Origin: Thiohalobacter sp. IOR34
GTDB taxonomy: Bacteria > Pseudomonadota > Gammaproteobacteria > Thiohalobacterales > Thiohalobacteraceae
NCBI RefSeq assembly: GCF_030406045.1
Contig: NZ_CP128988.1
Span: 2,081,438-2,145,437, forward strand
DNA: 64,000 nt
Direction: 5' to 3'
The position numbers were made by a program, and so were the translations under genes. Positions 1 through 64,000 of the stretch are shown one piece after another. Below the pieces are notes generated by a model. That model was given only the letters and a program-made list of their open reading frames with translations, was not told where the DNA came from and made no database searches. The stretch's first letter is position 1. The number at the start of each line of letters is the position of its first letter.

Positions 1-47
1 TCTTACAGGCGTGGCAAAGCCAGGTGAGGATTCGTTAACACGCCCCC

Positions 48-119
48 GATCGCGGCCTGGAGGCCGCTCCTACGGGGCATGGCAGCACAATGTGGCAGGA
101 GCGGTCTCCAGGCCGCGAT
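48..119. repeat. REPIN (inverted REP pair), copy 1
   Basis: Two GTAGGAGCGG-type REP palindromes lie head to head around a spacer containing GGGGCATGGC and CACAATGT. The left arm reads GATCGCGGCCTGGAGGCCGC and the right arm is its near complement, so the whole unit can fold into a long hairpin. Near-identical units occur at 332-403, 5958-6034, 16220-16289, 38356-38430 and 54833-54909. Such pairs are normally mobilised by a RAYT transposase, and none is encoded in this window. Confidence 0.85.
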
Positions 120-175
120 TGCCGCCGTGGCGGTGAGAATCCGCCCTACCGGCCATAGCGCACCAGCCAGGGAAG

Positions 176-238
176 CTTCCGTGTTTTCCGTGGGTTCCGT
201 GGCCATCAATCTTTTTGTGGATTCCGTGGCCATCCTTG
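176..238. repeat. Short periodic TTCCGTGG repeat
   Basis: Phrases such as TTCCGTGGGTTCCGTGGCCA recur with a period of about nine bases. The same phrase appears at 9868-9925, 10036-10133 and 16457-16480, always between genes. No coding sequence or clear secondary structure is visible. Its function is unknown. Confidence 0.6.
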
Positions 239-277
239 GTTCCGCCTGATGGGGCCACGGCGAATGACGCCTATCCT

Positions 278-403
278 CGATCGCGGCCTGGCGACTGCGC
301 CTACGGGCTAGGGCCTGGTTGGCCCTACACCAATCGCGGCCTGGAGGCCGCTCCTACGGGGCATGGCGGCACAATGTGGTAGGAGCGGCCTCCAGGCCGC
401 GAT
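278..403. repeat. Degenerate REP (278-305) followed by REPIN copy 2 (332-403)
   Basis: A decayed single REP (starting GATCGCGGCCTGGCG) is followed by an intact inverted REP pair with the usual spacer GGGGCATGGCGGCACAATGT. It belongs to the same family as the copy at 48-119. Confidence 0.8.
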
Positions 404-475
404 CCCCGGCGGGCGCTGCCCTCCGCCCTTCGGGCCAGCCTTGCGGCTGTTCAAAATCGCTCCCGGCGATTTTGT

Positions 476-610
476 CAGGCCGAATCGGACTGTGCATCTT
501 GAGCGATCCCCCTCGAATCGGGGCGACGGCCATGCTTTTTCGGCCGATCGCCCAAGCTGCCTTGCCAGCCTCGCCCTGAGCATCGAATCCCTGGTGCAAT
601 AGCCGGGTTA
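476..610. repeat. Right-hand fragment of the 251-bp TA-bounded element
   Basis: This stretch matches the right half of the intact 251-bp element at 53510-53760: the GGCCATGCTT and GATCG region, the GCCAGC/GCCCTGAG stretch, and an end reading TGGTGCAATAGCCGGGTTA. The left half is missing or replaced. The stretch 1-647 otherwise contains only repeats, and no gene is supported in it. Confidence 0.7.
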
Positions 611-647
611 TTCCCAGAGCGACGTTCAGAACGTATGCTTGTCCGCC

Positions 648-3600
648 ATGAGCGACCCGCTGATTGCCACCGACCCGGCCCGCAACGCCACGGTGCATGC
701 CTCGGCCGGAACCGGCAAGACCTGGCTGCTGGTCACCCGCATGCTCCGCCTGCTGCTGGCCGGGAGCCGTCCGGGCGGCATCCTCGCGGTGACCTTCACC
801 CGCAAGGCCGCGACCGAGATGCTGCAGCGCCTCAACGAGCGCCTGGCGGAACTGGCGGCGGCCGACGACAGCCACCTCGATGCGTTGCTGGCCCAGATCG
901 GCCTGCAGGCCGACCCCGGGCTGCGCGAGCGGGCCCGCGGCCTGTACGAGCAGCACCTGTTCTGCGACCAGCCGCTGCGAGCCACCACCTTCCATGCCTT
1001 CTGCCAGAGCCTGTTGCAACGCTTTCCACTGGAGGCCGGCGTGCCACCGGACTTCGAACTGGCCGACAACGAGTCCGAACTGCGCGAGGCGGCCTGGGAG
1101 GCACTCTATGCCGAGGCCAGCGCCGATCCCGAGGGCACAACGGCCCGTGCCCTGGAGACCCTGTTCGATGCCTGCCGCGGCCTGCACAACAGCCGCCAGG
1201 CGCTGGAGGCCTTGCTGGCCCAGCGCATCGACTGGTGGGCCTGGTGCGGCGACAAGCAGGATCCCCCGGCCTGGGCCAGCCAGGCGCTGGCCAACCAGCT
1301 CGGGATCGATCCGGGGCAGGACCCGCTGGCGGCCTTCTTCACACCCCCGCGGCTGAATACCCTGCGCGAATTCAGCAGCCTGCTCGGCCGGCATCCGATC
1401 CAGAGCCATCTGCAACAGATAGAGGCCCTGGAGTCGGCCCTGCAACTGGACGTTCCCGGCGAACAGCGGCTCGCCGCGCTGCGCCAGGCCCTGCTCACCA
1501 AAGATGGCCGGCCGCGCAGCCGCAAGGCCAGCAAGACCCTGATCGCCAAGCTCGGCGAGAGCGGCACCGAGCGGCTGCTGGAACTGCACGAGCAGCTCTG
1601 CGCCGCGCTCCTCGAACTGCTCGATCTCCGCGCCCGTCTCGACCACTGGCGGCTCAGCCGCGCCTGGTACCGGGCCGGCCAGCAGTTGCTCAGCCACTAC
1701 CAGCGGATCAAGCGCGAACGGCGTCTGCTCGACTTCGCCGACCTGGAATGGAACGCCTACCGCCTGCTCAACCGCAGCGGCCATGCCCACTGGATCCAGT
1801 ACAAACTGGACGCGCGCGTCGACCATCTGCTGGTCGACGAGTTCCAGGACACCAACCCCACCCAGTGGCGCCTGCTGCTGCCGCTGCTGGAAGAACTGGC
1901 CGCCGGCAGCGACGCCGGGCGGCCGCGCAGCGTTTTCCTGGTCGGCGATGCCAAGCAGTCCATCTACCGCTTCCGCCGCGCCGACGCGCGCCTGCTGGAC
2001 ACCGCCAGCGGCTGGCTGGAAGGGCATTTGCAGGCGCTGCGGGTGGACCTCGACCGCTCGCGCCGATCCAGCGCCGCCATCGTCGACTGCGTCAACCGGG
2101 TCTTCAGCCGCCCGCCCCTGGCGGAACTGATCCCGGACTTCCCCCATCACGACACCTTCCTCGGCGATCTCTGGGGCCGGGTGGAACTGCTGCCGCTGAT
2201 CGAGGCCGAGGCGACACCGCCAGCGGCATCCGGCCTGCGCGACCCCCTGCAGCGGCCACGCCAGCGCGCCCAGGACGACCGCCACTACCGCGAGGGGCGG
2301 CTGATCGCCGAACGCCTGCGTGCCCTGGTCGAGGCGGAGACCCTGATCGAGGTCGACGGCCGGGCGCGTCCGCTGCGCTACGGTGACTGCCTGCTATTGC
2401 TGCGCCACCGCACCCATGCCGGTGACTACGAACGCGCCCTGCGCGACGCCGGCATCCCCTATCTCGGCACGGCCCGCGGCACGCTGCTGGAGAACCTGGA
2501 GATCCGCGACCTGGTGGCCCTGCTCAACACCCTGACCACCCCCCATGACGATCTGGCCCTGGCCCAGGTACTGCGCTCGCCGCTGTTCGCCCTGACGGAT
2601 GCCGATCTCATCACCCTTGCCAGCCGCAGCGGCACGGACTGGATGCAGCGGCTGGAAGCGCTGGCCAGGGACGCCGAGGCGCAACCTGCGCTGACGCGCG
2701 CCGCGCGCCTGCTTGGCGAGTGGCGGCAACTGGTTGGCCGGCTTCCGGTCCACGACCTGCTGGACCGGATCTTCCACCAGGGCGAGGTCATGGCACGCTA
2801 CCGGGCCGCCACCCCGGAGATGATGCGGCCCGGGGTGCTGGCCAATCTGGGCCGTTTCCTGGAACTCGCCCTGGAGGTCGACAGCGGCCGTTACCCCAGC
2901 CTGCCACGCTTCCTTGCCCGTCTGGAAGGGCTGCGCCGGCAGGGCGGCGAGGCCCCGGACGACGCGCCGCCGGCCGGCGGCGCAGGCGACCGGGTGTGCC
3001 TTCTCACCGTGCACGGGGCCAAGGGCCTGGAGGCCCCCCTGGTCTGCCTCGCCGACAGTGCCAGCAGCCTGCGCGGTGACCGCGCCTGGGAGGTACTGGT
3101 CGACTGGCCGAGCGAGGCCGAGCGGCCACGCCGCTTCCTGCTCAATCCCGGGCGTGAGGGCCAGTTCCGGCTACTGGACGAGCAGCTCGCCGCCCGCTGG
3201 CAGGCCGAACAGCGCGAAGACGCCAACCTGCTCTATGTCGCCCTGACCCGGCCACGGCAGCTGCTGATCGTCAGCGGCTGCGTACCAAGCCGCAGCGATG
3301 CGCTCGGCTGGTACGGCCTGATCCGCGACGGACTGGAGGCCGGGGAGACGCTGGCCACCGGCGAATCCTGGGTGCTGGAGAGCGGCCGGCGACCGGCTGC
3401 GGCCGGCCCGGTGGACGGAAGGCCGGCCGTCGCGACCGAGATCGACCCGCGCCTGGCCCGTCCGCTGGGACCGGCTGCGGCCGCAGCCCGCCTGGCCCCC
3501 AGCCGCCCGGAGCCCGAAGCGACCACCGTGGCTCGCGATCCCGACGCGGTGAAACGCGGCATCGCCATCCACCGCATGCTGGAATTGCTCAGTGCCCCCG

Positions 3601-4028
3601 GACCCCGGCCGGCCGGGGCGGTGCGCGCCCGCCTGGCACGGGAGACCGGCCGCCTGCCGTCGGATCCGCAACTCGTCGCCTGGCTGGCGGAGGCCGAGGC
3701 CCTGCTCGGTGATCCAGCCCTGGCGGCGCTGTTCGACCCCAGCCGCTACCGGCGTGCCTGGAAGGAGGTGCCGCTGCAGTACCAGGCAGGTGAACGCCAG
3801 GTCCAGGGCGTGCTCGACCGGCTGGTGGAAAACGACGACGGCCTGCTGCTGATCGACTACAAGACCCACCCGCTGGACGCCACCGCGGCCCGCGTGGTCG
3901 CCCGCCAGTACCGGCAACAGCTGCAGCTCTACCAGGACGGCGTCGCCCGCCTGTGGCCAGACCGGCCGCTGCGCAGCGTTCTGCTGTTCACCCACTGCCG
4001 CACGCTGATCCCGCTGGAAACCCTCTGA
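648..4028 (+). CDS. UvrD/REP-family helicase-nuclease, AddA-like
   Basis: A superfamily 1 helicase with a C-terminal nuclease, of the type that processes double-strand DNA ends for recombination. Seen: Walker A ASAGTGKTW with the lysine near residue 24, the SF1 motif AVTFTRKAA, Walker B LLVDEFQDTNPTQW near 394, motif FLVGDAKQSIYRFR, motif LTVHGAKGLEAPLV, and a PD-(D/E)XK nuclease signature LLLIDYKT near 1067. About 1,126 residues, as expected for AddA/RecB-type proteins. The ATG at 648 is preferred; an in-frame TTG lies three codons upstream at 639. An addB-like partner would be expected to the left, but 1-640 holds only repeats, so the partner is either outside the window or absent. Confidence 0.93.
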   Translation: MSDPLIATDPARNATVHASAGTGKTWLLVTRMLRLLLAGSRPGGILAVTFTRKAATEMLQRLNERLAELAAADDSHLDALLAQIGLQADPGLRERARGLYEQHLFCDQPLRATTFHAFCQSLLQRFPLEAGVPPDFELADNESELREAAWEALYAEASADPEGTTARALETLFDACRGLHNSRQALEALLAQRIDWWAWCGDKQDPPAWASQALANQLGIDPGQDPLAAFFTPPRLNTLREFSSLLGRHPIQSHLQQIEALESALQLDVPGEQRLAALRQALLTKDGRPRSRKASKTLIAKLGESGTERLLELHEQLCAALLELLDLRARLDHWRLSRAWYRAGQQLLSHYQRIKRERRLLDFADLEWNAYRLLNRSGHAHWIQYKLDARVDHLLVDEFQDTNPTQWRLLLPLLEELAAGSDAGRPRSVFLVGDAKQSIYRFRRADARLLDTASGWLEGHLQALRVDLDRSRRSSAAIVDCVNRVFSRPPLAELIPDFPHHDTFLGDLWGRVELLPLIEAEATPPAASGLRDPLQRPRQRAQDDRHYREGRLIAERLRALVEAETLIEVDGRARPLRYGDCLLLLRHRTHAGDYERALRDAGIPYLGTARGTLLENLEIRDLVALLNTLTTPHDDLALAQVLRSPLFALTDADLITLASRSGTDWMQRLEALARDAEAQPALTRAARLLGEWRQLVGRLPVHDLLDRIFHQGEVMARYRAATPEMMRPGVLANLGRFLELALEVDSGRYPSLPRFLARLEGLRRQGGEAPDDAPPAGGAGDRVCLLTVHGAKGLEAPLVCLADSASSLRGDRAWEVLVDWPSEAERPRRFLLNPGREGQFRLLDEQLAARWQAEQREDANLLYVALTRPRQLLIVSGCVPSRSDALGWYGLIRDGLEAGETLATGESWVLESGRRPAAAGPVDGRPAVATEIDPRLARPLGPAAAAARLAPSRPEPEATTVARDPDAVKRGIAIHRMLELLSAPGPRPAGAVRARLARETGRLPSDPQLVAWLAEAEALLGDPALAALFDPSRYRRAWKEVPLQYQAGERQVQGVLDRLVENDDGLLLIDYKTHPLDATAARVVARQYRQQLQLYQDGVARLWPDRPLRSVLLFTHCRTLIPLETL

Positions 4029-4040
4029 GCCCTGAGCGCT

Positions 4041-4067
4041 GTTGAAACAGCGGTGCCACCCCCATAT
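4041..4067 (+). promoter_or_regulatory. Sigma-32 (heat-shock) promoter for cnoX
   Basis: The sequence GTTGAAA, a 12-bp spacer and CCCCATAT match the RpoH consensus CTTGAAA-N11-16-CCCCATNT almost exactly. It lies 34 bp before the cnoX start. This fits a stress-inducible chaperone-redoxin, but is inferred from sequence only. Confidence 0.75.
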
Positions 4068-4100
4068 TCGAAACACTCACAGGCTTCATAAGGGGATGAC

Positions 4101-4964
4101 ATGACCGATTCAGCGTATCTCTTCGAGGTGACGCGGGAAGATTTCCCGCAGCGGGTGATCGAGGCTTCCCATGAGGGGCCGGTACTGGTCGACTTCTGGG
4201 CCGAATGGTGCGCACCCTGCCAGATGCAGCTGCCGATCCTGAGCCGGCTGGCCGAGGAGTTCGGCGGCAAGCTGCGGGTGGCCAAGGTCAACACCGACGA
4301 ACAGGCGGAACTGGCCACCGAACACGGCATCCGCAGCATTCCGACCCTCAAGCTGTACCGCCATGGCGAGGTCGTCGAGGAGATGATGGGCGTGCAGAGC
4401 GAGTCGGCCCTGCGCGCGGTGATCGATGCCTACCTCGATCGGGAATCGGACAGGATCCGCGAACAGGCCCGGGAGAAGGCCGCCGCAGGCGACCCGGAGG
4501 AGGCGCTGGCGCTGCTGCGGCTGGCCGCGGGCGAGGATCCGGACAACCCGCGCGTGCTGCTCGACCTGGCCAGCCTGGCGCTGGATCAGGGGTTGCTGGA
4601 GGAGGCGGAGAGCGCCCTGCAGTCACTGCCCCGCGAGCAGCGCGATGGCGAGGAGGCCAGGCGGCTGCGGATCCGCCTCGACCTGGCCCGCCAGCGCGAT
4701 GCCAGCCTGGACCGGGCCGCGCTGGAGGCACGCCTGGCGAAGGACCCGGACGACCTGGAGGCCCGTGAACAGCTGGCCATCCTCAGCGCCCTGGAGGGCG
4801 ACCATGCCAGCGCCCTGGAGCACTACCTGGAGATCCTGCGCCAGGACCGCGGCTTCCACGACGAGGCTGGCCGCCGCGGCCTGCTGGCGGTGTTCGAACT
4901 GCTCGGCAACCAGGGTGAACTGGTCGGCCGCTACCGCCGGCAGATGTTCAACCTGCTGCACTGA
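4101..4964 (+). CDS. cnoX: CnoX/YbbN family thioredoxin-TPR co-chaperone
   Basis: An N-terminal thioredoxin domain (about residues 1-110) is joined to a C-terminal helical TPR-like domain, 287 residues in all, as in the CnoX (YbbN) family. These proteins hold unfolding proteins and protect their cysteines, passing them to DnaK or GroEL. The active site reads WCAPC (Cys37, Cys40), so both cysteines are present, unlike E. coli CnoX, which has lost the redox motif. The protein should therefore also be able to reduce disulfides. A sigma-32 promoter sits directly upstream. The ATG follows AAGGGGATGAC. Confidence 0.92.
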   Translation: MTDSAYLFEVTREDFPQRVIEASHEGPVLVDFWAEWCAPCQMQLPILSRLAEEFGGKLRVAKVNTDEQAELATEHGIRSIPTLKLYRHGEVVEEMMGVQSESALRAVIDAYLDRESDRIREQAREKAAAGDPEEALALLRLAAGEDPDNPRVLLDLASLALDQGLLEEAESALQSLPREQRDGEEARRLRIRLDLARQRDASLDRAALEARLAKDPDDLEAREQLAILSALEGDHASALEHYLEILRQDRGFHDEAGRRGLLAVFELLGNQGELVGRYRRQMFNLLH

Positions 4965-5018
4965 GCGAACCGCAGTCGCGATCGCCAGATCGCATAAGAG
5001 AAAGCGACACCGCGCGGG

Positions 5019-5732
5019 CTATCGTCCGCCTTCCAGCATGGCCTCCAGCTTGGCCGCGGGCAGATAGCCGGGGACGATCCGGCCGTTCTCCAGGATGATG
5101 GCGGGCGTGCCGCGCAGGTTCAGCGCCTGCACCAGCTGATAGTGGCGGGCCACCGGCGTCTCGCAGGGCGGCGACTCGATGCTCTTGCCGTTCTTGCTGT
5201 CGGTCAGCGCCTGGAGGCGGTCCTTGGCACACCACACCGCCTCGGCCTTGCGCCAGGATGCCGAACCGGGACCGGCACGGGGGAAGAACAGGTAGCGGAC
5301 GGTGATGCCCCGGCGGTTGATCTCGCCGATCTCGCTGTGCAGCTTGCGGCAGTAGCCACAATCGATGTCGGTGAACACGGTGATGGTGTGCTTCGGCGAC
5401 TTGGCGGGAAAGATCACCATGTTGTCCTCGCCAATGGCCTCCAGCTCGCCTTTCAGCAGCCGGCTGCGCTGGTGTGCGGTGAGGTTGGCGCCGCTGTTCA
5501 GATCGATCAGGTTGCCCTGCATCAGGAAACGCCCGTCAGCGGAGACATAGACGATCTGCGGCCCGTAGGCCACCTCGTAGAGACCCTCGATGGGCGAGGG
5601 CTGAATGCTGTCCGGCTCCGAATCCGGCAGGATCCGCTTCAGGGCGTCACGGATGACCGCCGGTGCGTCGGCCGCCTGGAGGGGGCCGGAGAGGGACAGC
5701 AGGGCGAACAGCAGCAGGGCGATGAGGCGCAT
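5019..5732 (-). CDS. dsbC: Thiol:disulfide interchange protein DsbC (periplasmic isomerase)
   Basis: A periplasmic disulfide isomerase that reshuffles wrong disulfides. Seen: a signal peptide MRLIALLLFALLSLSGPLQA ending at residue 20, an N-terminal dimerisation domain, and a C-terminal thioredoxin fold with the DsbC-specific active site CGYC at 125-128. A second Cys pair lies near VWC and PPC. Length is 237 aa, normal for the family. The start follows GAAGAGAT, a fair ribosome binding site. On the minus strand a weak RpoE-like promoter (AAACTTT, then TCCATC about 15 bp on) lies roughly 90 bp upstream. E. coli dsbC is under sigma-E, but the match here is poor and only suggestive. Confidence 0.93.
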   Translation of the reverse strand: MRLIALLLFALLSLSGPLQAADAPAVIRDALKRILPDSEPDSIQPSPIEGLYEVAYGPQIVYVSADGRFLMQGNLIDLNSGANLTAHQRSRLLKGELEAIGEDNMVIFPAKSPKHTITVFTDIDCGYCRKLHSEIGEINRRGITVRYLFFPRAGPGSASWRKAEAVWCAKDRLQALTDSKNGKSIESPPCETPVARHYQLVQALNLRGTPAIILENGRIVPGYLPAAKLEAMLEGGR

Positions 5733-5827
5733 GGAATATCTCTTCAGCTGGAGGGAATGGACGACATTGTCGCGGTTTTGAACGACACCGGCAATGCCAT
5801 GATGGACCCCGGGGATGACAGAAAGTT

Positions 5828-6050
5828 TACCCGGCAGCCTGTTGCACCACCGCGGCCCGCATGATCGCAGTGCAGGCTGGTGTATGAATCGGGAACGCGT
5901 AACCCGGCTTTGTGCCTGTTCGATCGGCTCCGGGCCATTGCCCGCCGTGGATCCCCCGATCGCGGCCTGGAGGCCGCTCCTACAAGGCATGGCGGCACAA
6001 TGTGTTGTCGTAGGAGCGGCCTCCAGGCCGCGATCGAGGCATGCGGGCTA
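5828..6050. repeat. Composite TA-bounded element carrying REPIN copy 3
   Basis: The left end (TACCCGGCAGCCTGTTGCAC) is a diverged copy of the 251-bp element terminus, followed by the typical GCATGATCGCAGTGCAGGCT stretch. A REPIN occupies 5958-6034, and the unit ends GCGGGCTA at 6050. The right-hand TA forms part of the xerD stop codon (TAG on the minus strand). A closely related composite lies at 54653-54925. Confidence 0.7.
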
Positions 6051-6968
6051 GCCCCGCGGATGATGCCGGGCGTGCAGCTCGCGCAGCCGCTCCCGGGCGA
6101 CATGGGTATAGATCTGGGTGGTGGACAGGTCGCTGTGACCGAGCAGCATCTGCACCACCCGCAGGTCGGCACCGTGGTTGATCAGGTGGGTGGCGAAGGC
6201 ATGACGCAGGCTGTGCGGTGACAGACTGCCGCGGACCCCGGCCTGCCGGGCATGCTGCTTGAGGCGGTACCAGAAGGCCTGGCGGCTGAGCGCCGCTCCC
6301 CCGCGCCCCGGGAAAAGGAAGTCGCTCGAGCGGCCCCTGAGCAGCTCCGGGCGCGCCCCCTGCAGGTAGCGCTGCAACCAGTCCAGTGCCTCCTCACCGA
6401 GCGGCACCAACCGTTCCTTGCTGCCCTTGCCGAGCACCTGGAGCAGTCCCTGGCGCAGGCTGAGCTGGTCGACGGCCAGGGTCACCAGCTCCGTGACCCG
6501 CAGCCCGGTGGCGTAGAGCACCTCGAGCATGGTCCGGTCGCGGAAACCGAGTGGCGTGGCGACGTCCGGTGCCGCCAGCAGTGCCTCTACCTCGGTCTCG
6601 CTCAAGGCACGCGGCAAGGGCCGGCCGAGACGGGGAGAGGCGATCTGCGCCGTCGGGTCCGCCTGGATGCGGCCCTCGCGCAGCAGATGGCGATAGAAAC
6701 GGCGCAGGGTGGAGAGCAGCCGCGCGCAGGAACGGGCCTTCTGGCCGACGGCGTGGCAGTGGCCGAGATAGCCTTCCAGGTCACCACGCCCGGCCCCCAA
6801 GAGGCAGAGATCCCGTTCCCCCAGCCAGCGCGCCAGCTTGAGAAGATCGCTGCGGTAGGCTGCCAGGGTATTGGGGCTGAGGCCGCTCTCCATCCACAGG
6901 GCATCGACAAAGGCCTCGATCAGCTGCTGTTCAGCCCTCGCCCTGTTCCCGGTTTCCGCCACCTTCAT
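6048..6968 (-). CDS. xerD: Site-specific tyrosine recombinase XerD
   Basis: XerD works with XerC at dif to resolve chromosome dimers at the division septum. Seen: an N-terminal SAM-like core-binding domain (SPNTLAAYRSDL), then the catalytic domain with Arg in ATGLRVTELV, Lys in GKGSKER, HSLRHAFATHL, GHSDLSTTQIY and the terminal tyrosine. About 307 aa, as usual. The start is ambiguous. The ATG at 6968 sits directly against GGGGAGG, which instead spaces ideally (6 nt) to a GTG at 6962; a further in-frame ATG is at 6992. The stop codon coincides with the end of a repeat element. Confidence 0.95.
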   Translation of the reverse strand: MKVAETGNRARAEQQLIEAFVDALWMESGLSPNTLAAYRSDLLKLARWLGERDLCLLGAGRGDLEGYLGHCHAVGQKARSCARLLSTLRRFYRHLLREGRIQADPTAQIASPRLGRPLPRALSETEVEALLAAPDVATPLGFRDRTMLEVLYATGLRVTELVTLAVDQLSLRQGLLQVLGKGSKERLVPLGEEALDWLQRYLQGARPELLRGRSSDFLFPGRGGAALSRQAFWYRLKQHARQAGVRGSLSPHSLRHAFATHLINHGADLRVVQMLLGHSDLSTTQIYTHVARERLRELHARHHPRG

Positions 6969-7037
6969 CCTCCCCGCCTGCAACAGTCGCATTGGTGCTA
7001 CAGTAAATCAGGCCCACCTGCATTGACCAGCTCCGTT

Positions 7038-9857
<2,820 letters not shown>

Positions 9858-10179
9858 GGGGTGGTTGATGGCCACGGAATCCACGGAAGACACGGACATG
9901 TGGATCGGCCACGAAACTTCACAAAAAATTTCTTAAATTGATCTCATCGACGCAGAGACGCCTAACCCATCAGGAAACTCTGCGCCTTCGCATCCTCTGC
10001 ATTCACTGGGCCAAATTCCAGGGAGACCCTTTCGTGGGTTTCGTGGCCCTATCGTTCACTGTCCGTGTCTTCCGTGGATTCCGTGGCCATATCTTTCGCT
10101 GGCCGGGGGTTCCGTGGATTCCCTGGCCATGACCCAGCAGAGTGCCCACTCATAGGGTGCGCACCCTGGCCCGCCAGGC
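9858..10179. repeat. Intergenic region of periodic TTCCGTGG and GCAGAG-type repeats
   Basis: This 322-bp gap holds several phrases of the TTCCGTGGATTCCGTGGCCA family (9868-9925 in reverse orientation, 10036-10133 forward). It also holds a degenerate GACGCAGAGACGC / TCTGCGCCTTCGC stretch. No open frame with coding character and no clear hairpin terminator was found. Confidence 0.55.
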
Positions 10180-10878
10180 TCAGCGCAGCTCGATCACCCC
10201 GCTCATGCCGACCCGCAGCCGGGTCTCGCCCGCCGCCAGCGCGGGCGGGGGCAGCGCCTCGGCCGCCATCGCCTGGGCACGCAGCGCCACGGCTGGCGGC
10301 CGCCCGGCGCCACCGGTGTCCAGGGCGGCCTCGACCAGCAGGTAGCCGGCGGCCCCGAAGTCGCGCTGCAGCTGCTCAGCCCGGGCGCGGAAGGCCGCCA
10401 CCGCCTCGTCCACCAGCCGCGTCTCGATCCGCTGGCGAGTCGCCTCGGCGAGCTGGAAGCGGATCGACTTCACCTGCAGCCGAGCCTGCAGCCTGCCCAG
10501 CAGCCGCGCCAGGCGCTCGAAGTCGCTGCCTTCCAGCCACAGGTCCTGCGTCCCCCGCCAGCGGGGCGGGCGGTCCTTGCGGTACAGCGGCGAGATGCTG
10601 TAGTTGCCACTGCGCAGTTCGAGGCCCGGCTGCAGGCGGGCCTGATCCAGCGCCCACTGCATGCGCCGGTTGATCTCGGCCGCGACCGCGTCCGGCGCCT
10701 CGCCTTCCGCCTCGGCCGCCAGCCGCACCTGCATGCGATCGTTGGCCACCGCCTCGCTGACCGCCACCTGGAAGCGCAACCGCTGATAGGGCCCCGCCTC
10801 CCTTGCCGGCGGCTGCGCCGCCCCGACCGTACCACCCACCAGCAACAGCAGGCCGATCCACAGTGCCTTGTTCCTCAT
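10180..10878 (-). CDS. SIMPL-domain (DUF541) periplasmic protein
   Basis: A 232-aa exported protein. A signal peptide (MRNKALWIGLLLLVGGTVGA) is followed by one SIMPL/DUF541 domain (about 30-225). Characteristic stretches are LRFQVAVSEAVANDRMQV near its start, LEGSDFERLARLLGRLQ in the middle, and the closing LRVGMSGVIELR. The family is widespread in cell envelopes; its biochemical role is not settled. The ATG at 10878 was chosen because it begins the signal sequence. Longer in-frame starts would add a non-hydrophobic GC-rich leader. It is divergent from mobA. Confidence 0.82.
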   Translation of the reverse strand: MRNKALWIGLLLLVGGTVGAAQPPAREAGPYQRLRFQVAVSEAVANDRMQVRLAAEAEGEAPDAVAAEINRRMQWALDQARLQPGLELRSGNYSISPLYRKDRPPRWRGTQDLWLEGSDFERLARLLGRLQARLQVKSIRFQLAEATRQRIETRLVDEAVAAFRARAEQLQRDFGAAGYLLVEAALDTGGAGRPPAVALRAQAMAAEALPPPALAAGETRLRVGMSGVIELR

Positions 10879-10923
10879 CCCGGTCCCCTCTCCTGTGCCT
10901 CGGGCGATGCCGCCCCGCCCCCA

Positions 10924-10932
10924 TGGTACAAT
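10924..10932 (+). promoter_or_regulatory. Possible extended -10 element upstream of mobA
   Basis: TGGTACAAT fits an extended -10 (TGN-TATAAT type) 15 bp before the mobA ATG. It would give a very short leader. No convincing -35 was found, so this is tentative. Confidence 0.35.
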
Positions 10933-10946
10933 GCGCGGCGCCCGAC

Positions 10947-11564
10947 ATGCCGACCGCCTCCCCGACAAGCCCCGCCCACGTCACCGGCCTGATCCTCGCC
11001 GGCGGCCGCGCGACGCGCATGGGCGGCCGCGACAAGGGGCTGATCGAGCTGGCCGGCCGGCCGCTGATCGACTATGCCCTGGCGGCCATGGACGCCGTCT
11101 GCGAGCAGGTGCTGATCAGCGCCAACCGCCACCTCGACCTCTACCGCCGCTTCGGCCGGGCGGTGCTCAGCGACCCGCTGGCCGACTACCCCGGGCCGCT
11201 GGCCGGCATCCTCGCCGGACTGCAACAGGCGCCCCCCGGCGTGCTGCTGGTGATGCCCTGCGACACGCCCCTGGCCACCCCGGCGCTGCTGCAGCGGCTC
11301 GTTGCCGCCGGGACAGATACCGCTACAATGGCCGCCGTGGCCCATGACGGCCAGCGCCTGCAGCCGGCCTTCGTGCGCCTCGACCCGCAGCTGGCCCGGC
11401 CCCTGCGCCAGGCGCTCGAGGCCGGCGAGCGGCGCCTGGGCCGCTGGGTGGCATCACTCGATCCGCGGCAAGTGGACTGCAGCGACCACCCGGAATGGTT
11501 CGACAACATCAACACCCCGGAGGACCTCGACGCGCTGGCCGCACGCCTCGCCGAGACGCCATGA
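10947..11564 (+). CDS. mobA: Molybdenum cofactor guanylyltransferase MobA
   Basis: Transfers GMP from GTP to molybdopterin to make the guanine dinucleotide cofactor used by Nap/DMSO-reductase family enzymes. Seen: a Rossmann-like nucleotidyltransferase start GLILAGGRATRMGGRDKGL, then PLAGILAGL, VMPCDTPL and the closing WFDNINTPEDL. 205 aa. It overlaps mobB by ATGA (4 nt) and forms the operon mobA-mobB-moeA. The products match the need of the NapA-like enzyme at the far end of the window. Confidence 0.95.
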   Translation: MPTASPTSPAHVTGLILAGGRATRMGGRDKGLIELAGRPLIDYALAAMDAVCEQVLISANRHLDLYRRFGRAVLSDPLADYPGPLAGILAGLQQAPPGVLLVMPCDTPLATPALLQRLVAAGTDTATMAAVAHDGQRLQPAFVRLDPQLARPLRQALEAGERRLGRWVASLDPRQVDCSDHPEWFDNINTPEDLDALAARLAETP

Positions 11565-12106
11565 GCAGTCAGCTTTTCCAGCAGCCACCGGTGCTCGGCT
11601 TCGCCGCCTTCAGCGGCACCGGCAAGACCACCCTGCTCACCCGGCTGCTACCGCAGCTGTGCGAACGTGGCCTGCGCATCGGCATGATCAAGCACAGCCA
11701 CCACGATTTCGATATCGACATCCCGGGCAAGGACAGCTACCGGCTGCGCAAGGCGGGCGCCAGCCAGATGCTGGTCGCATCCAGCCGGCGCTGGGCGCTG
11801 ATCACCGAGACGCCCGGACGCGAAGAGGCCTCGCTGGCGGAGATGATCGGACGCCTCGACCGCAGCACCCTGGACCTGATCCTGGTCGAGGGCTTCCGCC
11901 ACGAACGCTTTCCCAAGATCGAGCTGCACCGCGCCGCCACCGGCCGGCCGCTGCTGCATCCCGACGATGACAGCATCATCGCCGTGGCCAGCGACGTCGC
12001 GCTGGCCACCGCCCTGCCCCAGCTCGACCTCGACGACGTCGCGGCCATCGCCGACTTCGTCGACCGCTTTCGCCTGCAAACCCTCCAGTCAGGAATCACG
12101 CCATGA
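11561..12106 (+). CDS. mobB: Molybdopterin-guanine dinucleotide biosynthesis adaptor MobB
   Basis: A small P-loop GTPase thought to assist MobA. Seen: Walker A AFSGTGKTTLL near residues 14-24, IKHSHHDFDIDIPGKDSYRL, and LILVEGFRHERFPKIE. 181 aa, typical. The start ATGA overlaps the mobA stop, and the stop overlaps the moeA start by the same 4 nt, so translation of all three is probably coupled. Confidence 0.94.
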   Translation: MSSQLFQQPPVLGFAAFSGTGKTTLLTRLLPQLCERGLRIGMIKHSHHDFDIDIPGKDSYRLRKAGASQMLVASSRRWALITETPGREEASLAEMIGRLDRSTLDLILVEGFRHERFPKIELHRAATGRPLLHPDDDSIIAVASDVALATALPQLDLDDVAAIADFVDRFRLQTLQSGITP

Positions 12107-13347
12107 ACGACCGCAACGACCACAACCCCTCCGGCCTGCTCTCCGTCGACGAGGCCCGCAGCCGGATCTTCGACATGCTCCGCCCCATCCGCGGCGACGA
12201 ACAGCTGGCGATCCGCAGCGCCCTCGGCCGGGTGCTGGCCGAGCCGGTGATCTCCGGCATCGACGTGCCGCCCTACGCCAATTCGGCCATGGACGGTTAC
12301 GCCCTGCGCGCTGCCGACCTGCCGGCGGAGGGCACGGCCACCCTGAAGCTGATCGGTCGCGCCATGGCCGGTGCCCCCTTCGAGGGGCGGGTCGGGGCCG
12401 GCGAATGCGTGCGCATCATGACCGGCGCCAAGCTGCCGGACGGCGCCGACACCGTGCTGATGCAGGAACGGGTCGAGGCCGAGGGTGAGCAGGTGCGGAT
12501 CAACGCCGGCCACCGGCCCGGCGAGAACGTCCGTCATCCCGGCGAGGACATGGCCGTCGGCCAGACGGTGCTGGAACCCGGGCGGCGACTGACCCCCGCC
12601 GACCTGGGGGTGCTGGCCTCGCTGGGCATCCCCGAGGTGCGGGTGCGGCGACGGCTGCGTGTCGCCTTCTTCTCCACCGGCGACGAGCTGGTCAGCCTCG
12701 GCCAGCCGCTGGGCGAGGGACAGATCTATGACAGCAACCGCTACACCCTCTACGGCATGCTGCAACGCTGCGGTGCCGAGCTGCTGGACATGGGTGTCAT
12801 CCCCGACCGGCGCGAGGCGGTACGCCGCGCCTTCCAGGACGCCATGAGCCAGGCCGACGTGGTGATCACCTCCGGCGGCGTGTCGGTCGGCGAGGCCGAC
12901 TACGTCAAGCAGACCCTGGACGAGCTGGGCGAGGTGCACGTCTGGCGCATGGCGATGAAGCCCGGCAAGCCGCTGGCCGTCGGCCGCCTCGGCGAGGCGA
13001 CCTTCTTCGGTCTGCCCGGCAACCCGGTGTCGGCCATGGCCACCTTCTACCAGTTCGTGCAGCCGGCGCTGGAACGCCTCGGCGGTGCCACCCCCGGCGA
13101 GCCCCTGGTGCTGAAGATCCCCACCGCCACCGACCTGAAGAAGAGCCCGGGACGCCTGGAGTACCAGCGCGGGGTGCTGGCGCGCGACGCCCACGGCAAC
13201 TGGACGGTGACCAGCAGCGGACGCCAGGGCTCGCATGTCCTGACCTCCATGAGCCGCGCCAACTGCTTCGTCATCCTGCCCGCCAAATCGGCAGGGGCCA
13301 AGGCCGGCGAGCTGGTCGACGTGCAGCCCTTCGCCGGCCTGATCTGA
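12103..13347 (+). CDS. moeA: Molybdopterin molybdenumtransferase MoeA
   Basis: Inserts molybdate into adenylylated molybdopterin. Seen: the domain order of MoeA in 414 aa, with PPYANSAMDGYALRA, VRIMTGAKLPDGADTV, FSTGDELV, YDSNRYTL, the MPT-binding ITSGGVSVGEADYVK, and AMKPGKPLAVGRL followed by FFGLPGNPVSA. Last gene of the mobA-mobB-moeA operon. A hairpin follows shortly after the stop. Confidence 0.95.
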   Translation: MNDRNDHNPSGLLSVDEARSRIFDMLRPIRGDEQLAIRSALGRVLAEPVISGIDVPPYANSAMDGYALRAADLPAEGTATLKLIGRAMAGAPFEGRVGAGECVRIMTGAKLPDGADTVLMQERVEAEGEQVRINAGHRPGENVRHPGEDMAVGQTVLEPGRRLTPADLGVLASLGIPEVRVRRRLRVAFFSTGDELVSLGQPLGEGQIYDSNRYTLYGMLQRCGAELLDMGVIPDRREAVRRAFQDAMSQADVVITSGGVSVGEADYVKQTLDELGEVHVWRMAMKPGKPLAVGRLGEATFFGLPGNPVSAMATFYQFVQPALERLGGATPGEPLVLKIPTATDLKKSPGRLEYQRGVLARDAHGNWTVTSSGRQGSHVLTSMSRANCFVILPAKSAGAKAGELVDVQPFAGLI

Positions 13348-13363
13348 GCGGCCGAAGCTGCGC

Positions 13364-13393
13364 GCAAGGCGCTGCCTCCAGGCGGCGCCTTGC
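13364..13393 (+). terminator. Hairpin after moeA (weak terminator candidate)
   Basis: A perfect 9-bp inverted repeat, GCAAGGCGC and GCGCCTTGC, surrounds a 12-nt loop 17 bp past the moeA stop. No T-tract follows, so intrinsic termination is doubtful. The right arm overlaps the lon promoter -35. Confidence 0.35.
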
Positions 13394-13417
13394 ATCCCCC
13401 CGGCCCGGCCCCCATAT
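13389..13417 (+). promoter_or_regulatory. Sigma-32 (heat-shock) promoter for lon
   Basis: CTTGCAT, a 14-bp spacer and CCCCATAT match the RpoH consensus; the -10 is perfect and the -35 has two mismatches. It lies 51 bp before the lon ATG. lon is a classic heat-shock gene, which supports the reading. Confidence 0.7.
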
Positions 13418-13468
13418 TGACCGGCAGCCCGTCCTTTCCAAAAACCCGGCAACAACAAAGGACCTTGC

Positions 13469-15874
<2,406 letters not shown>

Positions 15875-15892
15875 TTCAGGGACAGGGCGTGC

Positions 15893-15916
15893 GTCCCACC
15901 TCAGGCGCGGTGGGAC
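15893..15916 (+). terminator. Hairpin after lon, truncated by a repeat insertion
   Basis: A perfect 8-bp stem, GTCCCACC and GGTGGGAC, with an 8-nt loop lies 18 bp past the lon stop. The 251-bp element begins at the next base, so any original T-tract would have been displaced. Confidence 0.45.
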
Positions 15917-16167
15917 TAGCCCGGATATTGCACCAAGGCGGCCCGCATGATCGGAGTGCAGGCTGGCATACAAGGCCAGGAGGCTCGCAAATAGGCCCTC
16001 GTGGCGGGGTACGGTTTGTGCCTATTCGATCTCAGAACGTATCTGGCTGCGCATCCTGGCCGATCCCCCTTGAACCATAGCTACGGCTATGCTTCTACGG
16101 GCGATCGACCAACCTGCTTTGCCAGCTCCGCCCTGAGAATCGAATCCTTGATGCAATATTCGGGCTA
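15917..16167. repeat. 251-bp TA-bounded MITE-like element, intact copy A
   Basis: Starts TAGCCCGGATATTGCACCAA and ends with the inverted counterpart (TTGATGCAATATTCGGGCTA, two mismatches). It has no coding capacity. The interior carries GCATGATCGGAGTGCAGGCT, GTGCCTATTCGAT and GGCGATCGACCAA. Length is exactly 251 bp counting TA at both ends, the same as copies at 27651-27901 and 53510-53760. The TA at its right end is shared with the next element. Confidence 0.88.
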
Positions 16168-16345
16168 GCCCGGATATTGCATCAGGAGCCCGGATGATGG
16201 TGTGGCTGGACCTGCCGGGGATCGCGGCCTGGAGGCCGCTCCTACGGGGTATGGCGGCACAATGGTAGGAGCGGCCTCCAGGCCGCGACTGTATTACAGC
16301 ACGAACCTCCTTCATGCGCGCCGCCTTGGTGCAATATCCGGGCTA
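16166..16345. repeat. Composite element: same TIRs with REPIN inside
   Basis: The ends are TAGCCCGGATATTGCATCAG and the inverted CCTTGGTGCAATATCCGGGCTA-type terminus, but the interior is a REPIN (16220-16289) instead of the usual 251-bp core. A related unit in the opposite orientation lies at 38335-38472. The remainder of the gap, 16346-16481, holds a short TTCCGTGG repeat and no gene. Confidence 0.8.
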
Positions 16346-16481
16346 GATGATTTGAACGGCCACGAAAGCCGTGAAATCCAGGAACGGAATCAGTATTGGA
16401 GCGGGATCAACAGGCTATTTGAAAACAGCCTCTGGCGAGTGCGAGACAACGCCTTGTTCCGTGGGTTCCGTGGCTATCCCA

Positions 16482-16850
16482 TCAGGCGTTCTGCTGCTGC
16501 TCGGCGATGTCCTTGCGTACCTGATCCATGTCCAGCTCCTTCGCCTTGCCGATCAGTTCCTCGAAGGCGTTGGCCGGCAGCATGCCGGGCTGGGAGAAGA
16601 TGATGATCTGATCGCGGAAGATCATCAGGGTGGGGATGGAACGGATCTGGAAGTGGGCGGCCAGCTCTGGCTCGTCCTCGGTGTTCACCTTGGCGAAGAC
16701 GATGTCCGGATACTTTTCCGAGACCTCCTCGAAGATGGGCGCGAAGTTCTTGCAGGGTCCGCACCAGGGTGCCCAGAAATCGATGATCACGAAATCGTTG
16801 TTGGTGATGGTCTCTTCAAAGTTCTCTTTGGTCAGCTTGACGGTCGCCAC
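16482..16850 (-). CDS. Thioredoxin
   Basis: A 122-aa single-domain cytoplasmic thioredoxin with the canonical active site FWAPWCGPCK (Cys30, Cys33) and the cis-proline loop IRSIPTLMIF. Compared with housekeeping TrxA it has an extra acidic/glutamine-rich C-terminal helix (KAKELDMDQVRKDIAEQQQ), so it may be a paralogue. The start is GTG at 16850, with GGAGA spaced 6 nt upstream. It has its own promoter after the diguanylate cyclase gene. Confidence 0.92.
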   Translation of the reverse strand: MATVKLTKENFEETITNNDFVIIDFWAPWCGPCKNFAPIFEEVSEKYPDIVFAKVNTEDEPELAAHFQIRSIPTLMIFRDQIIIFSQPGMLPANAFEELIGKAKELDMDQVRKDIAEQQQNA

Positions 16851-16893
16851 GTGCAGTCTCCGGTTGGCCTCTCGGCGTGAATATCAGTTTTTC

Positions 16894-16924
16894 ATTATAT
16901 ATGGGTTGGCGAAGCAATATCCAA
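16894..16924 (-). promoter_or_regulatory. Sigma-70 promoter for thioredoxin
   Basis: On the minus strand TATAAT (16899-16894) is preceded by TTGGAT (16924-16919). The spacer is 19 bp, or 17 bp if TATATA, two bases earlier, is used. The -10 is perfect and lies in an AT-rich patch unlike the surroundings. Confidence 0.6.
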
Positions 16925-16964
16925 GCCCCCAGCGGCGGCGTTCCGACAGGAGGGATGAAGCCGG

Positions 16965-18449
16965 CTACTTGCCGTCGCCGCCCTGTTCCTTGGCCTCCGG
17001 TTTCTCGCCCTCGACCTGGTAGGTGAGATCGAGTTCGATGCGGTCGCGGCCCAGCCGCTTGGCCCGATACAGCGCCTTGTCGACGCGCTCGATGAAGGCA
17101 CTGGAGGTCTCGCCCGGCTTGTAGAAGGCCAGACCGGCGGAGAAGGTCGGCACCGGCAGGGCCAAGCCGTTGAGCTGCCAGCGGGTCTCGGCGCAACGCT
17201 CCTTGACCTTGTTCAGGGCCCGGGTCGCGCCCTCGGTGTCGGTGTTGGGCAACAGGACGGCAAATTCCTCGCCGCCATAGCGGGCCACCAGGTCGTGATG
17301 GCGGAAGATGGAGAGGATGTTCTTGGCGTAGACGCGCAGCACCTCGTCACCGGCCGCATGGCCGTACTGGTCGTTGATGGACTTGAACTTGTCGAGGTCG
17401 ATCAGGGCCAGGGAGAGGGGGAAGCCATAGCGCTGCACGCGTGCCACCTCGTCCTCCAGCCGGCGCAGGAAGGCCCGCCGATTGGAGAGTCCGGTGAGTT
17501 CATCGGTGAGACTGAGCAGCCGTACCCGGCTCAGCTCGTCGCTCAACTGGCGGCTGTCCAGCTCCACCACCTGCAGGTACTGGTGGGTCTGGTCGAGCTT
17601 GTCCGCCAGCTCGTGGTGACCGGCCATCAGCCGTTCTATCTCGCGGATCAGGGTCCAGCGCAGATCCTCGATCTCGCTGATCCGCCCCGCCTGGTGCAGT
17701 TCGTTGAGCACCACCTCGAGCAGCACGCCGAATTCCTGGTTCTGGCTGATGGTGTCCAGCACCTGGTGGGCCAGCCCCTCGCGCAGCTGCTGGATGTCCT
17801 GGCGCCGGACCTCCAGCTGTTGCTCGTCTTCCCCTCCCGGCATGGCCTCGCCGGTCACGCCGACCGGTTCCGCTGCCCGACGCAGCGTCGCCGGCGCGGG
17901 CGAGCCGGCCTCGGGCTCGGCGCTCATGGCCTCGGCCGGCGCTTCTTCGGGCGGCGCGGCCACCGGTTGCGGCGCCGTACTCGGCGTGGCCACCGCCTCG
18001 GCTGGCGGCGGTGATTCGGCCGGCAGCGGCTCGCCGGCCACATCCAGACCAAAAGCCTGGAACAGCGGCTGCAATGCCTGGCGGAAGGCCGCCTCGCTGA
18101 AATCCTCCTGCAGCGAGAGCTGGTCGACGTAGACATCGATGTAGTCGCGCAGGGCGCTGAGATCGGAGACGGACAGCGGCGGCTGCAGGCGCGCCGCCAA
18201 CACCTTCACCTGGACCTGCAACGGCGAACCCTCATGGAGGTGCTGGGCATAGACGTCGAGCAGGGCATTGACGATTCCGGCATAGGCCTGCTCGACCTGC
18301 CGATGCGACTCCGTCATGTCGAGCAACATGCGCTCGACCTGGCGATAGATGACGGCACCGGCTTGCGACTGGCGCAGGGCTGCCAGCAGCCGCAGCAGCT
18401 TCTTCGCTGCGCCCGACTCTAAGGAGTCTGATTCAGTCACACCAGCCAT
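16965..18449 (-). CDS. GGDEF diguanylate cyclase
   Basis: Makes cyclic di-GMP from two GTP. The C-terminal GGDEF domain (about residues 325-475) has the catalytic motif RYGGEEFAVLLP near 391 and an inhibitory I-site RHHD five residues before it, so it is probably active and feedback-inhibited. The N-terminal 300 residues are a helical region of unrecognised type, interrupted by a Pro/Ala-rich linker (about 145-205). No membrane segments are seen, so it is likely cytoplasmic. The start at 18449 (MAGVTESDS) is preferred; a GTG at 18488 is an alternative. The window's FHA-PilZ protein is a possible c-di-GMP receptor. Confidence 0.92.
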   Translation of the reverse strand: MAGVTESDSLESGAAKKLLRLLAALRQSQAGAVIYRQVERMLLDMTESHRQVEQAYAGIVNALLDVYAQHLHEGSPLQVQVKVLAARLQPPLSVSDLSALRDYIDVYVDQLSLQEDFSEAAFRQALQPLFQAFGLDVAGEPLPAESPPPAEAVATPSTAPQPVAAPPEEAPAEAMSAEPEAGSPAPATLRRAAEPVGVTGEAMPGGEDEQQLEVRRQDIQQLREGLAHQVLDTISQNQEFGVLLEVVLNELHQAGRISEIEDLRWTLIREIERLMAGHHELADKLDQTHQYLQVVELDSRQLSDELSRVRLLSLTDELTGLSNRRAFLRRLEDEVARVQRYGFPLSLALIDLDKFKSINDQYGHAAGDEVLRVYAKNILSIFRHHDLVARYGGEEFAVLLPNTDTEGATRALNKVKERCAETRWQLNGLALPVPTFSAGLAFYKPGETSSAFIERVDKALYRAKRLGRDRIELDLTYQVEGEKPEAKEQGGDGK

Positions 18450-19024
18450 GAGATAAGCGGATCTCCCGTACACCACGTCCCTGTGCACAGGTGCGGGCCG
18501 AGGCCCGACGTGTATCGTCTTTTATTGTTTAGTCTTGATGGCGCAACCGGACTGCGCAGTCGCCCAGCGGGTTTCCCGGCCAAAGCTGCTGGCGGTCCGC
18601 CGGGCGCTGCCTCCCTCGGCGCGACGCGGCTGGATGAAGTCCACCGACGAGCCATCCCTGCCTCCACCTGCCCACAGCCCAAGGGCTACGACATGATGAA
18701 TAACGTTAACGCCTTCACATAAAAAGGACAATCGAGCCCGGCCGGCCCGGGGTGCGGTAAAAACACGGCAGCAGGCGAAACCGGATATCCCGGCGGCTGT
18801 CGAACGCCAAGAAGCGATAGACAGTAGAGAAGAATTGCTTATTTATTATTCGATGGTTACAGAAACAACCTGAGAAACTAGTCTAGCTAATGCCGGCGCC
18901 GGCAACGCGCCAATTGTAGGAATACACTTACAGCAGAGACCGCTTTCGTCGCACAGGAATCGCACCTGCGCCCCGCGAAATGGCGGCAATTTGTGCCGGT
19001 TTTTTGGCACTCCACCGAAGGGCC
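18450..19024. other. Intergenic region, no gene supported
   Basis: This 575-bp stretch separates the GGDEF gene from adk. It contains a 9-codon frame (MMNNVNAFT, 18693-18722) without a ribosome site, an AT-rich patch around 18830-18860, and a GCCGGCGCCGGC palindrome near 18893-18904. I compared 18755-18820 with the c-di-GMP-I riboswitch consensus and found no match. No rRNA, tRNA or other RNA was recognised. Confidence 0.4.
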
Positions 19025-19047
19025 GGGCGGGCCACAACGGCCCGCCC
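19025..19047 (-). terminator. Hairpin after adk
   Basis: A perfect 9-bp stem, GGGCGGGCC and GGCCCGCCC, with a 5-nt loop sits 10 bp past the adk stop on the minus strand. No T-tract follows, so it may act as a 3' end stabiliser or a weak terminator. Confidence 0.45.
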
Positions 19048-19056
19048 CCCCGCTGT

Positions 19057-19827
<771 letters not shown>

Positions 19828-19850
19828 TCAGGCCGCGGGCGCGGCCCGGA

Positions 19851-20771
19851 TCAGTTGGTGGCCAGTTGTCGCGCCATGCCGTCCAGCAGGCTGACGTCCT
19901 CGAAGAGATCCTCCAGTACCGCCTCCGCCAGCGCCTCGTCGAGGCCGGTCCGCTCCAGGCTGCCGGCCGGCAGCTCGCCGTGCGGCGCATCGCCGATCTC
20001 GTGCCGCTTGAGCAGATGATCGGCGAGGATCACCAGCTGCACGTACTCGGCATGCTCATCGGCATAGTCCGGGTTGTGGTGCTCGCGCAGGGTGACGATG
20101 ATCTCCTCCGGCATCTGCCAGGACTGCATCAGCCAGGCGCCCATCTGGGCATGGCCCATGTCGAGCAGGTCCTGTGCCTGCCCCATGCCAAGGACGCATT
20201 TCTCCAGCGCCGTCACCGGCGAGGCGGGCCTGGCCGCGACCAGCTTGTTGAGCAGGGTGAACTCCGGCGGGAACAGGTGCCCCAGCAGCAGGAAGCCGAA
20301 GTTGTGCAGCAGGCCGGCCAGATAGGCCATGCCGGGATCGGGGCGCAACTCGGGCGGCATGCGCCGTACCAGGGCCTGCATCAGGGCGGCGCTGTAGACG
20401 GCATGGCGCCAGAAGGCATGCAGACCGAGCGGACCGTCCGCGGAGATGGAGAAGGACTTGCCGGTGGCCAGCCCCAACGCCATGTTCATCACCAGGTCGA
20501 AGCCGAGCACCCGGGTGATGGCATCGTGGATGGAATTGATCTTGCCCCGGTAGCCATAGAGGGGCGAGGTCGCATAGCGCACCACCTGGGCGGCGAGACT
20601 GGGATCCAGCTCGACGATGCCGGCCAGATCGGCAATGGAGGCATCCGGGTCGCCACGCAGCTCCAGCACCCGCCGTGCCATCTCCGGCATCGGCGGCAGT
20701 TCATACACAGCCTCGATGCGGCGGCGGATCTCGCCGGCCAGCGTCGGTTGCTGTTCAGGTTCTGCGATCAT
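19851..20771 (-). CDS. HDOD-domain signalling protein
   Basis: An HDOD domain (about residues 20-220) is recognisable from LPPMPEMARRVLELRGDPDASI, LVELDPSLAAQVVRYATSPLYG-type text and the helix YLAGLLHNFGFLLLGHLF. HDOD proteins are catalytically degenerate relatives of HD phosphohydrolases that act in signalling. The C-terminal 80 residues form an extension with no domain recognised. 306 aa, probably cytoplasmic. The start at 20771 is chosen because the domain begins about 20 residues in. Confidence 0.85.
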   Translation of the reverse strand: MIAEPEQQPTLAGEIRRRIEAVYELPPMPEMARRVLELRGDPDASIADLAGIVELDPSLAAQVVRYATSPLYGYRGKINSIHDAITRVLGFDLVMNMALGLATGKSFSISADGPLGLHAFWRHAVYSAALMQALVRRMPPELRPDPGMAYLAGLLHNFGFLLLGHLFPPEFTLLNKLVAARPASPVTALEKCVLGMGQAQDLLDMGHAQMGAWLMQSWQMPEEIIVTLREHHNPDYADEHAEYVQLVILADHLLKRHEIGDAPHGELPAGSLERTGLDEALAEAVLEDLFEDVSLLDGMARQLATN

Positions 20772-20959
20772 GATACGGCCCGTCCCGGCACGAGGCCTCT
20801 CCCTCCCTTGGCAGTGGCTCGCACCGAATCCTATGTCGCCTGACACCCTGTTGCAATGCCCCTCGATCCAGGGCGACCAGCGAGTGATCCTTCTTGTTGA
20901 TAGTACATCGGCCGACATGGGCAAAGCTTGATGCAGCGCAAGCTTCCCATCATGGCCTC

Positions 20960-22177
20960 TCAGTTGAGTTGCACCCGCTGCCCCCAGGGCACCCCGGCCT
21001 TGCCCTTGACCAGCCAGAGCACGGGATAGGGCGGAGCCTGCTTCGGGAACTCGCCCTCGGCATCGGTGAAGTAGACCAGCAGATCAGGGGCGCGGTCGCG
21101 TCCTGCCACCCAGTCGAACACCGGCGTGAAGCGCGTGCCACCGCCACCAGCGAAATCGCGCGGCAGCTTGAACGCCTCCCAGGGCTCGAATTCCCAGGGC
21201 CCGTCCTCGGCGAGGCGCGCGTCACAGGCCAGCAGCGTCAGCCGCGCCCGGACCTGGCCCTTGATGGCATCCAGTTCGGAGATGAACTCGGCCATCTCGG
21301 CAGGCGAGATGGAACCGCTGGTGTCCAGCGCCACCACCACCTCGATCTGGGAACTGCGCAGGCTGGGCAGGATGGCCGGCCCTTCGCGCCGCGACGGCCG
21401 GCTGTAGTTGTAGTCGTCGCGCGCCACCGCCGTCATGTACTTGGCCAGCAGCATGCGCCAGGGCAGCCGCGGGGCCAGCAGATGATCGACCAGCCGCGCC
21501 ATGCCGCCACCCAGCTTGCCGGCCTGCAGCGCCTGTTGGGCGGCACCGGCCAGACGCTGCTGCCACTGCACCTGCAGCTGTTCGCGTTCGGCCTCGCTGA
21601 GCGGGGCGGGCTGGGGGGCGCCGCCCGCCCCAGCCTCCTCCCGGGCCTGCTGCGGCTGCCCGCCGCCACCCGGCTGCGGCGGCGGCCTGCCGCTTCCGCC
21701 GCCCGTGCCGTCCCGGCTGTCCGAATCGCTGTCATAGAGATGCTGATCGAGGCTCTCCAGTTCCTCGTCCAGGTCGTCGATCGCCGGGTACACCTCCTCC
21801 GCGGTCATGCCCTCGAACTGGCTCATGTACAGGGCGCCGGGCGGCGGCTTGAGCCCGTCGCGGATCAACAGCGGGTTGATCGCCAGGTCGCAGGCCAGGT
21901 CCCAGCGCTGCTTGACCCGGTGCTGGCGGCGGGCGAAATGCGACAGGGCGCAGTGCAGCGCCTCGTGGGCCAACATGAACTGGGTCTGTTCCAGGCTCAG
22001 GCCGTCGATGTACTGCGCGTTGTAGTAGAAGCGGCGGGCATCGGTCGCCGTGGTCTTGCACCAGCGTGGATCGGCCTCCACCAGCGGCAGGCGCAGCACC
22101 AGGGCACCGAGGAAGGGCTTGTCGAGGATCAGCCGGGTGCGCGCCGCGCTGAGCTTGGTCTTGACGTCAGCGGTCAC
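20960..22177 (-). CDS. VWA-like protein with HExxH metallopeptidase domain (DUF2201 type)
   Basis: 405 aa. The N-terminal domain carries an HExxH zinc motif in LAHEALHCALSH near residue 70. A disordered Gly/Pro/Gln-rich linker follows (about 150-190), and then a C-terminal VWA-like domain with a MIDAS-type DTSGSIS. Start is GTG at 22177, 4 nt after the stop of the MoxR-type ATPase, so the two form an operon. Such MoxR-VWA pairs act as chaperone-like modules that remodel or load metal into partner proteins. The target here is unknown. Confidence 0.85.
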   Translation of the reverse strand: MTADVKTKLSAARTRLILDKPFLGALVLRLPLVEADPRWCKTTATDARRFYYNAQYIDGLSLEQTQFMLAHEALHCALSHFARRQHRVKQRWDLACDLAINPLLIRDGLKPPPGALYMSQFEGMTAEEVYPAIDDLDEELESLDQHLYDSDSDSRDGTGGGSGRPPPQPGGGGQPQQAREEAGAGGAPQPAPLSEAEREQLQVQWQQRLAGAAQQALQAGKLGGGMARLVDHLLAPRLPWRMLLAKYMTAVARDDYNYSRPSRREGPAILPSLRSSQIEVVVALDTSGSISPAEMAEFISELDAIKGQVRARLTLLACDARLAEDGPWEFEPWEAFKLPRDFAGGGGTRFTPVFDWVAGRDRAPDLLVYFTDAEGEFPKQAPPYPVLWLVKGKAGVPWGQRVQLN

Positions 22178-22181
22178 GGCT

Positions 22182-23228
22182 TCAGTGATCGAACAGCATC
22201 ACGTCGGCCACCGCCTTGGCCCAGTCGGCGAACTGCGGCACGCTGAACAGCGCCTGGCCGATGGCGCGGTGCATGTCGGAGACCAGCATCACGCCCATCT
22301 CCCGCTCCGGGAAACGGCCGGCGTAGTCGATGATGTGGCCGAACACCTGCATCGCCTCCGGACTCTCCTTGTGGCGGATGGCCCGACCGACCAGGGCACT
22401 GGCCACGGCGTACTGCAGGTCGATCTCCGCCGGCACCGGCACCGGCTCGCCACGCAGGATGGCCTCCACGTCCGGCAGCTTGTCCAGGTTGTCGACGAAG
22501 GCGCCCAGCTCGATGCCGGCCGCCGGACCGACGCAGGCCTGCAGGGTGTCCACCAGCAGCTGGGGGCGGCCGTGGAACTTGTGCAACGCGCGGTGGGCGA
22601 ACTCCCAGGAACGCGGCGAGGGGAAGGCCACCGGATTGTGGGCCGGATCGAAGTCGAACAGCAACTCGGGACGGAAGCGCAGAAAGGCGATCAGACGCTC
22701 GTCGATGCCGTTGGCATAGGCCCACGCCACCCAGTCGTCGAGATTCACCTCCAGCTCGAAGTGCGAGAAACGGTTGGCCAGCGGTGCCGGCATGGTATAG
22801 GTCACGCCGCGGTCCCCCTGGCGGTTGCCGGCGGCAAAGATCGCCCAGCCATCCGGTACCCGGTACTCGCCGAGGCGACGGTCGAGGATCAGCTGATAGG
22901 CGGCGGCGGAGACGCTCGGCGGCGCCGAGGTGATCTCGTCCAGAAAGAGAATGCCGCGCGCCCCGTGGCGTCCCGCATCGGGCAGGATGGCCGGCACCGA
23001 CCATTCGACGAAGTCACCGTTGCGGAAAGGGATGCCGCGCAGATCCGAAGGTTCCATCTGCGACAGGCGGATGTCGATCACCGGCACCCCGTGGCGCTCG
23101 GCGATCTGGGCGATCATCTGCGATTTGCCGACGCCTGGCGGTCCCCAGACCATCACCGGGGTGTGCTGCCCCTCCTCCGCACTCAGGAATTCCCGGTCCA
23201 GGACCGTCATCAGCTGTGATGGACGCAT
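22182..23228 (-). CDS. MoxR-family AAA+ ATPase
   Basis: 348 aa with Walker A WGPPGVGKSQM near residue 30, Walker B ILFLDEIT, sensor 1 WAIFAAGNRQGD, and an Arg-finger region. It starts with a good ribosome site (GGAGGAG). It is paired with the VWA/HExxH protein downstream, the usual partner type. MoxR ATPases assemble or activate complexes. The specific client cannot be told from this context. Confidence 0.9.
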   Translation of the reverse strand: MRPSQLMTVLDREFLSAEEGQHTPVMVWGPPGVGKSQMIAQIAERHGVPVIDIRLSQMEPSDLRGIPFRNGDFVEWSVPAILPDAGRHGARGILFLDEITSAPPSVSAAAYQLILDRRLGEYRVPDGWAIFAAGNRQGDRGVTYTMPAPLANRFSHFELEVNLDDWVAWAYANGIDERLIAFLRFRPELLFDFDPAHNPVAFPSPRSWEFAHRALHKFHGRPQLLVDTLQACVGPAAGIELGAFVDNLDKLPDVEAILRGEPVPVPAEIDLQYAVASALVGRAIRHKESPEAMQVFGHIIDYAGRFPEREMGVMLVSDMHRAIGQALFSVPQFADWAKAVADVMLFDH

Positions 23229-23507
23229 GTCTCCTCCGTTACCCGGGACGGCCCATCCGCCCCTGTCCGATCAGAGCTGCCATCTTACGCATCTCGGCCC
23301 GGGATTGCATGGCGCCGCAGGAAGAATCCCCTGAGAATCCGAGGATTTGCACAAGCCGCAGGAAGGGCGCGCACAAAGCGTGCACGACCTCCTAAATAAA
23401 ACCGCCGCGGGGTCGATAGCTGCGGTAGGACCGGACGGGCGATCCCGCCGCACAGACCACGGGCAGGATCGACGGCCGCACACAACAACAGAAGAACGAG
23501 GTTCACG

Positions 23508-24296
23508 ATGGGGCATTGCCCGCGCATCCTGGTCTGCGAGCACCAACCGGCACTCCGCGAACAGCTGACCCGCAAACTCTCGGCCAACGGCTTCTGGATC
23601 GACAGCACCGACTCCTCGCGCGAGGCACTGGAGCTGCTGGAGCAGCACCGCTACGATGCCATGACCCTGGGCCTGGTCCTCTCCGACCAGGACAGCATCT
23701 CCTTCCTCCACGATCTGCGGGTGCTAGGCTTCCGCCTGCCGGTGCTGGTCACCTCGATCCACAACGAGCAGGAACAACCCCTGCCGCAACGCCTCGTCGA
23801 GCAGCTCGATGTCGAGCTGGCACTGTGCGAGGAACCGGAACCTGACTGGGTGCGCAAGGCAGCCGACCAGGCACGCATCATCTTCGTCATCAAGTCGGCC
23901 TGCCAGGGGGCGCGGGGCTACCGGCCACGCATCCTGCACGTGGAGCCCGACGCCTTCAGTGCCGGGTTGATCAAGGCCGCCCTGCGCGGCAGCGCGGAAC
24001 TGGTGCAGGTCAGTGATCTGCACCAGCTGGAGGACGCCCTCTGCGACGGGCCCTACGACTTCGTGGTCCTCAACCCCCTGCTGCACGACGACCATGGCGA
24101 GCTGGCGCTGCATCGCATCGCCGGCGCCCATGCCAACCTGCCCATCGTGCTCCACGCACGCTATGGCATCCGTCACGACGAGCCCGACCTCTGGCCGCTG
24201 GCCGCGAATTTCGACGGCGGTGGTTTCGGCCTGGTCCAGGCGCTGCGCAACGTGGTCCTGCACGGCCTGGACATCCCGCACTGCGCCCACGCCTGA
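23508..24296 (+). CDS. Tandem pseudo-receiver protein
   Basis: 262 aa with two CheY-like folds (about 1-125 and 140-255). Both lack the phosphoacceptor Asp: where receivers read D-L-V-L-L-D, domain 1 has DAMTLG (Gly) and domain 2 has DFVVLN (Asn). Acidic residues of the pocket are partly kept (ILVCEHQ, ILHVEPD). No output domain is attached. It probably works by protein contact rather than phosphorylation. It is divergent from the MoxR operon with a 279-bp gap between. No promoter was identified with confidence. Confidence 0.72.
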   Translation: MGHCPRILVCEHQPALREQLTRKLSANGFWIDSTDSSREALELLEQHRYDAMTLGLVLSDQDSISFLHDLRVLGFRLPVLVTSIHNEQEQPLPQRLVEQLDVELALCEEPEPDWVRKAADQARIIFVIKSACQGARGYRPRILHVEPDAFSAGLIKAALRGSAELVQVSDLHQLEDALCDGPYDFVVLNPLLHDDHGELALHRIAGAHANLPIVLHARYGIRHDEPDLWPLAANFDGGGFGLVQALRNVVLHGLDIPHCAHA

Positions 24297-24324
24297 GCCG
24301 CCTTGCGGGGAGTGACGGCCGGGC

Positions 24325-24762
24325 TCAGGAGAAACGCAGCGGCGCCACCTCCCCGGTGCGCAGCCAGTGCCGGTAGTCGGCCAGGATCAGGGCATGGTCG
24401 AAGGCCAGCGGCGGCACCTCGGCCGGATCGAACAGCTCCAGCGCCCGGGCATCGTCCATGGCCCGCGGCTCGCCCCGCGCCTCGCCGATGTACACCGCGC
24501 TCACCGTGTGGCCGCGCGCATCCCGCGCCGGATCCGAATAGCAACCGAGCAGCAGCCTGAGCCTCACCTCCAGACCGGTCTCCTCCCGCGCCTCGCGTAC
24601 CGCCGCCTGCTCCAGGCGTTCACCGACGTCGACGAAACCGCCGGGCAGGGCCCAGCCGGGTGGCGGATGGCGCCGCTCGATGAGCACCAGGGGACGGCCC
24701 GGCCGGTCGACCATCTCGATGATCACGTCCACCGTGAGCAGCGGCGTCTGCGGGCGCGGCAT
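24325..24762 (-). CDS. Nudix hydrolase
   Basis: 145 aa with a full Nudix box: GGFVDVGERLEQAAVREAR continuing EETGLEV (G-X5-E-X7-REUXEEXGU satisfied). Substrate cannot be told from sequence; a nucleoside diphosphate derivative is likely. Start at 24762 lies 2 nt after the hslR stop, so it is the last gene of the htpG-hslR-nudix operon. Confidence 0.88.
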   Translation of the reverse strand: MPRPQTPLLTVDVIIEMVDRPGRPLVLIERRHPPPGWALPGGFVDVGERLEQAAVREAREETGLEVRLRLLLGCYSDPARDARGHTVSAVYIGEARGEPRAMDDARALELFDPAEVPPLAFDHALILADYRHWLRTGEVAPLRFS

Positions 24763-24764
24763 GC

Positions 24765-25169
24765 TCAGCCCCGCCCGGTGACGCGCCGCCACTGGCGGCG
24801 GGCCTTCTTGTCCGGCCGGCCACCGCCCTGCGGCTGGGCCGCGGCCTGCAGCCGGCGCTCCTCGCGGCGCGCCTCGCGCGCTGCCAGGCTCGCCGGGTCC
24901 TCGGCGTAGAGGGTGGCGGCCACACTGGCCGGTCCGCGGCGCGCAGCGAGCCGCAGCACCTCGATCTCGAACAGCAGATCACCCTTGTGGATGCGCAGCC
25001 GGTCACCCGGCTTCAGAGGGCGGGAGGCTTTGACCCGGGCGCCATTGACGTGAACCTTGCCGCCCTGCACCGCCTCCGCGGCCAGGGCACGGGTCTTGAA
25101 GAAACGCGCCGCCCACAGCCACTTGTCGACACGCAGGCGCTCCGGCGGCGGGCTGCCGGACTCAGCCAC
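24765..25169 (-). CDS. hslR: Heat shock protein 15 (S4 RNA-binding), HslR
   Basis: 134 aa with an S4 domain: LRVDKWLWAARFFKTRALA, then GGKVHVNGARVKASRPLKPGD. The C-terminal tail is basic (KKARRQWRR). Hsp15 binds stalled 50S subunits that carry a free nascent chain and recycles them. GTG start at 25169, 12 nt downstream of htpG. It therefore likely shares the htpG sigma-32 promoter, matching its heat-shock control in E. coli. Confidence 0.9.
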   Translation of the reverse strand: MAESGSPPPERLRVDKWLWAARFFKTRALAAEAVQGGKVHVNGARVKASRPLKPGDRLRIHKGDLLFEIEVLRLAARRGPASVAATLYAEDPASLAAREARREERRLQAAAQPQGGGRPDKKARRQWRRVTGRG

Positions 25170-25181
25170 GAGGGTCTGTGC

Positions 25182-27068
25182 TCATTGGCCGCCCAGCCCG
25201 AGCAGCAGGCCGTTGAGACGGCGCACGAAGCTGGCCGGATCCTCCAGGTGACCGCCCTCGGCCAGCAGGGCCTGATCGAACAGCACCCGGGTCCAGTCCT
25301 CGAAGCGCTGCTCGTCCTCGATCTCCTTCAGCTGGCGGACCAGGGGATGGCCGGGATTGATCTCCAGCGCCGGCCTGGAGATCGGCACCTCGTGGCCGGC
25401 CTGGCGCAGCATCTGCTGCAGATGCACGGCCATGTCCTGCTCGCCCAGCACCAGGCAGGCGGGCGACTCGGTCAGCCGGTGACTGATGCGCACCGCCGAG
25501 ACCTGCTCGCCGAGCACCTTCTGCATGCGCTCCAGAACCTCCTTGTACTCGCCCTCGGCCTCCTCGGCCTGCTTCTTCTGCGCCTCGTCCTCCAGCTCGT
25601 CGAGATCGAGATCACCCTTGGCCACCGAGGCCAGCGGCTTGCCGTCGAACTCGGTGAGGTGGGACATCATCCATTCGTCGACCCGGTCCCAGAGCAGCAG
25701 CACCTCGATGCCCTTGTTGCGAAACACCTCCAGATGCGGGCTGTGGCGGGCGGCGGCGAAGCTCTCTGCGGTGATGTAGTAGATCTTCTTCTGCCCCGGC
25801 TTCATGCGCTGCAGGTAGTCTTCCAGCGAGACGTTCTGCTCCTCGCTGTCGGTATGGGTGGAGCTGAAGCGCAGCAGGCGGGCGATACGCTCCCGGTTGG
25901 CGTAGTCCTCTGCCGGCCCTTCCTTCATGACCTTGCCGAACTCGCGCCAGAAGGTGGCGTATTTCTCGGGCTCGTTCCTGGCCAGGCCCTCCAGCAGGCC
26001 GAGCACCTTCTTCACCGAGGCGGCACGGATGGTGTCGATCAGCTTGTTGTGCTGGAGGATCTCGCGCGACACGTTGAGCGGCAGATCGTCCGAGTCGACC
26101 ACGCCACGCACGAAGCGCAGATAGTGCGGCATCAGCTGCTCGGCGTCGTCCATGATGAACACCCGGCGCACATAGAGCTTGATGCCGTGGCGCCGCTCGC
26201 GGTCGTAGAGGTCGAAGGGCGCACGCTGCGGCACGTAGAGCAGCGAGATATAGGACTGGGTGCCCTCCACCCGGTTGTGGGTCCAGGTCAGCGGATCCTC
26301 GAAATCGTGGGCGACGTGCTTGTAGAATTCCTTGTACTCCTCGTCCGTGATCTCGTTCTTGGGACGCGCCCAGAGTGCCTCGGCGCTGTTGATCTGCTGC
26401 CATTCCTCCTTGCCCTCCTCGCCCTCCAGCAGCTCGATGGGCAGGGAGATGTGATCCGAGTACTTCTTGACGATGGCGCGAATCCGGTAGGGCTCGAGGA
26501 ACTCCTCCTCGCCCTCGCGCAGGTGCAGAGTGACATCTGTGCCACGGGCCTCGCGCTCGATGGTCTCCAGGGTGTAGCTGCCCTCGCCGTCCGAGACCCA
26601 GCGCACGCCGTGCTCGGCGGTGAGACCGGCGCGGCGGGTCTCCACCGTCACCTTGTCGGCGACGATGAAGGCGGAATAGAAGCCAACGCCGAACTGTCCG
26701 ATGAGCTGGGCATCCTTGGCCTGGTCGCCGGTCAGCGACTCGAAGAACTGGCGGGTGCCCGACTTGGCGATGGTGCCGATGTTCTCCACCACCTCCTCGC
26801 GGTTCATGCCGACACCGTTGTCGGAGACGGTAAGGGTGCGCGCCTTGCGGTCGATGCGAATGCGGATCTTCAGATCGCTGTCAGCCTCGAACAGGGCATC
26901 GTCGCTCAGCGCCTCGAAGCGCAGCTTGTCACAGGCATCGGAGGCATTGGAGATCAGCTCGCGGAGGAAGATCTCCTTGTTGGAATACAGCGAATGGATC
27001 ATGAGGTTCAGCAGCTGCCGGACCTCGGTCTGGAATTCGAGTGTTTCCTTGTGGGCGTCGACGCTCAT
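25182..27068 (-). CDS. htpG: Chaperone protein HtpG (Hsp90)
   Basis: 628 aa, bacterial Hsp90. Seen: the GHKL ATPase domain with [27 protein letters not shown] and [13 protein letters not shown]; the middle domain with [17 protein letters not shown] and [11 protein letters not shown]; and a C-terminal dimerisation domain. The ATG at 27068 gives the usual start and follows AAGAGGTGG. The sigma-32 promoter at 27153-27181 is directly upstream. hslR and the Nudix gene follow at 12 and 2 nt. Confidence 0.97.
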
Positions 27069-27152
27069 CTCGGGATTACCACCTCTTGTTGCTGTCAGGA
27101 CTCTGCCGTCGGCGCAGCCCCGATGGGACCGCCTGACGGACCGCTGGCGCAA

Positions 27153-27181
27153 GCATGGGGGTGGGGCCGGGCTTTTTCAAG
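27153..27181 (-). promoter_or_regulatory. Sigma-32 (heat-shock) promoter for htpG-hslR
   Basis: On the minus strand CTTGAAA (27181-27175, perfect), a 14-bp spacer and CCCCATGC (27160-27153) match the RpoH consensus. The -35 overlaps the last codons of ogt. It lies 85 bp before the htpG start. Confidence 0.78.
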
Positions 27182-27647
27182 ATTGCCGTTCGTGGGCCAG
27201 CAGCCAGCGCTTGATGGCCAGCAGCGGCCCCTCGCGGGCGCCGGCATAGCCACCCTCACCGCTGGCCGCCACCACCCGGTGGCAGGGGATCAGGATCGGC
27301 ACGGGGTTGCGCCGGCATGCCTGGCCGACGGCGCGCGGCGCGCTGCCGAGACGGGTCGCCAGCTCACCGTAGTGGCGGCACTCGCCCGGCGGGATCTCGG
27401 CCAGTGCGGCCCAGACCCGGCGCTGGAAGGGGCTGCCCCGGGGCCGCAGCGGCACCGGCGGCACCCGCCGTGGATCCTTGAAATAGGCCTCCAGGGCATC
27501 GCAGGCCCGGCGCGCGGCGGGGCTGCACGGCGCGCGCAGCGGGGTCCCGGAAGGCAGGAAGTCGATGCCGGTCAGGGCGCCCGTGGCATCCAGGCGCAGG
27601 CCGAGGCGACCGAGCGGCGAATCGAGCACGGCCTGCCACTCCGCCAT
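27177..27647 (-). CDS. ogt: Methylated-DNA-protein-cysteine methyltransferase (Ogt type)
   Basis: Suicide repair of O6-alkylguanine. 156 aa with the acceptor Cys in PILIPCHRVVAASG and the helix-turn-helix stretch FQRRVWAALAEIPPGECRHYGELA. The N-terminal domain is short and lacks Ada zinc cysteines, so Ogt rather than Ada. The repeat element ending 5 nt before its ATG separates it from the upstream gene. Removing the element leaves TAACCATGG, a 2-nt intergenic gap. Confidence 0.92.
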   Translation of the reverse strand: MAEWQAVLDSPLGRLGLRLDATGALTGIDFLPSGTPLRAPCSPAARRACDALEAYFKDPRRVPPVPLRPRGSPFQRRVWAALAEIPPGECRHYGELATRLGSAPRAVGQACRRNPVPILIPCHRVVAASGEGGYAGAREGPLLAIKRWLLAHERQS

Positions 27648-27650
27648 GGT

Positions 27651-27901
27651 CAGCCCGGATATTGCACCAGGGATTCGATGCTCAGGGCGGAGCTGGCAAA
27701 GCAGGTTGGCCGATCACCCGCAGAAGCATGGCCGTAGCCATGGTTCAAGGGCGATCGGCCAGGATGCGCAGCCAGATGCGTCCTGAAATCGAATAGGCAC
27801 AAACTGTACCCCGCAGTGAGGAACCATTTGCGAGCCTCCCGGCCTTGTATGTCAGTCTGCACTCCGATCATGCGCGCCGCCTTGGTGCAATATCCGGGTT
27901 A
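27651..27901. repeat. 251-bp TA-bounded element, intact copy B (inverted)
   Basis: Same 251-bp length and interior as copies A and C but in the opposite orientation, ending TTGGTGCAATATCCGGGTTA. The terminal TA on the left has changed to CA. The right-hand TA supplies the stop codon (TAA on the minus strand) of the helical-repeat gene. A reconstructed empty site reads GGACTAACCATGG. Confidence 0.88.
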
Positions 27902-29704
27902 GTCCGCTGCGCGCTGCCTGAGGCGGCGCAGCTCGTGACGCAGCACCCGCTGACGGGCGGCATCGCGGGTCGCGTTGAGCAGGCCCTGCAACTGGCCGGC
28001 CGCATCCTCGACAAAACCGGCCGCGGCCAACTCGCGGGCGGCGTGATAACGGGCGGTCTGCGCCCAGGGATCCATGGCGTGGGGGTCCGGGGTGGCGGCC
28101 GAGGCGAGGTAGAGGCGGGCAGCGGCGGCATGGCGGCCGAGGGCCTGCTCCGACTCCGCCATCCAGAACAGCAGCTCGCGGCGATTGCGCAGCGGCAGCG
28201 GCAGGGCGGCGATGCGCCGCAGCAACCCCAGGGCCCGGCGGTGCGCCTTGAGCCGCTGCAGATCGAACACCACCTGCAGCAGGCGGTCGAGCGCCTCCCC
28301 GGCGGGCGGCGTCTCAGCCTCCAGCAGCCCCGCCAGCAGCCGGCTGCCCTCGTCCAGCTCGCCGGCCAGGACGCTGACCCTGGCCCGGCGCAGCTGCCAG
28401 TCGAAGCGATCCTGGCCAGGCGGCGGTTCGGGAATGGTGCGCATCAGTCCGGCCGCGGCATTCACCTCGCCGTCGGCCAGCAGGCCGTCCACCAGTCGGT
28501 AGCGTACGAGGCGGGGGATGGCCTCGGGCCGCGGGTAACGTCCGCCATCGAGGTAGAGCGCCCGCAGCAGCCGCCGGCCACCCGGCAGCGCCTCGAGCTG
28601 GGCAGCCAGATAGTCATGCGCCAGTTCGCGCCGGTGCGGGTCGCTGGCCGTCTCGCCGAGCACGGCGAACAGCAGCCGGGCGCGCAGCGGCTGTTTCTCC
28701 AGGGCCTCGGTGGCGGCGAAGTACCAGTCCTGGTCACGGCCGACCAGCAGCTGCTCGCGGTTGCCGATGCGCCGGCCGGCCTCCAGATAAGCCTGCCAGA
28801 GCAGCTCGGCATCCACCTGGAACAGGCCGTCCGCGGCCTGCCCGGGTGCGGCCAGGGCCAGGGCGCGTTCCAGCGCCTCGATGCGCGCCACCGGCCGTTG
28901 CTGGCGTTCCAGGGCCTGGGCGATCAGATCCCAGAGACGCGCCTGCACCGGCACCGCCAGCCCGGTGTCCTCCAGCGCCCGGCGCGCCCGCGCGAGCACC
29001 TGGTCGGCATCGAGCCGGCCGCTGCGCAGGGCCGCCAGCAGCCGCAGTGGCCGGGCGGCCGGCCGTTCCAGGCCGGCCAGCACGGCATGCGCCTCCTCGG
29101 GACGGCCACTGCGCAGCAGCACCTCACCGCTCAGCAGCCGCCACTCCGGATCCTCCTCGCCAAAGTCCTGCCGGTAGCGGAGCACGGCGACGCGTGCATC
29201 GGCCAGCCGGTCGTCCAGCAGATAGCTGCGGATCACCAGCCGCCGCCAGCCGCGCCGCGTCTCCCGGCCGGCATCGCCGGCCGACCACAGCAGGCGGCGC
29301 AACACCTGGCGGGCCGCAGCCGGCTGGCCGCTCTCCAGCAGGGCGGCGGCCTGACGCCCGCGCAGCCAGCGCAGGAAGTCCGGCGCCAGATCCGCCGGCG
29401 CCGCGGCCACCCGCGCCACCAGCGCCGCCCAGTCGCGACGCGATTCCAGCAGTCCGATACGCATCCGCTCCCAGCGCATCCAGCTCACCGGGTCTTCGGC
29501 GAAGGCCGGCTGGACGGCATCCATCCGGGCCAGGACCAATTGCGGGGCACCGGCGCTGGCCAGCATGCCCAGGGCCTGCAGTTCGGCATCCGCCGCCGAG
29601 CTGGCCACGATGGGGGGAGCGGCGGGCGTCTCGGCCGGGGCGGCACCGGGCGGGAAGGCGGCGAGCAGGCAGAGCAGCCAGGGGCGAAGGCGGCTCATGG
29701 GCAT
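27899..29704 (-). CDS. Secreted alpha-helical repeat (TPR-like) protein, function unknown
   Basis: About 601 aa. An N-terminal signal peptide (MSRLRPWLLCLLAAF with a cleavage region near PAETPAAP) is followed by a long Ala/Leu/Arg-rich array of helical pairs resembling TPR or bacterial transcription-unrelated scaffold repeats. No enzyme motif was found. A periplasmic location is inferred. Starts at 29704 or 29698 are equally possible, and no clear ribosome site is seen. The stop codon lies on the TA of a repeat element. Before that insertion it directly preceded ogt. Confidence 0.72.
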   Translation of the reverse strand: MPMSRLRPWLLCLLAAFPPGAAPAETPAAPPIVASSAADAELQALGMLASAGAPQLVLARMDAVQPAFAEDPVSWMRWERMRIGLLESRRDWAALVARVAAAPADLAPDFLRWLRGRQAAALLESGQPAAARQVLRRLLWSAGDAGRETRRGWRRLVIRSYLLDDRLADARVAVLRYRQDFGEEDPEWRLLSGEVLLRSGRPEEAHAVLAGLERPAARPLRLLAALRSGRLDADQVLARARRALEDTGLAVPVQARLWDLIAQALERQQRPVARIEALERALALAAPGQAADGLFQVDAELLWQAYLEAGRRIGNREQLLVGRDQDWYFAATEALEKQPLRARLLFAVLGETASDPHRRELAHDYLAAQLEALPGGRRLLRALYLDGGRYPRPEAIPRLVRYRLVDGLLADGEVNAAAGLMRTIPEPPPGQDRFDWQLRRARVSVLAGELDEGSRLLAGLLEAETPPAGEALDRLLQVVFDLQRLKAHRRALGLLRRIAALPLPLRNRRELLFWMAESEQALGRHAAAARLYLASAATPDPHAMDPWAQTARYHAARELAAAGFVEDAAGQLQGLLNATRDAARQRVLRHELRRLRQRAAD

Positions 29705-29819
29705 GAATGCCGGGCAGGGTCGTTCATGACGGGCATTGTAGCAGGGGGCAAAAACAAGGGCGCCATGCCTGTGCATGGCGCCCTTGGCATTCCACGCCGG
29801 CCGCAGCCGGGGATGAGGG

Positions 29820-30164
29820 TCAGATCTTTTCCTTGATCCGTGCCGCCTTGCCGGAACGCTCGCGCAGGTAGTAGAGCTTGGCGCGGCGCACGTCACCACG
29901 GCGCTTGACCTTGATATCGGCGATGGCCGGGCTGTAGGTCTGGAAGACACGCTCCACGCCCTCGCCGTGGGAAATCTTGCGCACCGTGAAGGCCGAATTC
30001 AGACCGCGGTTGCGCTTGGCGATGACCACGCCCTCGAAGGCCTGGATACGCTCGCGGTTACCTTCCTTCACCTTGACGTTGACGATGACGGTGTCGCCCG
30101 GGCCGAACTCCGGCACCTCGCGATTCATCTGTTCCTTTTCCAGTTCTTCGATAATGTTGCTCAT
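29820..30164 (-). CDS. rplS: 50S ribosomal protein L19
   Basis: 114 aa with the conserved [22 protein letters not shown] and [21 protein letters not shown] stretches, located at the 30S-50S interface. Last gene of the rpsP-rimM-trmD-rplS operon, 25 nt after trmD. Confidence 0.98.
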
Positions 30165-30189
30165 GGGCCTTCCCCTACGCGCGTATAGC

Positions 30190-30941
<752 letters not shown>

Positions 30942-30942
<1 letters not shown>

Positions 30943-31454
30943 CAGAAATCCGGGTCCCAGTCCACCTCGATGCGGCCGGCAGCGAGGTCGATCGACCTGA
31001 TCACCTGGCCCTGCACGAAGGGGATCAGCCGCTCCCGTTCCCCGCGCACCACCAGCACGTCGTTGGCACCGGTGGCGAACAGGTGGTCGACCCGGCCCAG
31101 TTCGACACCTTCGGTGGTGACCACCTCCAGGCCTTCGAGGTCGGTCCAGTAATACTCGTCCTCCGCGGTCTCCGGCAGCTGGTCGCGGCGGATGGCGATG
31201 TCCCGGCCCAGCAGCGCGGCGGCGGCGGTGCGGTCGTCGTAGCCCGCCAGACGGGCCACCACCCCCTTGCCGTGGCGGCGCCCCTCCACCACCTCGCAGG
31301 GCTGCCAGCCCTCAGCCCCCTGCAGGTACCAGGGACGGTAGTCGACGATGTTCTCGCGCGGTTCGGTGTGGGAGTAGACCCGCACCCAGCCGCGCACCCC
31401 GTAGAGGCCGCTGATCCGGCCGACGATGATGAACTGATCGCCTGCCTCGGTCAC
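30942..31454 (-). CDS. rimM: Ribosome maturation factor RimM
   Basis: Assists maturation of the 30S head. 170 aa: an N-terminal RimM domain ([22 protein letters not shown]) and a C-terminal PRC-barrel ([34 protein letters not shown]). GTG start at 31454. Placed between rpsP and trmD, as in other proteobacteria. Confidence 0.95.
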
Positions 31455-31476
31455 GCAGCGATTCGCGGTCCCGCGG

Positions 31477-31731
31477 TCAGGCGGCGTTCTGCGCCTTGTG
31501 CTGCTTGAGCAGCTGGTCGACGCGCTCGGAGGCCTTGGCGCCCCGGGACAGCCAGTGCTCGACACGTTCCACGTCGATCCGCAGGCCCTCTGCGTCTTCC
31601 TTTGCCAGCGGATTGAAAAATCCAAGGCGCTCGATGTAACGGCCGTCACGCCGGTTGCGGCTGTCGGTGACCACGATGTGGTAGAAGGGCCGCTTCTTGG
31701 CGCCGCCACGGGCCAGACGAATGGTTACCAT
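31477..31731 (-). CDS. rpsP: 30S ribosomal protein S16
   Basis: 84 aa starting [20 protein letters not shown], with [16 protein letters not shown] typical of S16. First gene of the operon, with GAAGAG before the ATG. The leader contains a terminator-like hairpin. Confidence 0.97.
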
Positions 31732-31768
31732 CTCTTCAAATCCTCTTCGCTTCGCTGGGTTGCCCAGT

Positions 31769-31794
31769 AAAAATGCCGCCGGAAACTGGCGGCA
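31769..31794 (-). terminator. Terminator-like hairpin (attenuator) in the rpsP leader
   Basis: On the minus strand TGCCGCC, a 7-nt loop and GGCGGCA are followed at once by TTTTTACT. It lies between the predicted promoter (31813-31841) and the rpsP ATG, leaving about 37 nt before translation. It could attenuate the ribosomal operon or stop transcripts arriving from upstream. Confidence 0.6.
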
Positions 31795-31812
31795 CCTGCG
31801 CTGAAACCGGGC

Positions 31813-31841
31813 ATTGTACGGCATTTTGAGAAAAAGTGAAG
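31813..31841 (-). promoter_or_regulatory. Sigma-70 promoter for the rpsP operon
   Basis: On the minus strand TACAAT (31818-31813) with a 17-bp spacer to TTCACT (31841-31836). The region is AT-rich compared with its surroundings. It predicts a leader of about 75 nt. Confidence 0.6.
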
Positions 31842-31912
31842 CGGGGAGCGGCCCGGAAACGGCCTGAAACCGGATCGGCACAACCCATGACTTGCCACGC
31901 CGTGGATTGCCG

Positions 31913-31957
31913 CTCTCCCACCCGCGCAGCAGGTCAGTCCCAAGTCCGACAGGCTGC
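31913..31957. repeat. Right-end fragment of the TAGCAGCC hairpin element
   Basis: Matches the right end of the element at 54488-54654 over 45 bp with few differences (CTCTCCCACCCGCGCAG, then CAGTCC and AGTCCGACAGGCTGC). Its left part is missing. Between here and the matching left end at 32504-32520 lies the sigma-54 transcript unit. Confidence 0.75.
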
Positions 31958-32175
31958 CGCCCAAGGCAACGCCCCTCCGCTCCCCAAGCCGCGAGACCGG
32001 CGACGGCCGGGAGCGCCGCCGTCGCCTCCCTTTACACTGCATTTCAGTTCAACCATCTGTTTATGCAAACATTATTTCCATGAGCAGGGGTTGTCGCGGT
32101 ATGCGGTGATGCCGAGTCGGGATCATTGACAGGACCGCCGACCGCGCAATCCGACCGCCCCATCAAGCTAACACA

Positions 32176-32189
32176 TTGATTTAAATCAA
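32176..32189. promoter_or_regulatory. Perfect FNR/Anr-type box
   Basis: TTGATTTAAATCAA is a perfect palindrome matching TTGAT-N4-ATCAA. Its centre is about 151 bp before the predicted start of the sigma-54 transcript. No sigma-70 -10 was found at the usual class II spacing on either strand, so its target promoter is unclear. Confidence 0.6.
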
Positions 32190-32307
32190 GGCTTCCGCCA
32201 CAAACGGGCTGCGCCGGGCGACCGGACTTGTCGAGATACTTGACGTTCTCGCTGCCGGGTAGCGCCAAAAAAACATAACATCCTGTTTAGAAAGGTTTTT
32301 GTGGAAG

Positions 32308-32323
32308 TGGCACGGGGGTTGCA
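32308..32323 (+). promoter_or_regulatory. Sigma-54 (-24/-12) promoter
   Basis: TGGCACGGGGGTTGCA matches the RpoN consensus TGGCAC-N5-TTGCW at every defined position, with the invariant GG and GC ten bases apart. Transcription should start near 32334 on the plus strand. No protein gene follows in that direction; ffh is on the other strand. Confidence 0.85.
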
Positions 32324-32333
32324 ACAATGCGGG

Positions 32334-32502
32334 CAAGACGGCAAGAAGGTCAAGAACAAGAGTCGGAGGAGTCACCCAGTACACCAACTATAACTTCGGG
32401 TTGACGCGAGTCGGCGGCAGGACCAACTACAACGCAACTGCCCGGGAACTCGTGGCTGGAATTGGACGGCGGACCTCAGGGGACCGCCGTTTTTGTTTGT
32501 TA
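32334..32502 (+). ncRNA. Putative sigma-54-dependent small RNA
   Basis: Defined by a consensus sigma-54 promoter at the 5' side and a strong intrinsic terminator at the 3' side, giving about 165 nt with no convincing start codon after the ribosome-like GGAGGAG. It contains a duplicated motif (32356-32394 and 32404-32433) sharing ACCAACTAYAAC and GAGTCGGMGG, plus several A/C-rich single-strand candidates and GGA triplets. It could be a regulatory RNA of the kind driven by NtrC- or CbrB-like activators. A short peptide is the alternative, because all differences between the two motif copies would be synonymous in one frame. I recognise no known RNA family. Confidence 0.65.
32466..32502 (+). terminator. 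Strong rho-independent terminator
   Basis: ACGGCGG and CCGCCGT form a 7-bp GC stem around an 11-nt loop, followed by TTTTTGTTTGTT. It is plus-strand specific, since no T-tract follows on the other strand. It ends the sigma-54 transcript. Confidence 0.88.
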
Positions 32503-32503
32503 A

Positions 32504-32600
32504 CAGCCTGTCGGACTTAGCCCGGATATTGCACCAAGGCGGCTCGCCTGATCGGCGTTCAAGCCGTTATACCGAGTATCCCAGGCCGGATCCGACAAAC
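32504..32600. repeat. Hairpin-element terminus interrupted by a 251-type element fragment
   Basis: CAGCCTGTCGGACTTAG (32504-32520) is the left end of the TAGCAGCC element. At its TA the left end of the 251-bp element begins (TAGCCCGGATATTGCACCAA from 32518) and decays after about 80 bp. This is a nested insertion at TA. Confidence 0.72.
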
Positions 32601-32625
32601 CGAAGCCGCGATGCAACCGCCGGAT

Positions 32626-33984
32626 TCAGAACGGCAGGCCGGTCGGCAGCCGCCCCTTCAGGCCGCGCATCATCTTGGCCATGCCGCCCTTGGACATCTT
32701 CTTCATCATCTTCTGCATCTGGGTGAACTGCTTGAGCAGCTTGTTCACGTCCTGCACCCGGGTGCCGGAACCGGCGGCGATACGACGCCGGCGAGAGCCC
32801 TTGATGATGTCGGGATGGCGGCGTTCCCCCGGGGTCATGGAATCGATGATGGCAACCATGCGCACCAGCTCGCGGTCGTCGACCTGGTTCTTGACCGCCT
32901 GCGGCAACTCGGCCATCCCCGGCAGCTTGTCCATCAGGCCGCTCAGCCCGCCCATGCCCATCATCTGCTGCAGCTGCTCGCGGAAATCCTCCAGGTCGAA
33001 GCGCTTGCCCTTCTTGAGCTTGTTGGCGAGACGCGCCGCCTTGTCCTTGTCCAGCTTGCGCTCGGCCTCCTCCACCAGCCCCAGCACGTCGCCCATGCCG
33101 AGGATGCGCGAGGCGACCCGGTCGGGATAGAAGGGCTCCAGGGCCGCGGTCTTCTCGCCCACGCCGAGGAACTTGATCGGCTTGCCGGTGATGGCGCGGA
33201 TCGACAGCGCCGCACCGCCACGGGCGTCGCCATCGGCCTTGGTGAGGATGACACCGGTCAGGGGCAGTGCCTGGTCGAAGGCCTTGGCGGTGTTGGCCGC
33301 ATCCTGGCCGGTCATGCTGTCGACCACGAACAGGGTCTCGATCGGACTGATCGCCTCGTGCACGCGGCGGATCTCGTCCATCATGGCGTCGTCGATGTGC
33401 AGTCGGCCGGCGGTGTCGACGATCACCACATCGATGCCGTGGCGACGACCATGTTCCACTGCGGAACGGGCAATCTCCACCGGATCCTGGTCGGAAGAAC
33501 TGGGATAGAACTCGGCACCGACCTCGCCGGCCAGGGTCTGCAACTGCTCGATGGCCGCCGGCCGGTAGACGTCGCAGCTGACCACCAGCACCGACTTCTT
33601 GCGGCGTTCCTTCAGCCAGCGCGCCAGCTTGGCGGTGCTGGTGGTCTTGCCGGAGCCCTGCAGGCCGGCCATCAGGATCACCGCCGGCGGCGCCGTCTTC
33701 AGGTTCAGGTCGTCGTTGTGCTCGCCCATCATCTGGACCAGCTCGTCGTTGACCACCTTCACCAGGGCCTGCCCCGGCGTCAGGCTCTGCAGCACCTCCT
33801 GGCCAACGGCCCGCTCGCGCACCCGGTCGATGAACTCGCGCACCACGGGCAGCGCCACGTCCGCCTCGAGCAGGGCCATGCGCACCTCGCGCAGGGTGTC
33901 CTTGATGTTCTGCTCGGTCAGGCGACCCTGACCCCGCAGATTGCGCAGCGTCTTGGAAAGGCGTTCGGTCAGATTGTCAAACAT
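32626..33984 (-). CDS. ffh: Signal recognition particle protein Ffh
   Basis: The SRP54 GTPase that targets inner-membrane proteins co-translationally. 452 aa: N domain (MFDNLTERLSKTLRNLRGQGRLTE), G domain with GLQGSGKTTSTAKLA, VDTAGRLHID and TKADGDARGGAALS, and the methionine-rich M domain (MGMGGLSGLMDKLPGM, KMMKKMSKGGMAKMM). The ATG at 33984 gives the standard N-terminus. A TTG four codons earlier is less likely. Confidence 0.97.
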   Translation of the reverse strand: MFDNLTERLSKTLRNLRGQGRLTEQNIKDTLREVRMALLEADVALPVVREFIDRVRERAVGQEVLQSLTPGQALVKVVNDELVQMMGEHNDDLNLKTAPPAVILMAGLQGSGKTTSTAKLARWLKERRKKSVLVVSCDVYRPAAIEQLQTLAGEVGAEFYPSSSDQDPVEIARSAVEHGRRHGIDVVIVDTAGRLHIDDAMMDEIRRVHEAISPIETLFVVDSMTGQDAANTAKAFDQALPLTGVILTKADGDARGGAALSIRAITGKPIKFLGVGEKTAALEPFYPDRVASRILGMGDVLGLVEEAERKLDKDKAARLANKLKKGKRFDLEDFREQLQQMMGMGGLSGLMDKLPGMAELPQAVKNQVDDRELVRMVAIIDSMTPGERRHPDIIKGSRRRRIAAGSGTRVQDVNKLLKQFTQMQKMMKKMSKGGMAKMMRGLKGRLPTGLPF

Positions 33985-34053
33985 GGCTCGGGACAACAGG
34001 GGGTCGGTTGGGGGAGGCGCGGGCCGGCAGCCCGGGCGCCCTGGAAGGAGGGA

Positions 34054-34818
34054 TTATAGCTGGATCAGGTCCCCGCCGAACAGCCGCCTGAGGCGGTGCT
34101 CGCCAGCCTGGGCGCTGATCTCGGCGAAGATTCGCTCCTCGGCGCCCGGCTTGAGGTGGGTGATGTAGACATCGGGGCGATGCCGCAGCTTGCGCAGATC
34201 CGCGGCCAGCATGCGCGGGCAGTAGTGGTAGGCCTTGCGGCACAGCGCCTCGTCCTGATCGCCGAAGGCACACTCGACGACCAGGGCATCGAGCCGCGGA
34301 TAACGGTTGAGCGCTGCCCACAGGGTATCGTTGCTCATGGTGTCGCCACTGAAGGCAAACACGGCATCACCCGCGTCGACGCAATAACCGACCGCGGGCA
34401 CCGCGTGATTGACCTCGATCATCTCGATCCGCCGGCCGTCGATCTCCCGCACCTCGCCGGCCTCCATCACCTCGAAACGCAGCACCGGCCGTTCCGCGGT
34501 CGGCAGCTCGGTGAAATCCGGCCAGACCACCCAGTTGAAGACATGGCGGCGCAGCGCCTCAAGGGTGGCGGCACTGGCATGCAGCACCAGCGGCTCGTCG
34601 ATCTCGCCAAAGATGGAATCCACCATCAGCGGCAGACCGGCGAGGTGATCGAGATGGGAATGGGTCAGGAAGATATGCCGGATACCGGCCATTTCCGGCA
34701 GGGACAGGTTGCCAAGTCCGGTACCGGCATCGATGAGAATATCGTCATCGATCTGGAAACAGGTCGTTCGCAGCTCTGCGCCTATCCCTCCGCTGCATCC
34801 CAATGTCCTTATCCGCAT
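34054..34818 (-). CDS. Metallo-beta-lactamase-fold phosphodiesterase (cyclic-nucleotide PDE class II-like)
   Basis: 254 aa. Zinc motif LTHSHLDHLAGLP (HxHxDH), further metal ligands in NHAVPAVGYC, FSGDT, and a late ITHLKPG. The N-terminus IRTLGCSGGIGAELRTTCFQID resembles the class II cAMP phosphodiesterase / PDE1 family, so hydrolysis of a cyclic nucleotide is plausible. A tRNA 3'-processing-like nuclease is the alternative. It lies between ffh and ypjD, a position empty in E. coli. Confidence 0.78.
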   Translation of the reverse strand: MRIRTLGCSGGIGAELRTTCFQIDDDILIDAGTGLGNLSLPEMAGIRHIFLTHSHLDHLAGLPLMVDSIFGEIDEPLVLHASAATLEALRRHVFNWVVWPDFTELPTAERPVLRFEVMEAGEVREIDGRRIEMIEVNHAVPAVGYCVDAGDAVFAFSGDTMSNDTLWAALNRYPRLDALVVECAFGDQDEALCRKAYHYCPRMLAADLRKLRHRPDVYITHLKPGAEERIFAEISAQAGEHRLRRLFGGDLIQL

Positions 34819-35027
34819 GTCCCCTCGTCCACCATTGGATTCCGATAGATACTCGCATGTTAGCAGTCTGCCAGCGAAAAAAACCGCCCGCCGGCGACTG
34901 CCTCACAGTTTGCCACCCAGCCGGCCGCACACACCCCCAGGGCGCGCGGCCCTCGTTTGCAGTCGAATGGCTATCCCATTATCCTGCCGCATGTTCGCAG
35001 CGCCCCTTCTCCAGCAACCGGACGGAC

Positions 35028-35834
35028 ATGCATACGCACCTCATCGGCATCCTGGCCATCGTTCTTTACCTGTTCGCCGGCGTCCTGCTGGCGCTGCGCA
35101 TGCTGCGCCGGGGTGAGGACGTGCTGCTGGGCCGCAAGGGGGTGCTGCTGCTGGGCCTGGTGGCGGCCGCCGGCCACGCCTGGGCGCTGGCGCCGATGCT
35201 GTTTCCGCCCAGCGGGATCAACCTCGGTTTCTTCAATGCCCTGTCCCTGATCGCCCTGCTCTCCGCCCTGCTGCTGCTGATCTCCTCCTTCGACCGGCCG
35301 CTGGAGAACCTCGGCATCGTGCTGCTGCCCTTCGCCGCCCTCAGCGTGGCGCTGATGTTCGCCTATCCCTCCCGCCAGCTGGTCAGCGACAGCAACTGGC
35401 AGCTCGACCTGCACATCCTGATATCGATGCTGGCCTATAGCCTGTTCGCCATCGCCGCCATCCAGGCCATCCTGCTGGCCATCCAGGACCACCAGCTGCA
35501 CAACCGCCGCCCCGGCGGCCTGATCCGCGCCCTGCCGCCGCTGCAGACCATGGAATCCCTGCTCATGCAGCTGATCGCCACCGGTTTCGTACTGCTCAGT
35601 ATCGCCCTGGTCACCGGCTTCCTGTTCATCGAGGACATCTTCGCCCAGCACCTGGTACACAAGACCGTCCTCTCGCTGCTCGCCTGGGTGGTGTTCGCCA
35701 CCCTGCTCTGGGGGCGCTGGCGCTTCGGCTGGCGGGGCCGGGTGGCCATCCGCTGGACGCTGGGCGGCTACCTGGTACTGATGCTGGCCTATTTCGGCAG
35801 CAAGCTGGTGCTGGAGCTGGTCCTCCAGCAGTAG
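35028..35834 (+). CDS. ypjD: CcsA-like inner-membrane protein YpjD
   Basis: 268 aa with about eight hydrophobic segments and the cytochrome c assembly (CcsA/ResC-like) fold. Conserved histidines lie at HAWALAP, DLHILISMLAYSLFAIAAIQA and HKTVLSLLAWVVF. It starts MHTHLIGIL at 35028, preceded by GGACGGAC only. Neighbours ffh and corB are the same as around E. coli ypjD (b2611), which supports the name. Its function is not established; haem handling is suggested by the family. Confidence 0.88.
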   Translation: MHTHLIGILAIVLYLFAGVLLALRMLRRGEDVLLGRKGVLLLGLVAAAGHAWALAPMLFPPSGINLGFFNALSLIALLSALLLLISSFDRPLENLGIVLLPFAALSVALMFAYPSRQLVSDSNWQLDLHILISMLAYSLFAIAAIQAILLAIQDHQLHNRRPGGLIRALPPLQTMESLLMQLIATGFVLLSIALVTGFLFIEDIFAQHLVHKTVLSLLAWVVFATLLWGRWRFGWRGRVAIRWTLGGYLVLMLAYFGSKLVLELVLQQ

Positions 35835-35938
35835 CGCCCGCTGGCGGCGATGCTCCGGCTGACGACCGTCCACACCTGACAGCGACCCCGACTTGGCATA
35901 GAATCGGAACCTTGCCAACAACCCGGAGGCGCCCCTCG

Positions 35939-37225
35939 TTGGACGCGATCCCCCTCGGCGCGCTGTTCGCTGCGCTCATCTTCCTGATCATCCTGTCCGC
36001 CTTCTTCTCCGGTTCCGAGACGGGCCTGATGACACTCAACCGCTACCGCCTGCAACACCGCGCCAAGAGCGGCCATCGTGGCGCCCGCCGCGCCCTGCGA
36101 CTGCTGAAACGCCCGGACCGGCTGATCGGCCTGATCCTGCTCGGCAACAACTTCGTCAACATCCTCGCCTCCTCGCTGTCGACCATCATCGCCCTGCGCC
36201 TGCTCGGCGAGACCGGCATCGCCATCGCCGCCGGCCTGCTGACCCTGGTGATCCTGATCTTCGCCGAGGTGGCACCCAAGACCCTGGCAGCCCTGCATCC
36301 GGAACGCATCGCCTATCCGGCGGCGCTGATCTACACGCCACTACTGAAGCTGCTCTACCCCCTGGTCTGGGTGGTCAACGGCATCACCAACGGCCTGCTG
36401 CGGCTGATCGGCATATCGCCGAAGGGTGGTGCCCACGAGGCCCTGTCACGCGAGGAGCTGCGCACCGTGGTGATGGAGGCCGGGGTGATGATCCCCAAGA
36501 GCCACCAGAGCATGCTGCTCAACCTGCTCGACCTGGAGAAGATCCAGGTCGAGGACATCATGATTCCACGCAACGAGATCGTCGGCCTGGACATCAGCCA
36601 GGACATCGACAGCATCAGCGACTATCTGGCCCGCACCCAGTACACCCGGCTGCCGGTCTACGAGGAGTCCATCGACCATGTCATCGGCATCCTCCACGTG
36701 CGCAATATCCTGCCCCTGCTGCGCTCCGGTGAGCTGAGTCACGACAGCCTGCGTCGGGCCATGCACCCGCCCTACTTCATTCCCGAGGGCACCTCGCTCA
36801 ACCGCCAGCTGCTGAACTTCCAGCGCGAGGGCCGGCGCACCGGGCTGGTGGTCGACGAGTACGGCGACCTGCTGGGGATGGTGACGCTGGAGGATATCCT
36901 GGAAGAGATCGTCGGCGAGTTCACCACCGATCCCAGCTCCCTGCAGCAGCTGATCATGCCGCAGGAGGACGGCAGCGTGCTGGTCGATGCCGGCATCAAC
37001 CTGCGCGAACTCAACCGGGCGCTGAACATCAAGCTGCCGACCGAGGGTCCCAAGACCCTCAACGGCCTGATCCTGGAGCACATGGAGACCATCCCCGAGG
37101 CCGGCACCAGCATGCGCCTGGCGGGCTATCCGCTGGACATCGTGCAGATCAAGGACAACTCGGTGAAGACGGTGCGCCTCTACCCCCAGCTGCATCGGCA
37201 GGAGACGGACGAGGAGACGGACTGA
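35939..37225 (+). CDS. corB: CorB/CNNM-type magnesium/cobalt transporter (HlyC/CorC family)
   Basis: 428 aa: an N-terminal DUF21 membrane domain (LSAFFSGSETGLMTLNRYRL, GNNFVNILASSLST), a CBS pair (DIMIPRNEIVGLDI, TRLPVYEESIDHVIGILHVRN, LVVDEYGDLLGMVTLEDILEEIVGE), and a C-terminal CorC/HlyC domain (INLRELNRALNIKLP). The likely start is TTG at 35939, because GGAGG at 35925-35929 is spaced 9 nt from it. No ATG is suitably placed. Matches E. coli YfjD/CorB next to ypjD. Confidence 0.9.
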   Translation: MDAIPLGALFAALIFLIILSAFFSGSETGLMTLNRYRLQHRAKSGHRGARRALRLLKRPDRLIGLILLGNNFVNILASSLSTIIALRLLGETGIAIAAGLLTLVILIFAEVAPKTLAALHPERIAYPAALIYTPLLKLLYPLVWVVNGITNGLLRLIGISPKGGAHEALSREELRTVVMEAGVMIPKSHQSMLLNLLDLEKIQVEDIMIPRNEIVGLDISQDIDSISDYLARTQYTRLPVYEESIDHVIGILHVRNILPLLRSGELSHDSLRRAMHPPYFIPEGTSLNRQLLNFQREGRRTGLVVDEYGDLLGMVTLEDILEEIVGEFTTDPSSLQQLIMPQEDGSVLVDAGINLRELNRALNIKLPTEGPKTLNGLILEHMETIPEAGTSMRLAGYPLDIVQIKDNSVKTVRLYPQLHRQETDEETD

Positions 37226-37231
37226 ACCGCT

Positions 37232-38080
37232 TCAGTCCCGCGGCTTCTCGCCGCGGACCAGCAGCACGGGGATATCGATGAACAGCCGCCCCTCGGCATC
37301 GAACAGCGACTCCACCTCGGCCAGGTGACGCTGCTGCAGCTCGGCCTGGCCCCCGGGATCGAGCTGCTCCACGCTGGCCCGGAAGCCGGTGTTCCAGATC
37401 ACCTCCCACCAGTCCATGGGGCGCTCGATGTGGTAGCCCATCTGGATCTGCTCCACCTCCACCGCCTCGAAGCCGGCCGCCTCCAGCAGCGCCCGGCACT
37501 GTGCCGGCTCGGCCAGCCGGAACCAGGGGAAGGCTGCCTCGCCCTCCGGGAAAGCGACCCCCAGGGCGGCGGCCGTGTCGCGGAAGCGGTCCGCCATCGG
37601 CTGGAAGGCACCGGGAGCGAAACTGCTGAGTGCCAGGGTGCCTCCGGGACGCAACACCCGCTTCCACTCGCGCAGCGCCGCCGCCATGTCCGCGAGGAAA
37701 AACAGGCTGAAGGCGCTGATGGCGACATCGAAGTAGTCACGGCGGAAATCCAGGCGCGCGGCATCCATCGGGTGCAGGTCGATGTTGCCCAGGCCCATGC
37801 GCCGGGCACTGCGATAGGCCTGATCGAGCATCTTCTCGGAGACGTCGATGGCCATCACCCGCCCCTCGGGACGGATACGCTGGGCGGCCGCCACCGCCGC
37901 CACCCCGGTACCGGTGCCGATGTCGAGCACCTTCAGACCGGGCCGCAGGCGCAGCCAGTCCGCCAGCCGGTCGGCGGAAAAGGGAAAGAAACGGGTGGCC
38001 GCACAGTCGTAGTCCGCCGCCAGGCGGTCGAACAGCGCGGCAACCCGGGCGCCGGCCTCATCGTGCGTCGTCGCGGTCAT
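37232..38080 (-). CDS. Class I SAM-dependent methyltransferase
   Basis: 282 aa with motif I VLDIGTGTGVAAVAAA, motif II VMAIDVSEKMLDQA, DAARLDF, and SLFFLADMAAALREWKRVLRPGGTL, typical of UbiE/Methyltransf_11 enzymes. The substrate is unknown; the fold and C-terminus resemble small-molecule or quinone methyltransferases more than nucleic-acid ones. Convergent with corB, 6 bp between stops. Confidence 0.86.
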   Translation of the reverse strand: MTATTHDEAGARVAALFDRLAADYDCAATRFFPFSADRLADWLRLRPGLKVLDIGTGTGVAAVAAAQRIRPEGRVMAIDVSEKMLDQAYRSARRMGLGNIDLHPMDAARLDFRRDYFDVAISAFSLFFLADMAAALREWKRVLRPGGTLALSSFAPGAFQPMADRFRDTAAALGVAFPEGEAAFPWFRLAEPAQCRALLEAAGFEAVEVEQIQMGYHIERPMDWWEVIWNTGFRASVEQLDPGGQAELQQRHLAEVESLFDAEGRLFIDIPVLLVRGEKPRD

Positions 38081-38161
38081 GGATCATCCTGCAGTGAACC
38101 GAAAGGGCTGGAGCCGCCATGTTACCCCCTGCCCAGCGGCGCGCAAACCAGGGACCGCCCA

Positions 38162-38337
38162 TGCACCAAGGATTCGACGCTCAGGGCGAGGCTGGCAAAG
38201 CCGCCAGGCTGGCCCGAAGTCAATCGAACAGGCACACACCGCAAACCCGGCCAGGCGGCTCTCTCATGGCCATCTCGGCCTTGTACAACAGCCTCAATGG
38301 CGATCATTCGGACCGCCTTGGTGCAATATCCGGGCTA
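38162..38337. repeat. 251-type element, shortened inverted copy
   Basis: Begins TGCACCAAGGATTCGACGCT and ends CCGCCTTGGTGCAATATCCGGGCTA. The interior is shorter than in the intact copies (about 176 bp) and more diverged. The 528-bp gap 38081-38608 contains only this and the REPIN composite; no gene was found in it. Confidence 0.78.
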
Positions 38338-38472
38338 GGGCCTTGACACCACACCAATCGCGGCCTGGAGACCGCTCCTACAACATATTGTGCCGCCATG
38401 CCCCGTAGGAGCGGCCTGGAGGCCGCGATCCCCGCCAGGTCCAGCCACGCCATCATCCGGGGGCTGGTGCAA
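38335..38472. repeat. REPIN copy 5 in a composite element (inverted)
   Basis: The REPIN at 38356-38430 has its spacer reversed relative to the others (ACATATTGTGCCGCCATGCC). The flank 38431-38472 (GGTCCAGCCACGCCATCATC, then GGTGCAATA) is the reverse complement of the flank at 16186-16219, showing a shared composite unit. Confidence 0.78.
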
Positions 38473-38608
38473 TAGGCAGCCTTGGGCCGGCATCAACTAT
38501 TGCCGGCGCACGCCGATACAGGGTGAGGAGGTCTGCAAGGGACGGCCGCCCTCCGCGGGAGCGATTTTAAATCCCATTGTCTTTCAATCAGATAGGACTG
38601 ACCGACGC

Positions 38609-39586
38609 ATGGCCAAGCTGACGCTGTCGTTCCGGGACAAAAAACTGAGGATCTTCCCGCTGACCTGCGGAGAAGCCGTGATCGGTCGCGATCCGGACTG
38701 CGAGATCCACATCGACAGCCTGGCGGTGCAGCCACGCCACGCGGTGATCGCCGCGGATGGCGAGCATTACCGCATCCAGGCGCTGGAGGGCGAGGAACAA
38801 CTGTTCGTCAACAACCAGCAGGTGGACGAGCGCCTGCTGGCCGATGGCGATCATATCCGCATCGGCAAGCACATCCTGACCTTCTCCGAGGAACCGGGCG
38901 ACAACCTGCTGGAACTGCCGCGGTTCAAACCGCAACCGGCCACCGGCTGGCTGCAGATCATGAGCGGCTCGCATCTCGGACGCACCATCCGCCTGGACCG
39001 CTCGATGCTGCGCCTCGGCAAGTCAGGCCAGCAGTCGGCGATGATCTCGCGCCGCAGCGACGGCTACTACCTGTCGCATCTGGAGGGGGATGAGCCGCCA
39101 CAGGTCAACCAGCAGCCGATCGGCGAACGCAGTCGGCGGCTGGCCGATGGCGACCAGATCCGCATCGGCCGCCTGGAGCTGCACTTCTTTCTCGACCAGG
39201 GCGAATCGCGCGGCGCTCCCGCACCGGTACCGAAAGAGGAACGCCACGAACGGCGCTTCAGCCGCATCCCCTTCGATGGTGAGGCACGGCTCAGCCAGGA
39301 CGGCAAGAACTGGCGCAGCCGGCTCATCGACCTGTCGCTGAAGGGTGCCCTGATCGAGCGGCCTGCCGACTGGGAAGGGAACGGCGGGGAATACCTGCTG
39401 CGAATCGAACTCGGCGACGATCGTCAGATCGAGATGCAGGTGGAACTCTCGCATCAGGAAGAAGGCCGGATCGGCCTGCGCTGCAAGGACATCGACCTCG
39501 ACAGCATCACCGAACTGCGCCGCCTGGTGGAGCTCAACCTCGCCGACCCGGCCCTGCTGGAACGCGAACTGGCCCGCCTGGGCTGA
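38609..39586 (+). CDS. Tandem FHA - PilZ signalling protein
   Basis: 325 aa. FHA domain 1 (about 5-95: VIGRDPDCEIHIDSLAVQPRHAVI), FHA domain 2 (about 112-200: LRLGKSGQQSAMISRRSDGYYLSHL), and a C-terminal PilZ domain (about 210-310) with both c-di-GMP contact motifs, RRFSR near 215 and DLSLKG near 240. It should therefore bind phosphothreonine-containing partners and cyclic di-GMP. Domain 2 has a degenerate recognition loop (SGQQS in place of the usual pattern). No kinase is nearby. The GGDEF enzyme at 16965-18449 is a possible c-di-GMP source. Confidence 0.86.
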   Translation: MAKLTLSFRDKKLRIFPLTCGEAVIGRDPDCEIHIDSLAVQPRHAVIAADGEHYRIQALEGEEQLFVNNQQVDERLLADGDHIRIGKHILTFSEEPGDNLLELPRFKPQPATGWLQIMSGSHLGRTIRLDRSMLRLGKSGQQSAMISRRSDGYYLSHLEGDEPPQVNQQPIGERSRRLADGDQIRIGRLELHFFLDQGESRGAPAPVPKEERHERRFSRIPFDGEARLSQDGKNWRSRLIDLSLKGALIERPADWEGNGGEYLLRIELGDDRQIEMQVELSHQEEGRIGLRCKDIDLDSITELRRLVELNLADPALLERELARLG

Positions 39587-39618
39587 GCGAATCCGGCGGG
39601 CGGTGCCCGTCCTTCGCC

Positions 39619-39688
39619 ACTTCTGACTTCTGACTTCTGACTTCTGACTTCTGACTTCTGACTTCTGACTTCTGACTTCTGACTTCTA
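39619..39688. repeat. Heptanucleotide tandem repeat (ACTTCTG)9-10
   Basis: Nine perfect copies of ACTTCTG (39619-39681) and a tenth with one change lie between two convergent genes (FHA-PilZ and radA). The tract is likely to vary in length by slippage. Being between stop codons, it should not shift a reading frame. Confidence 0.95.
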
Positions 39689-39705
39689 GCTTCTGAAGTC
39701 CAACC

Positions 39706-41064
39706 CTAGATCGCCTCGAGCACCTCTGCCAGGCGAGCCGCCGGCGTTACCTCCAGTCCCTCCACCGTCCGCCCCCGGGCAAGGTTGGCAGCCGGCACGA
39801 CGGCCCGTTTGAAACCGTGCTTGGCCGCCTCCTGCAACCGCTCCTGGCCGTTCGGCACCGGCCGAACCTCACCGGCCAGGCCGATCTCGCCGAACACCAC
39901 CAGATCGTTCGGCAGCGGCCGGTCGCGGAAGCTGGAGAGCACCGCCAGCAGCACCGCCAGATCGGCCGCGGTCTCGGCCACCCGCACCCCGCCCACCACG
40001 TTGACGAAGACGTCCTGGTCGCCGACCGCGATGCCACCGTGGCGGTGCAGCACCGCAAGCAGCATGGACAGGCGGTTCTGTTCCAGGCCCAGGGTCACAC
40101 GGCGCGGATTGGCCAGGTGCGAATCCGCCACCAGCGCCTGCACCTCGACCAGCAGCGGCCGGGTGCCCTCCCGGGTGACCATGATGACGCTGCCGGAGAC
40201 CGGCTCCTCGTGGCGCGACAGGAAGATCGCCGAAGGGTTGGCCACCTCGCGCAGGCCGCGGTCGCCCATGGCGAATACGCCCAGCTCGTTGACGGCACCG
40301 AAGCGGTTCTTGATCGCCCGCACCACCCGGTAACGGCCGCCGGGATCCCCCTCGAAATAGAGCACGGTGTCGACCATGTGCTCCAGCACCCGCGGCCCGG
40401 CGAGCTGCCCCTCCTTGGTGACATGGCCGACCAGAAACAGGGCGGTGCCGCTCTGCTTGGCATAGCGCACCAGCTGGGCGGCGCTCTCCCGGACCTGGGC
40501 CACCGAGCCAGGCGCCGACTGAAGCTGCTGGGTGAACAGGGTCTGGATGGAATCGATCACCAGCACCTGGGGCCGCTCGCGCTCGGCGGTGGCGAGGATG
40601 GCCTCCACCGCCGTCTCCGCCAACAGCCGCACCGCGCCGCCTTCCAGGCCCAGGCGGCGGGCACGCAGCGACACCTGCTGCAACGATTCCTCGCCGGTCA
40701 CGTAGAGGGTCGACAGGCGGTCACCGATCGACACCAGGGCCTGCAACAGCAGCGTCGACTTGCCAATCCCCGGATCGCCGCCGATCAGCACCACCGAGCC
40801 GGCCACCAGGCCGCCGCCCAGCACCCGGTCCAGTTCGCCGATGCCGGTGCCGGTACGGATCTCGCTGCCGGCCTCGACCTCGGCCAGCGGCTGCACCTCG
40901 CCGGCCGCCGCCCCCGCATAGCCGCCGCCCCGGCCGGACGGCACGACCTGGGTGCGGACCTCGACCAGGGTGTTCCATGCCTGGCAGTCCGGACACTGGC
41001 CAACCCACTTCGGCGACTGGGCGCCGCAACTGGAACAGCTATAGAGAATCTTCGGCTTCGCCAT
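39706..41064 (-). CDS. radA: DNA repair protein RadA
   Basis: A RecA-like ATPase that promotes branch migration in recombination. 452 aa: a C4 zinc finger (CSSCGAQSPKWVGQCPDC), Walker A GGDPGIGKST, the RadA signature KNRFGAVNELGVF, and a C-terminal Lon-protease-like domain (GGVRVAETAADLAVLLAVLS). Follows alr by 13 nt in the same direction, as the last gene of the dnaB-alr-radA group. Confidence 0.96.
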   Translation of the reverse strand: MAKPKILYSCSSCGAQSPKWVGQCPDCQAWNTLVEVRTQVVPSGRGGGYAGAAAGEVQPLAEVEAGSEIRTGTGIGELDRVLGGGLVAGSVVLIGGDPGIGKSTLLLQALVSIGDRLSTLYVTGEESLQQVSLRARRLGLEGGAVRLLAETAVEAILATAERERPQVLVIDSIQTLFTQQLQSAPGSVAQVRESAAQLVRYAKQSGTALFLVGHVTKEGQLAGPRVLEHMVDTVLYFEGDPGGRYRVVRAIKNRFGAVNELGVFAMGDRGLREVANPSAIFLSRHEEPVSGSVIMVTREGTRPLLVEVQALVADSHLANPRRVTLGLEQNRLSMLLAVLHRHGGIAVGDQDVFVNVVGGVRVAETAADLAVLLAVLSSFRDRPLPNDLVVFGEIGLAGEVRPVPNGQERLQEAAKHGFKRAVVPAANLARGRTVEGLEVTPAARLAEVLEAI

Positions 41065-41077
41065 GAGCTTCCTTCTC

Positions 41078-42151
41078 TCAGGTGCAGGCCGGTGCGCGCC
41101 GCGGCGCGACGCGGCAGCACAGCTCGTAGGGGATGGTGGCGGCGGCCCGCGCCACCGTCTCCACCGGCAGCCCCTGGCCCCAGAGGGTGACCGGGTCACC
41201 GACCGCCGCCCGGGGCTGATCGCGCAGATCGATACAGAGCATGTCCATCGACACCCGGCCGATCAGCTGCGCCCGGCGACCGTTGACCAGCAGCGGCGTG
41301 CCGCTCGGTGCATGCCGCGGATAACCGTCGCCGTAACCGGCGGCGGCGATTCCCACCGGCATGTCCTCGGGACAGACCCAGTCGCCGCCGTAGCCGACGG
41401 CGTCGCCGCGGCGCAGCCGCCGCACCGCGATCAGGCGGGTACTGAAGGTCATGGCCGGCTGCAGCCCGAGGTCGGCGCCGCAGCCCTCGGCGAAGGGCGA
41501 GATGCCATACAGCATCAGTCCGGGGCGCACCCAGTCGAGGCGGGTCTGGGGCCAGGCCAGCAGGGCCGCGGAATTGGCCAGGGAACGTTCCGCCTCCATG
41601 CCCTCGGTGGCGCTGAGAAAGTGCTGCAGCTGGTGCCGGGTGACCTCGCCGTCAGGCTCATCGGCGCAGGCCAGATGGGACATCAGCCGCACCCGGCAGA
41701 TCTGCGGCAGGGCATTGAGCCGCTGCCAGGCCTCCTGCGCCGCCTGCGGGGGAAAGCCCAGGCGGTGCATGCCGCTGTCGATCTTCAACCAGACATGCAG
41801 CGGGGCCCGCAGACGGCTGGCTTCGAGGATCTCCAGCTGCTGTGGCTGGTGGATGACCGGGCTGAGCTGCTGCTCGCAGATGGCGTCCAGCTCGTCGGCC
41901 TCGAAGAAGCCCTCGAGCAGGGTGATCGGCTGGCGAATGCCGGCCTCGCGCAGGGTCAGCGCCTCCTCCAGGCTGGCCACCCCAAGGGCGTCGGCCGCGC
42001 TCAGGCTGCGCGCCACCTGCTGCAGACCGTGGCCGTAGCCGTTGGCCTTGACCACTGCCAGCAGCTGGCTGTGCGGGGCGTGCCGGCGGGCGATCTGCAG
42101 ATTGTGGCGCAGGGCGGCGGTGTCGACCTGCACGCAGGCGGGTCGCGCCAT
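41078..42151 (-). CDS. alr: Alanine racemase
   Basis: A PLP enzyme that makes D-alanine for peptidoglycan. 357 aa. The PLP lysine is in VVKANGYGHG (Lys35), the catalytic tyrosine in GYGDGYPRH, and IGRVSMDMLCIDL is typical. The start codon overlaps the dnaB stop (TGATG), so the two are coupled. Confidence 0.96.
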   Translation of the reverse strand: MARPACVQVDTAALRHNLQIARRHAPHSQLLAVVKANGYGHGLQQVARSLSAADALGVASLEEALTLREAGIRQPITLLEGFFEADELDAICEQQLSPVIHQPQQLEILEASRLRAPLHVWLKIDSGMHRLGFPPQAAQEAWQRLNALPQICRVRLMSHLACADEPDGEVTRHQLQHFLSATEGMEAERSLANSAALLAWPQTRLDWVRPGLMLYGISPFAEGCGADLGLQPAMTFSTRLIAVRRLRRGDAVGYGGDWVCPEDMPVGIAAAGYGDGYPRHAPSGTPLLVNGRRAQLIGRVSMDMLCIDLRDQPRAAVGDPVTLWGQGLPVETVARAAATIPYELCCRVAPRRAPACT

Positions 42152-43539
42152 CAGAACGCCTCGTCGCTGTATCCGTCGGAGACGAAGTTCTCGAAGCGGG
42201 TGTACTGGCCGAGGAAGGTCAACCGACGCATGCCGATGGGGCCGTTGCGCTGCTTGCCGATGATGATCTCGGCGGTACCCTTGTCCGGGCTGTCCTCGTT
42301 GTAGACCTCGTCGCGATAGATGAAGACGATCATGTCGGCGTCCTGCTCGATGGCACCGGACTCGCGCAGATCGGACATCACCGGCCGCTTGTTGGGCCGC
42401 TGCTCCAGCGAGCGGTTGAGCTGCGACAGGGCCACCACCGGCACGTGCAGCTCCTTGGCCAGTGCCTTCAGGCCACGCGAGATCTCGGAGATCTCGGCGG
42501 TGCGGTTGTCGCCGGCGCCCGGTGCCTGCATCAGCTGCAGGTAGTCGATGATGATCAGCCCCAGGTCGTGCTCGCGCTTCAGCCGCCGGGCCCGGGCGCG
42601 CAGCTCGGTGGGGGTCAGGGCGGGGGTATCGTCGATGAACAGCGGGGCCTCGGCGAGGATGCTCACCGCCGAGGTCAGCCGCGGCCAATCGTCGTCGTCC
42701 AGCTTGCCGGTGCGTACCTTGTGCTGGTCGATGCGCCCCAGGGAGGACATCAGGCGCATCGCCAGCTGTTCGCCCGGCATCTCCATGCTGAACACCGCGG
42801 TGACGGTCTTGTTCTTGATCGCCGCATGCTCGGCGATATTCATGGCGAAGGTGGTCTTGCCCATCGACGGGCGGCCGGCGACGATCACCAGGTCGGATGG
42901 CTGCAGGCCGGCGGTCATCTCGTCGAAGTCGTTGAAACCGGTGGGGATGCCGGTGATCGGATTGTCCAGCTGGAAGAGATGGTCGATACGGTCGACGGTG
43001 CGAGTCAGCAGCTCCTTGATGGGCGTGAAACCCTGCTTGCCCTGCTTGCCCTGCTCGGCGATGCGGAACACCTGCTGCTCGGCATAGTCCAGCAGCTCGC
43101 CAGGCTTGCGCCCGGCCGGCATGTAGGCGGCATTGGCGATGTCGGTGCCGACCCGCACCAGCTGGCGCAGCACCGAGTGCTCGCGCACGATGTCCGCATA
43201 GGCGGCGATGTTGGCCGCACTGGGGGTGTTGTGAGCCAGCTCGCCGAGGTAGGCCAGGCCACCGGCATCGTCCAGACGGTGCTCGTTGTCCAGTGTCTCC
43301 GACAGGGTCACCACGTCGAACGGCCGCCCTTCCTCCGCCAGGCGGCGGATGGCGCGGAAGATCAGCCGGTGGTCGCGGCGATAGAAATCCTCCTCGGCGA
43401 CCCGGTCGGCGATCTGGTCCCAGGCCTCGTTGTCCAGCATCAGCCCGCCCAGCACGGCCTGTTCCGCGGGTATGGAATGCGGCGGCACCTTGAGGGCGTC
43501 GGTTTGCGCCGCCTCGGCGGCCTGCAGGACTTCTGGCAT
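42151..43539 (-). CDS. dnaB: Replicative DNA helicase DnaB
   Basis: The hexameric 5'-3' helicase at the replication fork. 462 aa: an N-terminal domain (PHSIPAEQAVLGGLMLDN), then the RecA-like domain with Walker A VAGRPSMGKTTFAMNIAE, SMEMPGEQLAMRL, LIIIDYLQLM and the arginine-finger end. No intein is present. The gap to rplI upstream (223 bp) suggests its own promoter, not identified. Confidence 0.97.
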   Translation of the reverse strand: MPEVLQAAEAAQTDALKVPPHSIPAEQAVLGGLMLDNEAWDQIADRVAEEDFYRRDHRLIFRAIRRLAEEGRPFDVVTLSETLDNEHRLDDAGGLAYLGELAHNTPSAANIAAYADIVREHSVLRQLVRVGTDIANAAYMPAGRKPGELLDYAEQQVFRIAEQGKQGKQGFTPIKELLTRTVDRIDHLFQLDNPITGIPTGFNDFDEMTAGLQPSDLVIVAGRPSMGKTTFAMNIAEHAAIKNKTVTAVFSMEMPGEQLAMRLMSSLGRIDQHKVRTGKLDDDDWPRLTSAVSILAEAPLFIDDTPALTPTELRARARRLKREHDLGLIIIDYLQLMQAPGAGDNRTAEISEISRGLKALAKELHVPVVALSQLNRSLEQRPNKRPVMSDLRESGAIEQDADMIVFIYRDEVYNEDSPDKGTAEIIIGKQRNGPIGMRRLTFLGQYTRFENFVSDGYSDEAF

Positions 43540-43762
43540 CAGCGCGTCAACCGGTTCACTGGCAATCGGGGATGGGGAGGGCTGTTATTTCACCGCAAAG
43601 CGGCGGCAGGCGCAAAGGGATTTTGGTGAGGGTGGCGGGCGGCGGCGAACGCGCGGCAACCTGCCTGCAACGTCGCGCATCCGGTCACAGCGGCACGCCG
43701 CCGGCGGCCATCCCCCGGCTGGGGAACGGCCGTCCGGCGGCGGTCTGCGTTCGGGAAAGGGC

Positions 43763-44209
43763 TTATTCGGCGACGATGATCAGCTTGATCACGGCGTCGA
43801 CGTCGCTGTGCAGGTGGATCTGCACATCGAACTCGCCGGTGGTACGGAAGGGGCCTTCCGGCAGCCGCACCTCCTGTCGCTCCACGGCCTGGCCGGCTGC
43901 GGTCACGGCCCGGGCAATGTCGCCGGTGCCGATGGAACCGAACAGCTTGCCCTCCTCGCCGGCCTTGGCGGTGATGGTCACCTCCAGATCCTGCAGACCC
44001 TCGGCCCGCGCCTCGGCGGCAGCCAGGGCCTCGGCGGCGGCCTTCTCCAGCTCGGCGCGGCGCTCCTCGAAGCGGGCCAGGTTCTCCGGCGTGGCCGGCG
44101 TGGCCTTGCCCTTCGGAATCAGATAATTGCGGCCATAACCCGGTTTCACCTTCACCCGGTCGCCCAACTCGCCGAGATTGGCGACTTTCTCAAGCAGGAT
44201 AACGTCCAT
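43763..44209 (-). CDS. rplI: 50S ribosomal protein L9
   Basis: 148 aa starting [22 protein letters not shown], with the RNA-binding [13 protein letters not shown] and a long connecting helix rich in Ala/Glu. Member of the rpsF-priB-rpsR-DUF2232-rplI operon. Confidence 0.98.
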
Positions 44210-44285
44210 GACTGGTTACCTCGTCGATTAAACTCGTTCGTTCTTGATCAAATCCAAATAATTCAAACCCGACCGCCCCCTGCGG

Positions 44286-45206
44286 TCAGCTCCCGGCCGC
44301 GAACCGCTCGCGGAGACGCAGCCAGGTATCGCTCATCCCCAGCAGGGCCAGCAGTCCGCCGGCATGCGGCTCGGCGAACAGCAACAGCGCATAGAGGGCG
44401 ATCAGCCAGCCCCTGCCCTGTCCCGAGGCGCGCACCAGGGCATGCACCACGGCCAGTCCCTGGAGCAGGAAGCCGACCGCCGCGACCAGCGCCAGGTCGG
44501 TGGCCATGGTGCCCACCGTGCCCGGCGCCAGCAGCGCCAGCCCCAGCAGCAGCAGGCCGGCGGCACCGAGCTGCGGCCCCAGTTGCAGGCGGCGGAACTC
44601 GTCGCCGAAGCCGCCCGGATTGTAGAGCAGCGCCTGCCACCAGCGTCCCAGCAGCAGGCTGCCCAGCACACCGACGCTGAGCGCCACCGCCGTCAGCGCG
44701 GTCATCCAGCGACCGAGCAGCGGCAGGCGGTCGGCCAGATCCGGCCCGCCCTGCCGCTGCAGCGCCTCGACCAGCGGCCGGAGCTGCGCCTGCCACCACA
44801 CGGCCGGGTCGCCGAGCAGGGCGTAGCTGCCGGCCACCAGCAGCAGCCCCAGACCGAGTATCGTCAGCACGGCCAGCGGCAGGGACACGCTGCGCCGCAA
44901 CACCAGGGCCGCCAGCCACAACGGCAGCCAGAGCAGCAGGCCGCTGAAGGCCAGCGGCAGGGCAGCGCCGAGCAGGATCTGGCCGAGCAGCCCCAGAACC
45001 AGCAACCCTCCGCCCATGACCCCGAGGCCAGGCCGGGCGCCGCGGCGCAGGGTCACCAGGGCCAGCGCCCCACCGCCCAGATAGGCCAGCGGCGAGGTCA
45101 GGGGCTGCAGCAGCAGCGCCAGCAGACTGCTAAGCGCCAGTACCGTGACGGCGGACAGGTAGCCGCCCATCACGTAGGCCGCCAGACGTCGCATCAGCAT
45201 GGGCAT
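44286..45206 (-). CDS. DUF2232 / YybS-like membrane protein
   Basis: 306 aa with about eight to ten hydrophobic segments and no soluble domain. It sits between rpsR and rplI, where many gammaproteobacteria carry a DUF2232 membrane protein. Its function is unknown. The sequence is extremely Leu/Ala/Gly-rich. I see no catalytic motif. Confidence 0.8.
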   Translation of the reverse strand: MPMLMRRLAAYVMGGYLSAVTVLALSSLLALLLQPLTSPLAYLGGGALALVTLRRGARPGLGVMGGGLLVLGLLGQILLGAALPLAFSGLLLWLPLWLAALVLRRSVSLPLAVLTILGLGLLLVAGSYALLGDPAVWWQAQLRPLVEALQRQGGPDLADRLPLLGRWMTALTAVALSVGVLGSLLLGRWWQALLYNPGGFGDEFRRLQLGPQLGAAGLLLLGLALLAPGTVGTMATDLALVAAVGFLLQGLAVVHALVRASGQGRGWLIALYALLLFAEPHAGGLLALLGMSDTWLRLRERFAAGS

Positions 45207-45251
45207 GCCCGTGCCCGGCCCGCCGCCCGGCAGCCGGCCGTCGACCCGGCC

Positions 45252-45476
45252 TCAGTGGGCGTCGCAGTACGGCAGCAGCGCCAGGAAACGGGCGCGCTTG
45301 ATGGCCGTGGCCAGCTGACGCTGGTACTTGGCGCTGGTGCCGGTGATGCGGCTCGGCACGATCTTGCCCGTCTCGGTGATGTAGTTCTTGAGCGTGGCGA
45401 TGTCCTTGTAGTCGATTTCCTTCACGCCCTCGGCGGTGAAACGGCAGTACTTTCTGCGGCGGAAATAACGCGACAT
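45252..45476 (-). CDS. rpsR: 30S ribosomal protein S18
   Basis: 74 aa starting [17 protein letters not shown], with [19 protein letters not shown] and [25 protein letters not shown], fully typical of S18. Confidence 0.98.
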
Positions 45477-45501
45477 GTTGTCTTCCTCTGTATTGAGTCG
45501 G

Positions 45502-45852
45502 TCAGCCCTGTTCCGGCTCGCTGCCGGGCAGGGATTCGATCTGTTCGGCGTGCAGCACCAGTCGCTGCTCGCCATTGCGGTGGTTGTCCCGGTTCAGGAA
45601 CCCCCGCACCCGCACCCGGTCGCCCCGCTGCAGCGTCCTCAGCCGCTGCAGCAGGAGATCGCCGGCGGCCTTGACGGTGATCCGCAACCGGGCCTGGCGC
45701 GGCATGCCGGCTTCCTGCTGCCGGGACTGGTGTTCCAGGGTGAAACGCCCCAGCGGGATGCCGGCCGGCGAGTGGCGGAACTCGGGATCACGGACCAGGG
45801 TGCCGCTGAGCCAAACCTGATTGTGGACGCCGTCGACCGTCACGGCCGGCAC
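45502..45852 (-). CDS. priB: Primosomal replication protein PriB
   Basis: 116 aa OB-fold protein related to single-strand binding proteins, acting in PriA-dependent replication restart. Seen: [31 protein letters not shown] and [14 protein letters not shown]. The operon position between rpsF and rpsR is diagnostic. GTG start at 45852; a GTG three codons later is an alternative. Confidence 0.92.
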
Positions 45853-45865
45853 CTGCGTCCCAGGA

Positions 45866-46258
45866 TCAGGAGGCGTCCCCGGTGGCCTCGGACTTGGTCT
45901 CCTCCGCCTTGGGGGCTGCCTCGCGGCTCTCCTCGCGCTCTTCCTTCTTGGCCAGCAGCGAGGGCTCGGTGATCGCCTCGTCGCGGGCGATGACCAGATT
46001 GCGCAGCACCGCGTCGTTGAAACGGAAGGCGCTGTTCAGCTCGTCGAGGGCCTCCTGGGTGCACTCGATGTTCATCAGCACATAGTGCGCCTTGTGGACC
46101 TTCTGGATCGGATAGGCCAGCTGACGGCGGCCCCAGTCTTCGAGGCGGTGGATCTTGCCGCCGGTGGCTTCGATGGTCGAGCGATAGCGCTCGATCATGG
46201 CAGGAACCTGCTCGCTCTGGTCAGGATGGACCAGAAACACGATTTCATAGTGACGCAT
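45866..46258 (-). CDS. rpsF: 30S ribosomal protein S6
   Basis: 130 aa starting [25 protein letters not shown], with [23 protein letters not shown] and an acidic/Lys-rich C-terminal tail. First gene of the operon; the promoter is at 46347-46376. Confidence 0.98.
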
Positions 46259-46346
46259 TGTATGCTCCCTGTGGATTCAGCAGCCGCCCGCCCGGTGCGG
46301 TACGGCAAGGAGTCCCGGGCACCTCCAGGGCCCCCGGAAACGCGGA

Positions 46347-46376
46347 ATTCTACAGCCAAGCGGCCTGCCGGTGCAA
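46347..46376 (-). promoter_or_regulatory. Sigma-70 promoter for the rpsF operon
   Basis: On the minus strand TTGCAC (46376-46371), an 18-bp spacer and TAGAAT (46352-46347). About 88 bp before the rpsF ATG. Confidence 0.6.
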
Positions 46377-46396
46377 GGCGGGGAGAACGGCCGCGT

Positions 46397-47140
46397 TCAG
46401 GATTCGCGCTGGCGGCAGGCCTCGAACAGCATCACCCCGGCCGCCACCGAAACGTTGAGGCTGGCCACGCTGCCGTGCATCGGGATGCGCAGCAGGGCGT
46501 CGCAGTGCTCGCGGGTCAGGCGCCGCAGCCCCCGGCCCTCGCTGCCCAGCACCAGGGCCAGCGGGCCGCGCAGATCGGTCTGGTAGAGGCTCTGCTCGGC
46601 CTCGCCGGCGGCACCGTAGATCCACAGCCCGGCATCGCGCAGGACCCGCAGCGCGCGCGCCAGGTTGGTCACCTGGAACACCGGCAGTGTCTCGGCCGCA
46701 CCGCAGGCCACCTTGCGCACCACCGGGGTCAGGCCGACTGCCTTATCCCGCGGCAGGATCACCGCCTGCACCCCGGCAGCATCGGCGCTGCGCAGGCAGG
46801 CCCCCAGATTGTGCGGATCGGTCACCCCGTCCAGCACCAGCAGGAAGAGCGGCGCTTCCAGCCCCGCAAGGAAGGCCGGCAGTTCGCGCTCACCGCGCAG
46901 CGGCTGTGGCCGCACCTCGGCAGCCACCCCCTGGTGGCGGGCGCCACCCAGGCTCTCGTCCAACAGCCGGCGCTCGACCCGCTCCAGCGGCACGCCGGCC
47001 GCCCCGGCCCGTTCCTGCAATGCCCGCAGCCGCGCATCCTCCCGCCCCTGCTGCAGGCGCAGGCGGCGGATGCGCCCGGGATCACGGCGCAGCAGCGCCT
47101 CGACGGCGTGCAGGCCATAGATCCACTCGTCAGCCGCCAC
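46397..47140 (-). CDS. rlmB: 23S rRNA (guanosine-2'-O)-methyltransferase RlmB
   Basis: Methylates Gm2251 in the peptidyl-transferase P loop. 247 aa SPOUT enzyme with VLDGVTDPHNLGACLRSADAAG, LVLGSEGRGLRRLTREHCD and IPMHGSVASLNVSVAAGVMLFE. GTG start at 47140. Removing the element at 47145-47296 would place the start 3 nt after the stop of the OmpA-like gene, making rnr-ompA-like-rlmB one operon. Confidence 0.95.
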   Translation of the reverse strand: MAADEWIYGLHAVEALLRRDPGRIRRLRLQQGREDARLRALQERAGAAGVPLERVERRLLDESLGGARHQGVAAEVRPQPLRGERELPAFLAGLEAPLFLLVLDGVTDPHNLGACLRSADAAGVQAVILPRDKAVGLTPVVRKVACGAAETLPVFQVTNLARALRVLRDAGLWIYGAAGEAEQSLYQTDLRGPLALVLGSEGRGLRRLTREHCDALLRIPMHGSVASLNVSVAAGVMLFEACRQRES

Positions 47141-47144
47141 GGGC

Positions 47145-47296
47145 TAGGAGCCTTGCCGTGCCACGCCCTGGCACGGCAAGGCGATCTTTGCGGTCGTTCG
47201 AGGAGGATGGTGGGCACCATGCGACGAAAACGACCGCAAATAGGGGCTGCCGTGGTGCGTTCGCAGTAGGTCCAGCATTACTCGGTCAGGCTCCTA
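47145..47296. repeat. TA-bounded long-hairpin element (TAGGAGCC type)
   Basis: 152 bp with ends TAGGAGCC and GGCTCCTA. Inside are a perfect 11-bp hairpin (TTGCCGTGCCA / TGGCACGGCAA, 47153-47179) and a 12-bp stem (TTTGCGGTCGTT 47187-47198 / AACGACCGCAAA 47229-47240) enclosing a core GGATGGTGGGCACCATGC. The right TA is part of the stop codon of the OmpA-like gene. The same architecture, with different stem sequence, is found at 54488-54654. Confidence 0.82.
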
Positions 47297-47992
47297 GCGT
47301 CCGGCCGGGGCCGGCGCCCGGTAGGCCTCCTCCTCCCGTCCCTCCACCACCGGCTTGACGATCAGCTCGACACGACGGTTCAGCTGGCGACCAGCCGCGG
47401 TGGCGTTGCTGGCCCGCGGCTCACGTTCGCCGCGTCCCTCGGCATGCAGCCGCTGGCGCGGCACGCCACGGCTGACCAGATAGTCGACCACGCTCTGCGC
47501 GCGCCGCTCGGAAAGACGCTGGTTGTAGGCCTCGGAACCGATGCTGTCGGTGTGGCCGATGACGTGCACCAGGGTCTGGTCATAGCGCTTGAGGATCTCG
47601 GCGACCTTGTCCAGGGTGGGCAGAAAGGCCGACTTGAGGCGGGCGCTGTCGAAGTCGAAGGACACCTCGCTGGCGATGTCGATCTTCAGGCTCTGGTCCT
47701 TGAGACGCTGCACCTCGATCTGGTGCTGACGCCGCTCCGCCTCCAGCTGTGCCTCGAACTCGCGCTGCTGCTGGTCCATGTAGTTGCCGACCATGCCGCC
47801 GGCCAGGGCCCCCACGGCAGCACCGACGAAGCGGCCGCTGTCACGATCGAGCTGGTGGCCGACCACGGCGCCGACCACCGCGCCCACGGCGGCCCCGGTC
47901 TTGGCCCGCCGGTTGGGGTCATCGGCGGCACAGCCGGCGAGCAGCGCGGCCAGCAGCACCGACAATACCGGACGTATGCGTTTGCGCTTCAT
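47294..47992 (-). CDS. OmpA-family lipoprotein with glycine zipper
   Basis: 232 aa. A lipoprotein signal (MKRKRIRPVLSVLLAALLAGC, lipid Cys21), a glycine-zipper segment (GAAVGAVVGAVVGHQLD and a second GAAVGALAGGMVGN), a short coiled coil rich in Gln/Glu, and a C-terminal OmpA/Pal peptidoglycan-binding domain (VIGHTDSIGSEAYNQRLSERRAQ). It probably anchors the outer membrane to peptidoglycan. An alternative start at 48013 overlaps the rnr stop (ATGA). The stop TAG sits on the TA of a repeat element. Confidence 0.9.
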   Translation of the reverse strand: MKRKRIRPVLSVLLAALLAGCAADDPNRRAKTGAAVGAVVGAVVGHQLDRDSGRFVGAAVGALAGGMVGNYMDQQQREFEAQLEAERRQHQIEVQRLKDQSLKIDIASEVSFDFDSARLKSAFLPTLDKVAEILKRYDQTLVHVIGHTDSIGSEAYNQRLSERRAQSVVDYLVSRGVPRQRLHAEGRGEREPRASNATAAGRQLNRRVELIVKPVVEGREEEAYRAPAPAGR

Positions 47993-48009
47993 GATGAAAG
48001 CTGATGACT

Positions 48010-50427
48010 TCATGACTTCTTGCGCCGCGAGCGACGGCGACGCGAGGAACGGGACTTGCGGCTCTTGCCCTCGCCTTCGCCCTTGGCCGGCTCGGCAGCG
48101 GCTGCCGGGGCCTCGGCCACCGGCTCGGCCGCCGGCTGGGTCTCGGCTGCCGCACGGCGCCCCTTTTTGCGCCGTCCCCGCTTGCGTCCGCCGCGGCGCG
48201 GCTCGGCAGCAGGCATCGCCGCCCCCTCCCCGGCCAGCTCGAAATCGATCTTGCGCTCGTCGAGATCGACCCGCACCACCTTGACCCGGATCGGATCGCC
48301 GAGGCGGTAGACGACGTGGGTGCGTTCGCCCATCAGCCGGTGGCCGGCTGGATTGAAATGGTAGTAGTCGTTCTTCAGCGAGGTGACGTGCACCAGCCCC
48401 TCGACATAGATGTCCGCCAGTTCGACGAACAGGCCGAAGGAGGTCACGCTGCTGATCACGCCATCGAACTCCTCGCCGACCTTGTCCAGCATGTACTCGC
48501 ACTTCAGCCAGTCGATGGCGTCGCGGGTCGCCTCGTCGGCACGGCGCTCGGTCATCGAGCAGTGCTCGCCGAGACTCTGCATCTCGCTGCAGCCGTAGGG
48601 AAAGGCCAGCTTGCGCTTGCGCTGCTGGTTGCGCAGCAGATGGCGGATCCCGCGGTGCACCAGCAGGTCCGGATAGCGCCGGATCGGCGAAGTGAAGTGC
48701 AGATACTGGGGCAGCGCCAGGCCGAAGTGACCCTCGTTCTCGGGCGTGTAGCGCGCCTGCGACAGGGTGCGCAGCATGACGGTCTGGATCAGATGGGCAT
48801 CGGGCCGCCCCTCGACCTGTTTCAGGAGTTGGGCGAAATGCCGGGCCTCCGGCTTGTCGCCGCCGGGCAGGCTGAGCCCCAGCTCGCCCAGGAATTCGCG
48901 CAGATCGGCGAGCTTCTCCGCCTGGGGCCCCTCGTGGACCCGGTACAGGGTGGGGAGGCGATGGCGCTCCAGAAACCGCGCCGTGGCCACGTTGGCGGCG
49001 ATCATGCACTCCTCGATGAGTTTGTGGGCATCGTTGCGCTCCACCGGCACGATGCGCTCGATCTTGCGCGCCTTGCCGAACTCGATACGTGTCTCGGTAC
49101 GATCGAAGTCGATGGCACCGCGCGCCTCGCGGCCCTTGCGCAGCACCTTGTACAGGCGGTGCAGTTCCTCCAGGTGCGGCACCAGCGCCTGATAGCGGCT
49201 GCGCACCTCGGGGTTCCTGTCCACCACCATGGCCGCCACCTCGTCGTAGGTGAGCCGGGCATGGGAGCGCATCACCCCCTCCATGAACCTGGAACGCAGG
49301 ATCCGCCCTTCCTGGGTGATGTACATCTCGCACACCATGCACAGCCGGTCTACATGAGGGTTGAGGGAACAGAGGCCATTGGAGAGGACCTCCGGCAGCA
49401 TGGGAATCACCCGCTCGGGGAAATACACCGAGTTGCCACGCGCCTCGGCCTCGACGTCCAGTGCCGTGCCGGGTCGCACATAGTGTGAGACATCGGCGAT
49501 GGCCACCAGCAGCCGCCAGCCCTTGGGCTTGCGTTCACAGTACACGGCATCATCGAAATCGCGTGAGTCGGCGCCGTCGATGGTCACCAGCGGCAGCTCG
49601 CGCAGATCGACACGGCCCCGCTTGGCGGCCGGCGGCACCTTGTCGCCGAGCCCGGCGATCTCCTCCTCGACGGCCAGCGGCCAGGCCAGCGGCAGCTCGT
49701 GGGCACGGATGGCGACGTCGATCTCCATGCCCGGGGCCATGTGGTCACCCAGCACTTCGATCACCCGGCCGATCGGCGGCGAGCGGCGGGTCGGTTGTTC
49801 GAGGATGTCGACGCTGACGATCTGGCCGTGCTGGGCACCGCCCTCCTCGCCCGGCGGTATGCTGATCTCCAGCGGCATGCGCTTGCTGTCCGGGACCACG
49901 AAGCTGACCCCGTTCTCGGTATAGAAGCGGCCAACCACCCGGTGGGTGTTGCGCTCCAGCACCTCGACCACCGCGCCCTGGCTGCGGCCGCGGCGGTCCT
50001 TGCCGATGATCCGCGCCACCACCCGGTCGCCATGGAACAGGCCTCGCATCTCGCGCGCGGACAGGAACAGGTCGTCACCGCCCTCGTCCGGGACCAGGAA
50101 ACCGAAGCCGTCCGGGTGAGCGATGACCCGGCCGCGCACCAGATCCAGCTTGTCGACCAGGCCGTAGCCATCACGCCGGTTGCGCACCAGTTGACCGTCC
50201 CGGACCATGGCGCTCAGCCGCCGGCGCAGGGCCTCCAGGTCCTCCTCGCGGTCCAGCCCGAGCAGCTCGGCGATCTGTTCCTGCTGCAGCGGCACACCCT
50301 GCTTCTCCAACAGCTCCATGATGAATTCACGGCTGGGGATGGGGCGGCCGTACTTCTGCGCCTCGCGCTCGGCATTCGGATCGGCCTGCTGCCAATCCGC
50401 TGATTTCTTTTTGCGTTTTCTCGCCAT
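48010..50427 (-). CDS. rnr: Ribonuclease R
   Basis: A processive 3'-5' exoribonuclease that degrades structured RNA. 805 aa: helix-turn-helix region, cold-shock domains (RGRVIAHPDGFGFLVPDEGGDDLF), the RNB catalytic domain (LVTIDGADSRDFDDAVYCE, the Asp cluster), an S1 domain (GVISSVTSFGLFVELADIYVEGLVHV), and a Lys/Arg-rich tail from about residue 730 with an Ala/Glu/Pro linker. The ATG at 50427 begins MARKRKKK. Upstream of the OmpA-like gene and rlmB. Confidence 0.96.
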   Translation of the reverse strand: MARKRKKKSADWQQADPNAEREAQKYGRPIPSREFIMELLEKQGVPLQQEQIAELLGLDREEDLEALRRRLSAMVRDGQLVRNRRDGYGLVDKLDLVRGRVIAHPDGFGFLVPDEGGDDLFLSAREMRGLFHGDRVVARIIGKDRRGRSQGAVVEVLERNTHRVVGRFYTENGVSFVVPDSKRMPLEISIPPGEEGGAQHGQIVSVDILEQPTRRSPPIGRVIEVLGDHMAPGMEIDVAIRAHELPLAWPLAVEEEIAGLGDKVPPAAKRGRVDLRELPLVTIDGADSRDFDDAVYCERKPKGWRLLVAIADVSHYVRPGTALDVEAEARGNSVYFPERVIPMLPEVLSNGLCSLNPHVDRLCMVCEMYITQEGRILRSRFMEGVMRSHARLTYDEVAAMVVDRNPEVRSRYQALVPHLEELHRLYKVLRKGREARGAIDFDRTETRIEFGKARKIERIVPVERNDAHKLIEECMIAANVATARFLERHRLPTLYRVHEGPQAEKLADLREFLGELGLSLPGGDKPEARHFAQLLKQVEGRPDAHLIQTVMLRTLSQARYTPENEGHFGLALPQYLHFTSPIRRYPDLLVHRGIRHLLRNQQRKRKLAFPYGCSEMQSLGEHCSMTERRADEATRDAIDWLKCEYMLDKVGEEFDGVISSVTSFGLFVELADIYVEGLVHVTSLKNDYYHFNPAGHRLMGERTHVVYRLGDPIRVKVVRVDLDERKIDFELAGEGAAMPAAEPRRGGRKRGRRKKGRRAAAETQPAAEPVAEAPAAAAEPAKGEGEGKSRKSRSSRRRRSRRKKS

Positions 50428-50482
50428 GGTCGACTTCAGACTCTGTCCTTGGGAGTGCACATCATCCCGCCCCGCCGCCGCA

Positions 50483-50511
50483 TTGACAAGTAAATCCTGG
50501 GCGGGTAAAGT
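50483..50511 (+). promoter_or_regulatory. Sigma-70 promoter for tRNA-Leu
   Basis: TTGACA (50483-50488, perfect), a 17-bp spacer and TAAAGT (50506-50511), 41 bp before the mature tRNA 5' end. Confidence 0.8.
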
Positions 50512-50551
50512 GCGCGGCTCTCGGGTGTTGCTGTCCGGTGGACCCGTGAAT

Positions 50552-50638
50552 GCCGAGGTGGCGGAATTGGTAGACGCGCTAGCTTCAGGTGCTAGTGGGG
50601 GTAACCCCGTGGAGGTTCAAGTCCTCTCCTCGGCACCA
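50552..50638 (+). tRNA. tRNA-Leu (anticodon CAG)
   Basis: An 87-nt class II tRNA. Acceptor stem GCCGAGG pairs with CCTCGGC, D arm GGTAGACGC, anticodon loop TTCAGGT in the stem CTAGC/GCTAG, a long variable arm TGGGGGTAACCCCGT, T loop GTTCAAGTC, and encoded CCA at 50636-50638. The anticodon CAG reads CUG. An AT-rich inverted repeat (ATCTTTA/TAAAGAT) follows, with no T-tract. Confidence 0.97.
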
Positions 50639-50750
50639 TCTTTAAAGTAAAGATAAAACAATCCCTGTAACCCCGCATTCCACGGACTGTTCCTGAACCG
50701 GCTGTTTATGCTGGCTTTTCCTGCCACCCTCCATCAGCGCTCCCCACCGC

Positions 50751-52124
50751 TCAGCGGTCACTTGCCCACCACAGCCAGAGATAGCCACCGATCCCGGCCA
50801 GCAGCGAGGCCAGCAAGACACCGGTCTTGGCCATCAGCAGGTATTCCGGCTGGCCGGCAAAACCCAGTTCGGCGATGAAAATCGCCATGGTGAATCCGAT
50901 CCCGGCCAGCAGGGCGACACCGGCGATCTGCACGAAGCGGGTCTGCGCCGGCAGCTGACCAATACCCAGCCGCAGCGCCAGCCAGCTCGCCCCGGCGATG
51001 CCCAGGAACTTGCCCAGCAACAGGCCCAGCACCACACCCAGGGTGACCGGGTGGGTCAGGGTTGTGCCCAGCTCCGACAGACGCATCGGAATGCCGGCAT
51101 TGATGAAGGCGAACACCGGGATCACCAGAAAAGCCACCGGCAGGTGCATGCCGTGCTCCAGCCGCTGCAGCGGGGCCTCCACCTTGTGTACGCCGTTCTC
51201 CAGGGTCTGCACCACCGCACGCAGGGCGTCATTGGTCATGATGCTCTTGCCGGGCTGATGGCTGGCATCGAAACGGGCCATCAGCTCGCGGACATGGGCG
51301 CTGAAGCGGACCGGGTCGTACTTGGGTCGGGCCGGGATGGTAAAGGCGGTCAGCACCCCCGCCAGGGTGGCATGGACCCCCGACTTGAGCAGGGCGAACC
51401 AGAGCAGCACACCGAGGAGGAAATAGGGCAGGGGGTGGCGAATCCCAACCAGATTGAAGGCCACCAGCACGGCGAGGATCAGCGCGCCCGCCAGCAGTGC
51501 CCCCCACACCAGCTGATCGGTATAGAACAGGGCGATCACCGCCACGGCACCCAGATCGTCGACGATCGCCAGCGCCACCAGGAAGGTGATCAACGCCTTG
51601 GGCACCCGATGCGCCAGCAACACCAGCGCGCCGATGGCAAAGGCGATATCGGTGGCCATGGGGATGCCCCAGCCGCGCCCGGCATCGCCCTCCGGGTTGA
51701 TGGCGAAATAGATCAGCGCCGGCAGCACCATGCCGCCGATCGCGGCGACGATGGGCAACGCCGCCTGGCGCGGCACGGCCAGCTCGCCGACCAGTATCTC
51801 ACGCTTGAGTTCCAGCCCTACCATGAAGAAGAACAGTGCCATCAGGCCGTCGTTGACCCAGTGCTGGAGACTCTTTTCCAGGCGCCAGTCACCGATGCTG
51901 ACGGCGATGGGGGTATGCACCAGATGCTGATAGAAACCGGCCAGGGCGCTGTTGGCCAACACCAGGGCCAGCACCGCCGTCGCCATCAGCAACAGGCCAC
52001 TGGTGCTCTGGCGATGAATGAACTCCTCGAAGGGGGTGAGTATCCTGTCGAAGGACCTCTCCCAGGGGGCATTGAAGACCCCCCTTTCCGCATCCCGCTG
52101 CGCTGTCTTGCCTTGCCCGCTCAT
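50751..52124 (-). CDS. nhaA: Na+/H+ antiporter NhaA
   Basis: 457 aa, twelve-helix antiporter exchanging Na+ out for H+ in. The catalytic aspartate pair is in LAIVDDLGAVAVIALFYT. Also seen: NSALAGFYQ, GLELKREILVGELA and GWGIPMATDIAFA. It has an N-terminal 30-residue extension and a long loop (about 245-285) compared with E. coli. The start overlaps the nhaR stop by 4 nt (ATGA). Confidence 0.95.
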   Translation of the reverse strand: MSGQGKTAQRDAERGVFNAPWERSFDRILTPFEEFIHRQSTSGLLLMATAVLALVLANSALAGFYQHLVHTPIAVSIGDWRLEKSLQHWVNDGLMALFFFMVGLELKREILVGELAVPRQAALPIVAAIGGMVLPALIYFAINPEGDAGRGWGIPMATDIAFAIGALVLLAHRVPKALITFLVALAIVDDLGAVAVIALFYTDQLVWGALLAGALILAVLVAFNLVGIRHPLPYFLLGVLLWFALLKSGVHATLAGVLTAFTIPARPKYDPVRFSAHVRELMARFDASHQPGKSIMTNDALRAVVQTLENGVHKVEAPLQRLEHGMHLPVAFLVIPVFAFINAGIPMRLSELGTTLTHPVTLGVVLGLLLGKFLGIAGASWLALRLGIGQLPAQTRFVQIAGVALLAGIGFTMAIFIAELGFAGQPEYLLMAKTGVLLASLLAGIGGYLWLWWASDR

Positions 52125-53059
52125 GCGCTCCTCCTGCTTCTCTGTTTCCTGCGCCGGCCAGTGCCGCTCGGCACCAGCCAGTCGCGTGCCGTCTCGGTGA
52201 TCGCCGCCACTGCAGGATGCGATATCCTGCGTTCCACGGAAATGGCATAAAAGTGGTCACGCACCTCCTCCGTGCCACCGATCGCCACCACCCCGTACTG
52301 CGCCTCCACTTCGGCGGCAATGGGCGTGGGGGCGATGAAGACCCCGGCCCCGCCCCTGCCGAAGGCCTTCATCAGGGCTGAATCGTCGAACTCACCGACG
52401 ATACGCGGCTGGATGCGCAGCCTGTCGAACCACTGCAGCAAGCGGTCGCGCACCAGAGTCATCTCGCCCGGCACCAGCAGCGGCGCGCCATCGAGGTTGG
52501 CCGGAAAATCCTTGCCCAGCGTGCCTGCCAGCGCCGGCGTCGCCAAGAAGCTGATGCCGCAATCGCCGAGCGAATGACTGAAGCCGCGCACCTTGACACC
52601 GGCCGGAATCGGTCCGTCGGCGATCACCAGATCGATGCGATGCACGGCCAGGTCGGCCAGCAGCACATCGAGGGCGTTCTCCCGGCAGACGATGCGCACA
52701 GGTTCTGCAAGCTGCAGCGCCGGCGCCAACAGTCGATAGGCGATGGACTTGGGGACCACGTCGGCGACGCCGACCTTGAACACCAGCGGCCTGCCGTCGG
52801 GTAGGGTACGCACCATCTCCTCCAGCTCGTTGCCGAGCGAGAATATCTCGTCCGCATAGCTCAGCACCAGACGTCCGACCTCGGTCAATTCCAGATTGCG
52901 TCCCACCTTGACGAACAGGACCTCCCCCAGCTGTTCCTCCAGCTGGCCGAGCTGCCCGCTGATGGTCTGCGGGGTGAGATTGAGCCGCTCGCTGGCACGC
53001 ATGATGCCGCCGGCCTTGGCCACCACCCAGAAATAGTGCAGATGCTTGTAGTTGATCAT
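52121..53059 (-). CDS. nhaR: LysR-type regulator NhaR
   Basis: 312 aa. An N-terminal winged helix-turn-helix (MINYKHLHYFWVVAKAGGIMRASERLNLTPQTISGQLGQLEE, matching NhaR closely) and an effector domain. It is placed upstream of nhaA in the same transcription unit, the reverse of the E. coli nhaAR order, so it probably controls its own promoter in the gap to hpf. Confidence 0.92.
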   Translation of the reverse strand: MINYKHLHYFWVVAKAGGIMRASERLNLTPQTISGQLGQLEEQLGEVLFVKVGRNLELTEVGRLVLSYADEIFSLGNELEEMVRTLPDGRPLVFKVGVADVVPKSIAYRLLAPALQLAEPVRIVCRENALDVLLADLAVHRIDLVIADGPIPAGVKVRGFSHSLGDCGISFLATPALAGTLGKDFPANLDGAPLLVPGEMTLVRDRLLQWFDRLRIQPRIVGEFDDSALMKAFGRGGAGVFIAPTPIAAEVEAQYGVVAIGGTEEVRDHFYAISVERRISHPAVAAITETARDWLVPSGTGRRRKQRSRRSA

Positions 53060-53177
53060 GCCCAGTCAACACTTCGTTTAATACGAACAGTATAGCGACA
53101 ATTATCGACTTTTTCTGAGTAACGAATCGGCCTAGTCTTGTCCTGCCCCACCCCGGGCCAGTTCTTGGAGAACGACC

Positions 53178-53543
53178 ATGCAGATCGACATCCAGACCCG
53201 TCACTTTTCCCTGACCGATGCCCTGCGTGGGCACGTCCAGCGACGACTGGCCTTTGCCCTCAGCGCCAGGACCGATCACATCCAACGCGTCGTGGTCCGG
53301 CTGTTCGACGTCAACGGACCGCGCGGCGGCACGGACAAGTGCTGCCATGTCCAGGTGGTGCTCAGCCATCTGCCCGACGTGATCATCAAGGACACCGAAG
53401 CGGACCTGTACACGGCCATCGACCGGGCCACGGACCGCGCCGGGCGGGCGGTGGGACGGCGCCTCGGCCGGCAGCGCATCAGGGGCCGCAGCGGCGGCAT
53501 GCCGGCCGCTAGCCCGGATATTGCACCAAGGCGGCCCGCATGA
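53178..53543 (+). CDS. hpf: Ribosome hibernation promoting factor HPF/RaiA family, C-terminus altered by a repeat
   Basis: 121 aa with the short-HPF fold: MQIDIQTRHFSLTDALRGHVQRRL, HVQVVLSHLPDVIIKDTEADLYTAIDRATDRAGRAVGRRLGRQ. These proteins block the ribosome during stasis. The last residues (DIAPRRPA) come from the inserted 251-bp element. Rejoining the flanks at TA gives a frame ending AASPE-stop. The core fold is untouched, so function is probably kept. Start follows TTGGAGAACGACC. Confidence 0.9.
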   Translation: MQIDIQTRHFSLTDALRGHVQRRLAFALSARTDHIQRVVVRLFDVNGPRGGTDKCCHVQVVLSHLPDVIIKDTEADLYTAIDRATDRAGRAVGRRLGRQRIRGRSGGMPAASPDIAPRRPA

Positions 53544-53760
53544 TCGGAGTGCAGGCTGGTATACAAGGCCAGGAGGCTCGCAAATAGGCCCTCGTGGCGG
53601 GGTACGGTTTGTGCCTATTCGATTTCAGGACGCATCTGGCTGCGCATCCTGGCCGATCGCCCTTGAACCATAGCTACGGCCATGCTTCCGCGGGCGATCG
53701 ACCAAGCTGCTTTGCCAGCTCCGCCCTGAGAATCGAATCCTTGGCGCAATATCCGGGCTA
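53510..53760. repeat. 251-bp TA-bounded element, intact copy C, inside the hpf 3' end
   Basis: Starts TAGCCCGGATATTGCACCAA and ends TTGGCGCAATATCCGGGCTA, an inverted pair with one mismatch in 20. It is more than 90% alike to copy A by eye and the same length. It interrupts the end of hpf and separates it from the BI-1 gene. Confidence 0.92.
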
Positions 53761-53814
53761 GCCCTGAATAACGGCAAACGAGCGAAACATCCATTGAATC
53801 GAGGAGACAGACCG

Positions 53815-54486
53815 ATGAACAAGCCTTTTGCAGATACCCTGGAATACGGGCGGGCGCCAGCGCTGGCCAGCAACAGGGTGATACGCAACACCTATCTGCT
53901 GCTTTCCATGACCCTGCTGTTCAGCGCCCTGACGGCCGGCGTCTCCATGGCGTTGAACCTGCCCCACCCCGGCCTGCTGCTGACCCTGGGTGGCTACTTC
54001 GGCCTGCTGTTCGCCACCGCCCGGTTCCGCGACAGCGGCCTCGGTTTGGTCTTCGTCTTCGCCCTGACCGGTTTCATGGGCTACACCCTGGGCCCGGTCC
54101 TCAACGCCTACCTGGGGCTGCCGAACGGCGGCCAGTTGGTGATGACCGCCATGGCCGCCACCGGCCTCCTGTTTCTCGGTCTCTCGGCCTACGCCCTCGG
54201 CTCACGCAAGGACTTCAGCTTCATGGGCAGCTTTCTCGTGGCAGGCATCCTGGTCGGCTTCCTGGCTGGCCTCGGCGCGGTGTTCCTGGAGATGCCCGGT
54301 CTGTCGCTGGCCGTCTCCGCCATGTTCGTACTGCTCATGGCCGGGCTGATCCTCTACGAGACCAGCAAGCTCATCCACGGCGGGGAGACCAACTACATCA
54401 TGGCCACGGTGACCCTCTACGTCTCCATCTTCAACCTGTTCACCAGCCTGCTGCACCTGCTGGGCTTCATGAACGGGGAAGAATAG
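53815..54486 (+). CDS. Bax inhibitor-1 / YccA family membrane protein
   Basis: 223 aa with seven hydrophobic segments and the BI-1 family ending LYETSKLIHGGETNYIMATVTLYVSIFNLFTSLLHLLG, carrying the paired acidic residues of the family. YccA-type proteins bind and inhibit FtsH; YbhL types are calcium-leak-like. Start at 53815 has GAGGAG 8 nt upstream. Before the repeat insertion it lay about 50 bp after hpf. Confidence 0.9.
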   Translation: MNKPFADTLEYGRAPALASNRVIRNTYLLLSMTLLFSALTAGVSMALNLPHPGLLLTLGGYFGLLFATARFRDSGLGLVFVFALTGFMGYTLGPVLNAYLGLPNGGQLVMTAMAATGLLFLGLSAYALGSRKDFSFMGSFLVAGILVGFLAGLGAVFLEMPGLSLAVSAMFVLLMAGLILYETSKLIHGGETNYIMATVTLYVSIFNLFTSLLHLLGFMNGEE

Positions 54487-54487
54487 C

Positions 54488-54654
54488 TAGCAGCCTGTCG
54501 GACTTAGGCGATCGTAGCGAGCAGGGTAGGAGAACGAGAACGAATCTTCACGATTTCGAGGCGCATAGTGGGCACTACGCAACGAGAAATCGGGGAGATT
54601 CGGGCCGCTCTCCCACCCGCGCAGTAGATCAGTCCTGAGTCCGACAGGCTGCTA
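54488..54654. repeat. TA-bounded long-hairpin element (TAGCAGCC type)
   Basis: 167 bp with 20-bp terminal inverted repeats (TAGCAGCCTGTCGGACTTAG and its complement, one mismatch). An inner imperfect stem pairs GCAGGGTAGGAGA with TCTCCCACCCGC, a further stem pairs CGATTTC with GAAATCG, and the core is GCATAGTGGGCACTACGC. The whole unit folds as one long hairpin. It begins 1 bp after the BI-1 stop codon. Confidence 0.85.
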
Positions 54655-54925
54655 GCCCGGATATTGCACCAAGGCGGTTTGCATGATCGGCATTGAGGCT
54701 GTTATACAAGGCCGAGATGACCATGAGAGAGCCGCTTGGTCAGGTTACACTTTGTACCTATTCGATGTCAGGCCGAATCCGGCAAAGCAGCTTGGACGAT
54801 CGACTCCGGGCATTGCACGCCGTGGATCCCCCGATCGCGGCCTGGAGGCCGCTCCTACGGGGCATGGCGGCACAATGTGTTGTCGTAGGAGCGGTCTCCA
54901 GGCCGCGATCGAGGCGCAAGGGGTA
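54653..54925. repeat. Composite 251-type element with REPIN copy 6
   Basis: Left terminus TAGCCCGGATATTGCACCAA, a diverged left part, then the stretch GCCGTGGATCCCCCGATCGC leading into a REPIN (54833-54909). Organised like the unit at 5828-6050, including the shared text before the REPIN. It starts on the TA that ends the preceding hairpin element. Confidence 0.75.
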
Positions 54926-54994
54926 CCGCGCCATCCTGCCACCCCGGCCTATTAACCCGATGAACGCCTGCTGCGATCAGAGGAGGTAGGGATC

Positions 54995-56164
54995 ATGGCA
55001 CTCGTCGACCTGCGCGACATGCTCCATCACGCCCGACACCACGGCTATGCGGTGGGCGCCTTCGATCTCCTCGGCCTGGAGTTCCTGGAGGGCACCATTG
55101 GCGCTGCCGAGCGTTGCCGCTCGCCGGTGGTCCTCAGCCTGGCCGAGCCGCAATTCGACCAGCTCGACCCCGAGCTGCTGATGCCGGCAGTCGAGGCCGC
55201 GGCCCGCCGGGCAGCCGTGCCAGTGGCCATTCAGCTGAACCACGGCAGCAGTCTCGGCAGCGCCATACGCGCCATCAATCTGGGCTGCAATGGCGTGATG
55301 CTGGATGCCTCGCAGGCCAGCCTGACCGACAACCTGCGCCGTACTTACGAGGTGGTGGAGATGGCCCATGCCTGTGGCGTGCCCGTGGAGGGGGCGCTGG
55401 GCCGGCTGCCGAATGCCCGCGGCCGGTCCGCGCAGTTACTGCCCACCGAGGTGGACGAGGCGAGAAGCTACGTGGAACAGACCGGCGTCGACTTCCTGGC
55501 CGTTTCCATCGGCACTGTCCACGGCGCGCTGAAGGGCAAACCCGAGCTGGACCTGGCACGCCTGCGCCGGCTCGGGGAGACCCTCGACATCCCGCTGGTG
55601 GTACATGGCGGCTCGAACCTGGACGAGGCGCAGATCCGTCAACTGGCCGCTGGCGGGGTGGCGAAGATCGACTACTGCACGGCGCTGCTCGATGCTGCCG
55701 ACTCCTGCCTGGCGCAGCAAGGCAGCGGCGACTACCGGCTTGTGCAGCAGGCAGCCAGGGAGGTCATCGCCCAGGCCGTCGAGCAGCGTCTGCAGGCGGC
55801 GGGCAGTGGCGGCCGGGCCGCAGAGCTGCTGGAGCGGTGCACGCCCTGGAACCCGGTGGAACACCTGATCATCTACAACGTCAGCGGCATCGGCGAGCAG
55901 GAGGTGGCGGCCATGATGGCCGAGGGACGCCGGGTGCTCAGCACCATCCCCGGCGTGCGCCAGGTGATCACCGGCGAGGCGGTCCGCAGTGACGCGAAAT
56001 ACCGCTACACCTGGCTGGTGCGCTTCTGTCACTCCAGGGTCATCGACAGCTACCGCGAGCACCCGGCCCACGTGACCTTCGCCGATACGCGCTTCCGGCC
56101 TGTTGCCGGCGAACGGATCAGTATCGACTACCAGGTGATCGACCGTCCAGGCAAACCCGCCTGA
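54995..56164 (+). CDS. Class II aldolase-like barrel fused to a Dabb domain
   Basis: 389 aa. Residues 1-280 are a class II fructose-bisphosphate/ketose-bisphosphate aldolase fold: zinc histidines in LNHGSS, GTVHGALKG and VVHGGSN. The active-site Asp usually before the first His (LDHG) is Asn here (LNHG). Residues about 290-389 are a stress-responsive alpha/beta-barrel (Dabb) domain (VEHLIIYNVSGIGEQEV ... FADTRFRPVAGERISIDYQVI). The substrate is unknown, and the substitution argues against ordinary FBP aldolase activity. Strong ribosome site AGGAGG. Its stop codon abuts that of the convergent napF-like gene. Confidence 0.85.
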   Translation: MALVDLRDMLHHARHHGYAVGAFDLLGLEFLEGTIGAAERCRSPVVLSLAEPQFDQLDPELLMPAVEAAARRAAVPVAIQLNHGSSLGSAIRAINLGCNGVMLDASQASLTDNLRRTYEVVEMAHACGVPVEGALGRLPNARGRSAQLLPTEVDEARSYVEQTGVDFLAVSIGTVHGALKGKPELDLARLRRLGETLDIPLVVHGGSNLDEAQIRQLAAGGVAKIDYCTALLDAADSCLAQQGSGDYRLVQQAAREVIAQAVEQRLQAAGSGGRAAELLERCTPWNPVEHLIIYNVSGIGEQEVAAMMAEGRRVLSTIPGVRQVITGEAVRSDAKYRYTWLVRFCHSRVIDSYREHPAHVTFADTRFRPVAGERISIDYQVIDRPGKPA

Positions 56165-56758
56165 TCACTCCGCCTCTGTGCCTGCCGGCGCCGGGCGCGT
56201 CACCAAGCGCATCGCCGGCGGGTCGAGGATACAGGCACTGCGACACTGGGCGCAGCCGATGCAACGGCCGGCATCGATCTGCGGCCGCGGACCCATCCAG
56301 CCCAGCGCTCCCGGCACCGGGCAGCTCCCCGAACAGGCGCCGCACTCGGGGCCGCTGTAGGGCAGGCAGCTTGCAGGGTCGATCTCCAGGCGTGCCAGCC
56401 TCGGCAGCGGCCGGGCCGCCTCCTCCTCCACCTCGGGCAGGCGCAGGGCTCCGGGCTCGCAGGCCGCGACACAGGGCCAGTCCTCGCACAGCGCACAGGC
56501 CTTGTGCAGCAGGTCCAGGGCCGGCGTCGCCACCACCTGGGCACCGAGCCGCGATGGCAAGGGGAAGATCAGCTGCTCCGGACAGGCCTCCACGCAGGCG
56601 TTGCAGCGGGTGCAGGCGAGAAGAAATTCCAGTTCATCCAGCGCATGGGGTGGCCGGATCCAGCGCGAGGCGCGCTGGCTCACCCGGGCGTCAACCTGCT
56701 TGACCACCTGCCTGCCGGTCTTGCGTAGCGCCTGCTGGAAAAAGGCCCGCCGGTCCAC
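56165..56758 (-). CDS. NapF-like multi-[4Fe-4S] ferredoxin
   Basis: 197 aa with four Cys clusters: CTRCNACVEACP, CALCEDWPCVAAC, CLPYSGPECGACSGSCP and CIGCAQCRSACILDPP. The N-terminus is VDRRAFFQQALRKTG, resembling the NapF start, and there is no signal peptide, so it is cytoplasmic. GTG start at 56758, 2 nt after the upstream gene. NapF proteins help mature or supply electrons to NapA before export. Last gene of the cluster. Confidence 0.82.
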   Translation of the reverse strand: MDRRAFFQQALRKTGRQVVKQVDARVSQRASRWIRPPHALDELEFLLACTRCNACVEACPEQLIFPLPSRLGAQVVATPALDLLHKACALCEDWPCVAACEPGALRLPEVEEEAARPLPRLARLEIDPASCLPYSGPECGACSGSCPVPGALGWMGPRPQIDAGRCIGCAQCRSACILDPPAMRLVTRPAPAGTEAE

Positions 56759-56760
56759 GC

Positions 56761-58293
56761 CTACATCCTCATGACCATCGGCTGCATCAGCAACCAGAGG
56801 TGCGCCGAGTTGACGAGCAGCGCAAACAACAGCATCGGCGCCAGGCGCCAGCCGCTGCGGTGCCCGCCCTCCTCCAGCAGGGCGCGCCCCCGGTAACGCA
56901 CGATCTGCACCGCCACCACGAAACCGAAGACCATCAACCCGGCCTGCAAGACAAACAACGCCTCCTGGGAAATCAGCATGTGCATGTGGCGCATATGCTT
57001 CTCCATCATGGTCAGCGGTGCGGTATCGATGCCCAGCGGGTTGGCGAACACGGCACCGAGTCCAGCTCCCTCGCGCATCAGGTGATTGAGGTTGTGCGCC
57101 ATGTGATAGGCAAAGGCCAGCGGCAGGGCGACGAAGGCAAAACTGGCGAAGGCCCGCCGGTATTCCAGCTGCGAGCCGGACAGCCGGCGGGCCGCAGCCA
57201 CCAGCGCGGCATAGAGTCCGCCGACCAGCAACAGGCAGACCGTCAGGCCGATGGAGAAACTCCACAACAGTTGGCCGGAGTCGCCGATCCGCGTTGCCAG
57301 CTGCTGCATCCATCCCTCCCAGAAGGGCATCATGGTGATGCCGTGGAAGGCGGTCAGGGCCAGCAGACCGAGCATGAACCAGGCCTCGTCCCAGCGCGGC
57401 CGTGCACCGTGGACGGCCTCCACACTGGGCGTGCGCAGCCGCCAGGCGACATTGGTCTGGGGACAGCTCTGGCTGCAGTTGCCACAGGAGGTGCAGTAAC
57501 TGTTCTGCTTGAGGCGCCCCATCACCAGCCAGGTCGGGCAGGGGTCGATGGTCTCGTTACCGTGATAGCACTCCAGGGTCTTGCAGTCGACACAGATGTC
57601 GGCATCGATCGGCCGCAGCTCGACGGCCGAGAGCTGGGAATAGAAACCCACGGTGCGGCCGACCGGACAGAAATAGCGGCAGAAGGCCTTGCGCTGGTAG
57701 ATGGCGAGCGAGATCGTGGCCAGCACCACCATCAGCAGCGCCACCAGGGCGGTGGCATAGGGGCTGGTGGTGATGCCCACGCCGAGTTCCAGCCAGGTGA
57801 GGCCGATGAACAGCAGCAGCGCCGGCCAGACGTTCTGCAGACGCCGCGGCACCCGCAGGTTGAGACTGGTGTCCGCCGCGGCGCGGCGCCACAGGCGGCG
57901 GCGCACCAGCCATTGCGCCAGGGCATCCCAGGGACAGACCGCGCACCAGGCCGAACCGAGGAAGAAGATGGAAAAGACCAGTCCGGCCCACCACAGGTTC
58001 CAGGTCAGCATGGTGGCGATGTTGCGTTCCGGGATCGGCGTACCGAACAGTCCGGCGATGATGACCAGCAGGAAAAAGCCGACCATCAGCAGCTTGAGCA
58101 GCAGCAGGGGCCAGGGACTGGTCACCATGCGACGCACCAGGGGGCCGAGCAGCGGCACCCTCGCCAGACTCAGGGACCGCGACACCGAGCGCTGCGGTGC
58201 CGGCACCCGCAGCGCCCAGAGACTGATCAGCAGCATCAGGCCGAGGATCAGCCCACCCCAGAGTTGCGGCAGCCCGGGGTGGGTCATGATCAC
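56761..58293 (-). CDS. Membrane polyferredoxin (NapH/NosR/CcoG-like) with His-rich C-terminal membrane half
   Basis: 510 aa. The N-terminal half resembles NapH/NosR/CcoG: membrane helices, the Cys motifs CAVCPWD and CRYFCPVG, then two [4Fe-4S] sites (CVDCKTLEC, CTSCGNCSQSCP). The C-terminal half is five or so helices with many histidines (AFHGITMM, YHMAHNLNHLM, EKHMRHMHML), which could ligate haem b or a metal. It overlaps the upstream gene by 4 nt and probably moves electrons between the quinone pool and the periplasm. No close named family is recognised for the full length. Confidence 0.78.
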   Translation of the reverse strand: MIMTHPGLPQLWGGLILGLMLLISLWALRVPAPQRSVSRSLSLARVPLLGPLVRRMVTSPWPLLLLKLLMVGFFLLVIIAGLFGTPIPERNIATMLTWNLWWAGLVFSIFFLGSAWCAVCPWDALAQWLVRRRLWRRAAADTSLNLRVPRRLQNVWPALLLFIGLTWLELGVGITTSPYATALVALLMVVLATISLAIYQRKAFCRYFCPVGRTVGFYSQLSAVELRPIDADICVDCKTLECYHGNETIDPCPTWLVMGRLKQNSYCTSCGNCSQSCPQTNVAWRLRTPSVEAVHGARPRWDEAWFMLGLLALTAFHGITMMPFWEGWMQQLATRIGDSGQLLWSFSIGLTVCLLLVGGLYAALVAAARRLSGSQLEYRRAFASFAFVALPLAFAYHMAHNLNHLMREGAGLGAVFANPLGIDTAPLTMMEKHMRHMHMLISQEALFVLQAGLMVFGFVVAVQIVRYRGRALLEEGGHRSGWRLAPMLLFALLVNSAHLWLLMQPMVMRM

Positions 58294-58889
58294 GGCCGGC
58301 CCTCCTCATGCGCCTGACGGATCTTGTTACGCAGCGCGCGCTTGCGCTGCACGAGATTGACCCCGACCAGCACGGCCACGATCACGCCGACCGCGATACC
58401 CAGGGGACCGACCGGCGCCGGATCGCCGATCCGCAGGGGGAAGTCGATCTGGTAGGGCTCGCCATCGGCCTCGAACCGGGCGGTGATGATGTAGTCGCCG
58501 GCCTCGCTGAAGACGAAGCCCTGACGGAACACATTGTCGTCCGGCGGCTGGACCCCCAGCAATTCCTCCTCCCCGGAGAACCAGCCGTCGTCGCGCACCT
58601 TGAAGGTCACCTCGCCCTGGAAGGGCTCGCCGCCGTCGATGCGCGAAGCGTAGAGATTGATGCGCCCGGGCTCACCCGGCCGGGGAAAGGCCGGGAACAC
58701 CATGTAGGTCACGAAATAGCTGCCGATCTGGGTCTCGACCTGCATGCTCGGCGGCGTGTTGGAGTCCTCGTTCAGGCTGTAGGCCGGGCGGCCCAGCACA
58801 TGATGGGCAAAAACGCCGGCCGTCGGCAGCCAGGCCAGCACCACCAGAAGCATGCACTGCCGTGCAAAAAACCGCAGACTACCGGTCAT
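58290..58889 (-). CDS. Exported, C-terminally membrane-anchored protein of unknown function
   Basis: 199 aa. Signal peptide (ending near GVFAHHV), a beta-rich periplasmic domain (about 30-160) resembling FixH/YtkA-type immunoglobulin-like folds (GEPFQGEVTFKVRDDG, VFSEAGDYIITARFEADGEPYQIDFPLRIG), then one membrane helix and a short basic tail. The mature protein begins AHHVLG, so its exposed N-terminal His pair could bind a metal such as copper. That role is an inference only. Coupled to the polyferredoxin gene by ATGA. Confidence 0.7.
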   Translation of the reverse strand: MTGSLRFFARQCMLLVVLAWLPTAGVFAHHVLGRPAYSLNEDSNTPPSMQVETQIGSYFVTYMVFPAFPRPGEPGRINLYASRIDGGEPFQGEVTFKVRDDGWFSGEEELLGVQPPDDNVFRQGFVFSEAGDYIITARFEADGEPYQIDFPLRIGDPAPVGPLGIAVGVIVAVLVGVNLVQRKRALRNKIRQAHEEGRP

Positions 58890-58927
58890 GACTTGCTTCT
58901 CTCCAATTCCCGTTCTGCACTTCTATT

Positions 58928-59536
58928 CTAAAGCGGATGCTGCACGACGGTACCGCGGGAGCGCTCGACGATCCAGATCGGTTTCGAGGGATGGGGACAG
59001 ACCTCGACACAGAGACCGCAACCCACACAGCCGTCTTTCACATAGGGCTGATATTGACCCCATTTCTTGAAGCCAATGGCCCGTTCCCCCAGCGGGCAGA
59101 TACCCACACAGGCGCCGCAGATACCCCGGTCGACCCAGGGATAGCAGGCTGATCGGTCGATCTGCGCGATGCCCATGTCGATCTCCTCGCGTGGCGTCTC
59201 GGTGAGCGCCGCCGTGGGACAGACCTCCATGCATTTGTTGCAGAGGATACAGGCCTTGCGGGCCGGATCGATATAGGGCGTGTTGAAGGCATCGCCCCCT
59301 TCCCGGCTGTGGAAAAGGATGCAGCGTGGCGGACAGACCTCGCCACAGAGACCACAGCCGATGCAGGCGGCATTGAAGCGGGCCGTGTCCTGCAGGGCCC
59401 CCGGCGGCCGCAGGTAGTTGCGCTCGGGCACCCCCTGCGCCGGTGCCTGCAGACGGGCCACGGCGTAGGGCAGGGACCCTGCGGCAGCCAGGGCTGCGCT
59501 GCCGATCAGCTGCTGCAGGAACCCCCGGCGGCGCAT
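58928..59536 (-). CDS. napG: NapG-like Tat-exported ferredoxin (copy 1)
   Basis: 202 aa with a Tat signal (RRRGFLQQLIGS) and four [4Fe-4S] sites: CIGCGLCGEVCP, CILCNKCMEVCP, CGACVGICP with an earlier Cys, and CVGCGLCVEVCP. NapG works with NapH to pass electrons from quinol to the periplasmic reductase. The start overlaps the napH-like stop by one base (TGATG). Gap of 38 bp to the hypothetical gene. Confidence 0.88.
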   Translation of the reverse strand: MRRRGFLQQLIGSAALAAAGSLPYAVARLQAPAQGVPERNYLRPPGALQDTARFNAACIGCGLCGEVCPPRCILFHSREGGDAFNTPYIDPARKACILCNKCMEVCPTAALTETPREEIDMGIAQIDRSACYPWVDRGICGACVGICPLGERAIGFKKWGQYQPYVKDGCVGCGLCVEVCPHPSKPIWIVERSRGTVVQHPL

Positions 59537-60537
59537 CAGTCCGGCACCTCACCATCCTTGTCCGCGGCCTGGCGGCGGCGGTAGTTGCGGCCTAGATGGC
59601 CGTCACCCTGCTCCGGGTAATCCCTGAACCTCAGGGTGAAGGTCATGGCATCGGTCGGGCAGATGGCGATGCAAGCCGTGCAGTTGTTGCACTCCTGGCC
59701 GAAGTGGTCACGCAAGGGGTCGAGACCGAATTCACAGACCGCATTGCACTTCGCGCAATCGTTGCACTTCTCGACGATGCGCCGGATTCTCAACAGGCGG
59801 TAACGGCCGAGCAGCGAGTAGAGCGCGCCGCCGGGACAGAGATAGCGGCAGAAGCCTCGCCGCGCCACCAGCAGGTCGAACAGCAGGGTGCCGACGAAGA
59901 ACAGGGTGCCACTGCCGAAACCACCGAGGGCGATGGCGTAGTAGAGTTCCCGACCGATGATCGCCGGCGGATAGATGGCCGCCACCAGCACGGCACCGCT
60001 CAGCGCCGACAGCAGCAGGCCGATCGCCAGCACCAGATACTTGATCCGCCTGTCGAAACGGCGCTTGCCGGTTCTGATGCCGGCGCGCTGCAGCCAGGTC
60101 GCGAGGGTGGTGTTGAGTTCGTAGAGCAGGGTCGCGGGGCAGATCCAGCCACAGAAAAAGCGCCCCAGCACCAGCGTGAACAGTACCGGAATCAGCGCCG
60201 TGAGCAGGAAGGGCGTATAGACACCAAGGCCGGCCGCGAACTGGCCGAGTACCGCCAGGGGATCACTGAGCTGCAGCCCCCACAGGGTGCCCGACCAGGT
60301 ATTGCCCTTGATGGCGTCCAGCTGCTCGACCGGATCGCTGAGGAAAGGTGAGGTCAGCGCCTCCATGATGTCGTACAGCCGCTTCTCGGAGGGCGCCAGC
60401 AAATCGTAGGCATGGGCCGCCAGATAGGACTGGTAGACATGCAGGAACGGCAACAGGATGAGCATGGAGAACACCACGACAAGACTGAACCAGCGCAGCT
60501 TGTTGAGGTGTCGCCAGAGGAAGAACGGTTTGTGCAT
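59536..60537 (-). CDS. napH: NapH-like quinol dehydrogenase membrane subunit
   Basis: 333 aa: membrane helices with the NapH cysteine motifs FCGWICP and FCRYLCPGG, followed by two C-terminal [4Fe-4S] sites (CNDCAKCNAVCEFG and CNNCTACIAICPTDAM). Longer periplasmic N-terminal region than E. coli NapH (about residues 35-100, YQSYLAAHAYDLLAPSEKRL). Its start lacks a good ribosome site and lies 11 nt after a 21-codon frame, so it may be translationally coupled. Confidence 0.88.
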   Translation of the reverse strand: MHKPFFLWRHLNKLRWFSLVVVFSMLILLPFLHVYQSYLAAHAYDLLAPSEKRLYDIMEALTSPFLSDPVEQLDAIKGNTWSGTLWGLQLSDPLAVLGQFAAGLGVYTPFLLTALIPVLFTLVLGRFFCGWICPATLLYELNTTLATWLQRAGIRTGKRRFDRRIKYLVLAIGLLLSALSGAVLVAAIYPPAIIGRELYYAIALGGFGSGTLFFVGTLLFDLLVARRGFCRYLCPGGALYSLLGRYRLLRIRRIVEKCNDCAKCNAVCEFGLDPLRDHFGQECNNCTACIAICPTDAMTFTLRFRDYPEQGDGHLGRNYRRRQAADKDGEVPD

Positions 60538-60548
60538 GTGCTATTCGA

Positions 60549-60614
60549 TCACCTGCCCGATTTCGCAGACAGAGCGGCGAACACAGCCGCCGCCTGCCCC
60601 TGGAAAAGATTCAT
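60549..60614 (-). CDS. 21-residue overlapping mini-ORF between napG-like and napH-like genes
   Basis: Its start overlaps the napG2 stop as ATGA and encodes MNLFQGQAAAVFAALSAKSG-Arg. It ends 11 nt before the napH start. It may only serve to couple translation across the 73-nt gap, since napH has no clear ribosome site. A functional peptide is possible but unsupported. Confidence 0.35.
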   Translation of the reverse strand: MNLFQGQAAAVFAALSAKSGR

Positions 60615-61189
60615 GTGTCGCCCCGCTCGGGAATGATCCTGATGGCCTGCGGCATCTGGATGCATGACCGCTCGCACAGTCCACAGCCGACGCACTTGTC
60701 GGTGATATGCGGCTGCTCCAGCATACCGACCCGGATCGCCACGTCCTGCAGCGGGCAGGCGCGGTAACAGACGCCACAGGTCTTGCCCTGATAGGACAGA
60801 CACAGGCTCTTGTTGACCACTGCCCGGCCCATGTGGACGCCATCGAGAATGGCATTCAGCTCCCGCTTCACGGGCTGGATGGCACCACTGGGACAGACGT
60901 CGCCACACTTCATGCACAGGATGCAGCCCTTCTCGCGGGGAATGATATAGGGGGTATCGAGTGAGGCCAGGCCGTTCTCGAGACCAAAGTAGTTGATGCA
61001 ACGATTGGGGCAGATTTCGCCACATTGCCCGCAGCGGATACAGCGGTCGGTGAATTCCGCCTCGGACAGGGCGCCCGGAGGCCTGAGATAGCGCAGCCCG
61101 CCGCCTGGAGCGAGTGCTGCTGCCGGATCCGGCACCATCGCCACCGTGGCCACGGCACCGAGGGCCTCGAAAAAACGTCTGCGTTTCAT
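60611..61189 (-). CDS. NapG-like Tat-exported ferredoxin (copy 2)
   Basis: 192 aa with a Tat signal (MKRRRFFEALGAVATVA) and four [4Fe-4S] sites: CIRCGQCGEICP, CILCMKCGDVCP, a CLSYQGKTCGVCYRACP cluster and CVGCGLCERSC. Clearly a paralogue of the 58928-59536 product, sharing LRYLRPPGAL-type text after the signal. Two different NapG-like proteins flank one NapH-like protein. Confidence 0.87.
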   Translation of the reverse strand: MKRRRFFEALGAVATVAMVPDPAAALAPGGGLRYLRPPGALSEAEFTDRCIRCGQCGEICPNRCINYFGLENGLASLDTPYIIPREKGCILCMKCGDVCPSGAIQPVKRELNAILDGVHMGRAVVNKSLCLSYQGKTCGVCYRACPLQDVAIRVGMLEQPHITDKCVGCGLCERSCIQMPQAIRIIPERGDT

Positions 61190-61211
61190 GCAATCGTGGT
61201 GGAGAAAAGAC

Positions 61212-61259
61212 CGTGCTCACGGCCCAGTGTATCACCGGATACACCCGACCGTGAGCACG
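61212..61259 (-). promoter_or_regulatory. Long stem-loop between napA-like and napG-like genes
   Basis: A perfect 11-bp stem (CGTGCTCACGG / CCGTGAGCACG) encloses a second 7-bp stem (GTGTATC / GATACAC). It lies in the 88-bp gap 19 bp after the napA stop, with no T-tract. It probably protects the napA message or reduces downstream expression. Confidence 0.7.
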
Positions 61260-61277
61260 CCATCTTCAGACGCCGGT

Positions 61278-63965
61278 TCAGATCTTCTCGATCCGTGCGG
61301 CAAGCTTCTTGAAGTCCACCTGTCCGGAGACCGGATCCCAGGCGCGGTTGGTGATGCCGTTGGCCAGCCACTTGTTCTTCTTGGGGTCGGCGCTGTCCGC
61401 CACCGACAGGTTCCAGGGTCCGAACATGTAACCGCGCGGCACATTGTTGCGGGCCGGCTTGACCAGGCTGTTGGTACCGACCTGGGCCCGCGCCTCCAGC
61501 GAACCACGCCGGGTCACCACCCGCACCTTGTCACCGTCCTTGATGCCGAGATCCTTGGCATCTTCAGGATGCATCTCGACATACATCTCCGGCACCAGGC
61601 GGCGGGTAGTCGGGCTGCGGTTGGACTTGGCGGTATGGAAGTGCTCGTAGACCACACCCAGTCCCATCCAGTAGGGGAACTTGTCCTTGGGCACGTCCTT
61701 CCAGTGGCGACCGCGGTACTTCTCGTCCGGCAGATCCGGGGTCAGCGCCTTGTCGCGGGCCAGCTTGATCAGGTCCATGTGATCGATGGTGTAGTGGTCC
61801 TTCTTGACACCGAACTCCATCAGCTTGCGAGTCCACTTCTCGCGATCGGTGTAGTCCTGGTGACAGAGCTTGATATGCAGCTTCCCGTCCTTGGTGCGGA
61901 AGGCACCATAGGGCTTGTCCTTCCAGCCTTCCTGCGACATATAGCGGCGCTTGGTACCACCCTGCTTGGCGATCTCGTAGGTCGGCGCCGGCCACTGGAT
62001 GCCGCGCAACTGCTTGAGCTGCTCGTAGGGCGACAGACCGTCGCGCTTCTCGCGCTCGAGGATACCGGTGAGGTCGGCGTCGGAACCGGCCGAGGCACGG
62101 ATCAGGTCGCGTAACACCTCCTCGGCGTCGTAGAAACCGTCCGCCTTGCGCTTGTAGGGGAGGATCTTCTCCATGTCCAGGCCCAGCAGGGTGCCGATCT
62201 CCTTGGCCTTGTCGATCACCATGTCCATGTCGGGACGGCAGCCCGGAGGCGGCTCGGCGGCCTTCTCGCAGATGTTGATGCGCCGCTCGGAGCTGATGTA
62301 CACGCCCTGTACCTCGCCCCAGGTGGCCGCCGGGAAGATCACGTCGGCATACAGGTTGTTGGGGGCGTGGCGATAGATCTCCTGCACCACATTGAAGGTC
62401 TTGCTCAATGCCGGGCGCACCAGATTGTACTGATCGGGCAGATCGATATGCGTCGCGTAGACCAGGAACATGGCCTTCACGTCACCCTTCAGGGCGCGCT
62501 CCATCATGCCCACGGCCATGCCCGGATTCTGCGAGTTCATGGCATTGATCAGGTTCTGCTCCGGCACCCGCCAGGCCTTGGCGATGCGCGCCCGGTGGGT
62601 GCTGTTCTTCAACGGCTCGTTGAACGGCAGGCGCCCGGTCAGGCCACCGGTGAAGCGCTCGCCCATGGCATTCGGCTGGCCGGTCATGGAGAAGGGACCG
62701 CAGCCGGGCTTGGCCACGTTGCCGGTCAGGGCCAGCAGGTTGACGATGGAGATGACGTTGTGCTGGCCATGCAGGTGCTGATTGTAGCCGATGCCCCACA
62801 TGATGATGACACCGCCCTGCTCCTTGCCCTGCTTGCCGCGGGCGAGGCGCTTGCGGGTGGCGTCGGCGAACATGCCGGCGACACGGCGGATCAGTGCCGG
62901 GGAGACGTCGTGGTTCGGCCCGCCCATGCGGTCCTGGACCTGCTCCGGGCTGTAGTCCTTGAGCACGCCGTCGACGTATTCCTTCCAGCCGGCGACATGC
63001 TGCTTGAGGAAGTCCCAGGCGATGACGTCGTCGTGTTCCTTGAGCAGCACATGGGCGATGGCGTTGAGGAAGCTGATGTCGCCGTTGAGGATCGGCACAT
63101 GCACGGTGTTGTCCGGATTGATGTCCTCGTAGCCCATCACCGTGCCGGTCCGCCGTGGATCGACGACCACGGTGGGAATATTGCTGCGCTTCTTGTAGTC
63201 GGCGATGCGCCAGAACACGATCGGGTGCGACTCACGGGCGTTGTGGCCGAAGTGCATGACCATGTCGGCCAGCTCCAGATCCTCGTAGGCCAGCGGCGGG
63301 GTGTCGGAACCGAGGGTGGCGAAATAGCCGGTCACCGCCGAGGTCATGCACATGCGGGCATTGGCCTCGATGGTATTGGAGCCAAGGATGCCCTTGAGGA
63401 ACAGGTTCTCCAGGTACTGCCCCTCCACCGTCAGCTGGCCGGAACCATAGAGGGCAATGGAATTGCCGCCGTATTTCTTGGCGAAGTGGGCAATCTTGTG
63501 CGCCACCATGACGGAGGCCTTTTCGTAGGGCACGCGCACGAAATGCTCGTCGTCGAAGGAACCCTTGGTCTGGCTGGTGTACTCGATGTCACCGTGGCCG
63601 GGCTTGTTCCACTCGGCCCAGACGTCCTTGCGCACATAGGCATCGCCTTCCATGCGGTCGACGTACATGGGTTCGGCGGCGGTCAGGCCCTTGATGCACT
63701 GCAAGCCCTTGTTGGTGGGGTGGTCCTTGTCCGGGCGCATGGAGACGATCTTGCCGTTCTCTACCTGGATGACGGTACCGCAGCCAACGCCGCAATAGGG
63801 ACACTGGGCCAGGGCGGTGCTGCGCTTGGGCGTTTCCGCCTGGCTGGCCGGCGCTGCCTCCAGTTCCGGATTGTCGGCCACGAACAGGCCGGCACCCGCG
63901 GCGGTACCCGTGATGAATGCACTCCCCTTGAGAAACTTGCGGCGAGTTGTCTTGATGCGTTTCAT
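61278..63965 (-). CDS. napA: NapA-like periplasmic molybdopterin oxidoreductase
   Basis: 895 aa with a Tat signal (TTRRKFLKGSAF), an N-terminal [4Fe-4S] site (Cys55, 58, 62 and 90 in CPYCGVGCG ... LQC), the molybdenum-ligand Cys in NARMCMTSAV near 204, GYNQHLHG, and the C-terminal molydopterin domain (EHFHT, RRLVPEMYVEMHPEDAKDLG). The overall pattern is that of NapA nitrate reductases. It is some 65 residues longer than typical NapA and diverged in several loops, so nitrate is the likely but unproven substrate. First visible gene of the cluster; its promoter and any napD lie beyond the window edge. Confidence 0.86.
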   Translation of the reverse strand: MKRIKTTRRKFLKGSAFITGTAAGAGLFVADNPELEAAPASQAETPKRSTALAQCPYCGVGCGTVIQVENGKIVSMRPDKDHPTNKGLQCIKGLTAAEPMYVDRMEGDAYVRKDVWAEWNKPGHGDIEYTSQTKGSFDDEHFVRVPYEKASVMVAHKIAHFAKKYGGNSIALYGSGQLTVEGQYLENLFLKGILGSNTIEANARMCMTSAVTGYFATLGSDTPPLAYEDLELADMVMHFGHNARESHPIVFWRIADYKKRSNIPTVVVDPRRTGTVMGYEDINPDNTVHVPILNGDISFLNAIAHVLLKEHDDVIAWDFLKQHVAGWKEYVDGVLKDYSPEQVQDRMGGPNHDVSPALIRRVAGMFADATRKRLARGKQGKEQGGVIIMWGIGYNQHLHGQHNVISIVNLLALTGNVAKPGCGPFSMTGQPNAMGERFTGGLTGRLPFNEPLKNSTHRARIAKAWRVPEQNLINAMNSQNPGMAVGMMERALKGDVKAMFLVYATHIDLPDQYNLVRPALSKTFNVVQEIYRHAPNNLYADVIFPAATWGEVQGVYISSERRINICEKAAEPPPGCRPDMDMVIDKAKEIGTLLGLDMEKILPYKRKADGFYDAEEVLRDLIRASAGSDADLTGILEREKRDGLSPYEQLKQLRGIQWPAPTYEIAKQGGTKRRYMSQEGWKDKPYGAFRTKDGKLHIKLCHQDYTDREKWTRKLMEFGVKKDHYTIDHMDLIKLARDKALTPDLPDEKYRGRHWKDVPKDKFPYWMGLGVVYEHFHTAKSNRSPTTRRLVPEMYVEMHPEDAKDLGIKDGDKVRVVTRRGSLEARAQVGTNSLVKPARNNVPRGYMFGPWNLSVADSADPKKNKWLANGITNRAWDPVSGQVDFKKLAARIEKI

Positions 63966-64000
63966 GCTCTACTTCCCCCTATTTGTTCAGCGTCCGCAGA

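Follow-up and report, generated by a model that had tools for sequence, protein, structure and literature searches.

The described systems that come closest to the locus analysed here are the nap operons for periplasmic nitrate reductase, with napFDAGHBC as one gene order. In the Nap system of Selenomonas (order napD-G-H-C-A) NapGH and NapC are encoded beside a NapA-type enzyme, and in that of Sulfuricurvum a gene for a c-type cytochrome is located upstream of napAGH; both traits recur among clusters of the kind studied here. However, the catalytic subunits of Selenomonas and Sulfuricurvum belong to the NapA clade (support 100/100), unlike the catalytic subunit described below (MoA), and YtkA-like and 510-aa genes are not annotated in the stretches of their loci that were read. 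For NapA itself, Arg354 of the Desulfovibrio desulfuricans enzyme has been named as a possible nitrate-binding residue, and Arg720 and Trp725 (E. coli numbering) have been reviewed as conserved (PMC13223375). A survey of MopB enzymes (PMC10100899) comprises a NasC/NasA/NapA family, to which MoA-like sequences would be assigned on best match; its relevant passages do not single out the MoA clade or its gene cluster. No description of either was found in the open literature searched, and as subscription papers were mostly outside this search, novelty is unproven.

Gene layout, putative electron-transfer partners and accessory proteins

The window, i.e. the whole stretch of 64,000 nucleotides that was analysed, corresponds to positions 2081438-2145437 of a complete genome (2.96 Mb); the gene cluster is situated at the end of the window. 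Reading of its open reading frames gave seven genes between 56165 and 63965, all on the minus strand and separated by 88, 73, -1, 38, -4 and 2 bases. A gene for a 219-aa diheme cytochrome c ends 13 bases upstream of the MoA gene; only its 3' end (63979..64000) lies inside the window, and beyond it a GGDEF/EAL-type protein is encoded. The numbers of relatives given with the following features were obtained by tblastn.

63979-64638 (window-equivalent; L009:9417-10076), minus strand: diheme cytochrome c, 219 aa, class I, two CxxCH motifs
61278..63965, minus strand: MoA, catalytic subunit with Mo-bisPGD and 4Fe-4S cluster, Tat-type signal, 895 aa
60611..61189, minus strand: NapG1, NapG-like Tat-type ferredoxin, predicted periplasmic, 192 aa (NapG model; 51/53 relatives)
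59536..60537, minus strand: NapH-like membrane quinol dehydrogenase, 333 aa (NapH model; 51/53 relatives)
58928..59536, minus strand: NapG2, second NapG-like Tat-type ferredoxin, 202 aa, optional (34/53 relatives)
58290..58889, minus strand: YtkA-like protein, 199 aa, with signal sequence, HHxLGRPxY motif, predicted Ig-like domain and C-terminal helix (51/53 relatives)
56761..58293, minus strand: 510-aa membrane protein with NapH-like Fe-S part and His-containing helical part, optional (36/53 relatives)
56165..56758, minus strand: NapF/NapG-like 4Fe-4S protein, 197 aa, GTG start (50/53 relatives)

An earlier sequence-only reading had described a seven-gene cluster, with two distinct NapG-like ferredoxins around a NapH-like protein and with both the 199-aa and the 510-aa gene, and this description was borne out: the genes are co-oriented and tightly packed, and both ferredoxins have twin-arginine starts and share 42% identity. 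The arrangement is not a chance one, since its synteny is kept in about 80 relatives. The NapF-like gene of that reading is present as well, but its 382-aa open reading frame was over-long; as the orthologues are about 200 aa in length, the start was placed at GTG 56758, just after the 510-aa gene, giving 197 aa. Of the roughly 16 Fe-S cluster motifs counted earlier about 11 are strict ones, distributed over five Fe-S proteins, and 16 is reached only if variant motifs are included.

The claims that no cytochrome c gene is visible and that the electron path is cytochrome-poor had to be given up. The seeming lack is due to the window edge, which cuts off the diheme cytochrome gene. This gene is the most constant partner of MoA (74/75 relatives with enough upstream sequence), and most relatives additionally encode a tetraheme NapC in the cluster (38/41, tblastn). 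The cytochrome found immediately upstream on reading beyond 64000 is, however, not NapB: it is closest to class I diheme proteins, CcoP-type ones among them, and has no meaningful similarity to NapB. The sequence-only reading had named napB/napC directly upstream, together with rarity of the extra genes in homologous clusters, as the outcome that would speak against it; the former was found in part, while the extra genes turned out to be conserved rather than absent, in line with its view that they are part of the system.

Among relatives the gene order is NapC, diheme cytochrome c, MoA, NapG1, NapH, (NapG2), YtkA-like, (510 aa), NapF-like. Only loci with enough sequence were counted for each partner, and the denominators (75, 53 and 41) therefore differ by gene. 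The NapG/NapH and NapF-type proteins scored under the equivalog cut-offs, with NapG1 reaching 127 bits against the NapG model (cut-off 269) and the NapH-like protein 162 bits against the NapH model (cut-off 234). When NapB and NapD of the same genome were searched by tblastn over 84 loci, a single locus (L096) was matched, where an adjoining true nap operon accounts for the match. Among the stretches of the own genome that were read, a NapC gene occurs only at the canonical nap operon, and this NapC may therefore be shared with the MoA system. The NapF-like protein has no hydrophobic export segment and is thus probably cytoplasmic. The Tat-type signal of MoA and the NapGH-type quinol dehydrogenase parts agree with the earlier proposal of an exported molybdoenzyme served by quinol, and more than one membrane entry point is likewise conceivable, given NapH, the NapH-like 510-aa protein and NapC in 38/41 relatives.

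The label FixH/YtkA-like for the 199-aa protein found no backing from Pfam, where the window protein matched no family, that of YtkA/FixH included, and only 3/52 members gave matches, weak ones to CcmD and DUF4083. The predicted structure (mean pLDDT 89.7) has an Ig-like fold similar to that of copper-binding CrdA (Z 12.5, rmsd 2.3 over 104 residues), and P19-like proteins also match. Confidence is low where the histidines of HHxLGRPxY sit, a motif conserved directly after the signal sequence. The C-terminal helix would act as membrane anchor. The 510-aa protein had been taken for a large polyferredoxin, from which it departs in having one strict CxxCxxCxxxC motif and a second Cys group, both in the NapH-like first part; the second part is a helical membrane region with conserved histidines and without Fe-S motifs. 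Its model (pLDDT 84.9) retrieved no convincing solved fold with Foldseek (best E 0.019 at a TM of about 0.13), and the best hit of a structure comparison (VIA) had a Z of 7.3, which is within the noise for helical models. YtkA-like matches were found in 7/397 genomes of the phylum, five of which carry MoA. In two genomes (G090, G089) the YtkA-like/510-aa gene pair occurs without MoA. The pair thus forms a separable module, perhaps with a metal-handling role.

Phylogenetic position and active site of MoA

Against the NapA models TIGR01706 and NF010055 MoA scored 309 and 329 bits, the cut-offs being 930.55 and 904. By score its best NCBIfam profile was Fdh-alpha (TIGR01591; 335 bits, cut-off 666), and Nas models scored lower than both NapA and Fdh-alpha models. 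Identity was about 28-33% to true NapA and at most 36-40% to Nas over the core, in partial matches. The designation NapA-like is hence adequate at superfamily level but not for NapA itself, and the cluster is not of Nap type in the strict sense, as its catalytic subunit does not belong to the NapA family and genes for NapB and NapD are lacking nearby. Elsewhere the same genome has a true nap operon (napFDAGHBC, at 2.79 Mb) as well as NasA (at 0.74 Mb).

When 84,980 species genomes were scanned, at least 80 loci with 77-86% identity to full-length MoA came up. All loci listed are from Pseudomonadota (Alpha- and Gammaproteobacteria), largely marine according to record titles, and include Photobacterium, Shewanella, Colwellia, Ruegeria, Thioploca and Ca. 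Parabeggiatoa; named isolates with the cluster are Photobacterium profundum, P. indicum, Shewanella benthica, S. abyssi, S. gelidimarina and Ruegeria sp. MoA members were present in six of 397 genomes of the phylum, most of which have a completeness of 90% or more: the own genome and five at 73-76%, all other matches being at or below 40%. In plasmids searched by tblastn the clade itself was not seen; the matches were relatives below 60% identity, the best of those listed at about 28-30%.

In a maximum-likelihood tree all MoA sequences grouped together (100/100), and the stem leading to them measured 2.56 substitutions per site. A 100/100 branch separated MoA, NapA and Nas from the formate dehydrogenases; MoA and NapA were distinct clades, each with 100/100, as were MoA and Nas (100/100 and 99/94). 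Judged from this tree, MoA constitutes a third lineage next to NapA and Nas, distinct from the formate dehydrogenases. Identification of MoA as a Nas enzyme was rejected owing to the separate clades and to the Tat-type start RRKFLK. Alpha- and gammaproteobacterial members were intermixed, which points to spread of the clade by horizontal transfer.

Active-site residues were mapped by profile alignment to solved NapA structures and counted over 82 MoA members. The 4Fe-4S cysteines are kept in all of them (with an unresolved residue in one member), and so are the Mo-ligand Cys206, aligned with NapA Cys140, the adjacent Met207, Lys92 between 4Fe-4S cluster and Moco, and Arg437, the equivalent of D. 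desulfuricans Arg354 over the active site (82/82 each). The pocket around them was altered in every member: D. desulfuricans Glu156, Asp355 and Met308 are replaced by Thr, Phe and Ile, respectively, in 82/82 members, so that of the acidic residues of the substrate channel Asp155 is retained (Asp221 in MoA, 82/82) and Glu156 and Asp355 are lost. Of the pterin contacts of E. coli NapA, Arg720 is replaced by Val in 81/82 and Trp725 by Phe in 82/82 members. The Mo centre of MoA thus looks like that of a nitrate reductase, with a surrounding pocket that differs in a fixed manner.

Regulation and the candidate electron acceptor

In the own organism a perfect FNR box (TTGAT-N4-ATCAA) is located 176 nt before the diheme cytochrome gene. 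When the 320 nt preceding the first gene were scanned at 71 loci, a box was found at 18 loci in perfect form and at 39 with at most one mismatch, compared with 1/304 and 20/304 for other genes of the same loci (Fisher p = 2e-13 and 4e-19) and with 0.00 and 1.55 in shuffled sequences. Genes for FNR-type regulators (7 loci) and moaA (8 loci) are recurrent neighbours, modC-like and moeA-type genes adjoin the cluster in some loci, and the boxes together with these neighbours support an anaerobic, molybdenum-dependent function. In two loci NirS-family genes are near neighbours of the cluster. The flanking gene families are otherwise diverse, with only cofactor, regulator and NirS genes recurring as hints to the substrate.

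Canonical NapA was present in 25 of 51 carrier genomes, the own genome included, and full-length NarG in 6, whereas 21 had neither, even with fragments scored as present. The carriers are mostly MAGs whose completeness was judged from two marker genes only; as the 21 genomes hold 41/42 copies of these two universal synthetase genes, the absence of NapA and NarG is probably real in most of them. Nine of the 21 have cd1-type (NirS-family) genes, seven at high score. In these nine, MoA is most simply read as the source of nitrite, although they might start from nitrite instead, and in some genomes MoA may be the sole respiratory nitrate reductase. Five Photobacterium and Shewanella isolates already have two canonical NapA genes, which would make a further nitrate reductase superfluous in them.

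Since MoA retains the key Arg and the Cys-Met pair at Mo, and since 21/51 carriers lack both NapA and NarG, nitrate is, with somewhat better than even confidence, the likeliest substrate of MoA. We lean, by a little over half, towards an anaerobic periplasmic oxyanion reductase under FNR/Anr/Dnr-type control, fed with quinol electrons via NapC/NapGH and the diheme cytochrome and most likely acting on nitrate. The direction of catalysis and the order of electron flow that we infer are as follows. Low oxygen would induce the cluster through FNR/Anr/Dnr-type control. NapH with the NapG ferredoxins would then oxidise quinol at the membrane, as would NapC where present; here the canonical nap operon could provide it. 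Electrons would pass via the dedicated diheme cytochrome c to the 4Fe-4S cluster of MoA and on to the Mo-bisPGD site, where an oxyanion, most likely nitrate, would be reduced in the periplasm, yielding nitrite in the case of nitrate. The NapF-like protein would probably help with maturation in the cytoplasm, and the YtkA-like/510-aa pair would form a separable membrane accessory module, perhaps for metal handling.

With three pocket residues changed in all 82 members (Glu156, Asp355, Met308), the same FNR-regulated, quinol-fed molybdenum reductase might use another acceptor, an oxyanion such as selenate or an unrecognised marine one, which we regard as possible though clearly less probable than nitrate. 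The long stem branch (2.56 substitutions per site), the dedicated cytochrome in NapB's stead and the one or two canonical NapA coexisting in 25/51 carriers are consistent with such an acceptor, while the retained nitrate-reductase Cys-Met site and key Arg argue for nitrate, as do the 21 carriers that have neither NapA nor NarG and of which nine possess NirS-family genes. A slightly more doubtful extension would make MoA an unrecognised class of anaerobic respiratory molybdoenzyme, widespread among marine Pseudomonadota, that uses a non-nitrate acceptor together with a cytochrome of its own and a membrane module dependent on metal.

Individual acceptors were also considered. Chlorite dismutase (PF06778) was found in 0/51 carrier genomes, which disfavours dissimilatory chlorate reduction, and a chlorate/perchlorate reductase system (Clr with Cld) was rejected. 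An IdrA-type iodate reductase was rejected because this type, according to the MopB survey (PMC10100899), has no amino-acid Mo ligand, and a Cys aligned with NapA Cys140 occurs in 82/82 MoA members. A lead from the iron-oxidation 'MobB' of Zetaproteobacteria was dropped, the source being silent on NapA and offering no link to the MoA clade.

That MoA works oxidatively, as a formate dehydrogenase-like or nitrite-oxidising enzyme delivering electrons to the diheme cytochrome c, is improbable. The top-scoring Fdh-alpha profile (335 bits, far under the cut-off of 666) and the CcoP-like cytochrome would suit this direction; the Cys-Met pair in 82/82 members instead of the Cys/Sec-His of Fdh, the 100/100 separation from Fdh in the tree, the presence of NapC and NapGH, quinol dehydrogenases that supply reductases, and the FNR boxes upstream of the cluster all oppose it. 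An ordinary canonical Nap with rearranged operon, suggested by the NapG, NapH and NapF-type genes and the ~30% identity of MoA to NapA, is very improbable in view of 309-329 bits against cut-offs of 904-931, the separate clade, the lack of NapB and NapD in the cluster and the true napFDAGHBC elsewhere in the genome.

Significance and comparison with described systems

If MoA reduces nitrate, the initial step of denitrification goes undetected in a fraction of the marine anoxic community when nitrate respiration is surveyed through napA and narG; 21/51 carrier genomes have neither gene. If its acceptor is not nitrate, a respiratory process widespread in the sea has escaped notice, and a non-nitrate molybdoenzyme class would, if true, stand for an unknown respiratory process in anoxic marine bacteria. 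The conserved unit, the dedicated cytochrome and the named isolates open the question to a direct knock-out test.

Among individual proteins, the YtkA-like protein shares the predicted Ig-like fold with the periplasmic, copper-binding CrdA, P19/FetP and PmoD, but unlike these it has no sequence-family match, carries a C-terminal membrane helix and starts with HHxLGRPxY. Nas lies with MoA in the Cys-Met branch of the superfamily, yet it is cytoplasmic and assimilatory, whereas MoA carries a Tat signal and is encoded among respiratory genes. NapA and MoA have in common Mo-bisPGD and 4Fe-4S, the Tat-type signal, the Cys-Met pair at Mo and the catalytic residues Arg and Lys; they differ in the equivalents of Glu156, Asp355, Met308, Arg720 and Trp725, all replaced in MoA. 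At the level of the operon, NapG/NapH, often NapC, and a NapF-like gene are common to napFDAGHBC and the MoA cluster, but in the latter a diheme class I cytochrome replaces NapB, NapD is missing, and NapG2, YtkA-like and 510-aa genes are added. Altogether, the cluster would work like Nap, but by descent it is a third lineage with a cytochrome of its own.

Nitrogen-oxide genes of the host genome

Besides the MoA gene cluster, the genome of strain IOR34 carries the following nitrogen-oxide genes:

G000:C1:2790000-2795000, canonical napFDAGHBC operon
G000:C1:2874840-2885975, set of cd1/NirS-family genes

A moaA-like radical SAM gene lies near the canonical operon. Given the cd1/NirS-family gene set, the host probably carries out at least the part of denitrification that begins with nitrite.

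Within the window, the sole perfect FNR-type box (TTGAT-N4-ATCAA) was found at 32176-32189, surrounded by a housekeeping region with ffh and rimM/trmD-like genes; this occurrence is possibly due to chance.

Cytochrome genes at related clusters

Between NapG1 and NapH, genome G011 has an insertion that encodes another diheme cytochrome, distinct from the first:

L044:7497-8582, diheme cytochrome of 361 aa

At loci L114 and L118, from related MAGs, the stretch directly upstream of the cluster contains genes for cytochromes with 15 and 21 CxxCH motifs and for a membrane protein some 310 aa long, all on the strand opposite to the cluster.

The YtkA-like/510-aa pair

A YtkA-like gene with the 510-aa gene directly after it was also detected as a stand-alone pair lacking the molybdoenzyme gene, which suggests an independent function of the pair:

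L188:9506-11838, YtkA-like gene, then 510-aa gene
L189:9487-11582, YtkA-like gene, then 510-aa gene

Four further loci (L047, L048, L049 and L050) each contain one or two genes for distant homologues of the 510-aa protein (about 500 aa), in which the strict Fe-S motif is missing. Several of these start, after the signal peptide, with an AHSFG/AHGFG-type sequence, recalling the HH found at this place in the YtkA-like protein.
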